Positions 1 through 64,000 of a DNA stretch of 64,000 nucleotides are shown here, piece by piece (position 1 is the first letter of the stretch; each line of letters starts with the position of its first letter). This DNA comes from Nitriliruptoraceae bacterium (GTDB taxonomy: Bacteria > Actinomycetota > Nitriliruptoria > Nitriliruptorales > Nitriliruptoraceae). A program made the position numbers and the translations under genes. The notes below the pieces were generated by a model. The model saw only the letters and a program-made list of their open reading frames with translations, was not told where the DNA came from and ran no database searches. Location of the stretch: the NCBI GenBank assembly GCA_018401275.1, contig JAGYKW010000001.1:124001-188000 (forward strand). Direction: 5' to 3'.

Positions 1-992
1 ACGGCATGATCGCGTCGGTGCTGATGCGTGCCCGACCCGACCAGGTGCGCATGCTGCTCATCGACCCGAAGCGCGTCGAGCTCGGCGTGTACGAGGGCGC
101 ACCGCATCTGCTCGCTCCGGTCGTCACCGACCCGCGACGTGCTGCGGACGCGGTCGCATGGTGCGTCAAGGAGATGGAGCAGCGCTACGAGCTCCTCGCG
201 CTCCTCGGGTACCGCAACATCGACGGCTACAACGACGCGTACGACCGAGGTGACCTCGCGGACCGTCCGGGACCGGACGGGACCACGATCCCACCGAAGC
301 GTCTGCCCTACATCCTGCTCGTCATCGACGAGCTCGCCGACCTGATGCTCGTCGCACCACGTGACGTGGAGGACGCGATCTGTCGCATCGCACAGATGGC
401 GCGTGCCGTCGGGATCCACATGGTGATCGCGACGCAGCGACCATCGGTCGACGTCATCACCGGCCTCATCAAGGCGAACATCCCGTCACGACTCGCGCTC
501 GCCGTCGCGAGCCAGGTCGACTCGCGCACCATCCTCGATACCGGCGGGGCGGAGAAGCTCGTCGGACGCGGAGACATGCTGTTCCTGCCCGCGAGCCAGG
601 GCAAGCCGTCGCGCATGCAGGGCTGCTGGGTCACGGAGGAGGAGATCGCCGCCGTCGTGACGTTCTGCCGCACGCAGCGCGAGCCGGTGTTCGAGGAGGC
701 CGTCGCGGCGGTCGTCACCGCAGGGCCAGGTACGCGCTCGAACGACGGCCATCGCGAGGACGAGGGTGATGCCGGACTGGTCCGTCGGGCTGCTGAGCAG
801 GTCGTGAGCAGCGGGCTCGGCTCGACGTCGATGCTGCAGCGCAAGCTCCGCGTCGGATTCGCGCGCGCCGGACGCCTCATGGATGAGCTCGAGGAGGTCG
901 GCTGCGTCGGCCCGAGCGAGGGCTCGAAGGCCCGCGAGGTGATGTGGGACGAGGAGCGCCTGCGTGCTGCGCTGGAGTCCGGACTGATCTGA
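1..992 (+). CDS. ftsK: DNA translocase FtsK/SpoIIIE, C-terminal part (5' truncated by window edge)
   Basis: This is the end of an FtsK-type septal DNA pump, which uses ATP to move chromosome termini through the division septum and aligns them for dimer resolution. The first complete codon is at base 3, so about 330 residues are visible. The Walker B strand and acidic residues (VIDELADLM, about residues 106-114) lie in the RecA-like motor domain, followed by the conserved ATQRPSVDVITG and ANIPSRLA motifs. The last 75 residues form the winged-helix gamma domain (GSTSMLQRKLRVGF..AGRLMDELE) that reads KOPS-type DNA. The membrane segments and Walker A lie upstream of the window. Its position before a rodZ-like gene and pgsA is the usual actinobacterial order. 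Confidence 0.96.
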   Translation, partial: GMIASVLMRARPDQVRMLLIDPKRVELGVYEGAPHLLAPVVTDPRRAADAVAWCVKEMEQRYELLALLGYRNIDGYNDAYDRGDLADRPGPDGTTIPPKRLPYILLVIDELADLMLVAPRDVEDAICRIAQMARAVGIHMVIATQRPSVDVITGLIKANIPSRLALAVASQVDSRTILDTGGAEKLVGRGDMLFLPASQGKPSRMQGCWVTEEEIAAVVTFCRTQREPVFEEAVAAVVTAGPGTRSNDGHREDEGDAGLVRRAAEQVVSSGLGSTSMLQRKLRVGFARAGRLMDELEEVGCVGPSEGSKAREVMWDEERLRAALESGLI

Positions 993-1011
993 GGCCTGGG
1001 CCTCGTCAGAT
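987..1011. terminator. Imperfect inverted repeat between convergent genes
   Basis: ATCTGAGGCC and GGCCTCgtCAGAT form a stem with a two-base bulge that overlaps the ftsK stop. It lies between convergent ftsK and the small membrane gene on the other strand, so it could end both transcripts. There is no T tract on either side. Confidence 0.4.
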
Positions 1012-1019
1012 CGGCGTCC

Positions 1020-1322
1020 TCAGCGCCAGCGGAACTCGCCGTCGGTCTGCGGACGGTCGCCCTTGAGCTGGCGGCGCAGCGTCGCGACACCGGCGAGGAC
1101 CCCGAGCGCCATGAACCCGTAGAGCACCAGCCCGAACTGGTCGCGCTGGGTGGGGGCGATCGGGATGCGCTCGCGCTCCTCCGCGGCGAGCGTGACCGTG
1201 CTGCCATCGTCGGTGGAGGCGAGGGCCGGGCCGGCGAGGGCGAGAACAGCCATGAGCACGAGGACAGCGGCACCGATCGCGATGCCGAGTCGGCGGGCAG
1301 GGAGCAGGGTCTGGATGTCCAT
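1020..1322 (-). CDS. Small membrane protein, unknown function
   Basis: A 100-residue protein with a basic start and a long hydrophobic segment (about residues 12-36) ending in AGPALAS, which could be a signal peptide or a membrane anchor. A polar stretch follows, then a second hydrophobic segment (about 70-86) and a short basic tail. I do not recognise the family. The ATG at 1322 was chosen because the hydrophobic segment follows at once and a TACGCT hexamer lies eight bases upstream, which fits a leaderless transcript; the frame stays open further upstream but with composition unlike a protein N-terminus. The gene is convergent with ftsK. Confidence 0.65.
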   Translation of the reverse strand: MDIQTLLPARRLGIAIGAAVLVLMAVLALAGPALASTDDGSTVTLAAEERERIPIAPTQRDQFGLVLYGFMALGVLAGVATLRRQLKGDRPQTDGEFRWR

Positions 1323-1631
1323 GAGGACGGAGCGTAGCCGCACGTGGTCGGCCGTTCGAGACACCGGCCTGCGGTGCTCGCGGCAGAGAGTGGAGCGCGC
1401 GGCACTCGTGATCGTGCCGTTCGCGCGCCCGCATGCCTCGCAGCCCGAAACCGTTTCAGGGCGCATGCGCCGTCAGAGAACGGATTTCTAGACACGTCGG
1501 TACTGTCGGGAACGCCGCACAGCACCTACTGTGGGCGAAGAGGTCCTCGATCCCGCACTGGCGACACCGCCGCCCGACGATCGTCCCGGTCGAGCGGGAC
1601 GAGCGGGAGGGGCCCCGAGCGCAAGGCGATC
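1323..1631. other. Divergent intergenic region upstream of the rodZ-like gene
   Basis: 309 bases without a convincing gene. It holds the TACGCT -10-like hexamer (1331-1336, minus strand) for the small membrane gene, two TACTGT hexamers on the plus strand (1501-1506 and 1527-1532) that could serve the rodZ-like gene, and a perfect 12-base palindrome GGCGCATGCGCC at 1460-1471 preceded by GAAACCGTTTC. Roles are inferred from position only. Confidence 0.4.
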
Positions 1632-2444
1632 ATGGACGGCGGTGAGCGCGACGGGACGGACGGTGGTGGGACCGATGGTCCTGCCGCGGCCGGTGCTGCG
1701 CTGCGCGATGCGCGCGAGCGGGCCGGGCTGAGCGTCGACGAGTGTGCCGTCGCGTTGCGCTCCCGGAAGGCGCAGATCGTCGCGATGGAGCACGGTGATC
1801 TGAGCATCTTCGGTGGGGACATCTACGCGCGCGGCTTCCTGCGCTCCTACGCGCAGCTCGTCGGCGTCGATCCCCATGAGGTCCTCACGCTGCACGGGCG
1901 CGACCCGGGCTTCTCCGGTCCGATCCTGCCGCAGCACTCGACGCTTCGTCTGCGCAGGCAGCCTCCGGGCTGGCTGCTCGGCCTGGTCGGGGTGGTCGTA
2001 GTCGCCAGCATCGTCACCGCCGTGCTCGGACTCGGTGGGCGTCGCGTGCCCTCCGCGGTCCCGCCCGTCGACGTCGCGCTCGACGCTCCCTCTGCGCCCT
2101 CCGCTCCCTCTGCGCCCGCACCGACGCCGACCCCGACGGCGCCGACTCCACCGCCCGCGCCGGCACCCGAGCCGGTCGGTCCGCCCGTCGACGTCGTGAT
2201 GATCTTCGAGCGCACGTCGTGGCTGGAGGTGCTCGTCGATGGCATCGCCGTCGAACCAGGACTGCTCGTCGCAGCGGGCGAGACGTTGCGGTTCAGCGGG
2301 CAGGAGGTCGTGACGCTGCGGCTGGGCAACGCCGGCGGGGTCCGGATCGAGCTCAATGGCGAGGAGTTGGGTCCGGCCGGCCGATCCGGCGAGGTCATCC
2401 GTATCGCCTTCGGCCCCGACGGGCGCCTGCCGTCGGACGGCTAA
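1632..2444 (+). CDS. RodZ-like helix-turn-helix membrane protein
   Basis: 270 residues with the RodZ layout: a Cro/C1-type HTH domain of the HTH_25 kind (about residues 20-90, ALRDARERAGLSVDECA and the typical YARGFLRSYAQLVGVD), one membrane segment (113-135), a Pro/Ala/Thr-rich linker (150-185) and a C-terminal DUF4115-like beta domain (TSWLEVLVDG..ETLRFSG). RodZ proteins link the MreB cytoskeleton to cell-wall growth; whether this one binds MreB cannot be told. The start is ATG 1632, with AAGG six bases upstream; the frame is open further 5' but with non-coding composition. The linker is encoded by repeated Ala-Pro-Ser codons. Confidence 0.85.
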   Translation: MDGGERDGTDGGGTDGPAAAGAALRDARERAGLSVDECAVALRSRKAQIVAMEHGDLSIFGGDIYARGFLRSYAQLVGVDPHEVLTLHGRDPGFSGPILPQHSTLRLRRQPPGWLLGLVGVVVVASIVTAVLGLGGRRVPSAVPPVDVALDAPSAPSAPSAPAPTPTPTAPTPPPAPAPEPVGPPVDVVMIFERTSWLEVLVDGIAVEPGLLVAAGETLRFSGQEVVTLRLGNAGGVRIELNGEELGPAGRSGEVIRIAFGPDGRLPSDG

Positions 2445-2512
2445 GCGCGTCGGCCGGCGTATCCTCACCGACGTCCGTCGCGTACCGCGGCGCAGCGCCG
2501 GGGAGGCAGACC

Positions 2513-3106
2513 GTGGCAGCTCCGGTGGCCGCGACGTCATGGAACTCGTGGGTCCCCAACGCGTTCACCTTCCTGCGCGTCGCGCTCGTCCCCATCGTCC
2601 TCGTCCTGCTGGCCGTGGGTGACGAGCTGACCACGGCCCGCTGGTGGGCGTTCATCATCTTCGTGGCCGCCGCGCTCACCGACACGGTCGATGGCTGGGT
2701 CGCACGCCGCCTCGGTGGGGTGACCGCCTTCGGTGCGCTCGCCGATCCGCTCGCCGACAAGCTGCTCGTCGTGGGCACGCTCGCATCGCTCGCGCTGTTC
2801 GGCGAGATCCCGTGGTGGATCGTGGCGGTGATCTCCGGGCGCGAGGCGATCGTGACCGCGCTGCGCGTCGTCGCGGTGCGCCGGGCCGGAGTCGTCGTGT
2901 CGGCGACCGTCTGGGGCAAGCTGAAGACGGTCAGCCAGATCGTCGCGATCGCAGCGGTCATCCTCCCGCTCACGGACGGCGTCCTCGTCGACGCCCTGCT
3001 CGCGTTGGCCATCGGGCTCACCATCATCTCCGGCGCGGACTACCTGGTGCGTGCGCGCACGCTCGTCGGCCGCGCCGCGCTGGACGCGCGCACGGGTACC
3101 GCGTGA
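2513..3106 (+). CDS. pgsA: CDP-diacylglycerol--glycerol-3-phosphate 3-phosphatidyltransferase (PgsA type)
   Basis: 197 residues, an integral membrane enzyme of the CDP-alcohol phosphatidyltransferase family that makes phosphatidylglycerophosphate from CDP-diacylglycerol. The full family signature DX2DGX2ARX8GX3DX3D is present at residues 57-82 (D57, D60, G61, A64-R65, G74, D78, D82), and several hydrophobic segments follow. The start is GTG 2513 with GGAGG six bases upstream; longer in-frame starts run back through the preceding gene and are not believable. The stop overlaps the cinA start in the sequence GTGA, so translation is probably coupled. Substrate specificity for glycerol-3-phosphate is inferred from family and locus. 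Confidence 0.92.
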   Translation: MAAPVAATSWNSWVPNAFTFLRVALVPIVLVLLAVGDELTTARWWAFIIFVAAALTDTVDGWVARRLGGVTAFGALADPLADKLLVVGTLASLALFGEIPWWIVAVISGREAIVTALRVVAVRRAGVVVSATVWGKLKTVSQIVAIAAVILPLTDGVLVDALLALAIGLTIISGADYLVRARTLVGRAALDARTGTA

Positions 3107-4365
3107 GACGCGCCGCCATGCTCTCCATCGGCAGCGAACTGCTGCTGGGGGACCTGACCGACTCGAACGCGACCTGGGTGAGCGCCCGTCTGCGTGAGCG
3201 GGGAGTCGACGTCATCCGGCATCTCGCCGCGCGCGACGATGTCGAGGAGATCGTCACGGCGCTGCACTGGCTCGCGGGGCAGGTCGACCTGATCGTCGTC
3301 GGTGGGGGACTCGGCCCGACCTCGGACGACCTGACGCGCGATGCGGTCGCCGCGGCGATCGACGTGCCGCTCGAGCTGCGCGAGGACCTCGAGGAGGCCA
3401 TCATCGAGCGCTTCGCTCGCATGGGCCGGACCATGGCGCCGCGCAACCGCCGCCAGGCGTTCGTCCCTGCCGGTGCGCGCACCGCGCTGCCCGTCGGGAC
3501 CGCGCCGGCCTTCGCCGTCGACCTCGCCGCAGCGCACGGTCCCGTGCGCGTGGTCGCGCTCCCCGGGGTGCCGTGGGAGCTGCACCTGCTCTGGGACAGC
3601 TTCGTCGTGCCACAGCTCGACGAGGCCGGTGTGCGCGGTGCGACGGTGACACGCATCGTCCAGGTCGCGGGCCGTGGCGAGTCCGACGTCGCGGCCGTCG
3701 TCGAGCCGCTCGTCGAGGACGATCCGACCGTCGTGCTCGCCTTCCTGGCGAAGCAGCAGGGCATCCAGGTCCGGCTGACCGCGACCGGGGACGATCCGGC
3801 CGACGCTCACCGTCGCGCCCAGCCAGCAGTGGACCGCGTCGTCGCGGCGCTCGGTGACGCCGTCAGCGGCATCGATGGCGATGACCTCGAGACGACGGTC
3901 GTGCGCCTGCTCGCTGCAGCCGGGCAGCGCGTCGCGACGGCCGAGTCGGCGACGGCGGGCGGGATCGCTGCGCGCATCGCGCGCGTCCCGGGCGCCTCCG
4001 CCGTGCTCGACGGTGGCCTGATCGTCTATCGCGACGAGGCGAAGCAGCGGCTCGCCGGACTCGATCCGGACGTCCTCGCGCGCGACGGCGCGGTCTCGGC
4101 CGCCACGACCCGCGCGCTCGCGCTGGCCGCACGGGAACGCACCGGTGCGGACTGGGCCATCGGCGCCACCGCGGTCGCCGGCCCCGGCACCGTCGACGAG
4201 CTGCCGATCGGCACCGCGTTCTGGGCCCTCGCGGCACCCGACGGCACCTGCGAGGTCCACGAGCGCATCATCCCCGGTGACCGGATCGCGATCGCGAACC
4301 GCCTCGGGTCAGCCGCGCTGGACCTGCTCCGCCTCCGGCTGCTCGGCGGCACCGGCCTCGCCTGA
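3103..4365 (+). CDS. cinA: CinA-family protein (MoCF-like domain plus NMN deamidase domain)
   Basis: 420 residues. The N-terminal half is the MoaB/MogA-like CinA domain (SIGSELLLGDLTDSNATW; GGGLGPTSDDLTRD). The C-terminal part (about residue 258 on) is the PncC-type domain that hydrolyses nicotinamide mononucleotide in pyridine nucleotide salvage (TAESATAGGIAARIARVPGAS; AIGATAVAGPG). The start is GTG 3103, overlapping the pgsA stop by four bases; ATG 3118 is a possible internal start. Actinobacterial cinA often sits upstream of recA, as here, although an opposing exonuclease gene intervenes. The last 57 bases overlap the 3' end of that gene. Confidence 0.93.
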   Translation: MRRAAMLSIGSELLLGDLTDSNATWVSARLRERGVDVIRHLAARDDVEEIVTALHWLAGQVDLIVVGGGLGPTSDDLTRDAVAAAIDVPLELREDLEEAIIERFARMGRTMAPRNRRQAFVPAGARTALPVGTAPAFAVDLAAAHGPVRVVALPGVPWELHLLWDSFVVPQLDEAGVRGATVTRIVQVAGRGESDVAAVVEPLVEDDPTVVLAFLAKQQGIQVRLTATGDDPADAHRRAQPAVDRVVAALGDAVSGIDGDDLETTVVRLLAAAGQRVATAESATAGGIAARIARVPGASAVLDGGLIVYRDEAKQRLAGLDPDVLARDGAVSAATTRALALAARERTGADWAIGATAVAGPGTVDELPIGTAFWALAAPDGTCEVHERIIPGDRIAIANRLGSAALDLLRLRLLGGTGLA

Positions 4366-5031
4366 GTCGCTGGCAGCGTCGGCGGTCGCAGCCGCGTCCA
4401 GAGCTGCGTTCCCGTTCTCCCGTGAGGACGCGGGCCGGCGGACCGGATCGGGAAGCGGCTCGCCCGCGGCCCGCAGCGCTCCGAGGCGCTCCCACACGGC
4501 GTCGAAGCAGCGCATCGTCTGCTGTGCGTCGTAGAGGGCGCCGTGCGCGCGCTCGGGATCGTGGGTGACGCCGAGCGAGAGGCACAGCGAGGCGACACCG
4601 CGGGGGACCTCCGGGGCGGCAGCGAGCAGTGGCATCGCGAGCGTCCCGACGTCGAGGAGATGGTGGTCCCAGTTCGGCGTGCGACCGATCCGCTGGCACG
4701 CCTGGAGGAGGTGTCGTGCGTCGAAGTCGGGCACGACGCCGACGAGCACGGCCCCCTCGGTGTCGCCGAGCAGCACGTCGATCCACTCCGCGTCCGGCGT
4801 GCGCGGCTCGTCGGCCAGCAGCTCGTGGTAGCGGGTGATCTCGAGCGCCTTCTCCTCGGCGCCGTCGAGGGTGTGCTCGGGGACGAAGCGACGCGTGACC
4901 TCCGTCCCGTCCGGCTCCCGCAGGATCCAGGCGACCTCGGTCAACTGATGGATGCGATGGTCCAGCCCGGTCGCCTCGGTGTCGACGAACACGAGTCGTG
5001 GTGCGCTCGGGTCACGGGCCAGTTGCGTCAT
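4309..5031 (-). CDS. DEDDh-type 3'-5' exonuclease (DnaQ/RNase T superfamily)
   Basis: 240 residues. Exo I is FVDTEATG (D17, E19), Exo II is around VPDFDARHL (D102 or D104) and Exo III is HGALYDAQQ (H163, D168), so all four metal ligands and the catalytic histidine are present. The last 60 residues are low-complexity Ala/Glu-rich and encoded largely over the opposing cinA end. ATG 5031 is preferred because GGAG lies five bases upstream; an in-frame GTG at 5058 has no such site. It may proofread, process RNA or act in repair; the family does not decide this. It occupies the place where many actinobacteria carry clgR and a DUF3046 gene next to recA. Confidence 0.85.
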   Translation of the reverse strand: MTQLARDPSAPRLVFVDTEATGLDHRIHQLTEVAWILREPDGTEVTRRFVPEHTLDGAEEKALEITRYHELLADEPRTPDAEWIDVLLGDTEGAVLVGVVPDFDARHLLQACQRIGRTPNWDHHLLDVGTLAMPLLAAAPEVPRGVASLCLSLGVTHDPERAHGALYDAQQTMRCFDAVWERLGALRAAGEPLPDPVRRPASSRENGNAALDAAATADAASDSGEAGAAEQPEAEQVQRG

Positions 5032-5138
5032 GGACGCTCCATCGATCGTCGCAGCCACCGACCGGGGGGCGCGAGGCAGGTGGCGCGCGACCCTAGCGGT
5101 GCCAGTGGTGCGTCATCGTCGTTGCTGGCACACATGGC

Positions 5139-5164
5139 AGGACCCCCGCGTCGGCGGGGGTCCT
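5139..5164. terminator. Perfect 11-bp GC hairpin, possible terminator
   Basis: AGGACCCCCGC, loop GTCG, GCGGGGGTCCT. No annotated gene ends here: the exonuclease gene starts to the left and recA starts to the right. It could end an unannotated short transcript running into 5139 or insulate recA. No T tract follows. Confidence 0.4.
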
Positions 5165-5456
5165 GGCTCGGCCGTAGGGAGGACGGCCGTGGTGGTGGGC
5201 GCTGCGACCCGCCTGCCACCGTGTCGTCGCGAGCGTCGGGAGAGGGCGCCGCGCCGACCCCGCCGGGAGGAGAGGACCGGCGGTTCGAGAGGGACGCTAC
5301 GGGGCCGGGGCGAACGGATGATGACGTTCGGGTGGCCGCTGGGAGAAGGCTCGAGGACGTGCCGGGGACCGGGTGGATCCTCGTAGATGCCCCTGGATCG
5401 GGCATGGGAGGCCCTTGCGCGGACTCACGGCCGGACGGACAGTGCTTCCGTGACAT

Positions 5457-5478
5457 CGAACAGGTGTTCGGTTAGCCT
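5457..5478 (+). promoter_or_regulatory. LexA (SOS) box and -10 of recA
   Basis: CGAACAGGTGTTCG at 5457-5470 is a perfect match to the actinobacterial SOS box CGAAC-N4-GTTCG. It is followed two bases later by TAGCCT (5473-5478), a good -10 hexamer. LexA bound here would cover the promoter spacer, so recA should be induced when RecA filaments trigger LexA cleavage. Confidence 0.9.
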
Positions 5479-5556
5479 TCTGTCCACAGGCGGCGAGCTG
5501 CCTCTTCTGTCCCCGCTGATCGGGCCGTAGGGTCCGCGAGGACGGCACCACCGCAC

Positions 5557-5610
5557 CAGCCCGCATCCAGCACTCAGCCCGCATCCAGCACTCAGCCCGC
5601 ATCCAGCACT
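5557..5610 (+). repeat. Three perfect 18-bp tandem repeats in the recA leader
   Basis: The unit CAGCCCGCATCCAGCACT occurs three times without a mismatch at 5557-5574, 5575-5592 and 5593-5610. The array lies between the predicted transcription start and the recA ribosome-binding site, so it is part of the 5' untranslated RNA. Its role is unknown. Confidence 0.9.
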
Positions 5611-5639
5611 CAGGCCGAACAACAGGACGGAGATCCCCC

Positions 5640-6686
5640 GTGGACCGTGACAAGGCACTCGACGTCGCCCTCGCCAACATCGAGAAGCAGTTCGGGAAGG
5701 GTTCGCTCATGCGCCTCGGCGATGACGCGGCCGTGCCCATCGCCTGCATCCCGACCGGATCGATCGCGCTCGACGTCGCGCTCGGTATCGGCGGCATCCC
5801 GCGCGGTCGTGTGACCGAGATCTACGGACCGGAGTCATCGGGCAAGACGACCGTCGCGCTGCACATCGTCGCCGAGGCGCAGCGCGCCGGCGGGACCGCG
5901 GCCTTCATCGACGCGGAGCACGCGCTCGATCCGACCTACGCGCAGGCGCTCGGGGTCGACATCAACGAGCTGCTCGTCTCACAGCCGGACAACGGCGAGC
6001 AGGCGCTCGAGATCGCGGACATGCTGATCCGTTCCAACGCGGTCGACGTGATCGTCATCGACTCCGTCGCAGCCCTCACCCCCCGAGCAGAGATCGAGGG
6101 CGAGATGGGCGACAGCCACGTCGGCCTGCAGGCCCGCCTGATGTCCCAGGCGCTGCGCAAGATCGCGGGCTCGCTGCACCGCTCGCACACGTCCGCGATC
6201 TTCATCAACCAGCTGCGTGAGAAGATCGGCGTGATGTTCGGCTCGCCCGAGACGACCCCCGGTGGTCGTGCGCTCAAGTTCTACTCCTCGGTCCGCCTCG
6301 ACGTCCGTCGCATCGAGACGCTCAAGGACGGCACGGACGCCGTCGGGAACCGCGTGCGCGTCAAGGTCGTGAAGAACAAGGTCGCGCCGCCGTTCCGTCA
6401 GGCCGAGTTCGACATCATCTACGGCGTCGGGATCTCCCGTGAGGGGTCGCTGATCGACCTCGGTGTCGAGGAGGGCATCGTCCGCAAGGCCGGCGCCTGG
6501 TACACGTACGAAGGCGATCAGCTCGGCCAGGGCAAGGAGAACGCCCGCACCTTCCTGCGTGAGCACACCGACATCGCCCAGGACATCGAGCGCCGCATCC
6601 TCGAGAAGGTCGGCGTCGTCAAGGTCGCCGTCGATGCCGCAGCGATCGATACTGATGAGGACTCCGAGGTCGAGGACGAGGACTGA
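5640..6686 (+). CDS. recA: Recombinase RecA
   Basis: 348 residues, the usual RecA length. It forms ATP-dependent filaments on single-stranded DNA, pairs homologous strands and stimulates LexA self-cleavage. Walker A is GPESSGKT (63-70) and Walker B is in [12 protein letters not shown]; the L1 and L2 loop regions and a C-terminal acidic tail ([12 protein letters not shown]) are present. No intein or other insertion. Start GTG 5640 fits the family N-terminus and has GGAG about seven bases upstream. A LexA box and -10 precede a leader of about 155 bases. recX follows after two bases, forming an operon. Confidence 0.98.
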
Positions 6687-6688
6687 CC

Positions 6689-7468
6689 GTGCCGATCGAT
6701 GCGGAGCGGTGGCTCGCCTCACGCGGTGTCGAGCGCGAACCGCTCGTCGGTGACGGCGCCCCGCTGGTGCGGTCACCGGTGACGACGCAAGCGCCGGAAC
6801 CAGCGACGGCACCAGCGCAGGGCCCGCCACCCGGAGTGCGCGAGGCCATCGGCCTCGCACGCCAGGTCGCCGCCGAGCCTGAGCTTGCGGTGAGCCCAGC
6901 GCTTCCGCAGGACGTGGCGGTCGACGCGCCGGTCGGCGGGGATGGCGCAGATGACGTGGATGGGGGGGAGCGCGAAGGCAGCGCCGGTGTCGGCGCCGCC
7001 CTCGCCTTCATCCATCGGTCGACCGCGAACGCACCGCAGTCCGAAGGCCGGCTGCGCGCGAAGCTCACCGAGCGCGGCTACCCGGATCCCGTCGTGGACG
7101 AGGCGCTGGCAGAGGCGCGCGGCCAACGGCTCGTCGACGACGCCGCGATGCTCGCTGCGCTCATCACCGAACGCCGTTCGCGGGGCCACGCGGACCGCCG
7201 ACTCCGGCGCGACCTGCGCGACCGTGGCTTCACCGGCGTCCAGGTCGACGAGGCGCTCGCCCTGCACGCGCACACCGATCCTGCCGCTGCCGCGTTCGCG
7301 CTGGCCCGCGAACAGGCGGCTCGCCATCGCAGCGTCGACGCGGAGGCGGCGGTGCGCCGCACCATCGGTCACCTCGTGCGCCGCGGGCACAGCGAGGGTC
7401 TGGCGCGCAAGGCGGCGAGGGACGCGGTCTACGCCGACCGTGAGGCGCAGGACATCGCCGGTCGCTGA
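6689..7468 (+). CDS. recX: Regulatory protein RecX with long N-terminal extension
   Basis: 259 residues. The last 150 residues show the RecX three-helix repeats (ALAFIHRSTANAPQSEGRLRAKLTERGYPDPVVDEAL; LRRDLRDRGFTGVQVDEAL; VRRTIGHLVRRGHSEGLARKA). RecX caps and limits RecA filaments. The first 100 residues are Pro/Ala/Gly-rich and acidic, and make the protein longer than typical actinobacterial RecX. GTG 6689 starts two bases after the recA stop, so the gene is read with recA and should share its SOS control. Confidence 0.93.
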   Translation: MPIDAERWLASRGVEREPLVGDGAPLVRSPVTTQAPEPATAPAQGPPPGVREAIGLARQVAAEPELAVSPALPQDVAVDAPVGGDGADDVDGGEREGSAGVGAALAFIHRSTANAPQSEGRLRAKLTERGYPDPVVDEALAEARGQRLVDDAAMLAALITERRSRGHADRRLRRDLRDRGFTGVQVDEALALHAHTDPAAAAFALAREQAARHRSVDAEAAVRRTIGHLVRRGHSEGLARKAARDAVYADREAQDIAGR

Positions 7469-7543
7469 CGCCGGGCGGGTGGCGCACGGCGTCACGAGTG
7501 TCCCGCACGACTACTCTTGCGTCCACCGCGCGAGAGGGGACCC

Positions 7544-7822
7544 ATGAGCGCACTGCAGATGTGGATCGTCCTCGGTGTCCCGGTGGTCGTCGCAGTGGTC
7601 GTGCTGCTCGTCGGTGGGTCCCCAGCACGCGCCCGCGTTGCGGTCGGACTCCTCGTGGGTCTCGCCGCCGTCCTCGCGTTGGTCCCCGGTGTCGGCGGTC
7701 CGTCGATCGCCCTGCTGGGGCTGCCGATCGTCGTGCTGGTCGCCTCGGGACGCCTGGAGGGCCAACCACGTGAGCGGCACCATGAGACACGTCGGCGCAT
7801 GACGACAGCGGGTGGCGTCTGA
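7544..7822 (+). CDS. Small membrane protein, unknown function
   Basis: 92 residues with three hydrophobic segments (about 6-24, 30-48 and 52-68) and a basic, Arg-rich cytoplasmic-type tail. No family recognised. ATG 7544 has a strong purine site (GAGAGGGG) just upstream, and a TACTCT hexamer at 7511-7516 could be its -10. Its stop overlaps the likely start of the following MFS gene (CTGA), which suggests translational coupling. Confidence 0.75.
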   Translation: MSALQMWIVLGVPVVVAVVVLLVGGSPARARVAVGLLVGLAAVLALVPGVGGPSIALLGLPIVVLVASGRLEGQPRERHHETRRRMTTAGGV

Positions 7823-9153
7823 GCGCTCTTGAGACTCCGGCGACGATCGCCGTCCAGCGTCGGACGAAGCGGCTCCTCGTCTCCACTCAGGTGCTGGGAG
7901 GGCTGGGTGTCGGTGCCGGCGTCACCGTCACCACGCTCCTCGCCTTCGAGCTCTCCGGGTCGGCCGCTCTCGCGGGGCTGGCCGCCTCCGCATCGGCGTT
8001 CGGTGCTGGCGTCGCTGCCGCGGCCATCGGGGCGTCGTCGCGCTTCGGCCGCAGGCCGGGCCTCGTCGGCGGGTACGTCGTCGGCCTCATCGGGGCAAGT
8101 GTCGCTGTCGCTGCAGCCGTGATCGGAAGCTTCCCGCTGATGGTCGTCGCCACGTTCCTCTTCGGCTCGTCGAACGCGTCGAACCTGCAGGCGAGGTACG
8201 CGGTCACCGACCTCGCGACGCCCGGGAGGCGCGCCTCCGACCTCTCGATCGTCGTCTGGGCGACGACGGTCGGTGCGGTGCTCGGCCCCAACCTCACCGG
8301 ACCGGGGGTCGCTGCCGCCGGACTGCTCGGCGTCCCGGAGCTCTCCGGCCCGTACCTGCTGTCCGCCGCAGGCTTCGCCGCCGCAGCGCTCCTCCTGCTC
8401 ATCGGCCTGCGTCCTGACCCGCTGCTGCTCGCGCGACGTCTCGAACGTGCGGATGCCCGTGCTGCTGACGCTGAGAGCGACGTGGCTGATGCTGCGGTCG
8501 CCGCGGACAGCACGCCCCCCGGTGAGGGGCTGCGTGCTGCGTTCGCCGTGGTCGCTGCGAGTCCGTCGGCCCGGGCAGCGGTCGCGACCATCGCCGCAGC
8601 GCACGCCGTGATGGTCGGCGTCATGGTGATGACGCCGGTGCACATGGGGCACTACGGGGCCGACGTGCGACTCATCGGCATCACCATCAGCCTGCACATC
8701 CTCGGCATGTACGCGTTCAGCCCCGTCTTCGGACGCCTCACCGACCGGTTCGGTCCGCGAGCCGTGCTCGGCCTCGGTCTCGGCCAGCTGCTCGTTGCGG
8801 TCGCCCTCGCGGCGCTCAGCACGCCGCGCGGCGGGGCCGGGTTCCTCCTCGGACTGCTGCTGCTCGGGACCGGCTGGTCCGCGGCGTTGATCGCGAGCTC
8901 CGCCCTGCTGACCGCATCGCTGCCGATCGGATCGCGCGCGCAGGCGCAGGGGCTCAGCGACCTCGGCATGAACGTCGCGGGCGGGAGCGCCGGGGCGCTC
9001 TCCGGCGTGCTCATGACCCTCCTCGGGTTCCCACTCATGGCAGCGACGACCATCCTCCTGCTCCTGGTGCCTGCATCCTTGGTCCTCGCCGACGTGCGAC
9101 GGGTCCGCGCCGAGGCCCTGCGAGCCAGCACGGGCGCGGGCGCCTCCGTCTGA
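7819..9153 (+). CDS. MFS transporter (likely CTG start)
   Basis: About 444 residues of a 12-segment major facilitator protein with the usual central hydrophilic loop ([19 protein letters not shown]) and MFS loop motifs ([51 protein letters not shown]). Substrate unknown; exporter-like. The first standard start, GTG 7891, would cut into membrane segment 1, whereas the open frame upstream reads an N-terminus typical of the family ([12 protein letters not shown]). The best candidate start is CTG 7819, overlapping the preceding stop as CTGA. The start is therefore uncertain; the rest is firm. Confidence 0.85.
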
Positions 9154-9230
9154 CCCCTGGTCCGCGTCCTGGTCCACGCCCGCGTCCGCTCACGCTCGGG
9201 CACACTGTCCTTCCCCATCGGAGGCGCACC

Positions 9231-10781
9231 TTGTCCGTCACCCCCGTCCCTGCGCTCCGGGACCGTCCCCGCACCTACGCGGTGCGGACCTTCGGCTGCC
9301 AGATGAACGAGCACGACTCGGAGCGGGCCGCTGGCATCCTCGAGGCCGTCGGCTACCGCCGGGCGGACGATCCGCTCGATGCCGATCTGGTCCTGCTCAA
9401 CACGTGCGCGGTCCGCGAGAACGCTGACGAGCGGCTCTACGGGACCCTCGGCCATCTCAAGGGCGTCAAGGAGGCCCGGCGCGACGAGGGTCGCGACCTC
9501 ACGATCGTCGTCGGTGGCTGTCTCGCGCAGAAGGATGGTGCGACGGTCGCCGAACGTGCGCCGTGGGTCGACGTCGTCTACGGGACGCACAACCTCGGCG
9601 ACCTGCCCGACCTGCTCGCCCGGGCCGATGCCGACCATCTCCCCGTCGTCGAGCTGATCGAGGCGCTCGAGGTGTTCCCCTCCGCCCTGCCATCACGGCG
9701 AGGGGTGCGTCACCACGCGTGGGTGTCGATCTCGGTCGGCTGCGACAACACGTGCGCGTTCTGCATCGTGCCGGCCCTGCGTGGGCCCGAGCGATCCCGA
9801 ACGGTCGCCGAGGTCCTCGGTGAGGTCCGCGCGCTCGTCGCCGACGACGTGATCGAGGTCACGCTGCTCGGTCAGAACGTCAACTCCTACGGGCGTGACC
9901 TCGGCGGGCGCGCGCTGTTCGCGGATCTGCTGCGCGACCTCGGTGACGTCGAGGGGCTCGAGCGGGTGCGGTTCACCTCACCCCATCCCCGCGACTTCAC
10001 GCCCGACGTGCTCGAGGCGATGGCCGAGACGCCCAACGTCATGCCGCACCTGCACCTCCCGCTGCAGTCCGGATCGGATCGGATCCTGCGTGACATGCGC
10101 CGCTCCTACCGGCGCGAGCGCTACCTCGAACTCGTCGCCCGGACGCGAGAGCTCCTGCCCGACGCGTCGCTGACCACCGACATCATCGTCGGGTTCCCCG
10201 GCGAGACGGAAGCGGACTTCCTCGACACGCTCGCCGTCGTCGAGCAGGTCCGCTTCGACCAGGCCTTCACCTTCCAGTACTCGCCGCGACCCGGGACCGA
10301 CGCAGCGGAGATGACCGACCGCTTCGTCGACCCTGACACGGTCGCGCACCGCTACCGCCGGCTCGAGGAGCGTGTGCGCGCCCACTCGATCGCTGCGCAC
10401 GAGCGACTCATCGGACGCGACGTCGAGCTGCTCGTCGAGGGCCCGAGTCGCACGGACCCCGCCCGCTGGTCGGGGCGCGATCCTGCGAACCACCTCGTGC
10501 ACCTCCCGGCCCCTGCGCCGGACACGGCCTCCGCCCCGTCGGGAACGGTCGGGTCCGGGTCCGGGTCCGCGTTGGTGTTCCACCCCGGTGACCTCGTGAC
10601 CGCGACCGTGCTGAGCGCCGCCACGGGCTACGCGATCGCCGCAGGCGCCGCACGGGTGCGCCGCACGCGCGCCGGACGTGCTGCCGAGGTCGCCGCTGCG
10701 GCCGGCCACGTGCCGCTCGCCGCACGCAGGGCACCCGGCTTCGTCAGCCCGACCACACAGCGCCTCCCCGTCGTCGGCTGA
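9231..10781 (+). CDS. miaB: tRNA-2-methylthio-N6-isopentenyladenosine-37 methylthiotransferase MiaB
   Basis: 516 residues. A radical SAM enzyme that adds a methylthio group to i6A37 in tRNAs reading UNN codons. The N-terminal UPF0004 domain carries the three cluster cysteines C23 ([10 protein letters not shown]), C59 (NTCAVREN) and C97 (GGCLAQ). The radical SAM cluster is C171, C175, C178 (CDNTCAFC). A C-terminal TRAM domain follows, with a Pro/Ala/Gly/Ser insertion (about residues 424-445) that is unusual. Start TTG 9231 has GGAGG six bases upstream. miaA, which makes the isopentenyl substrate, follows after four bases. Confidence 0.97.
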
Positions 10782-10785
10782 GCAG

Positions 10786-11694
10786 GTGACGGCCGGACGC
10801 GTGCTCGCCCTGCTCGGACCCACGGCGTCGGGGAAGTCCGCGCTCGCGGTCGGCGTCGCTGAGGCGCGCATCGCTGCCGGACTCCCCACCGAGATCGTCG
10901 CCGTCGACGCGTTCACCGTCTACCGCGGGATGGACGTCGGCACGGCGAAGCCGGACGCCGCGGTGCGTGCCCGCGTGCCGCACCACCTGCTCGATGTGCT
11001 CGATCCGTCGCAGGAGCTGTCCGTCGTCCACTTCCGTGACCTCGCGCGCGACGCCATCGCGCTCGTGCACGCACGTGGCGCGACGGCCCTGCTCGTGGGA
11101 GGGTCGGGCCTCTACTGGCGCGCCGTCATCGACGACCTCGGCTTCCCCCCGACCGATGCGGACCTGCGGCGTGACATCGAGGCGCGCTACGCCGGCGACG
11201 CGCAGGCGGCACATGCCGCGCTCGGCGCGGTCGACCCGACGGCTGCGCGCGACATCGGCGAGCGCAACATCCGGCGCATCATCCGTGCCCTCGAGGTCGT
11301 CGAGCTGACCGGTCGGCGCTTCAGCGACTGGGACGACGCCTGGCGTCGCTACGACAGCGTCTACGGCGACCTCGAGGTCGCCTACCTCGAGCCGGAGACG
11401 GTCGCGCTGCGAGCCGCGGTCGACGCGCGCGCTGCCGCCATGATCGAGAACGGCCTGCTCGACGAGGTCGCGACGTTGCGCGGCGCACCCCGGTCGCGCA
11501 CGGCCGCGGCTGCCATCGGATACGCGGAGGCCGAGGCGGTGCTGGCCGGGACCGCGCGGCGCGAGGACCTCGCGCGCGCCATCGCCGACCGCACGTGGCG
11601 CTACGCCCGCCGTCAGCGCTCGTGGTTCCGCGCCGACCCGCGCTGCAGCGTCACGCAGCCGTCGTCCGTGCTCAGCCGCTGGGCTGCAGAGTGA
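10786..11694 (+). CDS. miaA: tRNA dimethylallyltransferase MiaA
   Basis: 302 residues. Transfers dimethylallyl from DMAPP to A37 of UNN-reading tRNAs, the step before MiaB. The P-loop GPTASGKS is at 11-18, followed by DAFTVYRGMDVGTAKP (substrate contact and catalytic Asp region; many homologues have D-S-x-Q-V-Y here, so F-T replaces S-x-Q), VGGSGLYWRAV and the ERNIRRIIRALEV signature. GTG 10786 follows the miaB stop closely, making an operon. The last 23 bases overlap the 3' end of the opposing penicillin acylase gene. Confidence 0.96.
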   Translation: MTAGRVLALLGPTASGKSALAVGVAEARIAAGLPTEIVAVDAFTVYRGMDVGTAKPDAAVRARVPHHLLDVLDPSQELSVVHFRDLARDAIALVHARGATALLVGGSGLYWRAVIDDLGFPPTDADLRRDIEARYAGDAQAAHAALGAVDPTAARDIGERNIRRIIRALEVVELTGRRFSDWDDAWRRYDSVYGDLEVAYLEPETVALRAAVDARAAAMIENGLLDEVATLRGAPRSRTAAAAIGYAEAEAVLAGTARREDLARAIADRTWRYARRQRSWFRADPRCSVTQPSSVLSRWAAE

Positions 11695-14287
11695 GGATGT
11701 GCTCCGCGCTCGCAGCGGTCGCCTGCGGGCTGAACGTCATGGCCGCGTAGCCACCGTCACGCCACCGCTCCGCCTGGTCGGTGTAGTGGCGGTGGAAGGG
11801 GCGGCCCGACTGCCCGGTCAGATGGATCCACCGTCCCGCATCGAGGTCGGACAGGTCCATCAGCATGCGCATCGACGGGACCGCGACGACGGCGTAGCCG
11901 TCGGCGGCGGACCACGAGTTGGCGTTCACGATGTCGGTGCCACCCGACGTCTCGAGCGGGCCCCGGTTGAAGAGCTGTTCGACCGGGCCGATGCCCGACG
12001 AGCCGAAGGATTCGTGGGTCAGGGTCAGCGTGTGGATCGCACCCCAGCGCCAGGCCTCCGGATCGTCACCGAGCAGTTCGCTGAGCTCGGCATGCGCATC
12101 GCCCATCGCGAGCAGCAGCACGTCGTCACGGGTCTGGCGCGCAGCGAGCGCCTCGTCGTGCCACCAGACGTTGCTCGGGTCGTCGAGCAGTCCGCGCACG
12201 ACCTCCCACCAGCGACCCCCGCCACCGGGCCACGCCCACTCGGGCAGCTCGTCGTGGAAGGTGCGGGCGAGCAGGGCGCGCCAGGTCGCGTTGAACGCGG
12301 CGGAGGCTGCGGAGTCCGCGTCGTCCTGCTGGTCCCAGCCGAGCAGCAGCTGCTGCACGACCGTGACCGCTGGGTCGTCGCTCGGGAGCGCGAGCAGGTA
12401 GGGGACGAGCGTCGCCGCGTTCGTGTTGTGGCCGTCCAGCTGGATCGCCGCGAGATCGTCGAGCGTCAGGTCGTCGCGGTCCCCGAGCAGCTCGACGATG
12501 CGTCCGCCGCGCTGACCGGCGCTCACGTCGACATGGAGGAACGGTGTCGAGCCCGGGGGCAGCACGAGCTGGTTGGCGGTCGCGATCATGCCGCTGGCCG
12601 GGTTGAGGGTGTAGGGCAGCTCGTCGAACGCGAGGTAGCGGTCCCAGTCCGCCACGCCCGTCCAGCCCGGGACCGGCACGGTGCCATCATGTCCGGAACG
12701 GACCGGGATGCGTCCGGGCGCCTGGTAGCCGATGTTGCCGGCGGTGTCCGCGTAGACGAGGTTCTGGCTGGGCACCTCGAAGAGGGCGGCGGCCCGACGG
12801 AAGCTGTCGAAGTCCGTGGCGGTCATCAGGCCGGGAACGGCGTTCGCGGTCCGACCGGGTTCGAGGGCCGTCCAGCGCAGCGCGACCGCGTACTCGGTGG
12901 CGGCGGGAGCGACGGGACCGGCGAGCGGCCCGGCGGCGACCTCCGCCGCGTCGTCGGAGACGTCCGACAGCAGGGGACCGTTCGGGGTGATCCGCACCGT
13001 CAGGGCGACGTCCTCACCGCCGGCGACACGGATCGTCTCCGTGAGGGTCGTGATCGGTACCGGGCCGGACGCGGTCACGACCTCGTCGCCCGCGATGCGC
13101 TCCACGACGAGGTCCGCGACGTCGGGACCGAGGTTCGTGAACGCCCAGGCGACGTCAGCGTTGTGTCCGATGATGATGCCCGGCATGCCGGAGAACGAGT
13201 AGCCCGCGACGTCGTAGGGGCACGCGTCGGTGACCGGCGCGCAGCGCAGGCGCACCTGGTACCACAGCGACGGCTGCGACGGACCGAGGTGCGGGTCGTT
13301 GGCGAGCAGCGCGCCGCCCGTCGCACTGCGCTGCGGTGCGATCGCCCACGAGTTCGAGCCGAGACCGGGCTGGGACCCGTCGCCGAGCAGCTGCGGTGCC
13401 GCGGCGAGCGCGACGCTCGTCGCGGCGAGGGCCGCCTCGACGGCGGTGGGGTCGGCTGCGACCCGCACGGCAGTGTCCTCGGCTGCAGATGCGAGGTCGG
13501 AGGCCGGTCGGACGAACGCCGGGATGCTCGTCGCTGCGGCGATCTCGCCGCTCGCCGGGACGAACCGGCCGTCGACCACGCCGCCGCCCCACGGCAGGAT
13601 CGGTGGGTACGTCGCGGCGTCGAAGCCGGGGGAGAGGTCCTCCCAGCTGCGACCGGGACCGAGGTCCGCCATCATCAGGCGTCCGCGCTCGAGCTCGGTC
13701 TGCATGTTGGACCGCAGGTCCCAGGCCATGGCCTTGAGCCATGCGAGCGAGTCCGCGGGCGTCCATGCCTCGGGTCGGTAGCCGCTCGCACCGGTCAGGG
13801 GCAGCAGCGCATGCTCGAGCGACAGCGCGGAGCCGCGGCGACCGCCGATCCAGGCGTTCACCCCGTCCGCGTACGCCTCGAGCATCAGCTGCGCCGGCTC
13901 GTCGAGCAGTGCGACCTCCTGCTCGGCGACGCGCCGCCAGCCGAGGGTCCGGACGAAGCGGTCGGTGCCGAGCTGCGAGGCACCGAACAGCTCGGAGAGG
14001 CGACCGGCGGTCACGTGACGTCGGAAGTCCATCTCCCAGAAGCGGTCCTGTGCGTGGACGTAGCCCTGCGCCATGAACAGGTCCCTGGTGTCGGACGCGA
14101 CGATCGTCGGGATGCCGTCCGCATCGCGCTCGACGGTGACCGGGCCGGACAGGCCGCGCAGGATCGCGGTTCCCGACGTGTCGGGGAAGGAGCGACGGAC
14201 CGCGACGACACCGGTCACCGCGCCGAGCACGACGACGATGGCGACGATGACGGACAGACCTGCAGCGATACGACGCACCCAGCGCAT
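11672..14287 (-). CDS. Penicillin acylase family N-terminal-nucleophile hydrolase
   Basis: 871 residues, one membrane segment or signal anchor near residues 7-30. Family members are made as one chain that cuts itself to expose an N-terminal serine; here GSNSW places this at S311, after a spacer of about 60 residues. Other family blocks are visible: DADGIPTIVASDTRDLFMAQGYVHAQDRFWEMD, NDPHL, SFSGMPGIIIGHNADVAWAFTN and NANSWSA. Members hydrolyse amides such as beta-lactam side chains, acyl-homoserine lactones or lipopeptide acyl groups; the substrate here is unknown. Start ATG 14287 has a GGGGG purine site; the frame runs open much further through dapF as antisense only. Confidence 0.93.
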   Translation of the reverse strand: MRWVRRIAAGLSVIVAIVVVLGAVTGVVAVRRSFPDTSGTAILRGLSGPVTVERDADGIPTIVASDTRDLFMAQGYVHAQDRFWEMDFRRHVTAGRLSELFGASQLGTDRFVRTLGWRRVAEQEVALLDEPAQLMLEAYADGVNAWIGGRRGSALSLEHALLPLTGASGYRPEAWTPADSLAWLKAMAWDLRSNMQTELERGRLMMADLGPGRSWEDLSPGFDAATYPPILPWGGGVVDGRFVPASGEIAAATSIPAFVRPASDLASAAEDTAVRVAADPTAVEAALAATSVALAAAPQLLGDGSQPGLGSNSWAIAPQRSATGGALLANDPHLGPSQPSLWYQVRLRCAPVTDACPYDVAGYSFSGMPGIIIGHNADVAWAFTNLGPDVADLVVERIAGDEVVTASGPVPITTLTETIRVAGGEDVALTVRITPNGPLLSDVSDDAAEVAAGPLAGPVAPAATEYAVALRWTALEPGRTANAVPGLMTATDFDSFRRAAALFEVPSQNLVYADTAGNIGYQAPGRIPVRSGHDGTVPVPGWTGVADWDRYLAFDELPYTLNPASGMIATANQLVLPPGSTPFLHVDVSAGQRGGRIVELLGDRDDLTLDDLAAIQLDGHNTNAATLVPYLLALPSDDPAVTVVQQLLLGWDQQDDADSAASAAFNATWRALLARTFHDELPEWAWPGGGGRWWEVVRGLLDDPSNVWWHDEALAARQTRDDVLLLAMGDAHAELSELLGDDPEAWRWGAIHTLTLTHESFGSSGIGPVEQLFNRGPLETSGGTDIVNANSWSAADGYAVVAVPSMRMLMDLSDLDAGRWIHLTGQSGRPFHRHYTDQAERWRDGGYAAMTFSPQATAASAEHILTLQPSG

Positions 14288-14370
14288 TCGACCCCCGTTC
14301 CGATGGGCCGCACCTGGACCCGCAGGGCGGGGCGGGCGGCGTGGGGAGCGTAGGCGACCGGCACGCCCCG

Positions 14371-14376
14371 TACCCT
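14371..14376 (+). promoter_or_regulatory. -10 hexamer for dapF, probably leaderless
   Basis: TACCCT ends seven bases before the dapF ATG, placing the transcription start at or next to the start codon. No Shine-Dalgarno sequence precedes the ATG. Confidence 0.5.
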
Positions 14377-14383
14377 GAGCCGT

Positions 14384-15301
14384 ATGACGATCATGACCGC
14401 CCACGGCGCCGGGAACACGTTCATCGTGCTCCTCGACCCCACCGGGACACGGCAGCTGTCCGAGGGGCTCGCGCAGGGGCTCTGCGCCCCCGACGGGCCG
14501 TTCGCCGTCGATGGTGCAGGCGTGGACGGGGCCATCCGCATCGCACCGGCTCCCGACGGCACGGCGGACGTGCTCATGGACCACCGCAACGCGGACGGCT
14601 CGCTGGCGGAGATGTGCGGCAATGGCGTGCGCGTCGTCGCCCGCGTCGCCACCGAGCACGGCCTCGCTGCACCGGACGCGGCCACGATCACCGTCCGTTC
14701 GCTCGCCGGGCCCCGCCCGGTGCGCATCATGCGCGGCACGGACGGGACGTTCCGCTCGGCCGCCGTCGACATGGGTGCACCGGACCGTGACCCTTCCACG
14801 ATCGGCTTCGAGCCGTCCTGGGCGCGCACGGACATGGGCGGACGCTGGCACCTCGAGGACGTGCCCCTCGCCTTCGACGTCGTCTCGATGGGCAACCCGC
14901 ACGCGGTCGTCGCGGTCGACGCCATCGATGAGGCACCGCTCGAGACGCTGGGCCGTGACCTCCAGTCCCACCCGGCCTTCGATCACAGCGTGAACGTCGG
15001 CTTCGTCGAGCTCCAGGACCCCGGCAACGTGCGCCTGCGCGTGCTCGAGCGCGGGGTCGGCGAGACGGCGGCCTGCGGCACCGGGGCCTGCGCAGCGTTC
15101 GCCGCGCTCCACGGGCGCGGACTCGTCGACGACGAGGTGGCCGTCGCGCTCCCCGGTGGGGTGCTCACGGTCCGTGTGCTCGACGGTCACCTCGAGCTCG
15201 AGGGGCCGGCGGAGATCACGTCGGTGCTCAGCAGCGACGATCCGCGGCTCGCGGCCGTTCCCGCGCTGGTGGCGGACGGCTGGGGCCCGGACCCGCGATG
15301 A
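14384..15301 (+). CDS. dapF: Diaminopimelate epimerase
   Basis: 305 residues. Converts LL- to meso-diaminopimelate for lysine and peptidoglycan. The two catalytic cysteines are C78 (EMCGNGVR) and C231 (AACGTGAC); the MGNPHAV block is present. ATG 14384 was chosen because it gives the family N-terminus (TAHGAGNTFIVLLD); the next Met is four residues on. The stop overlaps the hflX start as ATGA, so the two are co-translated. Confidence 0.96.
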   Translation: MTIMTAHGAGNTFIVLLDPTGTRQLSEGLAQGLCAPDGPFAVDGAGVDGAIRIAPAPDGTADVLMDHRNADGSLAEMCGNGVRVVARVATEHGLAAPDAATITVRSLAGPRPVRIMRGTDGTFRSAAVDMGAPDRDPSTIGFEPSWARTDMGGRWHLEDVPLAFDVVSMGNPHAVVAVDAIDEAPLETLGRDLQSHPAFDHSVNVGFVELQDPGNVRLRVLERGVGETAACGTGACAAFAALHGRGLVDDEVAVALPGGVLTVRVLDGHLELEGPAEITSVLSSDDPRLAAVPALVADGWGPDPR

Positions 15302-16740
15302 CCGCGACCGAGGCGCGCGGGCCCGACGAGGACGCCCACGCGACTCTCGCCCCGATGCGGCGTGCGGACCAGCGGCGCGCGGCACGTGACGTCATCGGCG
15401 ACGAGGCGCCGCGCGAGGGCGTCGACATCATCCGGCCCGTCGAGCGGGCCGTCATCGTCGGGATGGGGCTCCCCGGACGCGACGACGCCGAGGTCGCGGC
15501 GTCGCTCGACGAGCTCGAGCGGCTCGTCGACACGGCGGGCGGCGTGGTCGTCGCCCGGGCATCGCAGCGCAGGGCGCACCCGGACCCGGCGACGCACGTG
15601 GGCGAGGGCAAGATCGTCGAGCTGCGCGAGCTGGCCGTCGAACATGGCGCCGACGCGGTCATCTTCGACGACGACCTCTCGCCGGCGCAGCAGCGCACGC
15701 TCGAGGAGCGCATCGGCCGCAAGGTCCTCGACCGCACGATCGTCATCCTCGACATCTTCGCCCAGCACGCTGCATCGCGCGAGGGCCGGCTGCAGGTCGA
15801 GCTCGCACAGCTCACCTACCTCCTGCCGCGCCTGCGCGGCTGGGGCCAGGCGCTGTCGCGGCAGGCCGGCGGACGCGCGGCCGGCGGAGCTGGCATCGGT
15901 GGTCGCGGTCCTGGCGAGACGCAGCTCGAGGTCGACCGTCGACGCCTGATGCGGCGGATCACCTCGATCCGCCGTGAGCTGAAGGATTCGGCCCGGGTGC
16001 GTGCGGTCAAGGCCTCCCGTCGCCAGCGCAGTGGCCTGCCGGTGGTCGCGCTCGTGGGCTACACGAACGCGGGGAAGTCATCGCTGCTGAACCGGCTGAC
16101 CGGTTCGCACGTGCTGGTCGAGGACCGCCTGTTCGCGACGCTCGACGCGACGCTGCGGCGGCTCGACCTCGGCGACGGTCGTCAGGCCGTCCTGTCCGAC
16201 ACCGTCGGCTTCGTGCGCAAGCTGCCGCACGGGCTCGTCGAGGCGTTCCGCTCGACCCTCGAGGAGACCGCGCAGGCGACGCTGCTGCTGCACGTGGTGG
16301 ACGCGGCGCATCCGGGAGCGCTCGACCAGGTCGACGCGGTGCGGGAGGTGCTCGTCGAGATCGGTGCGGACGCGGTGCGTGAGATCGTCGTGCTCAACCA
16401 GGTCGACCGGGCGGACCCGGACGGGCTGGCCGACCTCGAGCGACGCCTGCGTGAGCAGCGCCATGCCGATCCGGTGCGCGTGTCCGCGCTGACGGGGGAG
16501 GGCACCGAGGCGCTCGTCGCGCGCATCGCGCGCGAGCTTCCCGACCTGCGGGAGACGGTCGCGGTCCACCTGCCCTACCGGCGCGAGGACCTCGTCGCAC
16601 GGATCCACCGCGAGGGCCGCGTGCTCCTGCTCGAGCACGACGAGCACGGCACACGCATCGAGGCCGAGGTCGAGGCCGCGCTCGCCGCGGAACTGGCCGC
16701 GGCGGACACGACGCTCAGCGGACCGAGCGCAGGACCGTGA
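15298..16740 (+). CDS. hflX: Ribosome-associated GTPase HflX
   Basis: 480 residues. HflX binds and splits stalled ribosomes. The N-terminal domain carries GEGKIVELRELA and DIFAQHAASREGRLQVELAQL, then a glycine-rich linker (GGRAAGGAGIGGRGPGETQLEVDRR), then the G domain: G1 GYTNAGKSS (about 254-262), G3 DTVGFVRKLPH, G4 NQVD (N-K-x-D is usual). ATG 15298 overlaps the dapF stop by four bases. The 3' end overlaps the opposing lexA end by 26 bases. Confidence 0.96.
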   Translation: MTATEARGPDEDAHATLAPMRRADQRRAARDVIGDEAPREGVDIIRPVERAVIVGMGLPGRDDAEVAASLDELERLVDTAGGVVVARASQRRAHPDPATHVGEGKIVELRELAVEHGADAVIFDDDLSPAQQRTLEERIGRKVLDRTIVILDIFAQHAASREGRLQVELAQLTYLLPRLRGWGQALSRQAGGRAAGGAGIGGRGPGETQLEVDRRRLMRRITSIRRELKDSARVRAVKASRRQRSGLPVVALVGYTNAGKSSLLNRLTGSHVLVEDRLFATLDATLRRLDLGDGRQAVLSDTVGFVRKLPHGLVEAFRSTLEETAQATLLLHVVDAAHPGALDQVDAVREVLVEIGADAVREIVVLNQVDRADPDGLADLERRLREQRHADPVRVSALTGEGTEALVARIARELPDLRETVAVHLPYRREDLVARIHREGRVLLLEHDEHGTRIEAEVEAALAAELAAADTTLSGPSAGP

Positions 16741-17458
16741 CGATCTTGCCGAGCACCCGGGCGTCCTGGTCGGGTCGCACGGGGATCGGCTCGTAGCCGA
16801 CGTTCGCCGGGTCGAGGAAGACCTCGCCGGACCGGGTGCGCCGGAAGAACTTCACGGTCGCCTCCCCGTCGACGAGCGCCGCGCACATCTCGCCCTGCTC
16901 GACGCTCGGCTGCGCTCGGACGACGACGAGGTCACCGTCGAGCACACCGGCCTCGATCATCGACTCGCCGCGGACGGTCAGCATGAACAGCTCGCCGTCA
17001 CCCACGAGCTCCTTGGGCAGTGGCAGGACCGTCTCGACGCGCTCCTCGGCGACGATCGGCGCACCGGCCGCGATCTCGCCGACGAGCGGCACGTTGCGGC
17101 TGGCACCCGGGCGCATCGTCAGGTTCGTCTCGCGATCGCGCCCCAGCTCCATCGCGCGGCCCTTCGCCGCGTCACGCCGGAGGTAGCCGCGGGCCTCGAG
17201 CGACTCGAGCTGGGCGTGGACGGATGACGGCGAGCTGAGCCCGACCGCATCGCCGATCTCGCGCACGGACGGCGGGTAGCCCCGCTCGTCGACGCTGGCC
17301 TGGATCACGTCGAGGATGGCGCGCTGACGCTCGGTGATGGCCGTCGGCTCGTCGGGGACGCCGTGCACGTCCTGCCCGCCCACCGGCGTGCCTGCCGGCG
17401 TGCCTGCCTGCGTGCGGGGCTGCGTTCCTGCCTGCGTTCCTGGTCGGGTCGGGCTCAT
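16715..17458 (-). CDS. lexA: LexA repressor
   Basis: 247 residues. SOS repressor and latent protease. The winged-helix DNA-binding domain is at about 41-105 (TERQRAILDVIQ..GYPPSVREIGDAVGLSSPSSVHAQL). The cleavage bond is A131-G132 (EIAAGAP), the nucleophile is S166 (RGESM) and the general-base lysine is K203. Start ATG 17458 has GGAGG four bases upstream; a longer frame reads through the LexA boxes and is rejected. The first 27 residues are a Thr-Gln/Pro-Ala-Gly repeat not typical of LexA. Four LexA boxes lie upstream, so the gene represses itself. Confidence 0.96.
   Translation of the reverse strand: MSPTRPGTQAGTQPRTQAGTPAGTPVGGQDVHGVPDEPTAITERQRAILDVIQASVDERGYPPSVREIGDAVGLSSPSSVHAQLESLEARGYLRRDAAKGRAMELGRDRETNLTMRPGASRNVPLVGEIAAGAPIVAEERVETVLPLPKELVGDGELFMLTVRGESMIEAGVLDGDLVVVRAQPSVEQGEMCAALVDGEATVKFFRRTRSGEVFLDPANVGYEPIPVRPDQDARVLGKIVTVLRSVR
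17385..17444 (-). repeat. Five degenerate 12-bp repeats inside the lexA N-terminus
   Basis: Five consecutive 12-base units, the first two identical (GGCGTGCCTGCC on the plus strand) and the others with a few substitutions. They encode four-residue units read as TQAG, TQPR, TQAG, TPAG, TP ahead of the DNA-binding domain. This is a repeat-expansion pattern that keeps frame. Confidence 0.8.
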
Positions 17459-17535
17459 GCCGCCTCCGTCTGCTGTCCGCCTCCGAGGCGCCGCGGTCGG
17501 CGCCGAGTGCGGGATGCCGTCCGGCCGCTGAGGGT

Positions 17536-17647
17536 CGAACACGCGTTCGGGAGCATAGCCGCTGGACCCCGGGATGCGAACACCCGTTCGAACGAACACC
17601 TGTTCGAACGGACGGTATGCTGGCCGAGCGGACCGAACACCTGTTCG
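17536..17647. promoter_or_regulatory. Four LexA boxes in the lexA / LysM divergent promoter
   Basis: Boxes of the form CGAAC-N4-GTTCG lie at 17536-17549 (core ACGC), 17577-17590 (core ACCC), 17593-17606 (ACCT) and 17634-17647 (ACCT). Start-to-start distances are 41, 16 and 41 bases, a symmetric layout. The minus-strand -10 TATGCT for lexA is at 17552-17557 and the plus-strand TATGCT for the LysM gene is at 17616-17621. The two inner boxes fall about where each -35 should be, and each outer box lies just downstream of a -10, so LexA would block both promoters at two places. Confidence 0.92.
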
Positions 17648-17700
17648 CTTCACTGCGCAGGACAGGACGCAGGGTCGACCGACGCACGACAGGAGTGATC

Positions 17701-18204
17701 ATGGCCGCGAACACGATCGTCACGAGCCCGACGAGGCCGGCACGGTGGTCCCGGACCCCGGGATCGACCGATCCGGTGGCCCGCGCGGCCGCCCGGACCG
17801 CACCGCGGGGCCCTGGGCTCGCCACGGTCGTCGCTCTGCCCGTCGCACGGCCGATCGGCCTGCCCGAGGCTGGCGAGCAGCAGCTCGTCGAGCGGACTCC
17901 GGCCCTGCGGGTGGTGTCGCCCGCGCTCCGTCCGACCCGGACGGTCGCCCGCACGGTCGCACTGCTCGCCGTGTCCGCGCTGCTCGTCGCTGCGGTGCTC
18001 GGCACGGTCATGACCGCGGCGGAGGAGCCGATCGCCGCCGGGCACGTGGTCCTGCAGCCGGGGGAGACGCTGTGGGACATCGCGGTCCGCTCCGCGCCCG
18101 CCGGCGTCGACCCGAGGCGCCAGCTCGACATCGTCCGGCGGCTCAACGGCTTCGGCCCTGGGGCGCTCGACGCCTGGACGGTCGTGCTGATCCCTGCACC
18201 CTGA
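17701..18204 (+). CDS. LysM-domain membrane protein, SOS-controlled (ChiZ/Rv2719c-like position)
   Basis: 167 residues: a disordered basic/Pro-rich first third, a single hydrophobic segment (about 83-105, TVALLAVSALLVAAVLGTVM) and a C-terminal LysM motif for peptidoglycan binding (VLQPGETLWDIAVRSAP..LNGF..LDAWTVVLIP). ATG 17701 has AGGAG five bases upstream. It diverges from lexA across four LexA boxes and is followed by nrdR, the same neighbourhood as Mycobacterium Rv2719c (ChiZ), a damage-induced cell-division inhibitor. A role in delaying division during SOS is inferred from this synteny; sequence similarity beyond LysM cannot be judged here. Confidence 0.85.
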   Translation: MAANTIVTSPTRPARWSRTPGSTDPVARAAARTAPRGPGLATVVALPVARPIGLPEAGEQQLVERTPALRVVSPALRPTRTVARTVALLAVSALLVAAVLGTVMTAAEEPIAAGHVVLQPGETLWDIAVRSAPAGVDPRRQLDIVRRLNGFGPGALDAWTVVLIPAP

Positions 18205-18263
18205 CCGGGGCACAGACCGGGACCCGGACCTGGCTCGACCGGTGCCGACCGGGCTCGAACGGG

Positions 18264-18731
18264 TCAGTGCGCCTTGGGCGGAAGCTCCTTGCGCAGCTCC
18301 GAGAGTTCCTCCTCGAAGTCCTCCGGACGCTGGAAGTCCTTGTAGACCGAGGCGTAGCGGACGTAGGTGACCTCGTCGAGGTCGCGTAACCGTGCGAGCA
18401 CCTGGAGTCCTACCTGCTCGCTGGTCACCTCGCGGCGGCCGGCGGCTCGCAGCGCACGCTCGATGTCCGACGCGGCCTGCTCGAGCACGGACCGTCCGAT
18501 CCGGTCCTTCGCGGCGCGGGCCATCCCGTCGAGCACGCGGGCGACCTCGAACGACACGAGCGCTCCGGAGCGCTTGCGCACCAGCAGCGGTGGTCGTTCG
18601 ATGCGCTCGAAGGTCGTGAACCTCGAGCCGCAGGCCCCGCACTCACGGCGACGTCGGATCGCCTCGCCGTCCGGGTGCGGACGCGAGTCGACGACATGGT
18701 CGTCATCCTGTCCACATTCGGGGCATCGCAC
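18264..18731 (-). CDS. nrdR: Transcriptional repressor NrdR
   Basis: 155 residues. A zinc-ribbon plus ATP-cone repressor of ribonucleotide reductase genes that senses nucleotide levels. Zinc ligands C3, C6, C31 and C34 are present, and the ATP-cone begins near residue 48 (PLLVRKRSGALVSFEVARVLDGM). The start is GTG 18731, which gives the standard N-terminus MRCPECG. A TAGGCT hexamer ends six bases before it and no Shine-Dalgarno site is seen, so the message is probably leaderless. The likely target, nrdJ, lies 3 kb downstream on the other strand. Confidence 0.96.
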   Translation of the reverse strand: MRCPECGQDDDHVVDSRPHPDGEAIRRRRECGACGSRFTTFERIERPPLLVRKRSGALVSFEVARVLDGMARAAKDRIGRSVLEQAASDIERALRAAGRREVTSEQVGLQVLARLRDLDEVTYVRYASVYKDFQRPEDFEEELSELRKELPPKAH

Positions 18732-18737
18732 GATGGC

Positions 18738-18743
18738 AGCCTA
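18738..18743 (-). promoter_or_regulatory. -10 hexamer for nrdR, probably leaderless
   Basis: TAGGCT on the minus strand with a six-base gap to the GTG start; no ribosome-binding site between them. Confidence 0.5.
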
Positions 18744-18825
18744 GACGGCGTAGCCCTCCGGGACGGCGTGCACGGCCCGCATGGCCCCCGCAGGGTCGCC
18801 GTGCACGCGCGGCGCTGAGCGAGGT

Positions 18826-19710
18826 TCAGGTACGCCGCTCGGCGAGGACGCGGCGGCCGTGCTGGCCCTCGGCGTCCGTCCAACGGTCGACGAGCTCGAG
18901 GCGTCCGTCATCACGCCGCTGGACGCGCATGATCCCGCCGCCCGACGACGCCACCAGTTCCGTGCCCGTCTCGACGCCGTGGAGGAAGTGGTAGTTCAGC
19001 ACGCCGCCGTCGAGGATGCCGGCGAGCTCGCCCTCCGCGACCTCGTCGGCGTCGTAGCGGGCGATCGCGCGGCGTCCCTCCTGGAGGAAACGGATGACGA
19101 GGCCGGGCAGGTCCGGACCGTCGACGGACTCCTCCAGCAGGAACGTGAGACCGTGGAGGTCGAGCGACTCGGTGGACGTGCGGTGGCGCTGCTGCTCCCA
19201 GTCGGTGCGGGTGAGTGCGTAGCCCCACTCCGACGCCCGTCCACCCGACGCCTGCAGGACGGTGTCGCGGTAGCGCGCCTCCATCCGGAAGCCGGCGGCA
19301 TGGAACACGCGCTGCATCGGGATGTTGCGCTCGTGCGCGCGCCCGGTGAGCCGCAGCAGCGAGTCGTCGTCCGCGAAGTGGTGGTCGGCGAGCTGGCGCA
19401 GGACCTCGCGGCCGGCCCCACGTCCGCGCTGTGCGGGCGTGATCCGCAGCTGGACCGACGCGTCGTCAGGGCCGTCGCGAACGACGAGCGCGAAGCCAGC
19501 CGGCGCCCCGTCGAGCAGGACCGCCCAGGCGAAGCGCTCGTCCGCGGCCCACTCGCCGGCGGACAGCTGCTCGGGGAGTGTCGTATCGTCGAGACCGATC
19601 GGTGGCGCGAAGGCGGTCGACGCGGACCGGTCGGCCGCAGCCAGCCAGCTCGCGTCCTCGGCGACCGGCATGCGGAGGTGGACCTCTGCGCGGGAGCGCG
19701 CCTCAGCCAT
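18826..19710 (-). CDS. GNAT N-acetyltransferase fused to a C-terminal beta-type domain
   Basis: 294 residues. The first 165 residues form a GNAT domain (LRITPAQRGRGAGREVLRQLADHHF is the acetyl-CoA loop; ERNIPMQRVFHAAGFRMEARYRD the C-terminal part). After a linker, residues about 195-290 resemble the small stand-alone proteins often labelled 'n-acetylglutamate synthase' (VIRFLQEGRRAIARY..EGELAGILDGGVLNYHFLH..DGRLELVDRW). I know that family only from its sequence pattern; its function is not established. ATG 19710 overlaps the end of the upstream permease gene by eight bases, so they are co-transcribed. Acceptor unknown. Confidence 0.8.
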   Translation of the reverse strand: MAEARSRAEVHLRMPVAEDASWLAAADRSASTAFAPPIGLDDTTLPEQLSAGEWAADERFAWAVLLDGAPAGFALVVRDGPDDASVQLRITPAQRGRGAGREVLRQLADHHFADDDSLLRLTGRAHERNIPMQRVFHAAGFRMEARYRDTVLQASGGRASEWGYALTRTDWEQQRHRTSTESLDLHGLTFLLEESVDGPDLPGLVIRFLQEGRRAIARYDADEVAEGELAGILDGGVLNYHFLHGVETGTELVASSGGGIMRVQRRDDGRLELVDRWTDAEGQHGRRVLAERRT

Positions 19711-21031
19711 CACTGGGGCCAGCGGCGCTGCTCGTACGTGCTGGACGGCGGCGGGGCTTGCGTGGGGTCACCGGGTCGGCCTCCGGGAGTCCGAGCTCAG
19801 GATCGACCCCGCGCCCTCCGAGCGGCGAGGGTCCGGGCTGGATCCCCCGGCTGCGCAGCTCGCCTCGCAGCCGCAGCTCGTTGCCGACGGCGGCCAGTGT
19901 GGCGGCGATGGGCACGGCGAGGAACGCGCCGAGGACCCCGACGATGACCGCACCAGCGGTCAGGACCGTCAGGATGACGATGGGGTGCAGCGAGACCGCA
20001 CGCCGCATGATCATCGGTTGCAGCACGTTGCCCTCGACCTGCTGCACGAGGACGACGATCGCGAGCACGATGAGCGCGGTGGTCGGACCACCCGTGGCCA
20101 GAGCGACGAGCGTCGCGAGCAGGCCGGAGGTGAACGCGCCGATGACGGGCACGAAGCCACCGAGGAACACGAGCAGCGTCAGTGGGAGGACCAGCGGGAC
20201 GCCGACGATGAGCAGGCCCAGGCCGATACCGACCGCATTGATGAGCGCGATCGCGGCCGTGCCGCGCACGTAGCCGGCGAGCGCACCCCAGCCACGTGCG
20301 CCCGAGGCGCGCATGTCGTCGCGCAGGCGGTCCGGTGCGCGGGCGATGAACCAGCCGACGATCTGCTCGCCGTCCTTGACGAAGAAGAACAGCAGCACGA
20401 TGGCGAGCGAGATCGCGGTGAGCACCTCACCGACCGCGATCGCGATGCTGCCGACCTGGGCCGCGATGGTGCCGGAGAACTGTCCGACGTTGTCGAGCGC
20501 ATCGGTGATGAGCGTCTCGATCTCCGCACGGTCCAGTCCGAACGGGCTCCGGTCGAGCCAGTCGAGGACGCGCTGGAAGGCCTCGCTGACGGTCGGACCC
20601 AGGTCGGCGACCTGGCGGGTGAACGCGGGGACGAGGAGGATGAGCCCGCCGAAGAACGTGGCGGCGCCACCGACGACGACGATGAGCGTGGCGAGCAGGC
20701 GCGGCACGCCGCGTCGCTCGAGCCTTCGGGTGGGTGGGACGGCGATGGTCGCGATCACGAGCGCGAGGATGATGGGGAGCGAGACCAGGTAGAGGCGCGT
20801 GAGCAGCAGCACGAGGCCTGCGACGCCGACGAGCACGACGAGCAGACGCCAGGCGAACTGCGCGAGCGTGTCGAGCCACACCGGGACGCTCAGCGTCCGC
20901 TCCGACGCGGGCCCTTCGGACGGTCGACGGTCTCCGGTCGCGCGGTGATCGGCGGCGGAGCGGTCCTCAGGTCGCGAGCGAGCCCCTTGATCGTGCGGTC
21001 CGTCCGCGTGCGCTTCGTCGAGGGGGTCCAC
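19703..21031 (-). CDS. AI-2E family transporter (DUF20-type permease)
   Basis: 442 residues with about seven to eight membrane segments and the family blocks GYVRGTAAIALINAVGIGLGLLIVGVPL, LVFLGGFVPVIGAFTSG and QQVEGNVLQPMIMRRAVSLHP. Members export autoinducer-2 or act as Na+/H+ antiporters; the cargo here is unknown. The first 45 residues are polar and the tail is Arg/Pro-rich. Start GTG 21031 has AAGGA about nine bases upstream. The GNAT fusion gene follows with an eight-base overlap. Confidence 0.88.
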   Translation of the reverse strand: MDPLDEAHADGPHDQGARSRPEDRSAADHRATGDRRPSEGPASERTLSVPVWLDTLAQFAWRLLVVLVGVAGLVLLLTRLYLVSLPIILALVIATIAVPPTRRLERRGVPRLLATLIVVVGGAATFFGGLILLVPAFTRQVADLGPTVSEAFQRVLDWLDRSPFGLDRAEIETLITDALDNVGQFSGTIAAQVGSIAIAVGEVLTAISLAIVLLFFFVKDGEQIVGWFIARAPDRLRDDMRASGARGWGALAGYVRGTAAIALINAVGIGLGLLIVGVPLVLPLTLLVFLGGFVPVIGAFTSGLLATLVALATGGPTTALIVLAIVVLVQQVEGNVLQPMIMRRAVSLHPIVILTVLTAGAVIVGVLGAFLAVPIAATLAAVGNELRLRGELRSRGIQPGPSPLGGRGVDPELGLPEADPVTPRKPRRRPARTSSAAGPSDG

Positions 21032-21599
21032 GTGGCAGGTTCCTTCGCTCCGGTGCCGCGGTCAGCGTAGTTGGGCCCCTGCGTGCAGGCGCAGGGCCTT
21101 CCCCCGACCTCCGGCCGTGCGGCGGCGTCGGCTCGCATGTGCGCTGGACGCGCGCCAGTCGTCGGGTTCGTGCGCCCAGCGATGCGGACTCGAGGGGGAT
21201 GGACTGTGGAGCAGTGGTGGACGATGGGCGTCGACCGGGGGACCGGCGGGGGACGCGACACCGTCAGACCACCACATGATGTGGTCGACGACGGTCCGGG
21301 AGCCCCACCGCTGGTGGTGTGGACCGATCGGCGGACCGGAGGAGGTACTTGCGCCGGCGGCTGCGAGCGGGCACAGTGCCGACGTCTTCCACACGTGTAG
21401 TTCTGTGTGCGCCGGCCGCCCGCGAATCGGGTCCCGGGCACTGGGACCACCACCGGAGCGACCGCCCGCCATCCGAGTGCCGGGCGCTCACGCTCCGTCG
21501 GTGCCCGGAACAGCGCACGTCCCCGGGGGATGAGGGACGACACCACCGAACGCTCCGCCGCAGCGTGCTCCGGAGCGACGACGAGAAGAGAGAAGCGTC
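21032..21599. other. Long leader and intergenic region upstream of nrdJ
   Basis: 568 bases without a supported gene. Signals seen: a 15-base palindrome ACCACAT-G-ATGTGGT (21271-21285), an inverted repeat CACAC-N10-GTGTG (21390-21409) over a TAGTTC hexamer, a stem GGTCCC/GGGACC (21430-21448), a stem CCGGGC/GCCCGG (21480-21508) and a ribosome site (AGAGAAG) before the nrdJ ATG. I looked for a cobalamin riboswitch and could not find the conserved core. Confidence 0.55.
21390..21409. promoter_or_regulatory. Candidate operator overlapping an nrdJ -10
   Basis: CACAC and GTGTG arms ten bases apart surround TAGTTC, a possible -10. NrdR boxes are 16-base AT-rich inverted repeats with CAC/GTG ends; this site has the ends but not the AT core, so NrdR binding is only a possibility. 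Confidence 0.35.
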
Positions 21600-24443
<2,844 letters not shown>

Positions 24444-24482
24444 GCCGGCGGCGCAAGCGCGCAGGTCAGCGAACATCACCTC

Positions 24483-24510
24483 GGAGGGAGGGGCTGCGGC
24501 CCCTCCCTCC
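24483..24510. terminator. Strong hairpin between nrdJ and mgtE
   Basis: A perfect 12-bp stem (GGAGGGAGGGGC, loop TGCG, GCCCCTCCCTCC) 40 bases after the nrdJ stop and 54 bases after the end of convergent mgtE. It suits both strands as a terminator, though no T tract follows. Confidence 0.75.
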
Positions 24511-24563
24511 GGCGTTCGGGCGAGCAGCCGTCCCGGGCTCGAGAACGCCCGCGCTGCATCCGA

Positions 24564-25940
24564 TCAGAGCCCCAGCAGCACGCGCGCGATCAGGAAGTAG
24601 ATGATCAGTCCTGACGCGTCGACGAGCGTCGTGATCAGCGGTGCGGAGACCACGGCCGGGTCGATGCCCGCCTGACGGGCGAGCACCGGGAGCAGGCCGC
24701 CCGCGAAGGATGCCCAGGAGCACAGCGCGAGCAGCGTGAGGGACACGACCGCGGCGAACGTCCAGCCGAACACGAGCCCGACGATCGGGTAAGCGATCGC
24801 GCCGAGGATGAGGCCGAGCAGGAACCCGACCATCAGCTCACGACGCAGGATGCGTGGGAGGTCCTTGATGCGCACCTCACCGAGTGCCATCGCTCGGACC
24901 ACCGACGTCGCCGCCTGCGCGCCCGAGTTCCCCCCGGTGCCGATGAGCAGCGGGATGAACACGGCCAGCGTCACGACCTGCTCGAGCGTCGACTCGAACG
25001 CCTGCAGCACGTTCACGGTCAGCGCGGCCGCCACGATGAGCAGCAGGAGCCAGGTGCCCCGGGCACGCGCGAGCAGGAACACACCGGCGTCGAGGTAGGG
25101 CACGGAGATCGGCTCGGCACCACCGGCACGGGCGGCGTCCTCGGTCTCCTCCTCCTCGATGATCTCCATGGCGTCGTCGACGGTCAGCACGCCGACCAGC
25201 CGGTCCTCGGTGTCGAGCACGGGGAGCGCGACGAGGTTCGCCTCCTGCATGAGGCGGGCAGCGACCTCCTGGTCCTCGCCGACCGGCACCGAGTAGGTCT
25301 CCGAACGGATGAGCGCACCCACCGGTGTGTCACCGTCGGCCGTCACGACGTCGGGGAGGTCGACGACGCCGACGAGGTGGCGGGTCGCATCCACGACCGG
25401 CAGGACCAGCACCTCACGGGGACGCAGCTTCGCCGCGCGCACGCGCAGCAACGCGTCGGACGCCGTCATCGTCTCCGGGATCGACACGTAGCGCGGGCTC
25501 ATGGCACGACCGGCGGAGTACTCGGGATACCCGAGCAGGATGTTCGTGTACTGGCGCGCCTCCGGCGGCAGCTGTGCGAGCAGCCTGGCCGCGACGTTCG
25601 CCGGCATCTCGTCGAGCAGTTCCGCGCGGTCCGCCGCGTCGAGCGCATAGAACAGGTCGTGGACGCTCGTGTCGCCGAGCGCCTCGAGCAGCTCGGCCTG
25701 GTGCACGGGGGAGAGCGCCTCGAAGGCGTCCGAGGCACGGTCCTTGCGCAGCAGCCGGAACACCACGGCACGCTCGGCCGGCTGCAGCCGGGCGAGCTCG
25801 TCCGCGACCGTCAGCAGGTCGCGGACCGCGAGCCAGTGGTCGACGCCCCGCAGGTCGCCGGCCTCCAGCAGGCCCTCGAGGTCGAGGTGCCCCGCTAGGG
25901 CGTCAGCGCCGATGTCGTCCTGCGCGGCGGAGTCCGCCAT
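24564..25940 (-). CDS. mgtE: Magnesium transporter MgtE
   Basis: 458 residues with the full MgtE layout: an N-terminal helical domain (about 30-135), paired CBS domains (about 140-265) that sense cytosolic magnesium, and a C-terminal five-helix channel domain with the GTGGNSGAQAAT pore motif. ATG 25940 has AAGGGG six bases upstream. The upstream DHDPS-like gene ends only 36 bases away, leaving no room for an M-box leader. Confidence 0.95.
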   Translation of the reverse strand: MADSAAQDDIGADALAGHLDLEGLLEAGDLRGVDHWLAVRDLLTVADELARLQPAERAVVFRLLRKDRASDAFEALSPVHQAELLEALGDTSVHDLFYALDAADRAELLDEMPANVAARLLAQLPPEARQYTNILLGYPEYSAGRAMSPRYVSIPETMTASDALLRVRAAKLRPREVLVLPVVDATRHLVGVVDLPDVVTADGDTPVGALIRSETYSVPVGEDQEVAARLMQEANLVALPVLDTEDRLVGVLTVDDAMEIIEEEETEDAARAGGAEPISVPYLDAGVFLLARARGTWLLLLIVAAALTVNVLQAFESTLEQVVTLAVFIPLLIGTGGNSGAQAATSVVRAMALGEVRIKDLPRILRRELMVGFLLGLILGAIAYPIVGLVFGWTFAAVVSLTLLALCSWASFAGGLLPVLARQAGIDPAVVSAPLITTLVDASGLIIYFLIARVLLGL

Positions 25941-25976
25941 GACGACCCCTTGCTCTCGGTCCGGAGGGCCGTGAGG

Positions 25977-26945
25977 CTAGTGGGCGACGTCCACGACGAG
26001 ACGGTGGGCAGCGGCGAGATGCCCCGCGAGCATCTCCTCCAGCACGGCTGGGAACGGTGTCGCCGGGGGACGGGCGAACGCCGTCCTCAGGATGCCGCGC
26101 CGGTGCAGGATCTCCTTGCGGATGCCGAGCGCGAGGCCGTCCTGCTGCTCGAACACCGCGAGCGGCAGCCACGGTGCCCACGCGGCACGCGCGGCCTCGG
26201 TGCCGCCTGCGGCGAATGCTGCCACGGTGGCCGCGAGTCCCTCAGGGAACGAGAAGCCCGTCATCGCTCCCGACGCGCCGGCGGTCAGCTCGTCGATCAG
26301 TGCGACGCCGCCGAGTCCGCCGAACACCGGTGCGTCGCAGCCGGCGACGAGCACCGCGACGGCCGGCGGGGTCGGCGTCGACTCGGCCTTGACGGCGACG
26401 ACGAACGGCATGCCGGTGACCGCGACCGCGAGGACGTCGGAGGCGATGCTCACGCCGCTCGAGCGCGGGTAGTCCTGCACGACGATGCCAGCGCCCGTCG
26501 CCTCGTGCACGGCGGTCATGTGAGCGACCAGCTCGGCCGCATCGTCGGTCGGCACCTGCACCATCAGGCCGCGCAGCAGTCCGCCGGGTGCGAGCGCACC
26601 TGCACCGGCGACAGCCGTGGCGACCTCGACCGCAGCGCGTCCCTGCGCGATCGTCTCCGCCCGGTCGAGCGTCGTGATGCCGACGACGGTGCCGAGGCCG
26701 AGCCGAAGGGCGGTGGTCAGTGCGACGGTGGCGACCAGCCGGCGCTCATCGGCATCGAGGCGGGCCGCCTCGCCGAACACGCCGAGCGCGACGACGCCGC
26801 GAGCGCCGGTGCGCGCGAACAGCTCGATCTGCTGCGCGAGCGAGGCCGTGTCGACGGTTCCCGTCGCATCGAACGGTGTCGCGAGGATGCCCCAGACGCC
26901 GCGCTCGAGCGGGGTGGGCAGCGTCGCGTCGGCATGCGTGGTCAT
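25977..26945 (-). CDS. Dihydrodipicolinate synthase / N-acetylneuraminate lyase superfamily protein
   Basis: 322 residues, an (alpha/beta)8-barrel class I aldolase. The Schiff-base lysine is K186 (VVAVKAEST) and the catalytic tyrosine Y159 (VVQDYPRSSG). The usual G-T-T-G-E substrate motif reads G-V-F-G-E (56-60), so it is probably not a true DapA. Related enzymes act on sugar acids or hydroxyproline intermediates; substrate unknown. ATG 26945 has GGAG five bases upstream; the longer open frame lacks family similarity. It lies between a nitroreductase and mgtE, all on the minus strand. Confidence 0.85.
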   Translation of the reverse strand: MTTHADATLPTPLERGVWGILATPFDATGTVDTASLAQQIELFARTGARGVVALGVFGEAARLDADERRLVATVALTTALRLGLGTVVGITTLDRAETIAQGRAAVEVATAVAGAGALAPGGLLRGLMVQVPTDDAAELVAHMTAVHEATGAGIVVQDYPRSSGVSIASDVLAVAVTGMPFVVAVKAESTPTPPAVAVLVAGCDAPVFGGLGGVALIDELTAGASGAMTGFSFPEGLAATVAAFAAGGTEAARAAWAPWLPLAVFEQQDGLALGIRKEILHRRGILRTAFARPPATPFPAVLEEMLAGHLAAAHRLVVDVAH

Positions 26946-26992
26946 GGTCACTCCTCGGATCCCTGCAGCGGCGCCGTCGCAGCGCGGATGCT

Positions 26993-27511
26993 CTACTCCC
27001 TCGGGGTCCCGAGGTGGATCATGCCGATGATGCGCTCGTCGTGGGTCGCTCCCAGTGCAGCCCTCACCATGTCGTGCTCGACGAACCAGCCCGTGCGCCA
27101 TGCGGACGCGTACCCCAGTGCCGTCGCGGCGAGGCAGAGGTTCTGCACCGCTGCGGCCGCGGCTGCGAGCTGCTCCCAGTGCGGGATCCTCGGATGATCG
27201 ACCGTGCGAGCCAGCGCCACGACGACGCAGGGGCCACGCAGCGGTTTCGAGGCGGCACGCTCGACGAGTCCGGCATCATCATCGCGCGTGCGCTGAGCGT
27301 CGGCGTACGCAGCGGAGACCCGGGCGCGATCGTCCTCGTCGAGGACGAGGAAGCGCCACGGATGCAGGAGTCCGTGATCAGGAGCGGTGTCGGCCGCGGC
27401 CAGCAGCGCGGTCAGCTCCGTCGCGTCGGGACCGGGCGACTCGAGGCGCGACACGGTGCGACGGTCGTGCAGGAACTGGAGGCGCGGATCGAGGGCCTCG
27501 TCGCGCGACAT
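26993..27511 (-). CDS. Nitroreductase family protein
   Basis: 172 residues of the FMN-dependent nitroreductase fold: RRTVSRLE (R-R-S-x-R-x-F-like FMN contact, diverged), AADTAPDHGLLHPWRFLVL, then AAAAAVQNLCLAATALGYASAWRTGWF and GMIHLGTP. It resembles the YdjA-like short subfamily. Substrate unknown. ATG 27511 has GGAGG upstream. It forms a minus-strand run with the DHDPS-like gene (48-base gap). Confidence 0.85.
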   Translation of the reverse strand: MSRDEALDPRLQFLHDRRTVSRLESPGPDATELTALLAAADTAPDHGLLHPWRFLVLDEDDRARVSAAYADAQRTRDDDAGLVERAASKPLRGPCVVVALARTVDHPRIPHWEQLAAAAAAVQNLCLAATALGYASAWRTGWFVEHDMVRAALGATHDERIIGMIHLGTPRE

Positions 27512-27527
27512 CCGCCCTCCGGTCGGT

Positions 27528-27716
27528 TCAGCGGCCGATCAGCCGCCCGATGCGTGCACCGAGGGAGCGGCGCTCACGCAGGCTGCGGTCGGGACGCGTC
27601 CCGTCGCAGGTGCAGCGCTGGTCCTTCGGGATGCCCCGCATCACCTGGTCGACATGGGCACCGCAGCCCGACCAGGAGGCGAGACCGCAGGCGCGACAGG
27701 TGGTCCGTGAGCACAT
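27528..27716 (-). CDS. Small cysteine-rich conserved protein
   Basis: 62 residues. Five or six cysteines in the pattern C-x4-C-x2-C-x7-C (CSRTTCRACGLASWSGCGAHVDQVM) and a second pair (QRCTC), as in short conserved actinobacterial proteins of unknown function that look like metal-binding knuckles. The C-terminal half is Arg-rich. TAGGAT lies six bases before the ATG and there is no ribosome site, so it is probably leaderless. It ends 16 bases before the nitroreductase start and may be read through. Confidence 0.75.
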   Translation of the reverse strand: MCSRTTCRACGLASWSGCGAHVDQVMRGIPKDQRCTCDGTRPDRSLRERRSLGARIGRLIGR

Positions 27717-27821
27717 GAGAGGATCCTAGCGTCGTGTCGGAGATGGTCCGTATGCTCAGAACGCACCGGAGCGCGGGGGTATTCCCCCAGCAGCGGCAGC
27801 CGGCAGGCATCGAGAGCCGGT

Positions 27822-27848
27822 CGAGGTCGAGGCCGAGGCCGAGGTCGC
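27822..27848 (+). repeat. GAGGYC-type hexamer repeat upstream of the 50-residue gene
   Basis: A run of near-identical six-base units (GAGGTC/GAGGCC) directly before the ribosome-binding site of the small gene at 27868. It lies in its likely untranslated leader, downstream of a TATGCT hexamer. Confidence 0.6.
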
Positions 27849-27867
27849 GCGAGAGAGGAGAGCTCTG

Positions 27868-28020
27868 ATGAGCATCGGGAGCACGCGAGGTCTGCTCTAC
27901 ACGGTCGCCCGCATCCTCGGCGACGTCCAGGCGGTCAAGAAGGGTCGCGTGGGGAAGCGGATCGGCCGTCGTGTGGTCGGGAAGGTCACGGGGCGAGGGA
28001 TCGGTCGCCTGTTCCGCTGA
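27868..28020 (+). CDS. Very small basic conserved protein
   Basis: 50 residues, starting MSIGSTRGLLYTVARILGD and ending in a Gly/Arg-rich tail (GRRVVGKVTGRGIGRLFR). The pattern TARILGD followed by basic repeats is seen in short uncharacterised actinobacterial proteins. ATG 27868 has a strong GAGAGAGGAG site; a TATGCT hexamer near 27753 could be its -10. The stop lies three bases before the end of the convergent MFS gene. Function unknown; nucleic-acid or membrane contact is possible given the charge. Confidence 0.7.
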   Translation: MSIGSTRGLLYTVARILGDVQAVKKGRVGKRIGRRVVGKVTGRGIGRLFR

Positions 28021-28023
28021 CGT

Positions 28024-29258
28024 TCAGCGCGATGGTCCTCCCACCGCGGCCGTCGCCCGCGAGCTGCGCGCCAGCAGGACCGCGACGACCAGGCCGCTCA
28101 CGACGAGCGCGCTGGCCAACGGTCGCACGGTGCCGTCGTAGGCCCGGTCGATCGCGGCACCGATGAGGGCCCCGCCACCGACGAGCGTCGCACCGATGAC
28201 GGCGCTCGCGACCCCGGCGATGTCGCCCATCGGCTCCATCGCTCGGGCACTCATGTTCGGGATGATCATCGCGTGGCTGGAGAGCAGCACTGCCAGGACC
28301 ACGAGGTAGACGAGGAGTGGTGGCCTGCCCTCGGTCACGAGCGCGACAGCGAGCAGCGCCGCAGCGCCGACGAGGTAGCCGATGAGATCGATACGCAGCA
28401 TCCTCACGAGCCCGATGCGCTCCACGATGCGCCCGTTCACGAGTGTCGCCGCGCCCATGATGAGCGCCATCCCGCCGAACAGCACGGGGAAGAGCGCCTC
28501 GCGATCGAACACCTCGCGGTAGACGATCTCGGAGGTGGACAGGTAGCTGGCGAACCCGCCGAAGAGCACCGCTTGCGCGATGACCAGCGGGCCGGACACC
28601 GGGTCGCGCAGGACGCGCACGGCCGCAGCGCCGACGACGCGCATGTTCAGCGTGCGTCGGTGCTCGCGGGGAAGCGTCTCGGCGAGTCGGACCGTCCACA
28701 GCAGGACGAGCGCGGCCGCACCGATGTTGAGCAGCACGAGCTGGTCCCAGGCGAGCACGCGCAGGAGCAGGGCGCCGATCGAAGGTGCGACGACGGGCAC
28801 GATGACGAACACCGCCATGATCAGGGACATGGTGCGGGCCATCGCGGCGCCGACGAACCGGTCGCGCACGATCGCGACGGCGAGGACCCGACCGGCCGCC
28901 GCTCCGACCCCCCAGATGAAGCGTGCGACGAGCAGCAGCGTGAAGCTCGGGGCGATGATGGCGAGTCCGGCGGCGATCGCGTACAGCACGATGCCGGCGC
29001 GCAGCAGTGGTCGGCGACCGAAGCGGTCGGCGAGCGGACCGATGAGCAGCTGCCCACCGGCGAGGCCGACGAAGTAGGTCGTGATGAACGCCGAGACCGC
29101 CGTGGAACCGGGTTCGAGGCCGAACTCCGCACGCAGCTCGGGGAACGCGGGCAGGAGGAGGTCGATGCCGAGCGCCGAGAGCGCCATGGCCATCGCGAGG
29201 AAGGCGATCAGCTCGCTGCCCTGCATCGTCGCCCGCGGGCGCGTCACGCCACCCACAC

Positions 29259-29262
<4 letters not shown>
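28024..29262 (-). CDS. MFS drug-resistance transporter, Bcr/CflA type
   Basis: 412 residues, 12 membrane segments. Motif A is [11 protein letters not shown] after segment 2, and the first helix carries [17 protein letters not shown], typical of Bcr/CflA proton-driven exporters. The start ATG 29262 overlaps the recQ stop as ATGA, so it is translated with recQ and the SDR upstream. Substrate unknown. Confidence 0.92.
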
Positions 29263-31123
<1,861 letters not shown>

Positions 31124-31127
<4 letters not shown>

Positions 31128-31981
31128 GATCCCGCCTGGCTGCGCCGGGTGCGCAGCTCCTCGCTGCGTCGTCGCGGTCCGTCGGCTGCCCGCGCGAGCA
31201 CGCGCCACAGCGGGGTCGCGACATGGCGCAGGACGACGAGCCCGCGGTACCAGTGCGGGGACGTGACCTCCTCGGTGCGTCGACGCGCGGCACGGGACAC
31301 GGCGGCCGCGATCACCTCGGGACCGACGACGAGCCGGGCGGCCGGCGTACCGGTGGCCCAGGTCTGCGGGAAGCCCTCGGTGTGGACGAAGCCGGGGTTG
31401 AGCTGCGTGACGGTGATACCGCGAGCACGCCATGCAGCACCGAGTGCCTCGCTCAGCCCGACCATGCCGAACTTCGAGGCGACGTACGCCGACGGGCCGA
31501 GCCCGAGCTTGCCCGCGACCGACGCGACGTTGATGACCTGCGACGGGGCGGACGCGGCCAGCAGGTCGACGAACGCGGCGCAGCAGCGCAGCGTGCCCGC
31601 GAGGTTCACGTCGAGGACATCGAGGGCAGCGTCGAGATCGCCTCTGCCGTTGAGGCTGCCGCCTCCGACCCCGGCGTTGCAGACCAGCAGGTGGCAGGCG
31701 CCGTGCTCGCTGCGCACCGCGGTCGCCAGCGCATCGACCGAGGTGATGTCACGCACGTCCAGGGTGGCGACGACGACGCGGCCGCGCGCTCCTGACGCTG
31801 CGGCGGAACGGGCGATGTCCTCGAGACGATCCGTCCTGCGCGCCGCAGCGATGACGGTCCAGCCCTCGCGCGCGAGCCGCAGGACCGTCGCCTCGCCGAT
31901 GCCGCTGGAGGCGCCCGTCACGACCGCGATCCGGGCGTCGCCAGCGTCCCCAGCGTGCGCGGGGGGCTCGATGGCCTGCAT
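31124..31981 (-). CDS. Short-chain dehydrogenase/reductase
   Basis: 285 residues, classical SDR. The cofactor loop is TGASSGIG (22-29), NAGVGGG follows at 102, and the catalytic Ser/Tyr/Lys are S154, Y166 and K170. An extra C-terminal stretch (about 230-285, [24 protein letters not shown]) could associate with the membrane. ATG 31981 has GGAGG four bases upstream. First gene of the operon with recQ and an MFS exporter. Substrate unknown. Confidence 0.9.
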
Positions 31982-32177
31982 GGTCCCTCCGTGGCCTTCC
32001 GGCAGCCGCTGCACCGCGTGGCCGGTCGGCCGTCCGCAGCGCGACATCGGGGTCGATCGCATGGCACCCTAGAGGCCCGTCGCGACGCCGTGCCGGATGC
32101 CTGGACCGGGTCCTCGGGCTCCGTCGTGCCGAACGGCTCCACACCACGACCACGGAACCGCGACCACGGAGAACCTC

Positions 32178-32936
32178 ATGCGCAGCCGATCGCTCCTCAT
32201 CGTCGCCGTCGCTGTCGTCGCGGTCGGCGCAGCTGTCGCCATCTGGTTCACGGGACGCGACACGCCCGACGCCGTCGACATCGAGCGCGCGATCGCTGAC
32301 GTCACGACCGCGCCGGCCGCCCCGTCCGGGACCGATGGTGCTGCGGAGGCTGACGCGTCGGTCACTGCGGAACCTGCGCCGATCACCGACGCCACCGGGA
32401 CATGGACGGTCGACACCGAGGTCGTCGCGTTCGACACGGCGACGGGTGCGGGGACATGGGTCGGCTACCGCATCGACGAGGAACTGTCCGGCATCGGGGC
32501 CTACACCGCGGTCGGTCGCTCGCCGCGGGTCGAGGGCGAGGTCGTCATCGACGGCGGGCGTGTCCTCGAGGCCGTGATCCGTGCGGACCTGCAGGGCCTC
32601 GTGAGCGACAACGGGAACCGTGACAGCCGCGTCCGTCCGCTGTTCGCCGACCGGCCCGTGGTGTTCACCCTCTCCGGACCTGTCGACTTCGGTGGCGTGC
32701 CCGAGGAGGGCCAGCGGGTCGCCGTGACCGCGCTCGGGACGCTGCGCATCGGCGCCATCGAGCGCGAGGTCAGCGTCGAGCTGTCCGCGGACGTCGCCGG
32801 CTCCCGGCTGGTGGTGACCGGCTCGACCATCGTCGTGCTCGCGGACTTCGACATCGCCGTGCCGAGCGCACCGGTCGTGCTCAGCGTCTCCGACGAGGCG
32901 ACCATCGAGCTCCAGATCTACCTCTCGCAGGGCTGA
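32178..32936 (+). CDS. Membrane-anchored YceI-like protein
   Basis: 252 residues. A membrane segment (about 5-26) is followed by an Ala/Thr-rich spacer and a YceI lipocalin-like beta domain (GTWTVDTEVVAFDTATGAGTWVGYRIDEEL; GLVSDNGNRDSRVRPLF; EREVSVELSADV). YceI proteins bind isoprenoid or amphiphilic ligands; this one would sit outside the membrane. ATG 32178 has GGAG six bases upstream. A VanZ-like gene follows after four bases. A second, soluble YceI is encoded at 57.3 kb. Confidence 0.85.
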   Translation: MRSRSLLIVAVAVVAVGAAVAIWFTGRDTPDAVDIERAIADVTTAPAAPSGTDGAAEADASVTAEPAPITDATGTWTVDTEVVAFDTATGAGTWVGYRIDEELSGIGAYTAVGRSPRVEGEVVIDGGRVLEAVIRADLQGLVSDNGNRDSRVRPLFADRPVVFTLSGPVDFGGVPEEGQRVAVTALGTLRIGAIEREVSVELSADVAGSRLVVTGSTIVVLADFDIAVPSAPVVLSVSDEATIELQIYLSQG

Positions 32937-32940
32937 GACC

Positions 32941-33495
32941 GTGCCCGGCGACATCGCGGCGCTGCGGGTGCTGCGTACGACGCTCGGAGCAGGCGCGTTC
33001 CTGCTCGTCGTCGTCGCGATCGTGGTCGTGATCCTCCTCGTGGTCCGCGTCCTGCGCCGACACGGCGGACGCTGGGGAGGGATCGTCGCCGGGGTCGTCG
33101 CGCTGCTCGCTGTCTGGGTATCGCTCGCAGGCATCGCCGAGCTGACCCTGTTCGGCACCCGAGGGCTGGGTGCGAGCCAGCGGCTCGCGCTCGACCCGAT
33201 CGTCGGCGCGCGCGGCTGGTCCGGGATCGCCTGGCGCCCCGTCATCGACAACGTGACCCTGTTCGTCCCGTTCGGCGCGGCGCTCGCGGCTCTGTGGTGC
33301 CGCCGCTCGTGGCCGGTCGTCCTGCTGGCCGCGGCGATCGTGTCCATCGGCGTCGAGGCGTTCCAGTGGGCGTTCCCGACGGGTCGCATCGCCAACTCAG
33401 CCGACGTGATCGCGAACACCATCGGCGCGGGCCTGGGCATCGCGCTGGCACGGATGATGGGCGCCTGCCCCGGTGCGCGGCTCGCTGCACGCTGA
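32941..33495 (+). CDS. VanZ-like family membrane protein
   Basis: 184 residues with about five hydrophobic segments and the VanZ pattern of polar residues in membranes (DNVTLFVPFGAALAAL; GVEAFQW; GRIANSADVIANTIGAGLG). VanZ confers low teicoplanin resistance in enterococci, but most relatives are of unknown role. GTG 32941 starts four bases after the YceI-like stop, so the two are an operon. Confidence 0.85.
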   Translation: MPGDIAALRVLRTTLGAGAFLLVVVAIVVVILLVVRVLRRHGGRWGGIVAGVVALLAVWVSLAGIAELTLFGTRGLGASQRLALDPIVGARGWSGIAWRPVIDNVTLFVPFGAALAALWCRRSWPVVLLAAAIVSIGVEAFQWAFPTGRIANSADVIANTIGAGLGIALARMMGACPGARLAAR

Positions 33496-33529
33496 GGCGC
33501 GCACCGAGCCGCGGATCTCAGCCGCGCGT

Positions 33530-35089
33530 TCAGACGCGCACGAGCACCACGGCGGTGTCCGCGGCCAGGGTCCCGGAGAACGCCTGGCCGGCGGACGTCC
33601 CGGCTCCAGCGCTGTCGAGCAGGACCTGCCAACCGCTCGCCCAGGTCGCCGCGAGCTGAGCGGGACGTCCCGCCATCTCCGCGAGCGTGACGAGCGTCGC
33701 ACCTGCGTGCGTCCGCTCGATGCCGAGGACGTCTCCGGGCAGTCCATCGTCCGCTCCGAGGACACGCTGCGCACCCACGACGAGGGCCTCGTGCGTGCGG
33801 CGCAGCGCCAGCAGCCGTCGATAGAGGTTCGCGGTCGATGTCGGGTCCGGCTGCTGGGCGGCGACCGACCGTCGAGCAGCGTCGGGTGGGAGTGGGAGCC
33901 ATGCCGAGGCGGGCCATCCGGCACCGGCGTCCTGCGCCCACGGCACCGGCGCGCGACAGCCGTCACGACCTCCCGGATCGACGACCCGTTCCGCCGGGAC
34001 GTCGGCGTCCTCGAGGCCGAGCTCGTCGCCCTGGAAGATGCACGGAACACCTCGCAGAGTCAGCTGCACGGTCGCGGCGACCCGCGCACGGCCCTCGCTG
34101 CCCACGCGCGTCGCGAGGCGGGGTCGATCATGGTTGCCCAGCGCCCACGCCGCCCATGCTCCTGCAGGCTCGAAGACGGCCTCGACCCCACGGATGCGGC
34201 GAGCCCACTCGGTCGCGTCCCACGGCGCGTTCAGCAGGTGGAAGACGAAGGAGAGGTGCTGCGCGTCGTCGCCGACATGCGCGAGCAGCGCTTCGGGATG
34301 CTCGAGGTAGGACTCGCCGACGATGATCGCGCCGTGCTCGTCGAGCGTGCGGCGGATCGCGCCCAGGTGCGCACGCGTGCTCGCATGATGGTGGAAGTCG
34401 CCGCGACCATCGAAGCGTTCGACCCCGGGCGGGTCATCGGGATAGCTGCGGTCCTGGCCGATGAGATGCACGACGTCCGCGCGGAAGCCACGCACGCCGC
34501 GAGCCATCCAGAAGCGCAGGACATCGAGCTGCGCGTCACGCAACGCTGGGGTGTCCCAGTTGACGTCCGGCTGCTGCGGAAGGAAGTGGTTCAGGTAGTA
34601 CTGGCCGGTGCGCTCGTCGAAGGTCCAGGCCGGCTCGTCGGCGAAGTGTCGCACCCAGTTGTTGGGCGGGCCGCCGTCGGGCGCAGGATCGCGCCACACG
34701 TACCAGTCGCGGTGCGGATCCTCTCGCGAGCTCCGTGCCGCCTCGAACCAGCGGTGCTGGTCCGACGTGTGGTTGGGGACGAAGTCGAGCCAGACCTCGA
34801 TGCCGCGCGCTCCGGCATCAGCGATGAGACCGTCGAGGTCCGCGAGCGTCCCGAACACCGGATCGACGTCACAGTGGTCGGCCACGTCGTAGCCGAAGTC
34901 CGCCATGGGCGAGCGATAGAGCGGTGACGACCACACGGCGTCGATGCCGAGCCACTCCAGATGGTCGAGGCCGGCACGGATGCCGGCGAGATCGCCCACA
35001 CCGTCACCGTCACCGTCGCGGAAGGAGCGGGGGTACACCTGGTAGATGACGCCACCGAACGGGGGTCCTGCCTGGCTGCGGTCCGTCAC
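33530..35089 (-). CDS. GH13 alpha-glucosidase / oligo-glucosidase
   Basis: 519 residues. A family 13 glycoside hydrolase with the full triad: nucleophile D205 (GFRADVVH), acid/base E258 (VGESY) and D320 (GNHDRPR); region I is DFVPNHTSD. The start motif GGVIYQVYPRSFRDGDGDGVGDLAGI is typical of alpha-glucosidases, isomaltases and trehalose synthases. It probably cleaves short alpha-glucosides in the cytosol, as no signal peptide is seen. GTG 35089 overlaps the stop of the upstream reductase gene by four bases and has GGAGG seven bases upstream. Confidence 0.93.
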   Translation of the reverse strand: MTDRSQAGPPFGGVIYQVYPRSFRDGDGDGVGDLAGIRAGLDHLEWLGIDAVWSSPLYRSPMADFGYDVADHCDVDPVFGTLADLDGLIADAGARGIEVWLDFVPNHTSDQHRWFEAARSSREDPHRDWYVWRDPAPDGGPPNNWVRHFADEPAWTFDERTGQYYLNHFLPQQPDVNWDTPALRDAQLDVLRFWMARGVRGFRADVVHLIGQDRSYPDDPPGVERFDGRGDFHHHASTRAHLGAIRRTLDEHGAIIVGESYLEHPEALLAHVGDDAQHLSFVFHLLNAPWDATEWARRIRGVEAVFEPAGAWAAWALGNHDRPRLATRVGSEGRARVAATVQLTLRGVPCIFQGDELGLEDADVPAERVVDPGGRDGCRAPVPWAQDAGAGWPASAWLPLPPDAARRSVAAQQPDPTSTANLYRRLLALRRTHEALVVGAQRVLGADDGLPGDVLGIERTHAGATLVTLAEMAGRPAQLAATWASGWQVLLDSAGAGTSAGQAFSGTLAADTAVVLVRV

Positions 35090-36297
35090 GGTCTGACCTC
35101 CACGAGCTCGAAGCGCATGCCGGCGGCCTCGAGCCGGCGCTGGTAGGGGAGACCGAGTCCTACCGCGGGCGTGACGACACCGCTGACGTCGGGCCGTTCG
35201 TCGCTCGCGAGGGTCAGCGCCGCCTCCGCGAGCATCCGCGAGGTCTCGCCGTAGCCGGGATCGCCACCACGCACACGCGCGACGATGCGGACGTCGTCCT
35301 CCTCACGATCGCCGTGCGCGGTCCCGAGCAGCAGCACGGTGAAGCGGCCCGCCGCGCGCGTCGCCTCGTCGGGTCCCTCGCCTGGTGCGGGGAGCAGGCG
35401 CTCGAGCGCCGCGCGACCGGGACGGGTGCGTGCGGCGAGCGCGGCCGTGCCGAGCGCCAGTCCGCCGCCGATGAGCGTCGAGGTGCGCCGCAGGTGCGCG
35501 AAGTGTCCGTAGACGAACATGCGGCCGTATCCGGGCAGCCTGCGAGCGGAGCGCAGCACGATCAACGGGTCGACGGTCGGCATCGGCACGGCCCAACCGC
35601 CGAGGCGTTCGGGACGGTGGGTCCCGAGCACGAGGCGCTCCACCGGGCGGACGTCGTCGGGCGACGTCCGAGCGCGCGAGGGTGTCGGCGCGCCGCTCGA
35701 CAGCGTGTCGAGCGCGGTCATGGCCGTCCCGCCGCTCATCCGGCCCCGCGCGCGTACGTACCCGCGCATGACCACGTCCGCGTCGTCGGGCAGGTGGGAC
35801 ACGGCGAAGCGCACCCCGAGGTCATGGGGGACGGAGTCGAAGCCGCAGCACACGACCATCGTCGCGCCGGTGGCGCGCGCGATCGGGTCCACGTCGCGCT
35901 CGAGGGTGCGGACGAAGGTCTCCTCGCCGGTGATATCCGCGTAGTGCGTGCCGTGCTCGGCGCAGGCGCGAGCCACATCGACGCCGAGACGTGCGTAGGG
36001 GCCGACGGTGGTCGCGAGCACCCGGGTCGACGACGCCATGCGCGTGAGCGAGTCGGAGTCGGTGACGTCGACGTCGACGACCGCGGGTCCTCCCGGCAAC
36101 CCGGCGGCGAGTCGTTCGAGCGCAGCGCGGTCGCGTCCGGCGATGCCCCACCGGAGCCGCGTGCCGTCGACCCGCGCGGCGAGCTCGCGTGCGACCAGCC
36201 CGCCGGTGAACCCGGTCGCTCCGAGCAGCAGCACGTCGAGGTCCCTCGGCTGGCCCGAGCGGTCCGGCGTCGGTGCGGCGTGCGTCCCGGCCTCCAC
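35086..36297 (-). CDS. Saccharopine-dehydrogenase-like / trans-acting enoyl reductase family protein
   Basis: 403 residues. An N-terminal Rossmann fold (DVLLLGATGFTGGLVARELAA; WGIAGRDRAALERLAA) as in saccharopine dehydrogenase and mycobacterial trans-acting enoyl reductases such as Rv2449c. A further block is HYADITGEETFVR..CCGFDSVPHDLG. It likely reduces a lipid or other hydrophobic substrate with NADPH; which one is unknown. Start GTG 36297 has GGAGG six bases upstream and a TAGCGT -10 25 bases upstream. The GH13 gene overlaps its stop. Confidence 0.85.
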   Translation of the reverse strand: MEAGTHAAPTPDRSGQPRDLDVLLLGATGFTGGLVARELAARVDGTRLRWGIAGRDRAALERLAAGLPGGPAVVDVDVTDSDSLTRMASSTRVLATTVGPYARLGVDVARACAEHGTHYADITGEETFVRTLERDVDPIARATGATMVVCCGFDSVPHDLGVRFAVSHLPDDADVVMRGYVRARGRMSGGTAMTALDTLSSGAPTPSRARTSPDDVRPVERLVLGTHRPERLGGWAVPMPTVDPLIVLRSARRLPGYGRMFVYGHFAHLRRTSTLIGGGLALGTAALAARTRPGRAALERLLPAPGEGPDEATRAAGRFTVLLLGTAHGDREEDDVRIVARVRGGDPGYGETSRMLAEAALTLASDERPDVSGVVTPAVGLGLPYQRRLEAAGMRFELVEVRP

Positions 36298-36322
36298 GTG
36301 CGGCCTCCTCGTCGTCGGCGTG

Positions 36323-36332
36323 ACGCTAGTGT
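36323..36332. promoter_or_regulatory. Overlapping divergent -10 boxes
   Basis: The ten bases ACGCTAGTGT contain TAGTGT on the plus strand (36327-36332, for ilvE) and TAGCGT on the minus strand (36323-36328, for the reductase). Each ends 25 bases from its start codon, so the two promoters share DNA and should compete. Confidence 0.6.
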
Positions 36333-36357
36333 CCCACGCGCCACAGGAGGTCGAGGG

Positions 36358-37380
36358 ATGGCCGAGGACACCGCAACCAGCGCATCGATCAACGTCGCCT
36401 TCGGCACGGTCGCCGCGGGCATGATGGTCATCGCTGAGGCGCACGACGGTGTGTTCGTCGCGCCGCGCGTCGAGCCGACCGCGTCCTTCACGCTGCACCC
36501 GTTCGCCCACTGCCTGCACTACGGGTCGACGTGCTTCGAGGGGCTCAAGGCGCACCGCGGAGCAGATGGTGCGGTCCGGGTCTTCCGACTCGATCGGCAT
36601 GTCGCACGCATGCGCCGCACTGCGGATCTCGTGCAGCTGCCCGTCCCGCCGGCCGACCTGCTCGAGCGCATGATCGTGGCCGCCGTCGAGGCGAACCTCG
36701 ATGAGGTCCCCGATGCGCCGGGCGCGCTCTACCTGCGCCCGATGCTGATCGGCACCGACCCGAACATCGGCGCTGCTGCGAGCCCGTCCAACGGGGCACT
36801 GCTCGCCGTCGTCGCCAGTCCCGTGGGGGACTACTTCGCCGGCGGCGTGCGACCGCTCTCGCTGCTGGTCGAGACCGAGGTGCCGCGCACCACGCCGCAG
36901 TTCGGCGAAGCGAAGGCCGGCGCGAACTACCTCATGGCGTTGGGTGTCACCCGGCGTGCGCGTGCCGAGCACGGATGCGACCAGGTCCTGTTCGCACCGG
37001 GTGGCGAGGTCCAGGAGACGGGCGCCGCGAACTTCCTGCTCTTCGACGAGCATCGCGTCGTGACCCGTGCGCTCGACTCGTCGTTCCTGCACGGGGTGAC
37101 GCGCGACTCGGTCCTGACCCTCGCGCGTGACCGCGGCATGGCCATCGAGGAACGCACCGTCACCGTCGACGAGCTGCTGGCCTGGCAGGGTGAGGCGGCG
37201 CTCGCCGGCACGGCCGCGGTGCTGTCCGGGGTCGGGACCCTCGTGCACGGCGGTGAGCGACGCACGGTCGGTGACGGGCAGGTCGGACCGATCACGCTCG
37301 GGCTGCGTGAAGGACTGACGGCGATCCAGCGGGGCGAGGCGGCCGACGTGCATGGCTGGACCCGCATCGTCGAGCGCTGA
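36358..37380 (+). CDS. ilvE: Branched-chain amino acid aminotransferase
   Basis: 340 residues, fold type IV PLP enzyme that transfers amino groups between glutamate and the 2-oxo acids of Leu, Ile and Val. PLP lysine is K186 (GEAKAGANYL); also HYGSTCFEGLKAHR, YLRPML and GGEVQETGAANFLLF. ATG 36358 has AGGAGG seven bases upstream. It is transcribed away from the reductase/GH13 pair. Confidence 0.94.
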   Translation: MAEDTATSASINVAFGTVAAGMMVIAEAHDGVFVAPRVEPTASFTLHPFAHCLHYGSTCFEGLKAHRGADGAVRVFRLDRHVARMRRTADLVQLPVPPADLLERMIVAAVEANLDEVPDAPGALYLRPMLIGTDPNIGAAASPSNGALLAVVASPVGDYFAGGVRPLSLLVETEVPRTTPQFGEAKAGANYLMALGVTRRARAEHGCDQVLFAPGGEVQETGAANFLLFDEHRVVTRALDSSFLHGVTRDSVLTLARDRGMAIEERTVTVDELLAWQGEAALAGTAAVLSGVGTLVHGGERRTVGDGQVGPITLGLREGLTAIQRGEAADVHGWTRIVER

Positions 37381-37449
37381 CCGGCCCGCTCCGCGCGGTG
37401 CGGGATTCCCCGTGTGATCCGGTCTCGCGGCTCGGTCCGGATGCGCGCC

Positions 37450-38922
37450 TCAGAGCGGGTAGGGACGACCGTCCACGGTGAGACTCGCCCTGCGTGCCCG
37501 CAGGTCGAGTCGCAGGGTGATCGTGCGTCCGTCCCCTCCACGCCATCCGGTCACGATCGTGCCCGGCTCCTCAGGGTCGGCGGCTGCGAGCCACCACTCG
37601 CCGGAGAACGCGGGGTGGGTGCGACGCAGCTCGACGAGGGCGAGCAGGCGCTGCACGGCCGATGACGTGAGCGCCTCGCGGAGCCCTTCCGGCGAGTAGT
37701 GGTGACGATTGACGTCGCGACCGACGCCGGTCGCTGCCAGCAGCCGCTCGTCGTTGTGACCCATGAGGAGCCCGACGTAGTACAGCTGTGGGGTGCCGGG
37801 GAGCACGAGCTGAAGGGCGCGTGCAGCGAGCATCGCCTCATGATCGCCGCCGAGCGCATCGAGGAACGTCGTGTTGACCTGGTAGAGGTCGACGTTCGAT
37901 GCTGCGGCACCGGTCGCACGGCGGCTCACGCCACCGGTCGCAGCATGGATGGCCTCGACGAGGGCATCGATACGTTCGGGAGGCAGCAGACCCGGGCCGG
38001 GGTCGGAGGCGTCCCCATGTCCGGCGTTCGCCCCGACGTCGATGACACCGATGCCGTCATGCGTGTCGAGGACGGTGACCACGTTGTGCGGACGCAGCTC
38101 CAGCCAGCGATGCAGCGGCGCTGCATCGCCCGTATGCAGCGCGTCGAGCACCAACGGCGGGAGCGCGAAGTCGTACGTGAGGTCGCTCGCCGACGCGAGC
38201 TCCAGCGTGAGGCGCCAGTGCGCATGGACCTCGACGAGCACGCGGAGTCCTGCGCTGCGTGCGCGCTCGGTGAGCTCGGCGAGGAATGTCCGAGTCCGTT
38301 CTGTCATGAACGATGACGTCCCGGCGGTCTTGACGGCGTAGCCGGCTGCATCGAGGCGCACCGTGTCGACACCGTGCGCAGCGAGGATGGCGAGCAGTTC
38401 GTCGAGATACTCCACAGTCCCGGGATCGGTGACGTCGAGGTCGGCCTGCTCCGGCGTGAACGTCGTCCAGAGGATGCGGCGCGTCCCGTCAGTGAGCGTG
38501 ATCGGGGTGAGCGGTAGGCCCGGACGCGGCCGGTAGATCCGTCCCAGCATGGCCTCGGTCGCGCCGCCGGGGAACACGCGGTCGAGCGTGAGGAACATCC
38601 CCGCATGCGGTGATGCGTCCCCGTCGCGCATGAAGCTCAGGAACTCCGGCGACCTGGTCGAGATGTGGTTGACGATGAGATCGGCCGTCAACGACCGGTC
38701 GGCGGCGAGGGCCGCCACGTCGTCCCATGTCCCCAGTCGCGCGTCGACGACGCGGTGGTCGTCAGGATCGAACCCGGCATCGGCCCCGTCGATCGGGGCG
38801 AAGAACGGCAGGATGTGGACACCGTCGAACGCTGAGAGCGGCCCTTCCAGCAGGCGGCGCAGGCCCGGGAGGTCGCCTGCGAGGCGGTCGGCGTAGGTGA
38901 GCAGGTGGACGCTGTTCGACAC
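37450..38922 (-). CDS. GH13 sucrose-phosphorylase-like enzyme
   Basis: 490 residues, GH13 subfamily 18 type: nucleophile D191 (VRLDAAGYAVKTAGTSSFM), acid/base E231 (VEVHAHW), and D289 (DTHDGIG). The DAAGYAVK form of region II marks phosphorylases, which split sucrose or glucosyl-glycerol/glycerate with phosphate to alpha-glucose 1-phosphate. Which acceptor is used cannot be told. GTG 38922 has AGGAG eight bases upstream, whereas the in-frame GTG at 38931 lies only one base from that site. It may share a sugar supply with the GH13 glucosidase at 33.5 kb. Confidence 0.9.
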   Translation of the reverse strand: MSNSVHLLTYADRLAGDLPGLRRLLEGPLSAFDGVHILPFFAPIDGADAGFDPDDHRVVDARLGTWDDVAALAADRSLTADLIVNHISTRSPEFLSFMRDGDASPHAGMFLTLDRVFPGGATEAMLGRIYRPRPGLPLTPITLTDGTRRILWTTFTPEQADLDVTDPGTVEYLDELLAILAAHGVDTVRLDAAGYAVKTAGTSSFMTERTRTFLAELTERARSAGLRVLVEVHAHWRLTLELASASDLTYDFALPPLVLDALHTGDAAPLHRWLELRPHNVVTVLDTHDGIGVIDVGANAGHGDASDPGPGLLPPERIDALVEAIHAATGGVSRRATGAAASNVDLYQVNTTFLDALGGDHEAMLAARALQLVLPGTPQLYYVGLLMGHNDERLLAATGVGRDVNRHHYSPEGLREALTSSAVQRLLALVELRRTHPAFSGEWWLAAADPEEPGTIVTGWRGGDGRTITLRLDLRARRASLTVDGRPYPL

Positions 38923-39083
38923 GCGACACACTCCTGGGTGGGCGCGGGAGGGCTGGGCGTGGCCATCCTGCGCCGCGGATGCTACGGCCGCGCGACCTCG
39001 TGTCGCGGACGGCGAGCGTTAGGCTGCCCGTGCGATGCTGCGGGGACACTGGGGCAGCCAGACGGCCGGGGGAAGGAACGAGC

Positions 39084-40592
39084 GTGGTCGGCCGGCGACG
39101 TCGGGCACCCTTCGGTCCGCTCCCGGGGACCATGGCCGCACGGCGAGGGGTCGCGGGAATCGTGCTGCTGGCCCTCGCTGCCCTGCTGCTCCTGCCGGTC
39201 GCACGTGGTATCGACGTGACCGATGTGCGGGTCGGGGTCGACGGGCAGCTACCGGTCCGCGTCTACATCCCCTCAGCGGCCGCGAGCGCCAGTGCCCCCG
39301 GCGTGATCGTCGCGCACGGCTTCGCCGGCTCCGCGCTGCTGATGCACACCTGGTCGCTCGCGCTCGCACACGCGGGCTTCGTCGTCGTCGCCCCTGACCT
39401 GCCCGGACACGGGGCGAACGCTGCGCCGATGCGCACGACACAGGCGGCGGGGACGAGCGCGCTCGCGGACGCGATCGACGAGGCCATCGTCCACCTGCTG
39501 TCGCTGCCCGCGGTCGACGGTGATCGGATCGGTCTGCTCGGCCACTCGATGGGGTCCGGAGCCGTCCTGGAGCGCGGCATCGCGCACGTCGAGCTGGTGC
39601 GTGCGGTCGTCGCGGTCTCGCCGACCGATGCCGACGTCGACGGAGAAGCCCCGCGCGACCTGCTGCTGCTCGCTGGCGCGAACGAGGGACGGTTCGTCGC
39701 CAACGCCGAGTCGCTGCTCGAGCGGGCTGGTGGTGAGCGCGGAGAACCTGGTGATGGTGACGCGCGTGCGCTGACGGTGGTCCCGGTCGTCGAGCACGTG
39801 TCCATCCTGTTCGCCCGCAGCGCCCACGACGCATCGATCGCCTGGCTGGCCGCGGCACTCGACCATGTGCCGACGGGACGAGCGCCGATGGGTCCGCTCT
39901 CCGGATGGTTGCTCCTTGCGCTGGGCATCGTGCTGACGTGGCAGGCGATCGTCGCGCAGGCCTCCACCGGCGCCGCGGCGCCGACGCGCCGTCGGGGTGC
40001 GTGGGCCACGCTCGCCGTCGGTGGCATCGCCGCGACCGCATCGCTCGTGATCGTCGCGCGCTCCATCGACATCCCGACACAGGTCGGGGTCCTCGTCGCG
40101 GGAGAGGTCGGCATCTGGTTCCTCCTCGTGGGCCTGGTCTGGCTCCGCTTCGGTGTGGGACTGGCCCGACCTGAGGTGCGCGATGGTGGCTGGGCGGTCC
40201 TCGCGACGGCGCTGCTCATGCTGCTCGGAGCCTCGGCGACGCTCGCCTGGGCCCCCTGGTGGCTGTCGGGCCTGAGGGTGAGCACCGCGATGGTCCTGAC
40301 GGTCCTGCTGCTGCCCTTCGGTCTCGCGGCTGCCGCGTCGCTGCACGGCCGCCGCGGCCGCGCCGCGGTCGGGGTGTGGTTCGTGACCTCCCTGATCGTG
40401 CTGGTCACGCTCGGAGCGGCGGCCGTCGTCGTCCCTGGGATCGGCTTCCTGCTGCTCGTGCTCCCGCTGCTGCCGCTCGTGCTCGCCGCGACGACGGCGG
40501 TCACGGTCGGGCTCGATCGTCCATGGGCCTCGGGTCTCGCCTCGGCCGTGTTCATCGGCTGGCTGCTGGCGATGCTGTTCCCCCTCGCCTGA
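39084..40592 (+). CDS. Alpha/beta hydrolase with C-terminal membrane domain
   Basis: 502 residues. One N-terminal membrane segment (about 22-41) leads to an alpha/beta hydrolase (GVIVAHGFAGSALLM oxyanion region; nucleophile S155 in GHSMG; a likely His in VEHVSILF), followed by seven or so membrane helices (about 270-500). The hydrolase part would be extracytoplasmic. The fusion with a polytopic domain is unusual and substrate unknown. GTG 39084 has AAGGA about seven bases upstream; ATG 39132 is an alternative. Confidence 0.8.
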   Translation: MVGRRRRAPFGPLPGTMAARRGVAGIVLLALAALLLLPVARGIDVTDVRVGVDGQLPVRVYIPSAAASASAPGVIVAHGFAGSALLMHTWSLALAHAGFVVVAPDLPGHGANAAPMRTTQAAGTSALADAIDEAIVHLLSLPAVDGDRIGLLGHSMGSGAVLERGIAHVELVRAVVAVSPTDADVDGEAPRDLLLLAGANEGRFVANAESLLERAGGERGEPGDGDARALTVVPVVEHVSILFARSAHDASIAWLAAALDHVPTGRAPMGPLSGWLLLALGIVLTWQAIVAQASTGAAAPTRRRGAWATLAVGGIAATASLVIVARSIDIPTQVGVLVAGEVGIWFLLVGLVWLRFGVGLARPEVRDGGWAVLATALLMLLGASATLAWAPWWLSGLRVSTAMVLTVLLLPFGLAAAASLHGRRGRAAVGVWFVTSLIVLVTLGAAAVVVPGIGFLLLVLPLLPLVLAATTAVTVGLDRPWASGLASAVFIGWLLAMLFPLA

Positions 40593-40675
40593 GCGAGGTC
40601 GCGACGGCGCCTACCTTCGGCGCCAGGACGGCAGGGTCGGGGGGGGGCAGGATGGCTGGGGATCAGGAGTCACGC

Positions 40676-41515
40676 ATGCAGGGTGCATCGCCGGCGGATG
40701 CGGGCGCGGGCTTCGCGGTCGCCGGGCGCGTCGCACTGGTGACGGGCGCCGGCTCCGGCATCGGTGCGGCACTGGCCGCGGCCCTCGTCGACCGCGGCGC
40801 TGCGGTCGTGATCCTCGCCGACCTCGACGCTGTCGCGGCGGCCTCGATCGCCGAAGCCCTGCATCGTCCGGGTGCGACCGAGGTCATCGCGGTCGCACTC
40901 GACGTCGCAGACGCCACGGCGCTGCGGGCGCTCGTCGCGCGCATCGAGTCGGAGCACGGCCGGCTCGACCTCGTCTGCTCCAACGCGGGGATCGGGACGG
41001 GCGCCGGTGTGGACGCCCCGGTCCCGCTGTGGCAGCGCGCCTGGGACGTGAACCTGATGGCGCACGTGCACGCGGCCGATGCCGCTCTGCCTGGGATGCT
41101 CGACCGTGGCGAGGGCGCGTTCCTGCACACGTGCTCGGCCGCGGGCCTGCTGACCATCGCGGGTGACGCCCCCTACGCGGTGACCAAGCATGCGGCGGTC
41201 GCGTTCGCCGAGTGGCTGGCGCTGACCTATGGGGCCCGCGGGATCACGGTGACGGCGCTCTGCCCGCTCGGCGTGGAGACGAGCATGCTCGCCACCGAGG
41301 ACCTGCTGGCCACCCGCTTCGTGCGGGGGACCGGTCGGGTGCTCGCGCCGGATGCGGTCGCGCTGGCTGCGCTCGATGCGCTCGAGTCGGGGGAGATGCT
41401 CGCGCTGCCCCACCCGGAGGTCGCGGCGATGGAGCTGGCGCGTGCCAGCGACCGTCGCACGTGGCTCGCGCGGCTGCGTGCTGCGGTCGCCGCGCTCCCC
41501 ACGGTCTCCTCCTAG
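40676..41515 (+). CDS. Short-chain dehydrogenase/reductase
   Basis: 279 residues. TGAGSGIG (23-30), NAGIGTG, and the Ser/Tyr/Lys region CSAAGLLTIAGDAPYAVTK. ATG 40676 was chosen over ATG 40652 because AGGAG stands six bases upstream. A run of nine G residues lies just before 40650, outside the chosen coding region. An aldo/keto reductase gene follows after 62 bases. Substrate unknown. Confidence 0.9.
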   Translation: MQGASPADAGAGFAVAGRVALVTGAGSGIGAALAAALVDRGAAVVILADLDAVAAASIAEALHRPGATEVIAVALDVADATALRALVARIESEHGRLDLVCSNAGIGTGAGVDAPVPLWQRAWDVNLMAHVHAADAALPGMLDRGEGAFLHTCSAAGLLTIAGDAPYAVTKHAAVAFAEWLALTYGARGITVTALCPLGVETSMLATEDLLATRFVRGTGRVLAPDAVALAALDALESGEMLALPHPEVAAMELARASDRRTWLARLRAAVAALPTVSS

Positions 41516-41577
41516 CATCGGGTCCCTGAGCGGTCGTCGAGCGGGAGCTCGCAGCAGGCCCTGACGGAGGCGATGAC

Positions 41578-42576
41578 ATGGCACACGGTGATGGATCGGT
41601 GACGATGCCCATGCGGCGGCTGGGTCCCAGCGGCCTCCAGGTCAGCGTGCTGAGCTTCGGCTCGTGGGTGACGTTCAAGGACCAGATGGACGTCGGACTC
41701 TCGGCGGAGTGCATGGCGGCCGCGCGCGAGGCGGGCGTGAACTTCTTCGATAACGCCGAGGTGTACGCCGGTGGTGAGTCGGAGCGCGTCATGGGCGAGG
41801 CGATCGCGCGCCTGGGCTGGGCACGCCACGAGTACGTCGTGACCTCGAAGTTCTTCTGGGGGCTGCATGACGGTCCGAACTCGCGCAACACGCTCAACCG
41901 GAAGTACCTCATGGAGGCGATGCCGGCCGCACTCGAGCGCTTCGGGCTCGAGCACCTCGACGTCGTCTACGCCCACCGTCCCGATCCGCGCACGCCCATC
42001 GGTGAGACCGTCCGCGCGTTCTCGGACGCCATCGACCGCGGCTGGGCGCACTACTGGGGCACGTCGGAATGGTCGGCCGATGAGATCCGCGCAGCGATCG
42101 CGATCGCCGACCGCCACCACCTCCACGCGCCGATCACCGAGCAGCCGCAGTACCACCTGCTGCATCGCACGCGTATGGAGGTCGAGTACCGCCGCCTCTT
42201 CGCCGACACCGGCTACGGCACGACGACCTGGTCGCCCCTCGCCGGAGGACTGCTCACGGGCAAGTACCTCGACGGTGTGCCGGAGGGCAGCCGCGCGCAG
42301 CGCGGGGAGTTCTTCGAGCGCCATCTGACCAGTCGCGAGCATGATGAGAAGGTCCGGGCACTGCAGGCCATCGCCACCGAGCTCGACGGGACGCTCGCGC
42401 AGTTCGCGATCGCCTGGTGCGCGGTCAACCCGAACGTGTCGACCGTCATCACGGGTGCGTCGCGGCCTGAGCAGGTCGTCGAGAACATGGGCGCACTCGC
42501 TGTGCTCGAGCGCATCGATGCCGACGTCCGTGCGCGCGTCAACAAGATCGTCGGCGTGCCCGCGTGGCCCAACTGA
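41578..42576 (+). CDS. Aldo/keto reductase, Kv-beta/YghZ-like
   Basis: 332 residues, (alpha/beta)8-barrel NADPH-dependent reductase with the tetrad D58, Y63, K91 and H133 ([29 protein letters not shown]). The start [21 protein letters not shown] and QPQYHLLHR are those of the K+-channel beta-subunit-like AKR6/AKR14 group. ATG 41578 has GGAGG about eight bases upstream. Substrate unknown; likely aldehydes. Confidence 0.92.
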
Positions 42577-42604
42577 CCACGCCGAACTGCTCGGTTTGTC
42601 CGGG

Positions 42605-42970
42605 TCAGGCGCGGCTGCGCAGCAGTCCGTTGGCGAGCCAGCCGACCAGTGACACGATGATGGCGGCCAGCAGCGTCGAGGTGAACCCGTCGCTGGTCAG
42701 GCCGAGGTCGAAGCGTGCCGAGATCGTGAACGCGATCGCCAACGTGATCGCGTTCACGACGAGCAGGAACGCCCCGAGCGTCACGACGACCAGCGGGAGC
42801 GAGAGCAGGGCCAGGACGGGCCGCACGGTCGCGTTGAGCACACCGACGACGAGCGCGATGAGGACCAGGTAGGCCACGGATCGGTCCGGGTCGAGTCGGA
42901 TGCCATCGATGAGCTCGGCGGCCGCCCACAGGCCGACGGCCGTCACGAGAACGCGCAGCGCCATCGTCAT
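42605..42970 (-). CDS. Phage holin family 4 / YvlD-like membrane protein
   Basis: 121 residues with four membrane helices and the family motif VVGVLNATVRPVLALLSLPLVVVTLGAFLLVVNA. The Pfam family name refers to holins, but chromosomal members like this are widespread, of unknown role, and no phage genes are nearby. ATG 42970 overlaps the upstream phosphatase stop by four bases. Confidence 0.9.
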   Translation of the reverse strand: MTMALRVLVTAVGLWAAAELIDGIRLDPDRSVAYLVLIALVVGVLNATVRPVLALLSLPLVVVTLGAFLLVVNAITLAIAFTISARFDLGLTSDGFTSTLLAAIIVSLVGWLANGLLRSRA

Positions 42971-43551
42971 CGTCGATCCCCCTGATCCGGCTGCGCCGCG
43001 AGGTCGCCGACGATGTCGGGCCAGGCCGCGACGATTGCGCGGGCGGTACGCCGGCAGATCCGCACGACCTCGTCGAAACCCTCGGGCCCACCTCCGTACG
43101 GGTCGGGCACCTCGTCGGGACCGGAGCCGTCGCGGCTCTCGTCCACGCCCCGAGCGTCGTCGAGTTCCGGGTCGAAGCGACGGAACAGCGCGATGGGCGT
43201 GGCCACGCCGCCGTCGTTCGCGATCCGGGTGACGTCGGCGAGGTTGCTGCGGTCCATGACGAGGACGAGGTCCGCCCACGCGAGCAGCTCGGCATCGACC
43301 TGCTGCGCCGTCCCGCGCAGCTCGAGGCCCTGCTGCGCAGCGGCCGCCCGCATCGGTGGGTTCGGAGGGTGACCGAGATGCCAGTCGCCGGTCCCGGCGG
43401 AGGCGACCTCGACATCGAGGCCGAGCTCGGCGGCCGCTTCGACCAGCGCGGCCTCGGCGGTGGGAGAGCGGCAGATGTTGCCGAGGCAGACGGTGAGCAG
43501 CCTCGCTGGGCGGCCGACGCCGTCACGGAGGTCCTCAGCTGTGGCGGTCAC
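42967..43551 (-). CDS. Low-molecular-weight protein-tyrosine-phosphatase
   Basis: 194 residues. The C-X5-R-S loop is CLGNICRS (C22, R28) and the acid loop DPYGGG is near residue 150. It dephosphorylates phosphotyrosine or related substrates such as phosphoarginine. GTG 43551 overlaps the histidine phosphatase stop as GTGA, and its own stop overlaps the next gene, so three genes form one tightly packed operon. Confidence 0.94.
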   Translation of the reverse strand: MTATAEDLRDGVGRPARLLTVCLGNICRSPTAEAALVEAAAELGLDVEVASAGTGDWHLGHPPNPPMRAAAAQQGLELRGTAQQVDAELLAWADLVLVMDRSNLADVTRIANDGGVATPIALFRRFDPELDDARGVDESRDGSGPDEVPDPYGGGPEGFDEVVRICRRTARAIVAAWPDIVGDLAAQPDQGDRR

Positions 43552-44225
43552 GCGGTCACGAGCTGCGGGGGCAGGTGCGACACGTCGCTGAAACCCTGGA
43601 GGCTGAAGATGTGACCGTCAGCGATGTGCGTCGAACGCAGCCGGGTGAGCGACGCGTGGTCGGAGGCGAAACGCTCCCATTCCCACGGTTCCGGCTCGAG
43701 GCCGAGCAGGTGCCCCAGCACCACCGAGTTGGTGCCTGCATGCGCCACCATCGTGATCTCGGGGACGTCCGGCGAGACCTCCCAAAGACCGTCGTCGCGA
43801 CGCTCCACACCGAGCCCCGCCAACTCCGCGGTCAGACCGATCGTGACGCGCGCGTGGAAGTCGCGGAAGCTCTCGCCACCGGGCATGCCCTCCCACCACA
43901 GGTCACGCGGCCGCTGGCGCGCCTCGCTGAGTGCGCGGTTGACCTCGTCGGCCGGTGTCCCCTCCCAGTGATCCGGCATGCGGATCTCGTGCAGCCATGC
44001 GCGGTCCTCGGTCGGGACCCCGCTCTGGCGCACCCTCACCGGCTGTGCGGTCTCCTGGGCGCGTCGGGCGGTGGAGACGAGCAGCAGGTCGACACGCTCA
44101 TGCAGCATGCGCTCGGCGAGCAGGTCCGCCTGCTGTACGCCGCGGCGGGTCAGGCCCGGATCGACGCTCGAGACGGCATCCTTGTCCCACTGTGGTTGGG
44201 CGTGGCGCACGAGCAGGATGTCCAT
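43548..44225 (-). CDS. Histidine phosphatase family protein
   Basis: 225 residues. The phosphohistidine motif RHAQPQW is at 7-13 and the second histidine is in MVAHAGTNSV. The family includes phosphoglycerate mutase and broad phosphatases; substrate unknown. ATG 44225 is preceded after seven bases by TAGCGT, with no ribosome site, so it is probably leaderless. The longer open frame upstream is antisense to the next gene. Confidence 0.92.
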   Translation of the reverse strand: MDILLVRHAQPQWDKDAVSSVDPGLTRRGVQQADLLAERMLHERVDLLLVSTARRAQETAQPVRVRQSGVPTEDRAWLHEIRMPDHWEGTPADEVNRALSEARQRPRDLWWEGMPGGESFRDFHARVTIGLTAELAGLGVERRDDGLWEVSPDVPEITMVAHAGTNSVVLGHLLGLEPEPWEWERFASDHASLTRLRSTHIADGHIFSLQGFSDVSHLPPQLVTA

Positions 44226-44231
44226 CGCACC

Positions 44232-44238
44232 TACGCTA
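44232..44238. promoter_or_regulatory. Bidirectional -10 (TACGCTA)
   Basis: TACGCT on the plus strand (44232-44237) serves the hydrolase gene, TAGCGT on the minus strand (44233-44238) serves the histidine phosphatase, which starts seven bases away. The same DNA reads as a -10 in both directions. Confidence 0.5.
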
Positions 44239-44282
44239 CCTGTCCGCTGGTCTTGGACGGGTCTTGGACGGAGGTGCGCGAG

Positions 44283-45245
44283 GTGGCACGAGAGCGGACC
44301 TGGGACCCGGACGTCCCCGCACCGAGCTGGTTCGAGCGCTCCCTCGCGACTCCGATGGAGACGGCCCGCATCGACGTCGACGGCACGTCGGTGAGCTACC
44401 TGGCCTGGGGTGCACGTGGTGCGCCGACGCTCGTGCTCGTGCACGGAGGTGCCGCGCACGCGCACTGGTGGGCACCGCTCGCGCCGCTGTTGGCTGACCA
44501 CTTCCGTGTTCTTGCACTCGACCTCAGCGGTCACGGGGATTCCGACCGCCGTGACGTCTACTCGGTGACGACATGGGCGGACGAGGTCCTTGCCGTCGCA
44601 GGCGATGGCGGTGGCAGCGGCCGTCCGGTGGTGGTGGGCCATTCGATGGGCGGGTTCGTGACGATCGCCACCGCGGCCCTGCACGGCACCGAACTCGATG
44701 GTGCGGTGGTCATCGACGCGCCCGTGCGTCGCCCCGACCCCGAGACGATGGAGGGGGTGTCCGGCGGGATGTTCCGCGCCCCGAAGGTCTACCGCGACCT
44801 CACGGAGGGCATGCAGCACTTCCACCTCGTCCCGCCGCAGCCGTGCGAGAACGGTTGGCTCGTCGCGCACATCGCTCGGCACTCGCTGCGCGAGGTCGAA
44901 GGTGGGGTCACGTGGAAGTTCGACCCGGGCGTCTTCACGCGTCGAACAGGACCGAACCGACCGAGCGAGTACGGGCCACTGCTGTCGCGCGCCGCCTGTC
45001 GCGTCGCCATCGTCAACGGTGCGGACTCGACGATCGTGAGCGACGACATGCGGGCCTACATGGCCGAGCTGCTGGCCGACTCGCCGGCAGCGGTCGCTGG
45101 AGTGCCGTTCGTCGAGGTGCCCGAAGCCCAGCATCATGTGCTGCTCGATCAGCCGCTCGCGCTCGTCACGGCACTGCGCGCCGTGTTCGGCTCCTGGCGT
45201 CCCGTCGGTGCACCACCCGTGTCGGTCAGGCCGCCGTCCGACTGA
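44283..45245 (+). CDS. Alpha/beta hydrolase
   Basis: 320 residues. Soluble alpha/beta hydrolase: oxyanion region [23 protein letters not shown], nucleophile S121 in GHSMGG, and a C-terminal catalytic His in [11 protein letters not shown]. Substrate unknown. GTG 44283 lies eight bases after GGAGG; GTG 44274 is also in frame but sits on that site. The upstream DNA contains a short duplicated GGTCTTGGACGG-like segment (44259-44271). Confidence 0.9.
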
Positions 45246-45272
45246 TGGATGGACGCGTCGGCTCCGGTCGAC

Positions 45273-46209
45273 TCACAGGCGCCGCAGCCGGACGTGATCG
45301 ACCAGATGGTCGGGCCCCTTGCGCAGGATGAGGTCCGCGCGCGAGCGGGTCGGCAGGATGTTCTCGGTGAGGTTCGGGCCGTTGATCGTGTCCCAGATCC
45401 GGCCTGCCGTCACGTCGGCCTCGTCGTCCGTGAGTCCCGCATAGCGATGGAAGTAGGAGCGAGGGTCGGCGAACGCGGTGCTGCGCAGCGCGCGGAAGCG
45501 CTCGACGATACCAGCGCCGGATGTCCGTCTCGTCCGCGTCGATGTAGACCGCGAAGTCGAAGTAGTCGGAGACGAACTCGCCGGCGCTGTCGGCGGCCGT
45601 ACCGGTCTGCAGCACGTTGAGTCCCTCGACGATGAGCACGTCGGGCTGGCGCACGATGACCCGGTCATCGGGCTGCACGTCGTAGCGCAGGTGCGAGTAC
45701 ACCGGCGCGTGCACCTCGGGCTCGCCGGACTTCACGGCGGCCACGAAGCCGAGCAGCGCGCCGGTGTCGTAGCTCTCGGGGAAGCCCTTGCGGTGCAGGA
45801 TGCCGCGCCGTTCGAGCTCGGCGTTGGGCAGCAGGAAGCCATCGGTGGTGACCAGCTCGACCCGCGGGTGGTCGGGCCAGCGGGAGAGCAGCGTCATGAG
45901 CAGGCGCGCGGTCGTGGACTTCCCGACCGCCACGGACCCGGCGATCCCGATCACGAAGGGGACCTTCGCCGGGAGGTCGCCGAGGAACGTCGCCGTCGCG
46001 GAGTGGAGTCCCTGTGTCGCTCCGACGTACAGGCTGAGCAGCCTGGACAGCGGGTGATGGATCTGCGCCGCCTCGTCGAGCGAGAGGTGCTCGTTGATGC
46101 CTCGCAGGCGCTCGAGGTCGCGCTCGTCGAGAGGGAGCGGGACCGAGGGTGCGAGGCGGGCCCAGTCCGCACGTGGCAGCACGACCCACGGACCGAGTCG
46201 TTCGGACAC
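45273..46209 (-). CDS. coaA: Type I pantothenate kinase (frameshifted)
   Basis: The first step of coenzyme A synthesis. Walker A is GSVAVGKST (91-99), then [18 protein letters not shown], and [18 protein letters not shown]. At about base 45507 one extra base changes frame; after it the sequence resumes as [25 protein letters not shown] to [17 protein letters not shown], the normal C-terminus. The break falls in a conserved stretch and the downstream frame is fully preserved, so sequence error is more likely than decay. GTG 46209 has GGAGG nine bases upstream. Confidence 0.92.
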
Positions 46210-46478
46210 CGTCGCGCACCTCCAAGGAGCGGCCCTGCGGCCGTTCGGACACCATCAGGGGCCGTGAACGGGGCCGCGCCCTCATCCTAGGCGCTGCTAC
46301 GAGCGCTCTTGCCTGCGCCGCCGGTGCTCGGCCGATGTTCGGTCAGCTTCTGCAGACCGGTCGTGGTCGGGGCCAGCGCGCGGTTCCGGTGCGGGGTTGG
46401 ACGACGGTCGCGGCATGGGCGACACTGTGGGGCCCCGGCCGCACAGGCGACCGGACGGCTGTGGACCCGGAGGCTCGG

Positions 46479-48676
46479 ATGGCGATCGACGTCGTGCCCG
46501 CCTTGCGGGATGCGGCGGCCGGTGCGTCCCAGATGCGCCTGCGCCTGCACCGTGTCGGGATGGCGACCACGCTCGTCGTCGGACTCGCGCTCGTCGTCGG
46601 GCTGCCCTCGGGAGGCGGTGGCATCGACGTCCGTGTCGGCCAGCCGGCTGAGGACAGTGTCCCTGCGCCCCGCGAGGTGCGTGTGGTGGACAGCGAGGCG
46701 ACGGAGGTCGCGCGTCGCGCGGCTGCGGAGTCGGTGGACGCGACGCTCGCGGTGGACGCGACCGCCGGGCAGGAGCTGGTGAACGATCTCCGCGCCGTGT
46801 TCGAGTCCACGCGTGAGGTCCGTCGACCCGTCGAGGTCGACGTGGGACCCGATCAGAGCGGTGCACCGGAGGCGGACGACGAGGACGATCAGGCCGGCCC
46901 GGTGGTCCCGGACCTGGATGCCCAGCGCGAGTCGCTGCGGCTGCTGCTCGTCGGTGTCCCGGCACCGACCATCGCGGCGCTGGTCGCCGTGTCCGATGCC
47001 GACCTCGACGTCGTCGAGCGCGAGACGATCTCGATCGCGCAGCTGCTCGCGCGGCAGCGCATCCGCGAGGATGCCGTCGCTCAGATCCTCGATGAGACGC
47101 TGGAGGTCGAGCTCGGCCTGCGGGCACCGCCGGGGGACACCGGCCTGCAGATCGTCGAGCCGCTGCTCCAGACGTACCTGCGAGCCAACGTCGTCGTCGA
47201 CCTCGCTGCGACCGCTGCAGCCCGCGAGCTCGCTGCCGCAGCGGTGAACGAGGTCAGCCAGGTCTGGCTGCCCGGCCAGTTCATCATCCGTCAGGGAGAG
47301 ATCGTCGGTCCGCTGCAGGCGCTCGCCATCAGCGGGCTGGACGTCGGTCGGGTGCCGCTGTGGCGCACGCTCGTGACCGGCGCCGCGGCGGGGCTGCTGC
47401 TCGTCGGCGTCGGTGGCATCTACCTGTCGCGCATGCAGCCCTTCGTGTGGCGCAGCGCGAAGAAGCTGTGGCTGCTGGCGCTGCTGCTCGTGGCGTTCGC
47501 AGCGATCGTGACCGGCATCGACCTGCTCGTCGACTCGACCGGATCGACCTGGGCCTTCGTCGTCCCGGTGGGTGCGCTCGCGATGCTCATCGCGATCCTG
47601 ATCCACCCGGTGGTCGGGCTGGCCTCGATGCTCCCGGCGGTGGTGACGGTCCTGCTCGTCGACGCCGACGCTCCGGGTGTCGCGCTCTTCGCGGCCGCTG
47701 CCGTGCTCGTGACGGTCCCGCTCACGCGCGGCATCGCGTCGCGCACGGACCTCAAGCGTGCCGTGCTGCGTGCTGGGCTGTCGTACCCGTTGCTCGCCGT
47801 CACGATCGTGCTCGTGTTCGGCCCGCGTGAGGAGGTCGCGGTCGCCGCGCTCGCCGGCGCGATCAACGGGATCGTGACCGCGCTCATCGTCCAGGGTGCG
47901 CTCCCGGCGCTCGAGTCCCTCTTCCGCCTCCCGACGGTGACGGCGCTGCTCGATCTCGCGGACCGGAACCATCCGCTGCTGCGTGAGCTCGAGCAGGAGG
48001 CGCTCGGCTCGTACAACCATTCGGTGATGGTCGCGTCGCTCGTCGAGCGCGCCTGTCGGGCGATCGGTGCCGACCCGATGCTCGGAAGCGTCGCAGCGCT
48101 CTACCACGACATCGGCAAGGTCCGGCAGCCGCACTTCTTCATCGAGAACCAGCAGGGCATCGCGAACCCGCACGACGGTCTGGAGCCCGAGGTCTCGGCG
48201 CTGATCATCATGAACCACGTGGTCGACGGGGTGGAGCTCGCCACGAGCTACCGCCTGCCCCCGAGGTCGTCGCGTGCATCGGGAGCCACCACGGCACCAT
48301 GCTCGTCAAGTACTTCTACGAGGAGGCGGTCGAGCGCGCCGGCGGGGATCATGCGGCGGTCGACGAGGACGCGTTCCGCTACCGCGGTCATCGCCCGCGC
48401 AGCCGCGAGGCCGCCGTGCTCCTGCTCGCCGACTCGTGCGAGGCGACGACGCGAGCGATGGCGATGTCGCGCGGGAACCTGCCGCGTGAGGAGATCGAGG
48501 TCACGGTCGACCGACTGCTCGAGGAACGGCGCGCGGACGGGCAGTTCGATGACGCGGAGATCACGCTGCGCGAGCTGGGCATCGTCAGGGACACGATCGT
48601 CGAGTCCCTCGTGGGGATCTACCATCCGCGCATCGCGTACCCCGCGGCTCGACCCGTGACCACGCCGAGCGCCTGA
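46479..48676 (+). CDS. 7TM-HD c-di-AMP phosphodiesterase, PgpH/YqfF type (frameshifted)
   Basis: About 732 residues. Signal anchor near residue 28, a large extracytoplasmic domain (to about 290), seven membrane helices and a cytosolic HD domain (YNHSVMVASLV; ALYHDIGK; NHVVDGVELA; and after the break IGSHHGTMLV). PgpH enzymes hydrolyse cyclic di-AMP. A C run of five at 48258-48262 should be six, so one deleted C shifts frame; the remaining 138 residues are intact in the next frame and end at 48676. ATG 46479 has GGAGG five bases upstream. Confidence 0.88.
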
Positions 48677-49123
48677 GCCCGAGCGCCTGGGTCCCAGCGC
48701 ACGAGCGCTTGAGCGCTCAGCGCACGACGGCATGCGCTCATCGCACGCCAAGGTGCTCCTGGGAAGCGATCGACGGGCGGCGTCGTTCCTCGGACCCCTG
48801 AGGTCGATGTCGGCAGAGCGCTCCAGCATCGCCCATCACGGCGTTCTGGCGCGGATGACGGCGGGCGGGCGCCATGGTGCCCACCGGTCCTGTCCACGGC
48901 GGGCTTCGGACAGGTGCGCCGATCGTGACGTGTCTGCGACAGTAGGGCCGCGTCCGAATGGCGGAGCGTCCGCATCGGTCGGCGTCGCCTGCCGGACGTG
49001 CTGCCGGAGGCTCGGGACCGCTCCGGAAGGGCCTCGGCGCCGAACCACCACCGAAGACGGTCCGGCTGGTCCGCACCGCCCCGGACCGGCCGCGCCAGAC
49101 CGACCGTACGACCAGGAGGACAG
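48677..49123. other. Intergenic region upstream of the first sigma-factor gene
   Basis: 447 bases without a supported gene. A perfect hairpin GAGCGC-TTGA-GCGCTC (48703-48718) lies 27 bases after the HD phosphodiesterase stop and may end its transcript. TGTCC/GGACA arms flank about 48891-48911. A TAGGGC hexamer around 48942 could be the -10 of the sigma gene. No LexA box is seen. Confidence 0.4.
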
Positions 49124-50285
49124 GTGTCCGCCAGCGAGCTTCCCAGCGCAGACGTCGCTGTCGTCGAGATCATCGAACGCTCCGCGGAGCGGGGTTTCGT
49201 GCTGCTCAGCGAGCTCTCCGAGCTGCACGTCCCGGAGCTCCACGGCGACACGTGGATCGACGACTCGATGTCAGAGGCGCGTCGGGCCGGCCTCGAGGTC
49301 ATCGACGACGTCGCTGACGACGCGCCCGAGCACGTCGCGGAGTACACGGGCGCCCTCACGACCGACCTCGTGCGCCAGTACCTCAACGATGCCGGACGCC
49401 ACCAGCTGCTCACGAAGGAGGACGAGGCGGACCTGGCCAAGCGGTACCAGGCCGGACTCGCCGCCGATGAGATGCTGCGCGAGCGCGAGCAGACGCTGAC
49501 CCGCGCCGACAAGGTGCGCCTGCGTCGCATCAGCCTCGACGGCGAGCGCTCGAAGGAACGCATGGTCCAGGCGAACCTGCGACTCGTCGTCCCGCAGGCC
49601 CGCAAGTTCTCCGGTCGCGACCTCGACTTCATCGAGCTGATCCAGGAGGGCAACCTCGGTCTGCTGCGTGCGGTCGAGAAGTTCGACCACACCAAGGGCT
49701 ACAAGTTCTCGACCTACGCCGTGTGGTGGATCCGTCAGGCCCTGCAGCGCGGTGTGGCCTCGAAGGGCCGCACCGATCCGTGTCCCGGCTCACGTGTGGG
49801 AGCTGTACGGGAAGGTCCGTGCTGCCGAGCTGCGTCTGCGCCAGCAGAAGGGTGGCGATCCTTCCGAGGACGAGCTCGCCGAGGAGGTCGGCCTCACCGC
49901 TGCACGCGTGCGCGAGGTCCGCGAGGCCATGCAGGAGCTCGTCAGCCTCGACCGTCCGATCGGCGAGGACGGCGACGCGACGATGGGCGACATGATCGCC
50001 GACCACACCTCGATCGATCCGGTCTCCACGGCGCTCGAGGGTGACGCGCTCGCCCAGATCGATGCCGCGCTCGACGCGCTCGAGGAGCGGGAGCGCATGA
50101 TCCTCCAGCTCCGCTTCGGGCTGCGCGGCGAGGAGCCCATGACGCTCGAGGAGATCGGCGAGTACTTCGACCTGACCCGCGAGCGCATCCGCCAGATGCA
50201 GAACCGAGCGCTGGCGAAGCTCCGTCACCCCTCGCGGGCCCACAGCCTCGCCGGACTGCTCGACGTCCTCGAACGTGCCGCCTGA
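49124..50285 (+). CDS. RNA polymerase sigma factor, primary-type (group 1/2), copy A (frameshifted)
   Basis: About 387 residues. Region 1.1-like N-terminus (RGFVLLSELSELHVPELHGDTWIDD..GLEVIDD), region 1.2 ([31 protein letters not shown]), region 2 ([51 protein letters not shown]), regions 3 and 4 ([43 protein letters not shown]). One extra base at about 49775 shifts frame after SKGRT; the true continuation is IRVPAHVWELYGKVR. GTG 49124 follows AGGAGGA. 'VPQARKF' replaces the usual V-S-(V/I)-A-R/K-K-Y/F. Paralogous to copy B 1.4 kb downstream. Confidence 0.9.
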
Positions 50286-51457
50286 CGCGCCGGCCGGACC
50301 CGGCGCACTCGGCCGCATCCTCGCCGGCATCGTGCTCGCAGCCGGCATGCTGGCGCTCGTCGGCATCGGGCTGCTGTGGCCCGGCGACCTCGGGCTCGAG
50401 GCCTCGGAGCAGCCGGCGCTCGTCTCCGCCCGCGTCCTCGCCGTCGAGATCGTCGAACCGAGCGATGTCCGCGACGACCTCTCCCCGCTGGACGCCTCGG
50501 GGCTGATCCTGCTCGATGTCGAGGTGCTCGAGGGAGAGCGAGCCGGCACGGTGCTCGCGCTCGACCTCCCGGCGGAGGGCTATCCGGAGTTCCGCGTCGG
50601 TGACGTCGTCGAGCTGCTGCCGGCGGACCTGCCGGGGCAGGGGACGACGTGGTTCGTCACGGACCTGCGGCGCCTCGGGGCGCTCGGATGGCTCGCGCTC
50701 GTCTTCGTCGGCGGCGTGCTCGCCGTCGGGCGCTGGCGCGGGCTGCGCTCGTTGATCGGCCTCGGCCTCTCGCTGTGGGTCGTGATCGGCTTCATGCTCC
50801 CGGCGATCCTCGCCGGTTCGAGCCCCCCGCTCGTCGCACTCGTCGGCGGGACGGCCATCATGCTCCTCACGCTCTACCTCAGCCACGGGCTGAACGCGAT
50901 GACGACCGCGGCCGCCGTGGGGACGCTCGGTGCGCTCGTCGCCACCGTCGTCATCGCCCTCGTCGCGATCGACGGTGTGCGCATCACGGGCTTCGCCTCC
51001 GAGGACGCGGTGTTCGCTCGCTTCGCTCTCGGCGAGCTGGACCTCGGGGGGCTCGGTGCTCGCTGGACTGATCGTCGCGGCACTCGGTGTGCTCGACGAC
51101 GTGACCGTGAGTCAGGCCTCGACCGTCTTCACCATCCACGAGACCGACCCGGGCCAGACCTTCGGGCAACTGTTCGCGCGCGGCATGCGGGTCGGTCGCG
51201 ACCACATCGCTTCGGTGGTCAACACCCTGTTCCTCGCGTACGCGGGTGCGTCACTCGGGCTGCTCGTGCTGTTCTCCACGAGCGGCCTGCCGGTCAGCGA
51301 GCTCATCAACTCCGAGCTCGTCGCGGTCGAGCTCGTCAAGACGATGGTCGGCTCGCTCGGGCTGCTCGCCGCGGTGCCGCTCACGACGCTCATCGCCGCC
51401 GCGTCCGTCGTCGGCACGCAGCCGACGCGTGACGGGAGCCGTCGACACCGGCACTGA
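50275..51457 (+). CDS. YibE/F family membrane protein (frameshifted)
   Basis: About 394 residues. One N-terminal helix, an extracytoplasmic domain (about 40-125) and six or more helices, with the family region SLIGLGLSLWVVIGFMLPAILAGSSP and DDVTVSQASTVFTIHETDP. Function of the family is unknown. One extra G at about 51055 breaks the frame after GELDLGGL; the rest (VLAGLIVAALGVLDDVTVSQ...) is intact in the next frame. GTG 50275 overlaps the end of sigma copy A by 11 bases, so the two are coupled. It sits between two sigma-factor paralogues. Confidence 0.82.
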
Positions 51458-51638
51458 GCCGGTCGCGCGACGGGCCGACGGGGCCGGGAACGGTGCCGGG
51501 ATCGTCGCGCCGGCCGCCGTCGGGCGCTCCTCCCGCGGGCGCAGGTGCTTCGCGGCCGCCGTATGCTGCGCGCCCTGCGAGGTCGAGCGCGTCGCGCCGA
51601 CCGCCCGGATGAGGGCTGAAGAGGGTGGGACCAGCGGC

Positions 51639-52783
51639 GTGAGCGACGTGACCCCGACGACCGATCTCACCGAGCTCTTCGAGCGTGCGACCGCACGCGG
51701 CTACGTGCTCCTCTCCGAGCTGCATGAGCTGCACGACCCGCTGGTGCATCCCGACGGCTGGGTCGAGGACACCTCGCAGGTCGCCCGCGACCAGGGCATC
51801 GAGGTCATCGATGACCTCGTGGAGGACGTCGAGCGCCCAGAGGCGTCGCCGCTGTCCGCGAGCGCGGACTCGGTGCGGCAGTACCTGAACGAGATCGGTC
51901 GGACCGAGCTGCTCACCGCCGAGCAGGAGGTCGACCTCGCGAAGCGCTACCAGGCCGGCCTCGAGGCCGCGCTGCTGCTCGCACAGTTCCCCGAGATGCC
52001 GCGCGGGCAGCGCGTGCAGATGCAGCGCATCATGCGGCAGGGGATGCCGCGAAGGACCACATGGTCCGCGCCAACCTGCGCCTCGTCGTCTCCGTCGCGC
52101 GCAAGTTCCGCGGTCGTGGCGTCGACCTGCTCTCGCTCATCCAGGAGGGCAACCTCGGCCTCATCCGTGGCGTGGAGAAGTTCGATCACACCAAGGGCTA
52201 CAAGTTCTCGACGTACGCGACGTGGTGGATCCGTCAGGCGCTGCAGCGTGGTCTGGCGAACACCGGCCGGACCGTGCGTCTGCCCGTGCACGTCCACGAG
52301 CTGATGGGCAAGGTCCGCTACGCCGAGTTCGCCCTGCTCCAGCAGCTGGGGCGCGAGCCCACGGAGCTGGAGGTCGCCGCGGAGCTCGAGCTGCCCATCG
52401 AGCGCCTGCGCGAGGTGAAGGTCGCCGCACAGGACGTCGCGAGCCTCGACAAGCCGATCGGCGAGGACGGCGACGCGACGATGGGGGAGCTCGTCGCTGA
52501 CGACTCCGCCGTCAGCCCGGAGGACTCGGCGACGGCCGTGCTGTCGCGCGTCGAGGTCGAACGGGCGTTGGGTGCGCTGAGCGTGCGCGAGCGTGAGGTG
52601 CTGATGCTGCGCTACGGGCTGGTCGACGGTGAGGAGCACACGCTCGAGGACATCGGCGAGCAGTTCGGGCTCACGCGCGAGCGCATCCGTCAGATCGAGA
52701 AGAAGACGCTCACGAAGCTCCGCCATCCGTCCCGCGGCTTCCAGCTGCACGGGCTGCTCGACTCGGTCGACGCTGGGGGCTGA
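51639..52783 (+). CDS. RNA polymerase sigma factor, primary-type (group 1/2), copy B (frameshifted)
   Basis: About 381 residues. Same architecture as copy [26 protein letters not shown], region 1.2 ([30 protein letters not shown]), region 2 ([59 protein letters not shown]), region 3, and region 4 ([36 protein letters not shown]). The canonical VSVARK and IEKKTL make this the better candidate for the housekeeping factor. A G run of four (52040-52043) should be five; the loss shifts frame between RIMRQG and [15 protein letters not shown] 51639 is the best start by comparison with copy A, but its ribosome site is weak. Confidence 0.9.
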
Positions 52784-52807
52784 GCAAGGCCGGCCAGTCC
52801 GCGCACG

Positions 52808-52838
52808 CCTGACGGCGCGGGTCCAGCCCGCGCTCAGG
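52808..52838. terminator. Bidirectional hairpin after sigma copy B
   Basis: CCTGA/TCAGG outer and GCGCGGG/CCCGCGC inner arms with a five-base loop. It lies between the sigma-factor stop and the end of the convergent exonuclease gene. Confidence 0.65.
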
Positions 52839-52851
52839 CCCCGGACCGCGC

Positions 52852-53826
52852 TCAGCCGGGCGGCGCGTCGCGGTCGTCCGGCGGTGGCGGCATCGGTGGC
52901 ATCGACACGGCTGCGGAACCCGGGGTCCGGGGCATGGCCTGAGCCGGGTCGCGGCCAGGTCCGCCGGCGAGGCCGTCGGCGACGCGCCGCACCCGACGCG
53001 CCGCACCGGGGAACCCGAGCTCGTCCACCAGCTCCGCGAGCGCGGCCAGCGGTGCGCCGCGCGCCGCGACGTCATCGAGGTCGACGTCGAGGTGCGGGAT
53101 CGGGCTCATGAGCAGCAGGTTGCGTTCGACGTCGTCACGCCCCTGGCGCAGGCTGTGGGCGAGCGCGGGAGGCAGGTCGGGGAGTGCGCGGTAGATGTCG
53201 GCGACGCTGCCGTGATCGCGCACGAGCCGCGCCGCACGTGCCGGCCCGATGCCCGGGGCGCCCGTCAACCCGTCGGACACGTCACCGCGCAGCGCCGCCA
53301 GGTCGATGTAGTGCTGCGGATCCACCCCGTAGGTCGCGCGGACCGCGGCCTCGTCCTCGATGGCGAGGTCGGTGAAGCGCTGGCGCGGGCGGAGCAGGCG
53401 GACCGTCCCTCCGACGAGCGCGAGCATGTCGCGGTCCGAGGACAGCAGGTCGCACACCCAGGTGCGGCTGCGGGCCCCGTCGCTGGCGGCCGCCAGCAGA
53501 TCGTCCGCTTCGACGCCCTCCTCCCGTCGCACGGCGAACCCGGCCTGCGTGAGGTGATCATGCGTCCGGTCGAGCGCCGATCGCAGCCCGTCGGGCGTGG
53601 CCGTGCGCTGCGCCTTGTACTCGGGGAAGTCGCGGCGCCGGTGGTTGACCGGGTGGTCGAAGGCGATCATCACTGCCGCGTAGGGGCCGTGCTCCCAGGT
53701 CGTCGCGAGCATCGAGGCGAACGCGGCGGTGACCGAACCATCCCGCTCGCCGTCCTCGTCGCCGCGGGTCGAGTGCCAGGCGCGATGCGCCAGCGAGGAG
53801 CCGTCGACAGCGAGCAGATGACGCAC
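52852..53826 (-). CDS. 5'-3' exonuclease (FEN/PIN fold), Pol I N-terminal-domain-like
   Basis: 324 residues. PIN/FEN nuclease with metal-binding acids in LLAVDGSSLAHRAWH (D8), AFDHP, EEGVEADDLLAA and LLSSDRDMLALV, then the helix-hairpin-helix HHH DNA-binding part (LRGDVSDGLTGAPGIGPARAARLVRDHGS). Stand-alone relatives of the Pol I 5' nuclease remove RNA primers and flaps. GTG 53826 has GGAGG seven bases upstream; longer in-frame sequence lacks coding features. Pro/Asp-rich C-terminus. Confidence 0.92.
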   Translation of the reverse strand: MRHLLAVDGSSLAHRAWHSTRGDEDGERDGSVTAAFASMLATTWEHGPYAAVMIAFDHPVNHRRRDFPEYKAQRTATPDGLRSALDRTHDHLTQAGFAVRREEGVEADDLLAAASDGARSRTWVCDLLSSDRDMLALVGGTVRLLRPRQRFTDLAIEDEAAVRATYGVDPQHYIDLAALRGDVSDGLTGAPGIGPARAARLVRDHGSVADIYRALPDLPPALAHSLRQGRDDVERNLLLMSPIPHLDVDLDDVAARGAPLAALAELVDELGFPGAARRVRRVADGLAGGPGRDPAQAMPRTPGSAAVSMPPMPPPPDDRDAPPG

Positions 53827-53911
53827 GCCTCGACCTCCATGACACCGGGGCTCCGAGCCTACGGGCAGCGGCGGCCCGTACCCTTCGGGGCACCGGCGTG
53901 CTGGAGGTCCT

Positions 53912-54397
53912 GTGGACGACGCTTCGACGACTGGCGACGTCGCCGCGACGGAGGGTCCCAGCGTCGGGGTGCGCACGCTCGCTCCTGGAGGGATGCCGCT
54001 GCTCGTCGCTGACCTGCCGGAGACCGGGTCGGGTCGGGCGGTGCGCGACGCGCTGCGGGAGGCCGGACTGCGAGCCCTGCCCGGGGTGATCGGCGTGACG
54101 TTCCCACGGGGCGCGGGCGTCGGGCTGCTGCTCGAGGGGGACGAGGTCCGGCTCGTCGACGAGCGGGAGACGACGCTGCTGCGCCTCGACCGTCGTGGGC
54201 TGGCCCCGGAGTGGCTCGAGGCGGCGGTCCGGCTGCAGGGGACGATGCTGGCGGTCACGGCTGCGTTGGACGTCGCGTCGCTGGACGATCCTGCAGCACT
54301 CGGCGCGGCGCTCGAGACGCATGCGCGTGACGGGCGACTCGACGGGGCGATCATCGGGGTCTCGGACCGGCGTCCGCGGCTCCCGCTGCTCTTCTGA
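53912..54397 (+). CDS. Hypothetical protein
   Basis: 161 residues, soluble, Leu/Ala-rich, no signal or membrane segment and no motif I recognise. It begins with an acidic, Ser/Thr-rich stretch and then alternates beta-like (LVADLPETG; PGVIGVTFPRGAGVGLLLEGDEVRLVDE) and helical parts. GTG 53912 has GGAGG four bases upstream, and TACCCT at 53879-53884 could be a -10, divergent from the TAGGCT of the exonuclease. Codon usage matches its neighbours, so it is likely a real gene. Confidence 0.7.
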   Translation: MDDASTTGDVAATEGPSVGVRTLAPGGMPLLVADLPETGSGRAVRDALREAGLRALPGVIGVTFPRGAGVGLLLEGDEVRLVDERETTLLRLDRRGLAPEWLEAAVRLQGTMLAVTAALDVASLDDPAALGAALETHARDGRLDGAIIGVSDRRPRLPLLF

Positions 54398-54401
54398 GGC
54401 G

Positions 54402-55667
54402 TCAGCCGACGATCTGCGCGTAGCGGCGCATCACGATGTAGACGTAGAACGTCGTCTCCGCGAACGGAGGGATGCCGCCGTAGCGGGTGACGTTGCCCGG
54501 TCCCGCGTTGTACGCGGCGAGGCCGAGCTCGACGGAGCCGAACCGGACGATCTGCGCGCGGAGGTAGCGCGCACCGGCGTTGAGGTTCATCTCGGGGTCG
54601 AAGCGCTGGTCGACGCTGCCATCGACACGCAGGCCGAGTCCGCGTGCAGTGGCGGGCATGAGCTGCGACAGGCCGGCCGCGCCCGCGCGTGAGACCGCGT
54701 TGGGTCGGAAGGCGCTCTCGCTCCACACGAGCGCGGAGAGCAGGCGACCGTCGACGCCCTGGGTCGCAGCAGCCGACGCGATGAGCGCCGAGTACGGCTG
54801 ACCGGATGCCGGCAGTCGGGCAGCCCAGTCGGGGACCCCGACGAACACGCCACCGACGGGCATGATGACCGACAGGTTGGAGATCTGGAGTCGGCGGATC
54901 TCCTCGGCGAGCGCGGCTGCGAGCGCGGCGAGCTTGTCCTTGTCGGACTCGAGATCGTCGAACACGGCCTGGCGGCGAGCGCGGTCGGTGTTGATGGTCG
55001 CGACGACGCTGCGCTGCTCGCTCTCGAGCTCGGCGATGCGGTCGCGCTGCCGGACCGCGGCGTCGCGTGCCTCGACGGCGGCGACCCGCGCGGCCGTCTG
55101 CTCCGCGATGAGCGCCTCCTGCTCGGCAGCGAGGTCCTCCATGGCGGCGACGAGTCCGCGGTCATCGTCGGTGATGCGACCGACGGTGTTGAGCGTCAGT
55201 GCCATCTCGTGCAGGTCCAGCGCGCCGACCGTGCCGCGCATGACGATGTCGACCGAGCTCGTCCGGCCGTACTTGAACGTCTGGACGAGCCGTCCCTGGA
55301 GACGTCCGCGGGTCTCGAGGAGCGACGCCCGGACCTCGCCGAGCCGCTGCTCGGCCTCGGTGATACGGGCGAGTGCGACGGCCTCGTCGGACGCTGCGGC
55401 CTCGATGCCCTGCTCGGCCAGCGCGAGGTCGGCCCGGATGCGGCGCAGCTCGGCGTTGGCGCTGCCGAGTCGACGGTCGATCGCCTCGATCTCGTCGGCG
55501 ATGGCGTCGAGCTGCTCGACGATGGCCTGGAGGTCTCGCGAGACCTGGTCGAGCTCCTGCTGGGTGCGCCCGATGTCTGCGGACGCGGGCGCCGGGGCGC
55601 CGACGGCGACGCTGAGCAGCGCGAGTGCGGTCACCGTGGCGGTGACGAGCCTCGTCCGCGCGCGCAT
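54402..55667 (-). CDS. Secreted coiled-coil lytic transglycosylase (SLT domain)
   Basis: 421 residues. Signal peptide (1-31, ALALLSVAVGAPAPASA), a long coiled coil (about 35-250, as in PcsB/RipA/CwlO-type cell-wall proteins) and a C-terminal SLT domain: catalytic Glu in LVWSESAFRPNAVSRAGAAGLSQLMPATARGLG and AGARYLRAQIVRFGSVELGLAAYNAGPGNV. It would cleave peptidoglycan glycan strands with anhydro products, the coil acting as a regulatory or complex-binding arm. ATG 55667 has GGAG five bases upstream. A 16-base-paired GCCGTGCG-AC-CGCACGGC hairpin (55686-55703) lies in its leader. Confidence 0.92.
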   Translation of the reverse strand: MRARTRLVTATVTALALLSVAVGAPAPASADIGRTQQELDQVSRDLQAIVEQLDAIADEIEAIDRRLGSANAELRRIRADLALAEQGIEAAASDEAVALARITEAEQRLGEVRASLLETRGRLQGRLVQTFKYGRTSSVDIVMRGTVGALDLHEMALTLNTVGRITDDDRGLVAAMEDLAAEQEALIAEQTAARVAAVEARDAAVRQRDRIAELESEQRSVVATINTDRARRQAVFDDLESDKDKLAALAAALAEEIRRLQISNLSVIMPVGGVFVGVPDWAARLPASGQPYSALIASAAATQGVDGRLLSALVWSESAFRPNAVSRAGAAGLSQLMPATARGLGLRVDGSVDQRFDPEMNLNAGARYLRAQIVRFGSVELGLAAYNAGPGNVTRYGGIPPFAETTFYVYIVMRRYAQIVG

Positions 55668-55776
55668 GCTCGCTCCAGGGTCGGGGCCGTGCGACCGCAC
55701 GGCAGGACGCCGGGAGACACCAGCGAAGATGTGACCGGCAGAGCGAGGCTAGCGGTGAGGGCGTGCTCGGCCGTGC

Positions 55777-55808
55777 CCGTACGGCCGTCCGTGTGGACGG
55801 CCGTACGG
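55777..55808 (-). terminator. Terminator hairpin of gltA
   Basis: Perfect 14-bp stem CCGTACGGCCGTCC / GGACGGCCGTACGG with loop GTGT, starting 16 bases past the citrate synthase stop. A further CCGTGC/GCACGG pair (55771-55776 and 55811-55816) extends it. One of the strongest stems in the window. Confidence 0.85.
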
Positions 55809-55823
55809 CTGCACGGACGCGGA

Positions 55824-57128
55824 TCAGGCGTTGCGTTGCGCCATCGGCACGAAGTCACGGGCCCCGGAGCCCACGAACAGCTGGAGCGGGCGCACGATCG
55901 ACTGCTCCTCGTCGAGGACGTTCTCCTGCCAGTGGGCGAGCCAGCCGGGGATGCGGCCCATCGCGAAGAGCACGGGGAACATCGAGACGGGGAAGCCCAT
56001 CGCCTGGTAGATGATGCCGGAGTAGAAGTCGACGTTCGGGTAGAGCTTGCGGGAGATGAAGTACTCGTCCTCGAGGGCGATGCGCTCCAGCTCCAGTGCG
56101 ATCTCGAGCAGCGGGTTGGTGCCCGTGACCTCGAACACGTCGTAGGCGAGCTTACGGATGATCGTCGCCCGCGGGTCGTAGTTCTTGTAGACGCGGTGAC
56201 CGAAGCCCATGAGGCGGTAGTCACCGTTCTTCGCGCGGGCGACGTACTCGGGGACCCGCGAGACGTCACCGATCTCGGTGAGCATGCGCAGGACGGCCTC
56301 GTTCGCACCACCGTGCAGCGGCCCGTAGAGCGCGGCTGCCGCACCGGCCGCAGCCACGTACGGGTCGGCCTGCGAGGAGCCGATGGTGCGCATCGTCGTG
56401 GTCGAGCAGTTCTGCTCGTGGTCGGCGTGAAGGATGAGGAGGATGTCCATCGCACGCTCGAGCACCGGGTGCGGTTCGTACTTGAGCTCGGTCGTGCGCC
56501 ACATCATGTTGAGGAAGTTGCCTGCGAACGAGAGGTCGTTGTCGGGGTAGGCGTAGCGCATCCCGATGGAGTGACGGAACGCGAACGCAGCGAGCGTGGG
56601 GAACTTGGCGACGAGCCGCATGATCTGCAGGTCGCGGTTGCTGGACTCCTTGAGCCCCTTCGCCTCGGGGTAGAACGTCGACAGCGCGGCGACGGTGGAG
56701 ACGAGGATGCCCATCGGGTGCGCGTCGTGGTGGAAGCCGTCGATGAACTTCTTCACGTTCTCGTGGATGAAGGTGTGGTGGGTGACGTCGTGGACCCACT
56801 GCGCGTGCTGCTGCTCGTTCGGGAGCTCGCCGTTGAGGATGAGGTAGGAGACCTCGAGGAACGAGGACTTCTCCGCGAGCTGCTCGATGGGATAGCCGCG
56901 GTAGCGGAGGATCCCGGCGTCGCCGTCGATGTAGGTGATGGTGCTGCGGCACGCGGCGGTGTTCTTCAGCCCCGGGTCGTAGGTCATGAGGCCGAAGTCG
57001 TCGTCGCCGGTCCGGATCTGGCGCAGGGCCATCGCATTGATCGCGCCGTCGGCGATGGGGATCTCGTAGCGCTGGCCCGTCCGGTTGTCGGTGACGGTGA
57101 GCGTCTGCGCGGTCGTGTCGGCGGTCAT
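55824..57128 (-). CDS. gltA: Citrate synthase
   Basis: 434 residues, the large hexameric (type II) form with an N-terminal beta domain (NRTGQRYEIPIADGAINAMALRQI). Condenses acetyl-CoA and oxaloacetate. Catalytic residues lie in LHGGANEAV (His), GFGHRVYKNYDPR (His) and NVDFYSG (Asp). ATG 57128 fits the family N-terminus. Its promoter appears to lie in a long inverted repeat at 57184-57231. Confidence 0.97.
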   Translation of the reverse strand: MTADTTAQTLTVTDNRTGQRYEIPIADGAINAMALRQIRTGDDDFGLMTYDPGLKNTAACRSTITYIDGDAGILRYRGYPIEQLAEKSSFLEVSYLILNGELPNEQQHAQWVHDVTHHTFIHENVKKFIDGFHHDAHPMGILVSTVAALSTFYPEAKGLKESSNRDLQIMRLVAKFPTLAAFAFRHSIGMRYAYPDNDLSFAGNFLNMMWRTTELKYEPHPVLERAMDILLILHADHEQNCSTTTMRTIGSSQADPYVAAAGAAAALYGPLHGGANEAVLRMLTEIGDVSRVPEYVARAKNGDYRLMGFGHRVYKNYDPRATIIRKLAYDVFEVTGTNPLLEIALELERIALEDEYFISRKLYPNVDFYSGIIYQAMGFPVSMFPVLFAMGRIPGWLAHWQENVLDEEQSIVRPLQLFVGSGARDFVPMAQRNA

Positions 57129-57183
57129 GTCAGGGCCTCGGTCGCGGGAGCGGTGACGTGCGCGATGGGACGTCGCGCGAGAG

Positions 57184-57231
57184 GCGGAACGGCCCGTGCC
57201 CGCACGATAGTGGGTCGGAGGGCCGTTCCGC
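57184..57231. promoter_or_regulatory. Long inverted repeat over the gltA promoter
   Basis: GCGGAACGGCCC (57184-57195) and its exact complement (57220-57231) are separated by 24 bases, which themselves can pair in part (CAC-GATA-GTG). On the minus strand the loop contains TATCGT, a plausible -10 for gltA. It may bind a regulator as DNA or fold at the 5' end of the RNA. Confidence 0.55.
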
Positions 57232-57238
57232 GGGATAG

Positions 57239-57266
57239 TTGCTCATGCAAGCATTGCTGCTAGGGT
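57239..57266 (+). promoter_or_regulatory. yceI promoter with TTGC-N4-GCAA operator
   Basis: TTGCTC (57239-57244) and TAGGGT (57261-57266) are spaced 16 bases, a good -35/-10 pair. The inverted repeat TTGC-TCAT-GCAA (57239-57250) overlaps the -35 and is a likely site for the MarR protein encoded next to yceI. Confidence 0.6.
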
Positions 57267-57320
57267 CGGGAACGCGGACCGCCGCGGTCCCGCTCCCACA
57301 CACCGACGACAGGACCACGC

Positions 57321-57863
57321 ATGTCCAGCACACTCCCCGGCGCCGGCACCTGGGTGTTCGACACCTCGCACTCCAGCGTCGAGTTCGTCGCCCGTCACCT
57401 CGTCATCTCCAAGGTCCGCGGTGGCTTCGGCACCTTCTCCGGCTCGGTCACCGTCGCCGACCCGGTCGCCGACTCCGCCGTCGAGGTCAGCATCGACGCC
57501 GCCTCGTTCTCCTCGGGCGACGAGAACCGCGACGCGCACGTGCGCGGCGAGGACTTCCTCGATGTCGAGCGCTTCCCGACCCTGACCTTCAAGGGTGCGG
57601 GTCCACGCCAGAGCGGCACCGGCTGGGTGCTCCCCGGGGAGCTCACCGTCCGTGACGTCACGCGTCCGGTCGAGCTCGAGGTCGAGGCGCTCGGCACCAT
57701 CGCCGACCCGTGGGGCAACCAGAAGGCCGCCTTCAGCGCGACCACGGAGATCGATCGGGAGGAGTTCGGCTTGACGTGGAACGCGGCGCTCGAGGCCGGT
57801 GGCGTGCTCGTCGGCGCCAAGGTCCGCATCGAGATCGACGTCCAGCTCGTCCGCGAGGGCTGA
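57321..57863 (+). CDS. YceI family protein (cytosolic)
   Basis: 180 residues, a YceI lipocalin-like barrel without signal peptide: GTWVFDTSHSSVEFVARHLVISKVRGGFGTFSG, SSGDENRDAHVRGEDFLDVERFPTLTFKG, and LTVRDVTRPVELEVEALG. Members bind isoprenoid or fatty ligands and are often stress-induced. ATG 57321 has AGGA seven bases upstream. It converges with a marR gene, a common actinobacterial pairing in which MarR controls yceI. Confidence 0.94.
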   Translation: MSSTLPGAGTWVFDTSHSSVEFVARHLVISKVRGGFGTFSGSVTVADPVADSAVEVSIDAASFSSGDENRDAHVRGEDFLDVERFPTLTFKGAGPRQSGTGWVLPGELTVRDVTRPVELEVEALGTIADPWGNQKAAFSATTEIDREEFGLTWNAALEAGGVLVGAKVRIEIDVQLVREG

Positions 57864-57919
57864 ACGCCCTCTCCCGGCGCTCACGCGGCGCACGACGCAC
57901 TGCACGCAGCACTGCACCT

Positions 57920-58444
57920 TCAGCCGCCGGCTCGGTCCGTCCCTTCGGACCCGGCCGGCGGCCGTGCGTTGTCGGCGACGCGGGAGAGTGCCCGGGCCAG
58001 CACCTCGGTCTCCTCGGTGGTGAGGACGTCGGCGAACCACTGCTGCACGCCCCGCAGGTGCGTGGGGTAGGTGCGGCGCAGCGTCTCGAGCCCCTGGTCG
58101 GTGAGCAGCGCGAACATGCCGCGCCCGTCCTCGGTGCAGCGTGCCCGTGCGACGAGGCCCGCGCGGACCATCCGGTCGACCAGTCGCGTGACGCCGCTCT
58201 GTGACAGCAGGACGCGGTCGGCGAGGTCCTGCATGCGCAGCCGGTGCTCGTCGGCCTCGCTGAGCTGCACCAGCACGTCGTACCAGGTCATGGGGAGCTC
58301 GACCTCCTCGAGCAGCTCCTTGCTGAGCCGCTCCAGGACCCGTGAGTGCGCCTCGATGAAGCCGCGCCAGGCCGTCATCCCGGTCGTGTCAAGACCGGTC
58401 CGCACTGCGGTCCGCCGCGTGGGGGTCGAGGGCTCATCCGTCAT
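57920..58444 (-). CDS. MarR family transcriptional regulator
   Basis: 174 residues. Winged-helix domain about 45-135 (LPMTWYDVLVQLSEADEHRLRMQDLADRVLLSQSGVTRLVDRMVRAGLVAR; GRGMFALLTDQGLE). Binds DNA as a dimer and is usually released by small aromatic or oxidant ligands. Probable target: the TTGC-N4-GCAA site at yceI. ATG 58444 has GGAGG nine bases upstream. Its 3' end contains a hairpin (57923-57962, GCCGCCGG/CCGGCGGC arms) that may also end the yceI transcript. Confidence 0.93.
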   Translation of the reverse strand: MTDEPSTPTRRTAVRTGLDTTGMTAWRGFIEAHSRVLERLSKELLEEVELPMTWYDVLVQLSEADEHRLRMQDLADRVLLSQSGVTRLVDRMVRAGLVARARCTEDGRGMFALLTDQGLETLRRTYPTHLRGVQQWFADVLTTEETEVLARALSRVADNARPPAGSEGTDRAGG

Positions 58445-58457
58445 GCGGATCGTCCTC

Positions 58458-58484
58458 CAGGTCGGGCAGGTCGGGCAGGTCGGG
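58458..58484. repeat. Three tandem 9-bp repeats upstream of marR
   Basis: CAGGTCGGG repeated three times exactly, starting 14 bases upstream of the marR ATG, in its leader and next to its ribosome site. Confidence 0.85.
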
Positions 58485-58552
58485 CGCGGTCGCCGGTGTG
58501 AGCGCCCGGGAGCGCGCGCTCGAAGCGTAGGCCCGTCGACGGCCCCTCAACG

Positions 58553-58582
58553 GCGGAAGCCGCCCCGAGGGGCGGCTTCCGC
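58553..58582. terminator. Strong hairpin downstream of the histone gene
   Basis: Arms GCGGAAGCCGCCCC and GGGGCGGCTTCCGC pair perfectly over 14 positions with a minimal loop. It starts 41 bases after the stop of the histone-like gene on the minus strand. Confidence 0.8.
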
Positions 58583-58623
58583 GTGTGCTGCGTCACACCG
58601 GCGGACCGGTGCGCCGCGACGCA

Positions 58624-58800
58624 TCAGAGGTCGTAGGGACGCAGGGTTCCGCGGCCGTTGCTCTTCGCGCGGGCAGCCGCGTCCTTGAGCATCGCGTGGA
58701 CCTTGTCGTTGAGTGCGTCGACGACGTTCGAGTCGGTGCGGAGGTCGAGGGCCTTGATGGCCTCACGGACCTTGCTCTGGACGATGATGGAGTCCGCCAT
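58624..58800 (-). CDS. Bacterial histone (single histone fold, DUF1931/HBb-like)
   Basis: 58 residues that make up one histone fold and nothing else: a short first helix (SKVREAIKAL), a long middle helix (NVVDALNDKVHAMLKDAAARAKSNG), the loop-2 signature RGTLRPYDL (R-x-T-L-x-x-x-D-L, as in archaeal histones R-K-T-I-K-A-E-D-I), and almost no third helix. A truncated third helix is typical of bacterial histones such as Bdellovibrio Bd0055. It would form dimers and bind DNA. ATG 58800 has GAGGT about nine bases upstream. It is monocistronic with its own strong terminator. Confidence 0.82.
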   Translation of the reverse strand: MADSIIVQSKVREAIKALDLRTDSNVVDALNDKVHAMLKDAAARAKSNGRGTLRPYDL

Positions 58801-59078
58801 TGGTTCTACCTCTCGTGTGGGGGATCCCGGTGCGGGATCGCTCGGGCCGTACGAAGAGGACCCTAGGGCCCCTCTCAGGGCGTTCGCGAGCAACCTCGAC
58901 GTTCCGGCCCCCCTGAGCGTGCGCTCTGCGCTCGAAATGGCGCGAGAACGCGCGCTGCATGGAGAATCGGGCTCCTCGGGGCTCCTCGAGCCGTTCCGGG
59001 CGGGTCCTGATGGTCCGCTCGGAGGCCGGTCCCCGAACCGCGCGCAGACGCACCGCAGCACCGCTCAGGAGCACGCCG

Positions 59079-60476
59079 ATGCCCTCCCGCTCAGGCACGT
59101 CGATCGTGCTCTTCACGCGTGATCTGCGCGTCCACGACCATCCCGCGCTGGTCGCCGCGGCCGGCTCGCGACGCATGCTCGCCGTGTTCGTGCTCGACGA
59201 CACGATCCTCTCCCGCCCGTACGCGGCGCCCAACCGGCTGCGCATCCTGATCGACAGCCTCACCGACCTGCGCCGTGCCCTGCGCGACCTCGGCAGCGAG
59301 CTCGTCATCACCCGCGGACGGCCGGCCGACGTGGTCCGCGACCTGGTGCGACGCCACGGGGTCGACGCCATCCACTGCTCGGCGGACGTGTCCGCGTTCG
59401 CCCGTCGGCGCGAGGCGGCCCTCGCCGCCATCGCTGCGGAGGCCGGAGCGACGTTCACCGCCCATCCGGGCGTCATGCTCGTCGACCCTGCGCTCGTGCG
59501 CGCGACCGGCGGCGGGCACTTCAAGGTCTTCACGCCGTACTGGCGCCGGTGGTCGCAGGTCACCCCGCGCCCGGTGCTCGGGGTCCCCGACCTCCCGCCC
59601 CCGCCCGACGACGTCGATCCGGGTGCGCTGCCGACCCTCGGCGAGCTGACCGGTGACGCGGCGGCGACCGCTGCCCCGCTGCTCGCCCCGGGGGGTGAGG
59701 TCGCGGCGCGGGAGCGCCTCGCCTGGTGGATGGACGGTCCCATCGAGGACTACGCGGACGGGCGCAACCGCATGGCCGAGGACGCCACGAGCCGCCTGTC
59801 CGTCCCGCTGCATCTGGGGTGCCTGTCGGTCACCGAGGTCGCCGCAGGCCTCGCGCCGCGCCGCGCCGGCCACGAGGCGTTCCTGCAGGAGCTGTGCTGG
59901 CGCGACTTCAACCACCAGCTGCTCGACGCGCGGCCCGACCTCGCCGTCACCGACGTGCGCACGAAGGACGACCGCTGGCGTGACGCGCCCGACGAGCTCA
60001 CCGCGTGGCAGGAGGGACGCACCGGGTATCCGGTCGTCGACGCGGGGATGCGCCAGCTGGTCGCGGAGGGCTGGATGCACAACCGGGCCCGCATGGTCAC
60101 CGCATCGTTCCTCACGAAGCACCTCTACATCGACTGGCGGCATGGCGCCCGCTTCTTCATGCACCACCTCGCGGACGGCGACCTCGCGAACAACTTCGCG
60201 CAGTGGCAGTGGACGGCGGGGACGGGCACGGACTCGCGGCCCAACCGCATGTTCAACCCGGTCATCCAGGGGGAGCGTTACGACCCGTCCGGCGCGTACG
60301 TGCGGCGCTGGGTGTCTGAGCTCGCCGACGTCGCCGGGAAGGCCGTCCACCAGCCGCGCACGGACGGTGCTGCTGCCGCCTCGCTGTTCGCCGAGGGCAC
60401 CTATCCCGCGCCGATGGTCGACCACCGGGAGGCGCGAGAGCGCTTCCTCAGCGCACGCGGTGCGCTCGAGGACTGA
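59079..60476 (+). CDS. phrB: Deoxyribodipyrimidine photolyase (class I CPD type)
   Basis: 465 residues. Light-driven repair of cyclobutane pyrimidine dimers. N-terminal antenna domain ([19 protein letters not shown]), FAD domain with [81 protein letters not shown] and [24 protein letters not shown] 59079 has AGGAG eight bases upstream. No LexA box is seen. A dut gene follows 28 bases after the stop but has its own promoter. Confidence 0.95.
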
Positions 60477-60492
60477 CGCGCGCCGACCCAAC

Positions 60493-60498
60493 TACGCT
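60493..60498 (+). promoter_or_regulatory. -10 hexamer for dut, probably leaderless
   Basis: TACGCT ends six bases before the dut ATG, with no ribosome-binding site in between. Confidence 0.5.
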
Positions 60499-60504
60499 CG
60501 TCCC

Positions 60505-60966
60505 ATGCGACGACGATCCAAGCAGCCTGACCCCGCGCCCGTGCTCGACGTGCGGCGCCTGGACCCCGACCTTGCACTCCCCGGCTACGCACATCCGGGT
60601 GACGCCGGTCTCGACCTGTACGCGGCTGACACGACGACGCTGCAACCGGGGGAGCGTGCGCTGGTGCCGTGCGGGATCGTCGTGGCGGTCCCTGAGGGCC
60701 ACGTCGGCCTCGTCCACCCGCGTTCGGGGCTCGCGGTCGATCACGGCCTGACCGTGCTCAACGCGCCGGGCACGATCGACGCTGGCTACCGCGGCGAGCT
60801 GAAGGTGCTGCTCATCAACCTCGGGCAGGACGCCGTCGAGATCCAGCACGGCGAGCGCATCGCCCAGCTCCTGCTGCTGCCCGTCGCGCTCGTCGATGTG
60901 CGTGAGGTCGACCGCATGGACAGCACCGCGCGCGGCAGCGGCGGGTTCGGCTCCACGGGGCGTTGA
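60505..60966 (+). CDS. dut: dUTP diphosphatase (dUTPase)
   Basis: 153 residues, trimeric dUTPase. All five motifs are visible: [41 protein letters not shown] and [10 protein letters not shown]. It removes dUTP and supplies dUMP for dTMP synthesis. ATG 60505 follows a TACGCT hexamer by six bases. Confidence 0.97.
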
Positions 60967-61078
60967 CGCGATCTCGCGTCGGGGCAGCACCGTCCGGTCA
61001 GGACGTGGGGTGAGGCTGCAGCAAGCGATGTCCGTGAAGACAGCGGTGAGCACCTGGACGACGGAGACGCCGGCCTGC

Positions 61079-62092
61079 TCAGCCCCGGGGCGCCGCACGG
61101 ACGCTGCCCGCGTCGCGCCCGCCGCCCTGCGGCAGCGCCTCGCGCCAGGTGCCCTCCGGCACGATGGCGTCCGCCTCGAGCAGCGCCACGAGCGCGGTCG
61201 CCGCCCCGCGCATCGACCCGTCGAGCGACTTGACCGCCACGCCGCCCTGCCGGCCGTCGGCCAGGTTCCAACCGGCGGCGAGCACCCCCTCGGCACCGCG
61301 CTTCGCGACCACGCCGGCCGCGAGCAGCGCCGTGTCGACCACCGGTGCGGTGGTGCCGCCCGGGCGCCGCTCGTGCCCGGCGATCAGCGCCGGATGGGCG
61401 AGACCCGCCGCACGCACACGCTGCGAGCGTGCTGTGACGGCCAGGGCCGTGAACGCCCGCGCGACCGCGACGAGCGGCACGGCGAGCGCCGGCGCGCCGC
61501 AGCCGTCCACGCCCACCGCGTCGGCGGGACCGAGCAGCTCGCTCACCCCGGCGAGCACGCGCGACTGGAGCGGGCCGTCGTGGGCCAGCAGCGCGTCACG
61601 GTCGCCGGGCAGTCCGAGCGCATGCGCGGTCAGCGCGAACAGCGCGTGCTTGCCGGAGCAGTTGTGCGCGACGTGCGACCGAGGGGCGGACGGGTCGTCG
61701 GGCACGGGCGCGCGCGGACAGCTGAGCGCATCCTCAGCGATGCCGGCCCGTGCGAGCAGCGAGCGCACGGCCGCGACCTGTGCGGGTTCGGCACGGTGCG
61801 ACGCCCAGCCGATCGCGATCTCCGCGTCGGTCAGTGCCGCGGCGAGCTGCGGGTCGGCCTGCGCGATCAGCTCGAGGCAGACGATCGCCTGCAGCGGCTT
61901 GAGCGCAGAGCGCGGGAACACGACCGCGTCCGGATCGCCGAGCGCGAGCGTGACCGCCCCGTCGCCATCGACGCGCACGAGGTGCCCGTGATGGACCGAC
62001 TCGACGACCTCGGTGCCGGTCGGGACGTCGCCGCGGACGTCACGGCGGGTGACCTCGACGAGTGCGGCCGGGCCGCGCGACGGGCCGCTCAA
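61079..62092 (-). CDS. Asparaginase (PF06089 family)
   Basis: 337 residues of the asparaginase family first seen in Rhizobium etli (type II/III, serine-hydrolase-like and unrelated to the E. coli enzymes): [46 protein letters not shown] and [17 protein letters not shown]. Likely start is TTG 62092, overlapping the rhodanese stop as TTGA; no in-frame ATG or GTG gives a better N-terminus. It would be translated with the upstream sulfurtransferase. Confidence 0.88.
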
Positions 62093-63006
62093 CGTGCGAC
62101 GGGCGGCGCCTCGCCCTTCTCGATGGGTGCGCGCACGAGGTTGCCCCACTCCGTCCACGACCCGTCGTAGTTGCGCACGTCCGCGAAGCCGAGCAGGTGC
62201 GTCATCACGAACCACGAGTGGCTCGAGCGTTCGCCGATGCGGCAGTAGGCGACCGTCGGCTCCGCAGGGTCCATGCCCTCACCGTCGACGTACAGCGCAC
62301 GCAGCTGCTCGACGGGCAGGAAGCGGCCGGTGTCGGGGTCGACCGCGCGGCCCCACGGCACGCTGCGCGCGCCGGGGATGTGGCCGCCGCGCATCGCGCC
62401 CTCCTGCGGGTAGTCGGGCATGTGGGTGCGCTCGCCGGTGAACTCCTGCGGGCTGCGCACGTCGATCATCTGGCCGTTCGCGTCCATGTGCGCCTCGACG
62501 TCGCTGCGGAAGGCGCGGATGGCCGCGTCGACGCGCGCGACGACCGGGTAGCCCGCCCCGGGGGCGGGAGGCGTGATCGTCGGCCGCTCACGGGTCCACG
62601 CGCGGCCCTCCGCATCCCACGCGTCGCGTCCACCGTCCATGATGCGCAGGTCGGTGTGACCGAACAGGCTGAACACCCACAGCGCGTACGCGGCCCACCA
62701 GTTCGCCTTGTCGCCGTAGAACACGATCGTGTCGTCGCGACCGATGCCCTTCGCATCCATCAGCGCCGCGAAGCCAGCGCCATCGAGGTAGTCGCGCGCG
62801 ACCGGGTCCTGCAGCTCGGTGTGCCAGTCGATGCGCACCGCGCCCGGCAGGTGGCCGACGTCGTAGAGCAGCGGGTCCTCGTTCGACTCGACGATGACGA
62901 GCCCCGGTGTCCCGAGATGCTCGGCGACCCAGGCCGGGGTGACGAGGCGGGACGGGTCGTGGTAGCCGGCGATCTTCGGGTCGGCGTCGATGGCGTCGAT
63001 GGGCAC
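62089..63006 (-). CDS. Thiosulfate sulfurtransferase (two-domain rhodanese)
   Basis: 305 residues, tandem rhodanese domains. The active-site loop in the second domain is CRIGERSS with C255; the first domain is inactive. This CRIGERS form is typical of actinobacterial SseA/CysA-type enzymes that move sulfane sulfur. GTG 63006 has GAGG six bases upstream. It diverges from sufE, whose product accepts sulfur from cysteine desulfurases, a sensible neighbour. Confidence 0.94.
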
Positions 63007-63068
63007 GGGGGACCTCGTTCGCTGGGTGTCGATACGGTCGGGGTCGCCGAGGGTAGGGAGGAACACCC

Positions 63069-63509
63069 GTGAAGCTGCCCGACCGCCTTGCGAACGTTGT
63101 GGACGACTTCCTCGCCGCGCCACCGGAGCTGCGCACCGAGCTGCTGCTCGAGTACTCGGAGCGGCTCCCCGGCCTGCCCGCCGAGCTGTCCGGCCCGGAG
63201 GGTCGCGACCGCTTCGAGCAGGTCGAGGAGTGCCAGACCCCGTTCTTCCTCGCCACCGACATCCATGACGGCGACGTCGCCCTCTACTTCGACTGCCCGC
63301 CGCAGGCACCGACCACCCGCGGGTTCGCCGGGATCCTCCACACCGGACTCGACGGCGCGACCCCCGAGGAGATCCTCGCCGTGCCCGCCGACTTCCACCA
63401 CGGGATGGGACTCGCGGAGGTGATCAGCCCGCTGCGCATGCGCGGCATGGACGCGATCCTGTTCCGGCTCAAGCGTCAGGTCGCCGCCAGGGCCGCCCTC
63501 GAGGACTGA
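63069..63509 (+). CDS. sufE: SufE family cysteine desulfuration protein
   Basis: 146 residues. SufE takes persulfide sulfur from a cysteine desulfurase for Fe-S assembly; the acceptor is C55 in [10 protein letters not shown]. The body follows the family ([55 protein letters not shown]). GTG 63069 has GGAGG seven bases upstream. Divergent from the rhodanese gene. Confidence 0.93.
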
Positions 63510-63598
63510 GCCGCGGAACTGCTGCGGCGGCTGCGCGCACACCGGGGCCGGTCACAGCCGGTCGCTAGCGTCCGGCGAAGCATGAGGGGGCCGGCAGC

Positions 63599-64000
63599 GT
63601 GACGCTCGACCTGAGGATCGCCAGCCGTCCGGAGGCGCTGCTCGACGTCCTCGCGGAGCGCCTCGCCCGTGTCCCCGACGACCCGTTCGCCTTCGACCTC
63701 GTCGTCGTGCCCAACGCCGGCATGCGGGAGTGGGTCAGCACCGAGCTGATCGTCCGGCTCGGGGTCCTCTCGAACGTCGAGTTCGCGTTCCCCGCCGAGC
63801 TGGCGCGCCGCACGCTCGGTGCGCCCGACCCGGCCGACGATCCGTGGCGTCCCGAACGGCTCGCCTGGCACGTGCTGGCGCTGATGGTCGAGGGCGCCGA
63901 CCTCGGGCGCACCCCGTGGGAGGGGCTGCCGCCCCGCCCGTGGACGGTCGCGCGGCACGTCGCCGACCTGCTGGAGCGCACGGCGTCGCAGCGGCCCGAC
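63599..64000 (+). CDS. recC: Exodeoxyribonuclease V gamma subunit RecC, N-terminal part (3' truncated by window edge)
   Basis: 134 codons are visible and open to the window edge. The start DLRIASRPEALLDVLAERLAR and VVVPNAGMREWVSTELIVRLGVLSNVEFAFPAEL correspond to the RecC N-terminal helicase-like domain (P-G-M-x-x-W). RecC belongs to the RecBCD double-strand-break enzyme, so recB and recD may follow. GTG 63599 has a GAGGGGG site upstream, and TAGCGT near 63566 is a likely -10. Confidence 0.88.
   Translation, partial: MTLDLRIASRPEALLDVLAERLARVPDDPFAFDLVVVPNAGMREWVSTELIVRLGVLSNVEFAFPAELARRTLGAPDPADDPWRPERLAWHVLALMVEGADLGRTPWEGLPPRPWTVARHVADLLERTASQRPD

Follow-up and report, generated by a model that had tools for sequence, protein, structure and literature searches.

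An FtF (alpha3) histone in Nitriliruptoria genomes that lack HU

Among bacterial chromatin proteins HU has the widest distribution and is the usual packager of DNA; histones are rare in bacteria. The locus described here raises the question of what a 58-residue protein with the appearance of a histone is, and what it may do, in an actinobacterium. The host is an uncultured member of the class Nitriliruptoria (Actinomycetota), represented by a 1.73-Mb draft genome in 39 contigs that is 96% complete. The window, by which we mean the whole stretch of 64,000 nucleotides that was analysed, has a GC content of 72%. Its nearest named relatives are uncultured Nitriliruptoraceae, with a histone 98% identical, other Nitriliruptorales MAGs and the cultured Salsipaludibacter albus AS10; histone-bearing named relatives are placed by NCBI in the class Nitriliruptoria, phylum Actinomycetota. 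The high-GC actinobacterial background first proposed from the sequence is thus borne out.

The histone gene and its neighbours

The coordinates that the initial annotation assigned to the gene are exact (Table 1), but the coding strand is minus, and the plus strand of this interval encodes nothing resembling a histone. The reading frame comprises 58 codons followed by TGA, and its translation is MADSIIVQSKVREAIKALDLRTDSNVVDALNDKVHAMLKDAAARAKSNGRGTLRPYDL. The choice of start codon is supported by the orthologues, nearly all of which share the first residue and have an AAGGAG-like site before it (AAGGAG or AGGAGG at the ribosome-binding position in most of them). The protein carries 10 lysines and arginines against 8 acidic residues, giving a pI of 9.3 and a small net charge, a point that speaks against a general DNA-packaging role. 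The codon adaptation index (CAI) of 0.84 is near that of ribosomal proteins and is exceeded by none of the 46 window genes, although for a gene of 58 codons this is weak evidence (p 0.024 against synonymous draws, with 134 of 1481 equal-length segments as high).

The gene had also been credited with its own terminator. A very stable GC hairpin (folding z -4.8) does lie downstream of the stop codon. It lacks a U tract, however, and is absent from the list of a consensus terminator scan, so that a terminator role is no more than plausible.

The order histone-MarR-citrate synthase is conserved across the family in about 20 loci. This conservation would suit a factor of minor or local importance, such as a transcription co-regulator linked to the adjacent MarR or citrate synthase genes, with the nucleoid organised by something else. 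However, about 1 kb separates histone and MarR gene in most relatives and the strong hairpin intervenes here, so that the two form no obvious operon. We return to this reading below, with the distribution of other chromatin proteins.

Table 1. Features of the histone locus (positions in the window) and related histone loci in other genomes
Feature	Position	Strand	Evidence and remarks
FtF (alpha3) histone gene, 58 aa	58624..58800	minus	translation, PDB match, AF2 model, Foldseek, orthologues
Histone start and stop	ATG at 58800, TGA at 58624-58626	minus	open reading frame
Histone ribosome-binding region	58801..58820	minus	gagaggtagaacca-ATG
GC hairpin, 13 bp perfect	58553..58582	minus	3' of histone stop, between histone and MarR gene
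MarR-family regulator	57920..58444	minus	Pfam; conserved downstream neighbour of histone across family
Citrate synthase	55824..57128	minus	Pfam; second conserved downstream neighbour
YceI-like protein	57321..57863	plus	Pfam; found between the MarR and citrate synthase genes in only some relatives
DNA photolyase	58959..60476	plus	Pfam; divergent upstream neighbour, conserved in minority of loci
FtF-FtF doublet, one open frame	L035:5001-5363 (G031:C15:7465-7827)		neighbouring family
Second, tailed FtF histone	L032, L033, L034, L036-L041, L043-L045, L047		

Fold, diagnostic residues and class membership

The AlphaFold2 (AF2) single-chain model (mean pLDDT 90) has helices at residues 8-17, 26-47 and 55-57, that is, the single histone fold with a long central helix and almost no third helix that had been described from the sequence. 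The best sequence match in the PDB was HLp, an FtF histone of Leptospira (phmmer 5.9e-10), with weaker matches to the archaeal FtF histone HTkC (6.3e-5) and to HBb of Bdellovibrio (0.01), and a family profile searched against solved structures ranked the three alike (2.7e-16, 1.1e-13 and 7e-7). In Foldseek comparisons the model superposed on HLp with an rmsd of 0.8 Å (TM 0.92/0.95), on HTkC at 1.0 Å and on HBb at 1.1-1.4 Å (TM 0.82-0.89); superposition on eukaryotic core histones was poor. Profile libraries contributed little: NCBIfam returned nothing, PHROGs nothing meaningful, and the two Pfam searches that had been recommended gave no match to PF00808 and a weak one to DUF1931 (PF09123). 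The latter profile has 138 positions and spans two fused folds, of which only 35 residues were matched, at 16.1 bits against a cut-off of 21.8.

What defines FtF histones is a third helix that is truncated, the tetramer residues R48 and N52 in the published profile, the motif RxTxxxxD and a lysine in helix 1 (PMC11390915). In HLp, crystal structures identify R49, S52, N53 and R55 as tetramer residues, D62 as part of the RD clamp, and K15, K17, K21, T27 and T57 among the DNA contacts (PMC12701072). In an ungapped alignment these two sets correspond to R44, S47, N48, R50 and D57, and to K10, R12, K16, T22 and T52, respectively. Residues R44, N48, R50, T52 and D57 did not vary among 22 relatives, distant paralogues among them, nor when Myxococcota and archaeal relatives were aligned; K10, the helix-1 lysine, was nearly invariant. 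Furthermore, the modelled helices agree with the FtF pattern of a third helix cut to 3-4 residues and a shortened second helix, and the tetramer residues R44, N48 and R50 are accompanied by the motif R50-x-T52-xxxx-D57. Archaeal nucleosomal histones have a third helix of about 10 residues and match PF00808, unlike the one-turn helix found here, and DUF1931 pseudodimers have two fused folds where the present protein has one.

The comparison with Bd0055 that the initial annotation had recommended deserves separate mention. An HBb-like protein would be a DNA-bending dimer that neither forms tetramers nor wraps DNA; in favour of this reading stand the good superposition on HBb and membership of the same alpha3 superfamily. 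The sequence match to HBb is nevertheless much weaker than that to HLp, and the residues equivalent to R44 and N48, which are absent in bacterial dimers (PMC11390915), are invariant here. We consider the HBb-like reading unlikely and place the protein in the tetrameric FtF branch with HLp and HTkC. Consequently, residues and fold together fit the FtF group and fail to fit bacterial dimers, nucleosomal histones and DUF1931 pseudodimers, which confirms the 58-residue protein as a true bacterial FtF alpha3 histone.

Distribution of the histone, HU and other nucleoid proteins

We surveyed 66 Nitriliruptoria genomes, 35 from the host's family, 1 from another family of the order and 30 from other families of the class. 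The histone was present in 31 of the 35 family genomes and in the single genome from the other family of the order, and in none of the 30 remaining genomes; the four family genomes that lack it are 61-88% complete. Among 396 Actinomycetota genomes it occurred nowhere outside this order, since a marginal match in one genome (G118) lies within a larger protein that is unrelated. Between close relatives dN is well below dS (6 synonymous changes and 1 non-synonymous between the host and locus L051). Orthologues across the family and this excess of synonymous change together indicate that the gene is no product of chance; it is under purifying selection, and its distribution and conserved gene order mark it as old and vertically inherited. 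What had been seen as a stand-alone copy meriting attention is indeed a single-fold protein, but as a syntenic gene of the whole family it is not an isolated curiosity.

Could the gene be a recent acquisition, or a contaminant of a metagenome bin? The draft state of the genome allows for it, histones have a patchy distribution in bacteria and are in some cases contaminants (PMC10627809), and haloarchaeal plasmids hold relatives. On the other side, the gene is embedded in a contig of 714 kb and has no match in phage or viral collections, and its synteny recurs in many assemblies made independently, in single-contig genomes and in the cultured S. albus. This reading is already contradicted and may be set aside as extremely improbable. 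A phage origin, in particular, was rejected when IMG/VR and INPHARED returned nothing. The plasmid relatives comprise 53 records, the named ones haloarchaeal, with FtF histone genes of about 40-45% identity annotated as DUF1931; in one case (L114) the gene adjoins that of a TATA-binding protein. With 54 rows and 58 columns, the histone alignment is too short for its phylogeny to show which lineage was the donor or how the paralogues are ordered.

For this lineage, the taxonomic distribution of HU and Lsr2 contradicts the initial supposition that genomes of this kind ordinarily depend on HU and Lsr2-type proteins. Neither HU (PF00216) nor Lsr2 (PF11774) was found in the host genome. In the class survey HU occurred in 0 of 32 histone-bearing genomes and in 27 of the 30 genomes of other families, all 27 of which lack the histone, so that the two proteins are mutually exclusive across the class; Lsr2 was found in none of the 66, HU-bearing ones included. 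Lowering the threshold to E<=10 revealed no credible HU in any histone-bearing family genome, and none was found in S. albus. The only family genome with HU (G061), which has no histone, carries it on a 3.6-kb contig (G061:C218, L101) of 44% GC in a lineage of 71-74% GC, and we therefore regard this HU as likely contamination. Neither HU nor histone turned up in three genomes, G012, G017 and G020, which belong to the HU-bearing families. Small nucleoid proteins were not simply missed, since actinobacterial IHF, which served as a positive control, was recovered in 57 of the 66 genomes, the host's among them.

Note however that the exclusion represents in effect one evolutionary event and not 32. 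Across the phylum, HU was found in 253 of the 396 sampled genomes, and only 18 of the 143 without it are histone-bearers; HU loss, being common where there is no histone, does not require one. About a third of sampled Actinomycetota thus lack PF00216 HU, mostly without having any histone. Beyond the phylum, FtF-bearing Myxococcota and Peregrinibacteria keep HU (8 of 8), which makes the exclusion lineage-specific. Direct replacement at the HU locus was considered and rejected, as the genes around HU in the sister families show no synteny with those at the histone locus.

These data bear on the local factor introduced above, for which the retention of actinobacterial IHF and the existence of other HU-less actinobacteria living without any histone both speak. 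In addition to the spacing from MarR, what weighs against it is the invariance of the FtF residues predicted to serve sequence-independent binding, and the fact that in Leptospira and haloarchaea the genes for FtF histones rank with the most strongly expressed (PMC11390915). We hold a minor or local role to be rather unlikely, and regard a general role for the histone as the better account.

A second FtF histone occurs in at least 13 relatives; it has a core about 43-57% identical and an N-terminal tail of 45-79 residues, composed of 25-40% lysine and 33-39% alanine, with AKKTAAKK repeats (Table 1). The tail bears a weak likeness, below cut-off, to HC2, an H1-like protein of chlamydiae, which is probably due to composition. 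HU proteins of the sister families are short and have no lysine tail, so that the tail is not an obvious graft from a local HU. In one genome of the neighbouring family (G031) two FtF folds stand in a single chain, and this doublet, in contrast to the singlets, scores above the cut-off of DUF1931. Neither tailed histone nor doublet was found in the searched genomes of the window's genus.

Proposed function and comparison with known systems

By analogy with HLp, two 58-residue chains would pair in a handshake dimer, and a pair of such dimers, joined through R44, S47, N48 and R50, would make up a homotetramer in the shape of a torus. DNA would wrap this tetramer by way of helix 1 (K10, R12 and K16), loop 1 and, in loop 2, T52. 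Since HLp wraps about 60 bp (PMC12701072), a similar length may be wrapped here, presumably independently of sequence. Leptospira, which has no HU, contains its FtF histone in very large amounts and apparently cannot do without it (PMC10627809, PMC12701072), and homology suggests that the actinobacterial counterpart may be abundant too. We consider it probable that the protein is a DNA-wrapping tetramer and general, perhaps the main, DNA compactor that stepped into the role of HU and works alongside actinobacterial IHF, which was kept. We also lean, with less assurance, towards a wider scenario in which the order replaced HU with an archaeal-type FtF histone and built a two-histone chromatin of a tail-less core and an H1/HC2-like tailed protein, with one doublet lineage, and in which the window's own small-genome genus makes do with just the tail-less histone.

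The FtF family itself is already known, as is the loss of HU alongside an FtF histone in Leptospira. The main bacterial holders of FtF histones in the literature are Spirochaetota, Planctomycetota, Bdellovibrionota and Myxococcota (PMC11390915, PMC10627809). In their main texts, neither these papers nor the others searched name Actinomycetota or Nitriliruptoria as histone holders, although UniProt-wide surveys may hold such sequences unremarked. Leptospira was the only comparable histone-for-HU case that we found in the papers searched, and both the proposed actinobacterial replacement of HU and the tailed paralogue appear to be undescribed. The carriers are salt- and water-dwelling actinobacteria, and they offer a natural experiment in the swap of a chromatin system, one bracketed by HU-bearing sister families within a single class. 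Cultured S. albus, and probably also Nitriliruptor and Egicoccus, would allow one to ask whether a histone can do the job of HU and what changes when it does. The tailed paralogue, moreover, adds a bacterial parallel to core-plus-linker-like chromatin.

Among known systems, HLp of Leptospira perolatii (PDB 9QT0-9QT2, PMC12701072) is a close counterpart: it is a stand-alone single fold, shares the tetramer and DNA-contact residues, and comes from a genus without HU (PMC12701072), which makes the Nitriliruptoria order at least the second lineage to pair HU absence with an FtF histone. The two differ in sequence (45% identity in the structural alignment), in the basic N-terminal tail that the 58-residue histone lacks, in neighbourhood (the HLp gene adjoins SMC/MAP) and in host, here an actinobacterium that keeps actinobacterial IHF. 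HTkC of Thermococcus and the haloarchaeal FtF histones (PDB 9F2C, PMC11390915) are likewise tail-less, of similar length and bearers of RxTxxxxD, but they are 33-45% identical and belong to archaeal hosts, in which HTkC sits beside nucleosomal histones. In a scan of named genomes, FtF histones of Myxococcota (Deltaproteobacteria) were the closest bacterial relatives outside the order (about 50% identity), although their host genomes keep HU. HBb/Bd0055, finally, shares the truncated alpha3 histone fold, but it is a far weaker match and lacks the FtF tetramer residues that the Nitriliruptoria histone has in common with HLp.
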